From DATKZS01 sp035527835 [NCBI: bacterium] (GTDB lineage: Bacteria; RBG-13-61-14), in NCBI GenBank assembly GCA_035527835.1, contig DATKZS010000089.1:1-13472 (forward strand): 13,472 nucleotides of DNA, given 5' to 3'. The first letter of the stretch is position 1, and every line of letters begins with the position of its first letter. The notes beneath the pieces were generated by a model, which had not been told where the DNA came from, made no database searches, and saw only the letters and a program-made list of their open reading frames with translations. The position numbers and the translations under genes are program-made. This document shows, in pieces, positions 1 through 13,472 of this stretch.

Positions 1-3000
1 ATTATCAAGCGCGATCAGCGACGTGGTGTCAGTGGCGATAACCGGCCTCATCCCGAACTCCGTCTTCATCCTTGATAATACCACAGCTTCCATCCTCGAA
101 GCCATGCGCTTCCAGACGACACGGTATTTAGCAAATGTGTAATCGCTTATATTATACATGCTCCAATACGGCGCGAAAGGCACTTTTTGAGATGCGCCGC
201 CTTTCTTCTTTATTTCCTTATGAAAATATTTCTTATATGCCGCGCGACCCGATAACTCCTTTTTAAATTGCACCAGATAACCAAGCGTGAGCGCAAGATT
301 GTTTTGAATGAAATATTCTTCAGAATATCCAGCTCTTGATTTCGGGTCTTGAGCAATGAGCAAATAAAAGTGTTTGTTCATGCCGAACCGCTTGATATCT
401 CCACCGCTAACCGCTGGATAAACCAAGTCCGGCTCAATGGCCTGGGTGGTCTTTCTGATGGTCATCTTTCCGCGATCATTCCAATTTTCCACCACCAACT
501 TGCCGTCCGGCCTGACCTCCTTGAGCTTGAGCCAAAAAACACCATAGGGCTCTACCCTTGCCCCGAGACGCGCGACATAAATATTTTTCCCCTTTAATGA
601 GCCCAATCTTTTCAAAGCTTTTTTCGTTGCCGTCTGCCATGAAGAGGCCGGTTTTTTCGGATCAATCGGCCATCCTTCCAACTCCTGGACCTCGCATTTC
701 TCCAGGACTTGTTTGAGGCTCAAAGTGGGCTTGATCTTGCCGGCGCGGGGTTTTTTCCGCCATGACTTCACCGCTACCGGATAACGGGTCGGCTTGCCCT
801 TTTCCAGGACGAATAGCGAGGTCTTATTGGCGGCATGGAAGGGTTGGAGATGGACCATGTCATACATGCCCAGCACGGAGAGAGGGATTTCATTGCCCTT
901 GTCCGCGGGAATGATGAAGCGGCGGAAGCCCTCGCCGGCCCCCTTGGCCTTGAATGCTTCAATAGTGATCAAAAAGCCGAGCCGCCCTCCCTCTTCGAGG
1001 TAGTTATCAGCGCAGGCATAGGTAAAGAGCATGGAGAAGTCCTTTTCGCCCCCGCCGAGTCTGGTTTCATGCCCTTTGAGCGAAAATAATCCATAACGAT
1101 GCCAGAGAGGCAAGGTCCTCTCCCGGTATTCGTCCGAGAGCAGCCCCCAGCGGATCCAGGGCGGGTTTCCGATCACAAAGTCAAATTTTCCGAGATAGGC
1201 GGGGGCAAAGGCATTCTTGATGTAACGCGCCCAGATTCCGTTCTCTCCCCTTTTTTCCATGTCCCTGATTTGTCCATAGGTCTCTTTTATCAGGTCCTCA
1301 TCCAGCGGCTCCAGGTCGCTGTCTTGAAAATAGCTCTTGAGAAACACTTCGGGCGTCATCATGCTTTTGAGCGCCTGCTCCACGGCTTCGGTGAAACGAT
1401 CTATCCATTTTTTTTCCAGCATAAAATGCGGGAATTTAAAATCCACCTTGGAAGTTGGGAAGACAACGGGATTATTATCAAAAGCAAACTCTCCATTCTT
1501 GCGTGATTCCGAAGGAGTTACTATGGAGTCACAGAGATAAACCGGTATGGTAACTGGTCGGACATGGGGTAAAAATTTAGCAAAGGATATTAGGTAATTA
1601 GTCCGGGCGGCCAAAACGGCCAGGGGATTTATATCAAATCCAACAATATTATTGAGCATCTTCGCCGCCGTCTCGGCGGGATTTTCGTTGAGCTCCTTCA
1701 GATGGTTCTGTACCACCAGGTTAATGGCCTTGATGAGAAACGTCCCGGAGCCGCAGGCCGGATCGAGGAAGCGCTGGTCAGGGTCTCCGTCATAACCGGT
1801 CTCGGCAACCAGGTATTCGGCCAGCCAGTCCGGGGTATAATATTCTCCGAGGGCCCTTCTCAAATCTATCGGAACGATCAATTCATAGAGGTTCTGGAGG
1901 AGGTCTCGGGTCCATTCCGGCTCAAGCACTGGCGTTGCAGGCTCAAATTTAGCCAGTTCCCGAACCATGCCTCTTATCGCGCCTGCCAATTTGGGCCCCC
2001 ATTCGTCCAGATACCAATAGAAGAAATCGGCCTCGAGAAAGTTGGTAATGCCGCGTTCACTGAATTCTTGGCCGTTTTCCATGTCAATCAGACGAAGCCG
2101 AAGGGCCTCGTCATCCAGACCAGAAAAATCCTGCACCAGGGAAACCATCCTGCTTTCATGTTGGAGCGCGACAAGCTCAAGCGCCATTAGTTTCATCAGG
2201 AGCGCGTAATAGGTATGAATGGCGAAAAGAAAGTTTTTCAACCGTATGCCTTGAGGCATTCCATAGAGCATAGCCACTTTGTCGGCGACGTTTTCGGCTT
2301 TTTCCAGTTCCTGTCCATAAACCACGCCGAAGATGCGGTCCCATTCATTGAAAAAGGTCCTGGTGCGAAGGTCGCCGCTCTTTCGCTGCGTGCCCCGGGA
2401 GACCGCCGAATAAAGCTCGGAGACAAGCTGATGTGCGGTTGGAGATTCCGGACGGAAAGAATCAGCCAGATCCGTAGCGGTTAAGCGCTTGCGGTCAGAA
2501 GCACGGATGAAGATCAAGAGATTCGTGAGACTGGCCGAATTAACGGGAAAGGGTCCTTGAACCTGAAAGCCTTGGCTGGGCCTTTCCAGCGGGAACAGAG
2601 ATAACTGCGGCAAAGGGATCTGAACCGGTAGCGTTATTAATCGTGCGGTCTTGGTGTAGCGGATGAAAATAATTTCTTGACCATCTAATGCCACACCCAC
2701 CGCTTGTTCCAAGTAGTCCTCTCGATGAGGAGTGCCTTGTGATTCACCTTCTAAATATTTAATTACTTGGGCCGATGTTTCCTCTTGTCCTTTCTTCGTG
2801 GACAGCTTACCCGGCGATTTGTATTCAATGACCAGAAAGCCATAGACGGCGTCAGGCTTGCCATGCAGCGAGATGTGTTTCTCGTACCGGACCTTGTCAA
2901 CGCCCACCCCGATGCGGTTGAACTCTCTTTTCAGGAGGGGTTCAACTTTCATCTTCAGGTCTTCCTCGGTGCGCGCCTCCCGCGATGCATGTAATATTTC

Positions 3001-3051
3001 TTCAGCGAGCTTTTCCGTATTGATTTGCCAATAATGCTTATCAACAGTCAT
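1..3051 (-). CDS. Type IIG / Eco57I-like restriction-modification enzyme (C-terminus beyond window)
   Basis: Reading the complement from an ATG at 3051 gives 1017 codons without a stop down to base 1, so the gene is real but truncated by the window. An SD-like GAGG lies 6 nt before the ATG. Residues 1-130 look like a PD-(D/E)XK nuclease: P66-D67 followed by E76-Y77-K78 in the stretch VIEYKSPG. A helical linker follows. The gamma-class N6-adenine methyltransferase core has a motif-X-like ALGEYYTP (401-408), SAM-binding motif I DPACGSGT (430-437), FDINPLAVLAA (472-482) and catalytic motif IV NPPW (629-632). Residues from about 730 onward resemble a target-recognition domain. One chain would therefore cut DNA, methylate adenine and recognise the site, as Type IIG enzymes do. 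It starts 14 bp after the upstream gene. Parts of it are AT-rich (33-40% GC in sampled lines) beside GC-rich neighbours, suggesting horizontal acquisition. A BREX PglX-like methylase is less likely because of the nuclease motif. Confidence 0.9.
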   Translation of the reverse strand, partial: MTVDKHYWQINTEKLAEEILHASREARTEEDLKMKVEPLLKREFNRIGVGVDKVRYEKHISLHGKPDAVYGFLVIEYKSPGKLSTKKGQEETSAQVIKYLEGESQGTPHREDYLEQAVGVALDGQEIIFIRYTKTARLITLPVQIPLPQLSLFPLERPSQGFQVQGPFPVNSASLTNLLIFIRASDRKRLTATDLADSFRPESPTAHQLVSELYSAVSRGTQRKSGDLRTRTFFNEWDRIFGVVYGQELEKAENVADKVAMLYGMPQGIRLKNFLFAIHTYYALLMKLMALELVALQHESRMVSLVQDFSGLDDEALRLRLIDMENGQEFSERGITNFLEADFFYWYLDEWGPKLAGAIRGMVRELAKFEPATPVLEPEWTRDLLQNLYELIVPIDLRRALGEYYTPDWLAEYLVAETGYDGDPDQRFLDPACGSGTFLIKAINLVVQNHLKELNENPAETAAKMLNNIVGFDINPLAVLAARTNYLISFAKFLPHVRPVTIPVYLCDSIVTPSESRKNGEFAFDNNPVVFPTSKVDFKFPHFMLEKKWIDRFTEAVEQALKSMMTPEVFLKSYFQDSDLEPLDEDLIKETYGQIRDMEKRGENGIWARYIKNAFAPAYLGKFDFVIGNPPWIRWGLLSDEYRERTLPLWHRYGLFSLKGHETRLGGGEKDFSMLFTYACADNYLEEGGRLGFLITIEAFKAKGAGEGFRRFIIPADKGNEIPLSVLGMYDMVHLQPFHAANKTSLFVLEKGKPTRYPVAVKSWRKKPRAGKIKPTLSLKQVLEKCEVQELEGWPIDPKKPASSWQTATKKALKRLGSLKGKNIYVARLGARVEPYGVFWLKLKEVRPDGKLVVENWNDRGKMTIRKTTQAIEPDLVYPAVSGGDIKRFGMNKHFYLLIAQDPKSRAGYSEEYFIQNNLALTLGYLVQFKKELSGRAAYKKYFHKEIKKKGGASQKVPFAPYWSMYNISDYTFAKYRVVWKRMASRMEAVVLSRMKTEFGMRPVIATDTTSLIALDN

Positions 3052-3065
3052 TGAGATCCTCAGAA

Positions 3066-4196
3066 TTAAATTGCGGTCTCGTAAATGCGGTAGGTCTTGT
3101 ACACTACCCCGCCCATGTGCCGGATGGCGCGGTTCATGGCGTCGTTGGATTCGAGGATCCAGGACATCTCGCCCCACTGGTAGCCCAGGCGCTTGGCGGC
3201 CATCAGGGTGTCGTAGTAGAAGACCGCGCCGACGCCGGAGCGGCGGTGCTCGGCCTTGACGCCGAGCGCGAACACGCGGCAGGAGGTGTACTTCTTTTTG
3301 ACGACCATGGGGTACCACATGGTGGGGAGCAGGTTATAGAGGTGTCCGTTGAGCTGAGTGATGTACTCGTTCAAGTTGGGCAGGGTCAGCGACACTCCCA
3401 TGACCTCGCCGTTCTTGGTCTCGGCGAAGAAGGCGAGTCTGGGGTCGAGGAGGTATCTGAGCTCCATGCTGTGGGCCATGAGCTCGCGCTCGGTGAGCAT
3501 GACCGAGCCCCAGTTCTTCTCCCACGCCGAGTTGTAGACCTCGATGAACCTGGCCATCTCGTTCTTGAAGTCTTTGAGGTTCCACTCGCGGATGAGCACG
3601 CCCTCCTTCTTGCGGATCATCTCGGCGTAGTTCTTGACGTCCTCCGGCGCGTCGGCCACGGCGTCCATTCTGTAGGCCAGCAGGTCCTGGACCTTCTTCA
3701 GGCCGAACTCGTCGAACATGCGGGGGTAGTAGCGCGGGTTATGGGTCATGAGGATCATGGGCGGCGTGTCGAATCCGTCCACCAAGAGCCCGCACTCGTC
3801 GTTGATGTTGAAGTTGTACGGCCCCTGCATGCGCTCGATGCCCTTGTTCTTGAGCCAGTCGCGGGCGGTCCCGAACAGGGCCCGGGCCACGGCGGGGTCG
3901 TCAACGCTCTCGAAGAAGCCGAACTGGCCGGTGCCCGGTCCCCAGTGCTTGGCGTAGTGGTCGTCAATCTGGGCGGTGATGCGGCCGACCGGCTCGGCGC
4001 CGCGCCAGGCGATGAAGTACTCGGCCTGCGCGTGGTCAAAGATCGGGTTGTGCTTTTTGTTGAGCTTGTTATTGACGTCGAAGAACAGCGGCGGGACCCA
4101 GTTGGGGTCGCCGACGTAGAGCTTCCACGGCAGCTTCATGAAGGTCGTGAGCTCCGAGCCCGAGCTTGCCGGTTTGACCGAGATGTCGAGGGCCAT
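3066..4196 (-). CDS. GNAT-fold N-acetyltransferase-like protein, two-lobed, 376 aa
   Basis: The ATG at 4196 has an ideal AGGAGG (complement of 4205-4210) 8 nt upstream. The C-terminal lobe (about 200-376) carries a GNAT acetyl-CoA pyrophosphate-binding signature: a beta strand, then R318-R319-S-G-V-G-A324 and a helix. A terminal segment with SWILESNDAMN and a closing YKTYRIYE resembles the end of GNAT proteins. The N-terminal lobe (about 10-175, including YFIAWRGAEPVGRI) looks like a degenerate second GNAT fold. Proteins of this type are usually annotated only as hypothetical or GNAT, and sometimes wrongly as dATP pyrophosphohydrolase; the substrate is unknown. It follows the acetyl-CoA hydrolase-GNAT gene across a 135-bp gap that contains an inverted repeat. 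It ends 14 bp before the restriction-modification gene and could be co-transcribed with either. No signal peptide or membrane segment is visible. The family call is good; the function is unresolved. Confidence 0.85.
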   Translation of the reverse strand: MALDISVKPASSGSELTTFMKLPWKLYVGDPNWVPPLFFDVNNKLNKKHNPIFDHAQAEYFIAWRGAEPVGRITAQIDDHYAKHWGPGTGQFGFFESVDDPAVARALFGTARDWLKNKGIERMQGPYNFNINDECGLLVDGFDTPPMILMTHNPRYYPRMFDEFGLKKVQDLLAYRMDAVADAPEDVKNYAEMIRKKEGVLIREWNLKDFKNEMARFIEVYNSAWEKNWGSVMLTERELMAHSMELRYLLDPRLAFFAETKNGEVMGVSLTLPNLNEYITQLNGHLYNLLPTMWYPMVVKKKYTSCRVFALGVKAEHRRSGVGAVFYYDTLMAAKRLGYQWGEMSWILESNDAMNRAIRHMGGVVYKTYRIYETAI

Positions 4197-4238
4197 GATC
4201 TCTTCCTCCTTTTAAGTGTCCTGGCTATTATAGGCTTA

Positions 4239-4320
4239 TTATCTCACACAGAGGCACAGAGTCCACAGAGAAAATTTACCTTCAATAAATCTCCGTGAAC
4301 TCTGTGCCTCTGTGCGATAA
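4239..4320. repeat. Intergenic inverted repeat, arms 4239-4270 and 4291-4320
   Basis: The left arm contains cacagaggcacagag and the right arm its complement ctctgtgcctctgtg. The match extends outward to ttatc/gataa and inward through about nine further bases with two mismatches, leaving a 20-base AT-rich loop. Both arms are built from the same short word in direct and inverted copies. The element lies between two minus-strand genes. It could fold into a long hairpin in the transcript, but no T-tract follows on the minus strand, so it is not a classic intrinsic terminator. Similar cacagaggcacagag palindromes are familiar as scattered intergenic repeats in many bacterial genomes. Confidence 0.85.
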
Positions 4321-4331
4321 AAAATCTTCCT

Positions 4332-6260
4332 TCACCCCGTCTCGTCACGGGCCTGGGTCTTGGCCTCCACGGGCTGATCAAAGCGCATCTCGAAGATGTA
4401 GACCCCGTCCTCGTACTTGGAGCTCTGCTTGTAGCCGGCGTTCTGCATGATGTGGATCATGGGCCGGTTCTCGGACAGGACCTCCGCGGTGAAGCCTTCG
4501 ACTCCGCGCTGCTTGGCCACGCGCACCAGGTAATTGAACAGGAACTCGCCCAGGCCCTGGCCCTGCCAGGCATCCAGCACCATGACCGCGGCCTCCGCCA
4601 TGTTGCGCTTGCGGTCCATCATATACTGGCCCAGCCCGGCCATCTTCCAATCCGGGTCCTCCCCGGTAAACGCCCCGATCGCCATCTGGTCCTGGTAGTC
4701 CAGGTTCACCATGTACTGCGCCTTCTCGTGCGGCAGCGCCTTCATCGGCGTGAAGAACCTGAGGTACACGCTCTTTTCGGAGAGGTCATAGAACATGTCG
4801 CGGAGCCAGGCCTCGTCGGTGATCTTGATAGGCCGGATGAAGAACTCGGCGCCCTTCTTGCCGGTGAAGTGTTTTTCCAGATTCTCCGGATAGACCACGC
4901 CGCTGGCGGGCGGCGGGAGCTGGTCCGCGTACACGTATTTCTTGTCCTTGGCAAAGGCGAGCAGCTCGGCGCGGACGTCGGGGTGCGCGATGCTGATCAG
5001 CGCCATGGCGCGCTCGCGGATGTTCTTGCCGTGCAGGTAGGCGATTCCGTACTCGGTGACCACGTAGTGGACGTCGCCCCTGGTGGTGACCACGCCGGCG
5101 CCGTCGGCGAGCTTGGCCACGATGCGGCTCACCTTGCCGTCCTTGGCGGTGGAGGGCAGGCAGATGATGGGCTTGCCGCGCCGGGCCATGGCGGCGCCGC
5201 GCATGAAGTCGGCCTGGCCGCCGATGCCGGAGTAGAAGTGGTAGCCGATGGAGTCGGCGTTGACCTGTCCGGTGAGGTCCACTTCGAGCGCCACGTTGAT
5301 GGCGGCCAGCCGGTCGTTCTTCGCGATGTTCATGGGGCTGTTGCAGTACTCGACCGGGTGGAACTCGAAGAACGGGTTATTGTGGACGAAGTCGTAGAGC
5401 CTCCGCGAGCCCATGCAGAAGGACGCGATGATCTTGCCGGGGTGGAAGGTCTTTTGGGCGCAGGTCACGGCGCCGGCGGTGATCAGGTCGAGCATGCCGT
5501 CGGAGAAGACCTCGGTGTGGATGCCCAGGTCCGACCGGTCCTGAAGATGATAGAGCACGGCGTTGGGCATGGACCCGATTCCCATCTCCAGGGTGTCGCC
5601 ATCCTGGACGAGCTTGGCCACGTTGGCCGCAACTTTTTCATGGACCTCGGTCGCCTCCGGGTACGACCACTCCAGCACCTCTTCTTCATGCTCCACGATC
5701 ACGTCAATGTCCACCGCGTGGATGAAGGAGTCGCCGAGCGTGCGCGGCATTTTGGGGTTCACCTGCGCGATCACCAGGCCCGCGGACTCCGCCGCCGCCT
5801 TCACGATGTCCACCGACACCCCGAAGGTGCAGAAGCCGTGCTCGTCCGGCGGCGACACCTGGATCAGCGCCACGTCAATGGGGAGCCGCCCGTCCCGGAT
5901 CAGGTGCGGGATCTCGGACATCATGATCGGGATGTAATCAGCCCGCCCTTCCCACACCGCCTTCCGGGCGTTGGGCCCGATGAAAAAGGAGTTGTGGCGG
6001 AACACGTCGCCGAACCGGGGCTCGTCATAAACGTCCACCCCCATGGAGAGCAGGTTGAAAATCTCCGCGTCCTCGATCCCGGACTGGCTCTCGATCAGCG
6101 CCCGCACCAGGGCCTGCGGCTCGCCGCAGGCCGTGCCGATGAAGATGCGGTCCCCGCGCCGGACCTTCTTGACCGCCTCCTCCGCCGTGGTCCGCGCCTG
6201 GTCATAATACTTGCGCCAATCCGCGGCCGGCCGTTTTCCTTTTGCCCGCAGCCCAGGCAT
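4332..6260 (-). CDS. Bifunctional acetyl-CoA hydrolase/CoA-transferase with C-terminal GNAT acetyltransferase, 642 aa
   Basis: I place the start at the ATG at 6260 because a strong GGAGG lies 5 nt upstream. The open frame continues upstream to 6359, but only through a heptamer repeat. Residues 1-440 match the acetyl-CoA hydrolase/transferase family: GIGSMPNAV (228-236), then GIHTEVFSDG (246-255) holding the probable catalytic glutamate E250, and a conserved GIGGQADFMRGA (345-356). Family members hydrolyse acetyl-CoA or move CoA between acetate and other acyl groups. Residues about 474-628 form a GNAT domain with the acetyl-CoA-binding signature W-Q-G-Q-G-L-G (565-571) after the strand AAVMVLD. 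The two-domain architecture is known as a recurrent fusion. Its place immediately after an AcuC-like deacetylase and an acyl-CoA synthetase suggests that the GNAT part acetylates a metabolic enzyme using the local acetyl-CoA pool. That role is inference. No signal peptide is seen, so it is probably cytoplasmic. Confidence 0.93.
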   Translation of the reverse strand: MPGLRAKGKRPAADWRKYYDQARTTAEEAVKKVRRGDRIFIGTACGEPQALVRALIESQSGIEDAEIFNLLSMGVDVYDEPRFGDVFRHNSFFIGPNARKAVWEGRADYIPIMMSEIPHLIRDGRLPIDVALIQVSPPDEHGFCTFGVSVDIVKAAAESAGLVIAQVNPKMPRTLGDSFIHAVDIDVIVEHEEEVLEWSYPEATEVHEKVAANVAKLVQDGDTLEMGIGSMPNAVLYHLQDRSDLGIHTEVFSDGMLDLITAGAVTCAQKTFHPGKIIASFCMGSRRLYDFVHNNPFFEFHPVEYCNSPMNIAKNDRLAAINVALEVDLTGQVNADSIGYHFYSGIGGQADFMRGAAMARRGKPIICLPSTAKDGKVSRIVAKLADGAGVVTTRGDVHYVVTEYGIAYLHGKNIRERAMALISIAHPDVRAELLAFAKDKKYVYADQLPPPASGVVYPENLEKHFTGKKGAEFFIRPIKITDEAWLRDMFYDLSEKSVYLRFFTPMKALPHEKAQYMVNLDYQDQMAIGAFTGEDPDWKMAGLGQYMMDRKRNMAEAAVMVLDAWQGQGLGEFLFNYLVRVAKQRGVEGFTAEVLSENRPMIHIMQNAGYKQSSKYEDGVYIFEMRFDQPVEAKTQARDETG

Positions 6261-6265
6261 TTTAA

Positions 6266-6270
6266 CCTCC
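6266..6270 (-). promoter_or_regulatory. Shine-Dalgarno GGAGG deciding the start at 6260
   Basis: The complement reads GGAGG followed by ttaaa and the ATG at 6260. The only upstream alternative, the ATG at 6359, lies inside the repeat arm and would encode 33 residues of repeat-derived sequence, so this site decides the start. Confidence 0.85.
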
Positions 6271-6285
6271 AAGTTTGCGGTTTGG

Positions 6286-6357
6286 GGTTTGTAGTTTGTG
6301 GTTTGTGGTTTAAGAATTCGCGGCTTTGTCTTAACCACAAACCACAAACCACAAACC
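6286..6357. repeat. Heptamer-based inverted repeat, arms 6286-6315 and 6329-6357
   Basis: The left arm is made of tandem ggtttgt-type heptamers ending in taaga. The right arm begins tctta and continues with the complementary acaaacc heptamers. The arms match over about 29 bases with one mismatch and one extra T, enclosing a 13-base loop that contains an EcoRI-like gaattc at its edge. It fills most of the 98-bp gap between the deacetylase stop and the true start of the hydrolase-GNAT gene. In RNA it would form a long hairpin roughly 25 bases upstream of the hydrolase start codon, so it could influence processing or translation of the downstream gene. Confidence 0.88.
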
Positions 6358-6358
6358 A

Positions 6359-7492
6359 TTATTTCGCCCCGATAATCGGAAACACGTTCTCCTTGATATA
6401 GTCAATGGCCGCCTCCGCCGCTTCCAGGACCTTGAGCTTTTCGGGCCCGGAGGTGCGGACGCTCATGTCGCGGAGGCTGGCGATACCGAGGTCGGTCTCG
6501 CCGATGAAGACGCCGCCGAGCGTCGCGGTCATATCGTCCTGCCGGTCCAGGTCGTGCGCGGCGGCCCAGAGCAGGCACCAGCCGCGGGCCACGTTGTCGA
6601 GGTTATAGCCGCCGGCGCCGAGCGCCACCCAGCGCGGCGCGAGCTTATGGATGACGCGCACGGCCTGGACATAGGAGTTGTTGGTGAGCTTGAGGTGGGT
6701 GAGCGGGTCGGTGGAAAAGGTGTCCACCCCCATGACCCCGATCACCAGGTCGGGCGCGAAGGCCTTGACGAGCGGCGGGAAAATCTCGGTGAAGGCGAAC
6801 GTGAAGATCTCGTCGTCGCTGTTCAAGGCCAGCGGCACGTTCACGTTAAAGCCGCGGCCCGGCCCCTCTCCGATCTCGTCATAATTCCCGCCCCACGGGT
6901 AAAGCGTCTCGCCGGACTCGTGAAGGCTCACGGTCAGCACCCGCGGATCATCGTAAAAAAAGTCCTGGGTCCCGTTGCCGTGGTGCGCGTCAATGTCTAT
7001 CACCATGACCTTCTTTCCCTGGTCGGCGGCCTTCCGGGCGATGATGCAGACGTCGTTCACGTAGCAGAAGCCCTCGGCCATGGACCGGCCCGCGTGGTGG
7101 AAGCCGCCGAGCGGATTGAACGCGAAGCCGTAATCCTTTTCCATGACCAGCTCCGCGGCCTTGATGGTGGCCCCGGCCGAGATGCTGAGGAATTCCCACA
7201 GGCCGGGGAACACGGGGCAGTCTTCGGTGCCGATGCCGTACTCGAGCATGGTGAGAATGAACTCGCCCCCGCTCGCGCGCTTCAGGAGCTCCAGATAGGG
7301 CGCGGAGTGGACGAGGGCGAAATCCTCCAGGGACGCCGGCTCGGGCGTCACCACCTCCATGCCGGGATGGGCCAGCAGGCCGTAGCGGTTGCACAACTCG
7401 TAGGCCCTCCTTCCGCGCACCGGGTCGTAAGGATGGTTCTCCGAGAGCTTGTACTCCGCGAACTGAGCGCTATAGATAAAAGCCGATTGCAC
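6359..7492 (-). CDS. acuC: AcuC-like class I histone-deacetylase-family protein, 377 aa
   Basis: The family folds as an arginase-like Zn-dependent deacetylase that removes acetyl groups from lysine or similar amines. All key residues are visible: the His dyad H132-H133 (GGFHHAGR), zinc ligands D168 and H170 (DIDAHHGNGTQ) and D257 (GVMGVDTFSTDPLTH), and the transition-state tyrosine Y296 (GAGGYNLDN). Length is normal for AcuC (about 370-390). The start is a GTG at 7492 with AAAGG about 8 nt upstream; no better start is visible. In Bacillus, AcuC deacetylates acetyl-CoA synthetase and reverses the action of the AcuA acetyltransferase. Here the neighbours are an NDP-forming acyl-CoA synthetase upstream and a hydrolase carrying a GNAT domain downstream, which fits the same type of control. 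A polyamine or acetoin-related deacetylase is an alternative reading. The gene symbol is by similarity only. Confidence 0.92.
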   Translation of the reverse strand: MQSAFIYSAQFAEYKLSENHPYDPVRGRRAYELCNRYGLLAHPGMEVVTPEPASLEDFALVHSAPYLELLKRASGGEFILTMLEYGIGTEDCPVFPGLWEFLSISAGATIKAAELVMEKDYGFAFNPLGGFHHAGRSMAEGFCYVNDVCIIARKAADQGKKVMVIDIDAHHGNGTQDFFYDDPRVLTVSLHESGETLYPWGGNYDEIGEGPGRGFNVNVPLALNSDDEIFTFAFTEIFPPLVKAFAPDLVIGVMGVDTFSTDPLTHLKLTNNSYVQAVRVIHKLAPRWVALGAGGYNLDNVARGWCLLWAAAHDLDRQDDMTATLGGVFIGETDLGIASLRDMSVRTSGPEKLKVLEAAEAAIDYIKENVFPIIGAK

Positions 7493-7532
7493 TGCCTTGA
7501 CCTTTACTACAAGTGGAAACGCCGATTAATAA

Positions 7533-7647
7533 ACCACGGAGGAACACGGATTGAAATAGTAGTTAGTAGCAAGTAGCCCGTAGCCAGGGTCCGGATCTGA
7601 ACCCTGGCTGCTGGCTACTGATCCCTGGCTACTCTTTAATCCGTGGT
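7533..7647. repeat. Composite intergenic inverted repeat between acyl-CoA synthetase and deacetylase genes
   Basis: The outer arms are accacgga...acacggatt (7533-7552) and aatccgtggt (7638-7647). Between them is a second set: gtagccagggt (7580-7590), its inverse accctggct (7601-7609) and another inverse ccctggctac (7623-7632), with several gtag/agtag words on the left. The right end overlaps the last codons and stop of the synthetase gene, so the encoded TTD C-terminus is repeat-derived. It could form alternative hairpins after the synthetase stop on the minus strand, but no T-run makes it a clear terminator. Confidence 0.75.
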
Positions 7648-9795
7648 CCCCATCTCTCCCGGCCTCTCCTTCATTTCCTCGGGCCTGAAGAAGCGCATCA
7701 TCCCGTCCACGGCCCAGAGGTCCTTCATGCGGGGCAGGACGATCAAGGGGTTGATCTCGAACTCCCTGATCTCCTCGAATTGCTCGATCAACTGGCTGGC
7801 GCGGCAGAGCAGGTCCACCAGCGAGGGCACGTGCACCGGGTTCCTTCCCCGCAAGCCCTCCAGCAGCGGGTAGATCTTGAGGGAGCGGACCATCTCCAGG
7901 GCCTCCTGGGTGGTGATGGGCACGATGCGGAACTGGAAGTCCTGGATGATGTCGGCGTAAATGCCGCCGGCGCCTAGCTTGAGCACGGGCCCGAAGATGG
8001 GGTCGTAATGCGCTCCGACGATCAGCTCCTGTCCGCCCCGTACCATCTGCTGCACCAGCACGCCCTCGACCTGGGCCGAGGCGTAGCGGGCGCGGACGTT
8101 TTCCATCACCGCATGAAACGCGCGCTTGACCTCGGCCTCGGTGCGCAGGTCGAGCATGACCCCGCCCACCTCCGACTTCTTCTTCAGCCGCTCCGACACG
8201 GCCTTGACCACCACCGGGAAGCCGATGCGCTGGGCCACGCTTACGGCCTCCTGGTCGGTCCGGGCCATGCCGTTCCTGGGCACCTTGACCCCATAGGCCA
8301 GGGCCACCTCCCGGACCTCGTCCAGCCGGAGCTCCGTCCGGCCCTCCTTCTCCGCCCTCTTAATCAGCCGGGCCACCGTGTCGCGGTCAACGTTTCTGTA
8401 TCTCTTCACCTTGCCCTGCGGCCGCTCGCGGAAGAGCTGATACGCGCGCAGGTGCGCGATGACCCGGCAGGCCGACTCGGGGAAGGAATAGACCGGAATG
8501 CTCTGCTCCTGCAGCGTCCGGATCCCGGGGTCCCCGCTCCTTCCTCCCATCAGGCAGACCAGGACCGGCTTCTCGATGTTCCCGGTCTGCTCGATGATGA
8601 TCCGGGCCACCTTGCCGTATTCCAGGCCCACGTAGATGATGAGGAGCACGTCGAGGTTGGGGTCCCCCAGCATGGCGGGAATGGCCTGGCGATATAGATC
8701 AATGTCGGCGTCGGCGCGCATGTCGAGGGGATTGCGCACGGAGTCGAGATAGGGCAGCTCGGCCCGGAGCCGGTCCACGGTGCGGGGGTCGAGCGGCGGC
8801 ACTTCGAGCTCGAGGCCTTCCAGGGCGTCGGCCGCCATGATGCCGGGCCCGCCGCCGTTGGTGAGCACGCCGACGGCGGCGCCCCGAGGCAGCGGCTGGC
8901 TGATCACGGCCTTGGCCAGGTCAAAGAGCTCCTCCAAAGTCTGGACCCGGAGCACGCCGCACTGCGCGAACAGCGCGTCCACCGCGAGGTCCGAGGCCTT
9001 TTCCGTGGTGGCCGCGGGAGCGTCGCCCGTGTGCCGGTCGGCGGCCAGGGCGCCGGAGACGGTGCGGCCGGCCTTGACCGCGATGATGGGCTTTTGCGCG
9101 GTGATGGTGCGGGCGATCGAGGTGAAGCGGCGGGGGTTGCCGAAGCTCTCCATGTAAAGCAGGATGGCGCGGGTGTCCGGGTCGTCGCGCCAGAATTCCA
9201 AGAGGTCATTGGCCGAGACGTCGGCGCGGTTGCCCACGCTGGCGTACATGGAAAAGCCCAGGCACAGCTCGCGGGCGTAGTTGAGGATGGCCATGCCCAT
9301 GGCCCCGCTCTGGCTCATGAAGGCGATGTGGCCGGGCGTCATCGAAGCGGGCGCGAAGGTGGCGTTCAACCGGTGGCGCGGGTCGGTGTTGATGACGCCC
9401 ATGCAGTTGGGCCCGATCATGCGCATGCCGTGGCCGCGCACGATCTTGGCCAGCCGTCTTTCCAGGGCCTCGCCCGGGGGACCCGTCTCCTTGAACCCGG
9501 CCGTGATCACCACCACGCCCTGGACGCCCTTCCGGGCGCAGTCCTCCACCGCCTTGATCACGTCCCGGGCCGGCACCACGATCACCGCCAGGTCAATCGG
9601 GTCCGGCACCGACTGCGCCGAGGGATAGCAGGGGAACGAATGAATCACCTTGGCCTTGGGGTTCACCGGGTACAGCGGACCCTGAAAACCGCTCTCCACC
9701 AGGCAGCGCAGCACCCGGTGCCCGAACGCTCCCGGGTCCCGGCTCGCCCCCACCACCGCCACCGCGCGCGGCTTGAATATGTGCGAAAGGCCCAT
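7636..9795 (-). CDS. NDP-forming acyl/acetyl-CoA synthetase (ADP-forming acetate-CoA ligase family), 719 aa
   Basis: The enzyme interconverts acyl-CoA plus ADP and phosphate with free acid, CoA and ATP. Domain order is that of fused alpha-beta ACD proteins: a CoA-binding Rossmann domain (about 1-130, starting IFKPRAVAVVGASRDPG), succinyl-CoA-ligase-like domains (about 140-450, with FMSQSGAMG and TNGGGPGIMAADALE), then an ATP-grasp domain (about 480-700, with GFPVVVKAVS, GGVMLDLRTEAEV and FEINPLIVLP). The phosphohistidine is H255 in DRHTGD. The open frame reaches back to 9999, but the first residues are encoded by an intergenic inverted repeat, so I use the ATG at 9795. Family homology starts there, and a GGAAGGA-like site lies upstream at a somewhat long spacing. 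The next ATG upstream (9837) has no SD. Some relatives carry a fused GNAT domain and act as protein acetyltransferases (Pat); this one does not. It is probably the first gene of the metabolic string. The acyl substrate (acetate, propionate or other) cannot be told from sequence alone. Confidence 0.92.
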   Translation of the reverse strand: MGLSHIFKPRAVAVVGASRDPGAFGHRVLRCLVESGFQGPLYPVNPKAKVIHSFPCYPSAQSVPDPIDLAVIVVPARDVIKAVEDCARKGVQGVVVITAGFKETGPPGEALERRLAKIVRGHGMRMIGPNCMGVINTDPRHRLNATFAPASMTPGHIAFMSQSGAMGMAILNYARELCLGFSMYASVGNRADVSANDLLEFWRDDPDTRAILLYMESFGNPRRFTSIARTITAQKPIIAVKAGRTVSGALAADRHTGDAPAATTEKASDLAVDALFAQCGVLRVQTLEELFDLAKAVISQPLPRGAAVGVLTNGGGPGIMAADALEGLELEVPPLDPRTVDRLRAELPYLDSVRNPLDMRADADIDLYRQAIPAMLGDPNLDVLLIIYVGLEYGKVARIIIEQTGNIEKPVLVCLMGGRSGDPGIRTLQEQSIPVYSFPESACRVIAHLRAYQLFRERPQGKVKRYRNVDRDTVARLIKRAEKEGRTELRLDEVREVALAYGVKVPRNGMARTDQEAVSVAQRIGFPVVVKAVSERLKKKSEVGGVMLDLRTEAEVKRAFHAVMENVRARYASAQVEGVLVQQMVRGGQELIVGAHYDPIFGPVLKLGAGGIYADIIQDFQFRIVPITTQEALEMVRSLKIYPLLEGLRGRNPVHVPSLVDLLCRASQLIEQFEEIREFEINPLIVLPRMKDLWAVDGMMRFFRPEEMKERPGEMGTTD

Positions 9796-9928
9796 GGCCG
9801 TGCGATCCTTCCCCGCGCCAAGAATAACACAGGCCATGAAAAACATAAAGAGATATGAAGGAAAGGGAAAAAAGGCGCTGTGCACGACAATGCGGATGGC
9901 CATGCTTCCGGCGCCGCGAAGAATTTTT

Positions 9929-9991
9929 ATACGGATGGAACGGATTCCATTGATCAAGAAAGCGGAGATCCGTGCGATCCGTATTTGATCA
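9929..9991. repeat. Intergenic inverted repeat built on the word atccgt
   Basis: The left arm atacggatggaacggat (9929-9945) pairs with atccgtgcgatccgtat (9968-9984), 15 of 17 bases. An outer-inner pair tgatcaa (9951-9957) and ttgatca (9985-9991) lies across it. The element sits upstream of the acyl-CoA synthetase gene and, if read through, supplies the false N-terminal residues of that frame. Comparable palindromes based on cggat words are scattered between genes in many bacterial genomes. Confidence 0.75.
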
Positions 9992-10340
9992 GTATGCATG
10001 AATCAAGAGCCCCGCTCCAAATCATCGAGAATTATTTTCCCCTCGGGCCGAGTGATGAAAACAAATGGCGCGGATGAATGGCGCCTAAACAATTCTCCGA
10101 TGCGTGTTATCGCTCCGCCGCCGAAGCAGCTTTGCCGCGCAGGCTGCCGTCCCATCCGTTTTGATCCGACTTCGACGAGCTCGGTTCGAGTCGTGTAAAA
10201 TCTTCAGCCCCGCTTTGAAATGATCCACTCCCGCATGCTGAAACCAGCGCTTTTCATTCCTGCCGCGGCGGTTGCGCCAAGGCCAGAAATGCGACAACTA
10301 ATTGATAATAAATGCATTTACGCGATACCGAAAATAGTCT
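9992..10340. other. Non-coding divergent intergenic region
   Basis: This stretch separates the minus-strand metabolic genes from the plus-strand secreted-protein gene. I see no convincing gene. A 70-codon minus-strand frame (10085-10297) is rich in Arg, Lys and His with no recognisable motif and no good ribosome binding site. A small imperfect hairpin (10167-10175 with 10186-10193) surrounds the palindrome cgagctcg. The part from about 10310 turns AT-rich toward the promoter at 10341. Confidence 0.5.
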
Positions 10341-10369
10341 TTGACAAATTGCCGCGATTGTCCTATACC
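10341..10369 (+). promoter_or_regulatory. Sigma-70-like promoter for the secreted propeller protein
   Basis: A perfect -35 TTGACA (10341-10346), a 17-base spacer and a -10-like TATACC (10364-10369) lie in an AT-rich stretch. The predicted transcript would start near 10376, giving a leader of about 40 bases to the ATG at 10418. No operator palindrome is evident around it. Confidence 0.7.
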
Positions 10370-10405
10370 TAAAGGAAAGAAACGTGCCGTTTTTAACCCG
10401 TGAAA

Positions 10406-10411
10406 AGGAGG
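10406..10411 (+). promoter_or_regulatory. Shine-Dalgarno AGGAGG deciding the start at 10418
   Basis: AGGAGG lies 6 nt before the ATG at 10418. The longer frame would begin at a GTG (10400), but that codon overlaps this ribosome binding site, so the ATG is preferred. Confidence 0.88.
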
Positions 10412-10417
10412 CCTGAA

Positions 10418-12943
10418 ATGAGTCTCAAGGGAAGAGTGCCGGTATTTGTTCTGTCCTGCCTGCTTGCATCTTTGGTGCTTCTCATCATGCCCATGACATT
10501 ACGCGCGGCCTGCGGAGTGCCGGTCTGCGGCAACGGGATCCTCGATCCGGGCGAGCAGTGCGACGACGGAAATTTGCTCGATGGCGACGGCTGCGCCGCC
10601 GACTGCACCGAGAGCTTCGACCTGGTGGAAATGCCGACGCTGTTCGCCTACTCCGGCGAATCTCCCCGCGACATGGAGGCCGCCGACCTCAATAACGACG
10701 GGCTCCAGGACCTGCTGGTCAGCACCTATCGCAGCGCCTACCTCTACGTTTACCTGATGACGCCGGGCGGCGTCCTGGTCCAGGCCCAGAAGTATCCGCT
10801 GGGCAGCAACACCATCATGATTGACACCGGCAACCTCAACGGCGACCGCAACGTGGACGTGGTGGCGGCGGACTGTGACACTGACCAGCTCTTCATCTTC
10901 ATGGGCAACGGCGACGGCTCGCTGACGCTCGCCAACATCTTTGATCCCGGCGACCGTCCGCGCTCGGTGCGGATCAAGGACATCAACACGGACGGTTATG
11001 CCGACATGATCATGGGCCTGCATTGGGGCAGGGGCTTCCGCGTCTATTACGGCGACGGCCAGGGCGGGTTCCCCACCAATACCTTTATCGGGACCAGCGC
11101 CGGCGCCATCGCCTCGGAGACGTTTGACGTCAACGGCGACGGCTACAACGATCTCGGGCTGTGCACCTGCGGCGAGGGAGCGGGCGGAGTGCCCTCGTTC
11201 CAGGTCTACCTCGGCGGGCCCGGCGGCCTGACCCTCAGCCAATCCTTCCCCTTCGACGCCAACGATGCCAACGCCATTGACCTCAACGGCGATGGCTACT
11301 ACGACTTCCTGGTCACCGCGTCTTCCTCCTTCATATCGTATATCAACCAGGGTGACGGCACGTTTATCAAGGGTTTTGAGCTGGCACCCGGAAAGACCGG
11401 ATTTATGAGGCACACGGGAAACCTCAATAACGACGGGCTCGAGGACGTGGCCATCGCCACCGGGTCGGCCTCCCGGCCCGATCTCAAGGAAGTGCGCGTC
11501 TATCTCGGCGACGGACAGGGCTCGGTCCATGACGAGCGGTCATTCCCCACCCCCGCCAACTCCTCGGAAGCTATCATCTACGACGTGAACCTTGACGGCG
11601 TACCCGACGCCCTCACCTCATCCGGCAATCAGGTGATCCCCGTCATCAACCACAGTTATTACCAGTTCCCGGCCTGCGGCGACTCCCGCATCGGCCGGGG
11701 CGAGAGCTGCGATGACGGCAACCGCGCCGACGGCGACGGCTGTTCATCCACCTGCCGGCTCGAGGCCACCGGCGACACCGACCATGACGGCATGAGCGAC
11801 GCCGAGGAGTCGGTGATTCTGGGCACCGATCCGCTCAATCCCGACACTGACGGCGACTGCGTGATGGACGGAGAGGAATACTGCTCGGGCGCCGATCCCT
11901 TGAACCCTCTGGACCAGCCCGGCTGCCAGGGCATCGTCACTCCGGAGGGGTCATGGCGCATCCAGGTGACCCTGCTCGAGGCCTCGGCAGGACTCTCCAG
12001 CGACATCTACCTGGCCCAGCCCGACGAGCAGCTGCTCATCAAGAAGAGCCTCAAGCACGTGGGCAAGGTCGCCACCACCAGAGTCTATTCCGGCGATACC
12101 GTCTCCTTCTTCATCCGGGTCGATGGTCAGAGCATGGGCTTGGGGACCTACGATCATTATTCCGATTCCATCTTTTCGCGAGTCACTCGCGTGGATGCCT
12201 ATAACTACACCGTGGGCTTCGAGGACCTGCCTGTAGAACAGGCGGATTGGGACTTCAACGACGTGGTGCTGGCGGTCAAGTTCATTCCGGAAAGCGTGGC
12301 CCAAGGCGTCAGCGTCAACAACCTGGACGAGTTCGAGGCCGCCAAGAGCGTTTCCACCTCTTCGCCAACCACGGTTGAGCTCGCCTTCGACGGATACTCT
12401 TCCCTGACCCTGCCCGCCGGCGCCGTGAGCTCCGACGCCGGAGTGGTGCTGACCGCGGGACTGGCCGAGCTATATGCCGACATCAGCCCGCCGGACATGC
12501 AGGTGGTGGGAGAATATTACAAGGCCACCCTGACCAACGGACAGGCCGCCCTCGACGGCGAGCCCGCGTCCATCGTGATCGCTTATGCAGACGACGATGC
12601 CGACGGAGTGGTGGACGGGACCGACATCTCCGAAAACAAGCTCAGGATCACCCGCTATAACGAGGACACGCAAAAGTGGGAGAACCTTGCCTCCACGGTT
12701 GACCCGGAAAACAACACCGTCACCGCCTCCTCCGACCAGATGTCCCTCTTTGCCCTGGTCCCGGAGCATTCCGTCTCCTCCGACCAGATGTCACCCTCTG
12801 CCCAGGTCCCGGATAATTCCCATAGCAGCTCGCTTAGCTGCGGCGTGAACGAGGCCGCCCAATCCATGCCGCTGTTCCAGGGACTGTTGTCACTCATTCC
12901 CGCATTGGCCCTGAGGTTCTGGATCAAGAGAAAAAATCGCTGA
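10418..12943 (+). CDS. Secreted FG-GAP/VCBS propeller protein with DUF4215, TSP3-like and DUF4114-like domains, 841 aa
   Basis: Residues 1-30 form a signal peptide: a short basic start, a hydrophobic core (about 8-26) and a probable cleavage near LRA-A. A Cys-rich DUF4215 repeat follows (about 32-63, GEQCDDGNLLDGDGC). Seven Ca-binding DxNxDGxxD motifs begin at about residues 90, 139, 188, 237, 288, 335 and 389, a period near 49, as expected for a seven-bladed integrin-alpha-like propeller. A second DUF4215 repeat (420-447) leads into thrombospondin-3-like calcium loops (453-503, DTDHDGMSDAEE and DTDGDCVMDGEE). Then comes a DUF4114-like module (about 511-624, with GFEDL and DWDFNDVV) and a beta-rich domain (about 640-782). 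The tail has S-C808-G-V, a hydrophobic segment (about 819-835) and KRKNR, resembling a C-terminal surface-sorting signal. It is probably a calcium-dependent cell-surface or adhesion protein. Exact function is unknown. It appears monocistronic with its own promoter. Confidence 0.92.
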   Translation: MSLKGRVPVFVLSCLLASLVLLIMPMTLRAACGVPVCGNGILDPGEQCDDGNLLDGDGCAADCTESFDLVEMPTLFAYSGESPRDMEAADLNNDGLQDLLVSTYRSAYLYVYLMTPGGVLVQAQKYPLGSNTIMIDTGNLNGDRNVDVVAADCDTDQLFIFMGNGDGSLTLANIFDPGDRPRSVRIKDINTDGYADMIMGLHWGRGFRVYYGDGQGGFPTNTFIGTSAGAIASETFDVNGDGYNDLGLCTCGEGAGGVPSFQVYLGGPGGLTLSQSFPFDANDANAIDLNGDGYYDFLVTASSSFISYINQGDGTFIKGFELAPGKTGFMRHTGNLNNDGLEDVAIATGSASRPDLKEVRVYLGDGQGSVHDERSFPTPANSSEAIIYDVNLDGVPDALTSSGNQVIPVINHSYYQFPACGDSRIGRGESCDDGNRADGDGCSSTCRLEATGDTDHDGMSDAEESVILGTDPLNPDTDGDCVMDGEEYCSGADPLNPLDQPGCQGIVTPEGSWRIQVTLLEASAGLSSDIYLAQPDEQLLIKKSLKHVGKVATTRVYSGDTVSFFIRVDGQSMGLGTYDHYSDSIFSRVTRVDAYNYTVGFEDLPVEQADWDFNDVVLAVKFIPESVAQGVSVNNLDEFEAAKSVSTSSPTTVELAFDGYSSLTLPAGAVSSDAGVVLTAGLAELYADISPPDMQVVGEYYKATLTNGQAALDGEPASIVIAYADDDADGVVDGTDISENKLRITRYNEDTQKWENLASTVDPENNTVTASSDQMSLFALVPEHSVSSDQMSPSAQVPDNSHSSSLSCGVNEAAQSMPLFQGLLSLIPALALRFWIKRKNR
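12728..12823 (+). repeat. 48-bp in-frame tandem duplication in the C-terminal linker
   Basis: Units 12728-12775 and 12776-12823 match at about 39 of 48 bases. They encode the 16-residue repeats SSDQMSLFALVPEHSV and SSDQMSPSAQVPDNSH. The first copy completes the beta-rich domain; the second copy is Ser/Pro-rich and lengthens the linker before the C-terminal anchor. Confidence 0.85.
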
Positions 12944-12987
12944 GCGAAACCTATCGCGCTGAAACGGCATGGCGGACCGCGCCAGGT

Positions 12988-13161
12988 GTATGGGGTCAGA
13001 CCCTTGTTTGATTGTTTGACGGGAAGTCTTGACATGCATTAAGGTATGAGATAGAGTCGGATCATGGCCAGAGGACCCCGGCCGGCGTATCCTTGCGCCG
13101 TTTATCACGTCACCGCCCGCGGCAACAACCGCGCCGCCATCTTCACCGACGACCGCGACCG
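12988..13161 (+). repeat. REP/RAYT 5' segment, copy 1 of direct repeat
   Basis: This 174-bp block recurs 186 bp downstream without gaps. It begins gtatggggtcagaccc, containing the tight palindrome gggtcagaccc (12993-13003). It goes on through a promoter-like ttgaca (13029-13034) and ends inside the RAYT coding start. I count nine mismatches against copy 2. All lie in the leader or the first few codons, and the last 87 or so bases are identical. Confidence 0.92.
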
Positions 13162-13228
13162 TGGTGGTATGTGGTATGGGGTCAGACCCTTGTTTGATTG
13201 TTTGACGGGAAATCTTGACATGCTTTAA
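13064..13228 (+). pseudogene. Truncated REP-associated tyrosine transposase (5' fragment)
   Basis: From the ATG at 13064 the frame encodes MARGPRPAYPCAVYHVTARG and onward, identical in type to the start of the RAYT downstream, but homology stops at 13161 after about 32 codons. The frame continues through a 12-base filler and into the leader of copy 2, giving an unrelated tail ending at TAA 13226-13228 (54 residues). The catalytic HUH motif and tyrosine are absent, so the product cannot be an active transposase. It is best read as a remnant left beside the second copy. Confidence 0.85.
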
Positions 13229-13347
13229 GGTATGGAGTAGACTCGGATCATGGCGAGAGCGCCCCGGCCGGCGTATCCTTGCGCCGTTTATCACGTCACC
13301 GCCCGCGGCAACAACCGCGCCGCCATCTTCACCGACGACCGCGACCG
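13174..13347 (+). repeat. REP/RAYT 5' segment, copy 2 of direct repeat
   Basis: The same block as 12988-13161, offset by exactly 186 bp, with the palindrome gggtcagaccc at 13179-13189. Here it is continuous with an apparently intact transposase frame. Confidence 0.92.
13215..13243 (+). promoter_or_regulatory. Possible promoter of the RAYT gene
   Basis: TTGACA (13215-13220) is followed by 17 bases and TAGACT (13238-13243), which ends 6 bases before the ATG. If used, the transcript would have almost no leader. A GGAG at 13234-13237 is 12 bases from the ATG, too far for a strong ribosome site. The equivalent in copy 1 is TTGACA-17-TAGAGT. Confidence 0.35.
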
Positions 13348-13472
13348 CGACTCGCTCCTTGCCCTCTTCGCCGAGGCCGTCAAGCGCTTCAACCTGGAAA
13401 TCTTCGCCTTCTGCCTCATGACCAACCACTTCCACCTCTTCCTGCGCACCCCGGAGGCCAATATCTCCCGCG
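13250..13472 (+). CDS. REP-associated tyrosine transposase (RAYT, Y1_Tnp/IS200-like), 3' end beyond window
   Basis: The ATG at 13250 starts 74 codons that run off the window. The N-terminus has the RAYT/TnpA_REP pattern: PAYPCAVYHVTARGNNRAAI, then FNLEIFAFCLMTNHFHLFLR. H60-F61-H62 is the HUH metal-binding motif of the single-strand transposase superfamily; the catalytic tyrosine should lie past the edge. RAYTs are domesticated IS200/IS605-like enzymes that act on REP hairpins, and such a hairpin (13179-13189) lies about 60 bases upstream. The gene is immediately preceded by a truncated copy of its own 5' end. The family call is firm; whether it is full length cannot be seen. Confidence 0.9.
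   Translation, partial: MARAPRPAYPCAVYHVTARGNNRAAIFTDDRDRDSLLALFAEAVKRFNLEIFAFCLMTNHFHLFLRTPEANISR

Follow-up and report, generated by a model that had tools for sequence, protein, structure and literature searches.

Described acetylation systems and the layout of the locus

The closest described system is acuABC/AcsA of Bacillus subtilis, as presented in the parts of PMC13121692 and PMC8556138 drawn on here. It has in common with the locus analysed in this work an acyl-CoA-forming step at which the genes for a GNAT writer and an AcuC-type Zn-dependent deacetylase lie side by side, but in the locus the writer is a Pat-like GNAT domain carried by a CoA-transferase, and the nearby synthetase belongs to the NDP-forming family. 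The Pat/PatA enzymes of types I and II combine a synthetase and a GNAT domain in one protein. The locus likewise encodes a Pat-like GNAT domain, with its acetyl-CoA motif and Glu, and a synthetase of the same family close by, whereas its GNAT domain sits on a CoA-transferase and its synthetase is a separate gene. According to the sections of PMC8556138 used here, Pat has an inactive synthetase domain that binds acetyl-CoA. More generally, the bacterial lysine-acetyltransferase classes set out in the cited portions of PMC8556138, PMC11254643 and PMC6456759 comprise GNAT domains with inactive synthetase domains, with small effector domains, or alone or in tandem, and none of them has a CoA-transferase partner.

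Two families of metabolic enzymes are also relevant. ADP-forming acyl-CoA synthetases, such as Nmar_0206 and ACD1, share their full domain set and the swinging-loop His with the synthetase of the locus, which differs from them by a Lys at the position of the ATP-grasp relay His and by a six-residue swinging-loop insertion. The 4-hydroxybutyrate CoA-transferase/acetyl-CoA hydrolase family, which provides the best solved match (9vag), shares the HTE Glu and the GGQ motif with the CoA-transferase; unlike that family, the latter bears a C-terminal GNAT domain, and its scores do not reach the NCBIfam cut-off of any named enzyme.

The window, that is, the whole stretch of DNA analysed (13,472 nucleotides), contains six ORFs that were scanned with Pfam and NCBIfam. 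The minus strand encodes, in transcription order, the synthetase (9795-7636), AcuC (7492-6359), the CoA-transferase-GNAT protein (6260-4332), a second GNAT gene (4196-3066) and an Eco57I-like methylase; the first three are consecutive on one strand, as the initial annotation had stated. Among the six ORFs, no AcuB (CBS or ACT Pfam match) and no AMP-forming AcsA (AMP-binding Pfam match) was found. Identity to any relative found was at most about 56% and mostly below 50%, so that orthology of the whole set is at most putative. The best values were 54% for the whole CoA-transferase-GNAT protein (in a Chloroflexi MAG) and 56% over 373 of its residues (in L307), with 49% over AcuC and 47% over the synthetase.

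Each gap among the four co-directional genes preceding the methylase holds one strong inverted repeat (hairpin), and the three repeats are all different. They lie at 7554-7637 between the synthetase and AcuC (RNA fold of 7546-7640, z = -5.0), at 6286-6357 between AcuC and the CoA-transferase-GNAT gene (fold of 6264-6362, z = -6.5), and at 4239-4322 ahead of the second GNAT gene (z = -10.7 for the fold of 4232-4331). The 12-mers of the three gaps are found at no other place in the window, and short sequences that match the repeat cores exactly are present in 0 to 2 of 306 loci. These hairpins may serve transcript ending or processing and, as all three gaps hold one, the genes may not be co-transcribed. 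No tRNA was found in the window, and Rfam gave zero matches at gathering scores.

The deacetylase, the CoA-transferase-GNAT protein and the synthetase

AcuC (6359-7492, minus strand, GTG start, 377 aa) belongs to the histone-deacetylase/AcuC family (Hist_deacetyl, PF00850, E = 7e-83). The HDAC-type residues H132, H133, D168, H170, D257 and Y296 are all present, in agreement with the initial annotation, and an alignment of the window protein with 106 relatives shows the six to be conserved in all 107 rows. Both the family match and the Zn and catalytic residues are, thus, those of a classical Zn-dependent deacetylase.

For the CoA-transferase-GNAT gene (4332-6260, minus strand, 642 aa), ATG 6260 was chosen as the start because GGAGG precedes it by 5 nt; a longer ORF, from 6359, starts within the hairpin repeat. 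Its fusion of an acetyl-CoA hydrolase/CoA-transferase to a GNAT domain had been noticed initially, and the domains are confirmed by Pfam (PF02550, PF13336, PF00583). The CoA-transferase domain (4944-6206, minus strand) is like 4-hydroxybutyrate CoA-transferase (9vag, E = 3e-139) and keeps both the HTE Glu, which we take to be the catalytic residue of CoA-transferases, and GGQ. This Glu and the Gln of GGQ are invariant in all 81 stand-alone rows (80 loci and the window). The domain scores under the NCBIfam cut-off of every named enzyme (the best being TIGR03948, 324 bits versus 675) and, as the synthetase does likewise, ‘acetyl-CoA’ stands here for a family label and assigns no substrate.

The GNAT domain (4389-4895, minus strand) contains a QGQGLG acetyl-CoA motif and a Glu, at the position of which the same 81 rows have E (69), D (11) or Q (1). 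It is Pat-like in its solved matches (4nxy, E = 7e-21; 4u5y, 9it0 and 4ava), the best of which are named Pat, protein acetyltransferase or, for 4nxy and 4u5y, acyl-CoA synthetase; we take these last two to be the GNAT domain of PatA. Pat/PatA chains were matched, and no chain named AcuA was among the 29 GNAT-domain structure matches at E ≤ 0.001. As judged by titles and abstracts, no description of a CoA-transferase/acetyl-CoA hydrolase-GNAT fusion, or of a GNAT-deacetylase fusion, was found in the literature.

Relatives of the CoA-transferase-GNAT protein are widespread, being encoded by 356 of 364 pattern matches. The best 80 loci, from bacteria and archaea, were kept, each match extending across the GNAT domain, to at least query residue 626 of 643. 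A synthetase of the same family starts on the same strand within 500 bp downstream in 24 of these 80 loci (within 45 bp in 22 of the 24), further off in 8 and was not found in 48, with 1.5 kb of downstream sequence available in 67 of the 80. In three further loci (L259-L261), the synthetase lies just upstream, which is also its place in the window. None of the 80 loci was found to have AcuC nearby; 36 of them have at least 5 kb on both sides.

The synthetase (7636-9795, minus strand, 719 aa from ATG 9795) shows the domain set of ADP-forming acyl-CoA synthetases in Pfam (CoA_binding_2, Succ_CoA_lig and ATP-grasp_5), without a GNAT match. Its best solved match is 8wzu, and it scores under the NCBIfam cut-offs (NF045493, 565 versus 1300; TIGR02717, 494 versus 567). 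It keeps one of the two relay histidines expected of such an enzyme. H255, the swinging-loop His (9031-9033, minus strand), is retained, as it is in every relative of two alignments (30 of 30 and 40 of 40); the six-residue insertion that follows it and alters the SLAG loop occurs in the window only, among the aligned relatives. At the position of the ATP-grasp relay His, placed by alignment to 8wzu (H535 of Nmar_0206), K539 is found (8179-8181, minus strand), and the window alone has Lys there, His being present in all relatives of the same two alignments (30 of 30 and 40 of 40; together 70 of 70). The relatives were selected by score and do not form a random sample. The 30-relative alignment, restricted to synthetase matches of at least 350 bits, took in 22 of the 24 synthetases adjoining a CoA-transferase-GNAT gene, and all 22 keep both His.

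Succinyl-CoA synthetase is a superfamily member with a single phosphohistidine. DddX is another superfamily enzyme described with only one, in the part of PMC8163506 relied on here, and the loss of the relay His need not, therefore, abolish synthetase activity. H535 of Nmar_0206 is, in the corresponding part of PMC11494057, the first residue to accept phosphate from ATP. Judging from its residues, the window synthetase is atypical and may still be active; it could be a target, a sensor or a still-working enzyme. The initial annotation had proposed it as a possible partner in the module and part of the acetyl-donor supply. The partnership is supported by its pairing with the CoA-transferase-GNAT gene in 24 of 80 loci, but the donor role is weakened by the Lys, which means that this copy may not be a working supplier of the acetyl donor.

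Joinings of the putative writer and eraser in other genomes

The most direct link between the two activities comes from one phylum, in 4 of 235 genomes of which the CoA-transferase, GNAT and AcuC form one polypeptide of about 1,000 aa. These triple fusions (L116, from G017, the genome of L060 and titled Deltaproteobacteria, together with L253, L254 and L255) are each encoded by one open frame. The fusion was aligned along its length, Pfam domains were scanned in L116, L253 and L254, and the C-terminus of L255 is cut by the contig end. L253, L254 and L255 share 51-60% identity with L116. All four have another residue in place of the CoA-transferase Glu (D in L116, L255 and L253; M in L254) and all four lack the GGQ Gln, the GNAT Glu (4/4) and the AcuC residues being retained. 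The enzyme part, thus, seems to have decayed and the two predicted regulatory activities not, and the CoA-transferase part is probably a sensor pseudoenzyme. This resembles Pat, with its inactive, acetyl-CoA-binding synthetase domain. An AlphaFold model of L116 (pLDDT 84.9, pTM 0.60) has good domain folds and an uncertain relative arrangement; it matches 4-hydroxybutyrate CoA-transferases and HDACs, with no GNAT chain among the 50 matches listed. L116 adjoins genes resembling those of the CODH/ACS pathway (read from ORFs only), and the genomic contexts of the fusions are unlike one another, those of L253 and L254 also differing.

In a further phylum, L309 has all three window families in a row on one strand. 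Its synthetase keeps both His, its CoA-transferase-GNAT is 54% identical to the window protein over query residues 35-516, and its AcuC ORF overlaps the preceding stop by 4 bp. The CoA-transferase-GNAT of L309 (9098-10968) is read in three frames, the pieces of which were searched apart; this reflects assembly error or decay.

In a survey by phylum, AcuC was found in 72 of 297 genomes of G019's phylum (which we infer to be probably Desulfobacterota; E ≤ 1e-60) and in 54 of 198 from a sample around G006 that overlaps with these. The phylum of a Chloroflexi MAG (G001) yielded 32 of 151 and that of a Nitrospirae MAG (G021) 17 of 118 (both E ≤ 1e-55), followed by 6 of 222 for the phylum of G017 and 2 of 82 for that of a KSB1 MAG (G023; both E ≤ 1e-50). 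In total, 145 AcuC neighbourhoods, of up to about 8 kb per side and often less at contig ends, were scanned with the window proteins. Conservation of the gene order, for which the initial annotation had proposed such a check, did not hold up, as the exact order of the window occurs in 0 of the 145. Five of them have the CoA-transferase-GNAT fused to AcuC (the four triple fusions) or right next to it in the same orientation (L309, which also has the synthetase), in a set biased by the inclusion of L116, from genomes picked for CoA-transferase-GNAT, and of L253-L255, for which the fusion served as the query. If the four fusions are treated as a single event, the chance of two independent joinings among the 145 would be 0.003-0.01, a rough estimate that assumes 2-4 such genes per genome among 4,000. 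The reading that the order is simply unconserved, considered for the 80 CoA-transferase-GNAT loci and 80 AcuC regions, was dropped given the triple fusion and L309.

Several neighbourhoods were not counted as clusters: L115 and L174, where synthetase matches lie 6.6-7 kb off on the opposite strand; L171 (24%) and L302 (26%), with weak transferase matches lacking a GNAT match; and L180, where the CoA-transferase-GNAT is 5.3 kb off, with other genes intervening. The flanking ORFs of AcuC are mixed, with 3 GNAT-family and 3 AMP-forming acetyl-CoA synthetase matches among the 107 scanned. These come from 134 flanking ORFs (short or doubtful ones dropped) of 69 out of 80 loci, the 69 having an AcuC ORF called and 11 being left out.

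GNAT domains are joined to AcuC in other ways as well. Some Chloroflexota AcuC proteins have a GNAT domain at their C-terminus: the match passes the Pfam cut-off in L275, L276 and L292 and is marginal in L283 (20.0 versus 20.7 bits), and L277, seen as sequence only, is a near copy of the L276 fusion. Of 34 Chloroflexota regions, 9 have an AcuB-like gene immediately upstream of AcuC, and regions L328-L330, L332 and L333 are listed with AcuC-GNAT fusions and AcuB-like upstream genes. In L310 (7731-11912), a GNAT-synthetase (805 aa, without a Pfam ATP-grasp match, and outside the set of synthetases aligned above), an AcuB-like CBS-CBS-ACT protein and AcuC follow one another, and this looks like an acu-like cluster whose writer has the GNAT first, the order of Pat type II. 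This repeated joining of a GNAT writer to AcuC, in some cases on a synthetase or a CoA-transferase, supports a writer-eraser pair. The linkage proposed initially, therefore, gains from the four fusions, L309 and the Pat-like GNAT domain, but not from the 80 CoA-transferase-GNAT loci, none of which has AcuC near.

Proposed mechanism and alternative readings

It appears somewhat probable that the locus encodes a module for reversible lysine acetylation, a variant of those known, at the node between short-chain acyl-CoAs and their acids. The writer would be the Pat-like GNAT domain on the CoA-transferase, acetylating lysine at high acetyl-CoA, and the eraser would be AcuC; protein lysine as the substrate and the pairing of the two are what we infer. 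The CoA-transferase part would interconvert acyl-CoA and acid and allow the writer to be placed at the acyl-CoA pool or to sense it. The synthetase family would be a recurring metabolic companion of the CoA-transferase-GNAT, of which the window holds an altered copy, possibly regulatory or working with a single histidine, and the window would represent the unfused form of the writer-eraser set. As to the target, our guess is that one of the locus's own enzymes, the CoA-transferase or the synthetase, is acetylated, and not an AMP-forming synthetase encoded at another place in the genome.

A wider proposal is offered tentatively: CoA-transferase-GNAT proteins may constitute an undescribed class of lysine acetyltransferases, comparable to Pat, with the CoA-transferase as an acyl-CoA sensor (probably a working enzyme in most of them and a dead one in the triple fusions) and AcuC as a neighbour (L309 and the window) or fused in some lineages. 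A writer, an eraser and a decayed metabolic enzyme in one protein would show a route from metabolic enzyme to regulator, and would be a compact system in which to test how a polypeptide with two opposing activities avoids futile cycling. The window adds the natural case of a neighbouring synthetase with a lost relay residue. Together with the fusions in other bacteria, the locus hints at an undescribed control of metabolism by protein acetylation.

Plain acyl-CoA metabolism with chance neighbours is an unlikely alternative to this module. The CoA-transferase-GNAT and the synthetase would be a common fermentation or acid-activation pair, AcuC having arrived by rearrangement and acting elsewhere, on AMP-forming acetyl-CoA synthetase or other proteins. 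The 24 loci in which the pair adjoins, with no AcuC found, fit this explanation, as do the mixed flanking genes of AcuC and the hairpin repeats in every gap, which suggest a rearranged region. Nevertheless, chance fits poorly, on a rough estimate, with AcuC and CoA-transferase-GNAT being fused in four genomes and adjacent, together with the synthetase, in L309.

Less probable still is a Pat split over two genes, in which the window synthetase would be a degenerate acyl-CoA sensor acting in trans with the GNAT domain of the CoA-transferase, AcuC reversing the modification. The change of the relay His to Lys and the altered swinging loop, found in the window only among the 70 aligned relatives, point this way, as does the inactive, acetyl-CoA-binding synthetase domain that the cited sections of PMC8556138 ascribe to Pat. 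Some of the nearest relatives in G019's phylum (L233, L234 and L235) have open frames of 921-964 aa, a length suggesting an extra domain, and L310 has a GNAT fused to a synthetase without the Pfam ATP-grasp, beside AcuB-like and AcuC genes. On the other hand, the swinging-loop His is kept, the existence of single-phosphohistidine enzymes means that the synthetase may be active, and the case rests on one sequence.

The GNAT and HDAC-fold families, as is generally known, both contain small-molecule enzymes, and the GNAT domain could act on a small molecule, which counts against the module. That the GNAT and AcuC act on polyamines or amino acids, in a cluster with no part in protein regulation (polyamine acetylation is treated in the cited part of PMC11532494), is very improbable, however, as the GNAT domain best matches Pat protein acetyltransferases among solved structures and the window AcuC falls in the same (starred) 47-row tree group as the fused AcuC domains. 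Within this group, it is not specifically sister to the fused domains, and its candidacy as their nearest relative was rejected; the L309 AcuC (38% identity) is not among the rows of the tree.

The remaining genes of the window flank the proposed module. The second, stand-alone GNAT-family protein (3066-4196, minus strand, 376 aa; PF00583, E = 4e-5) has relatives in 38 of 95 genomes of G017's phylum, and was rejected as a module member because no relative adjoins the other module genes in the loci scanned. The Eco57I/N6_Mtase-type methylase, within 3318-1 on the minus strand, runs off the window end, and its stretch is lower in G+C (0.50-0.52 over 1-3000, versus 0.56-0.69 from 3001 on). On the plus strand, 10400-12943 encodes a protein with FG-GAP, DUF4215/myxo_disulf_rpt and TSP3 matches. 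Its C-terminal part comprises a hydrophobic stretch followed by a basic tail, and it looks like a surface-type protein.
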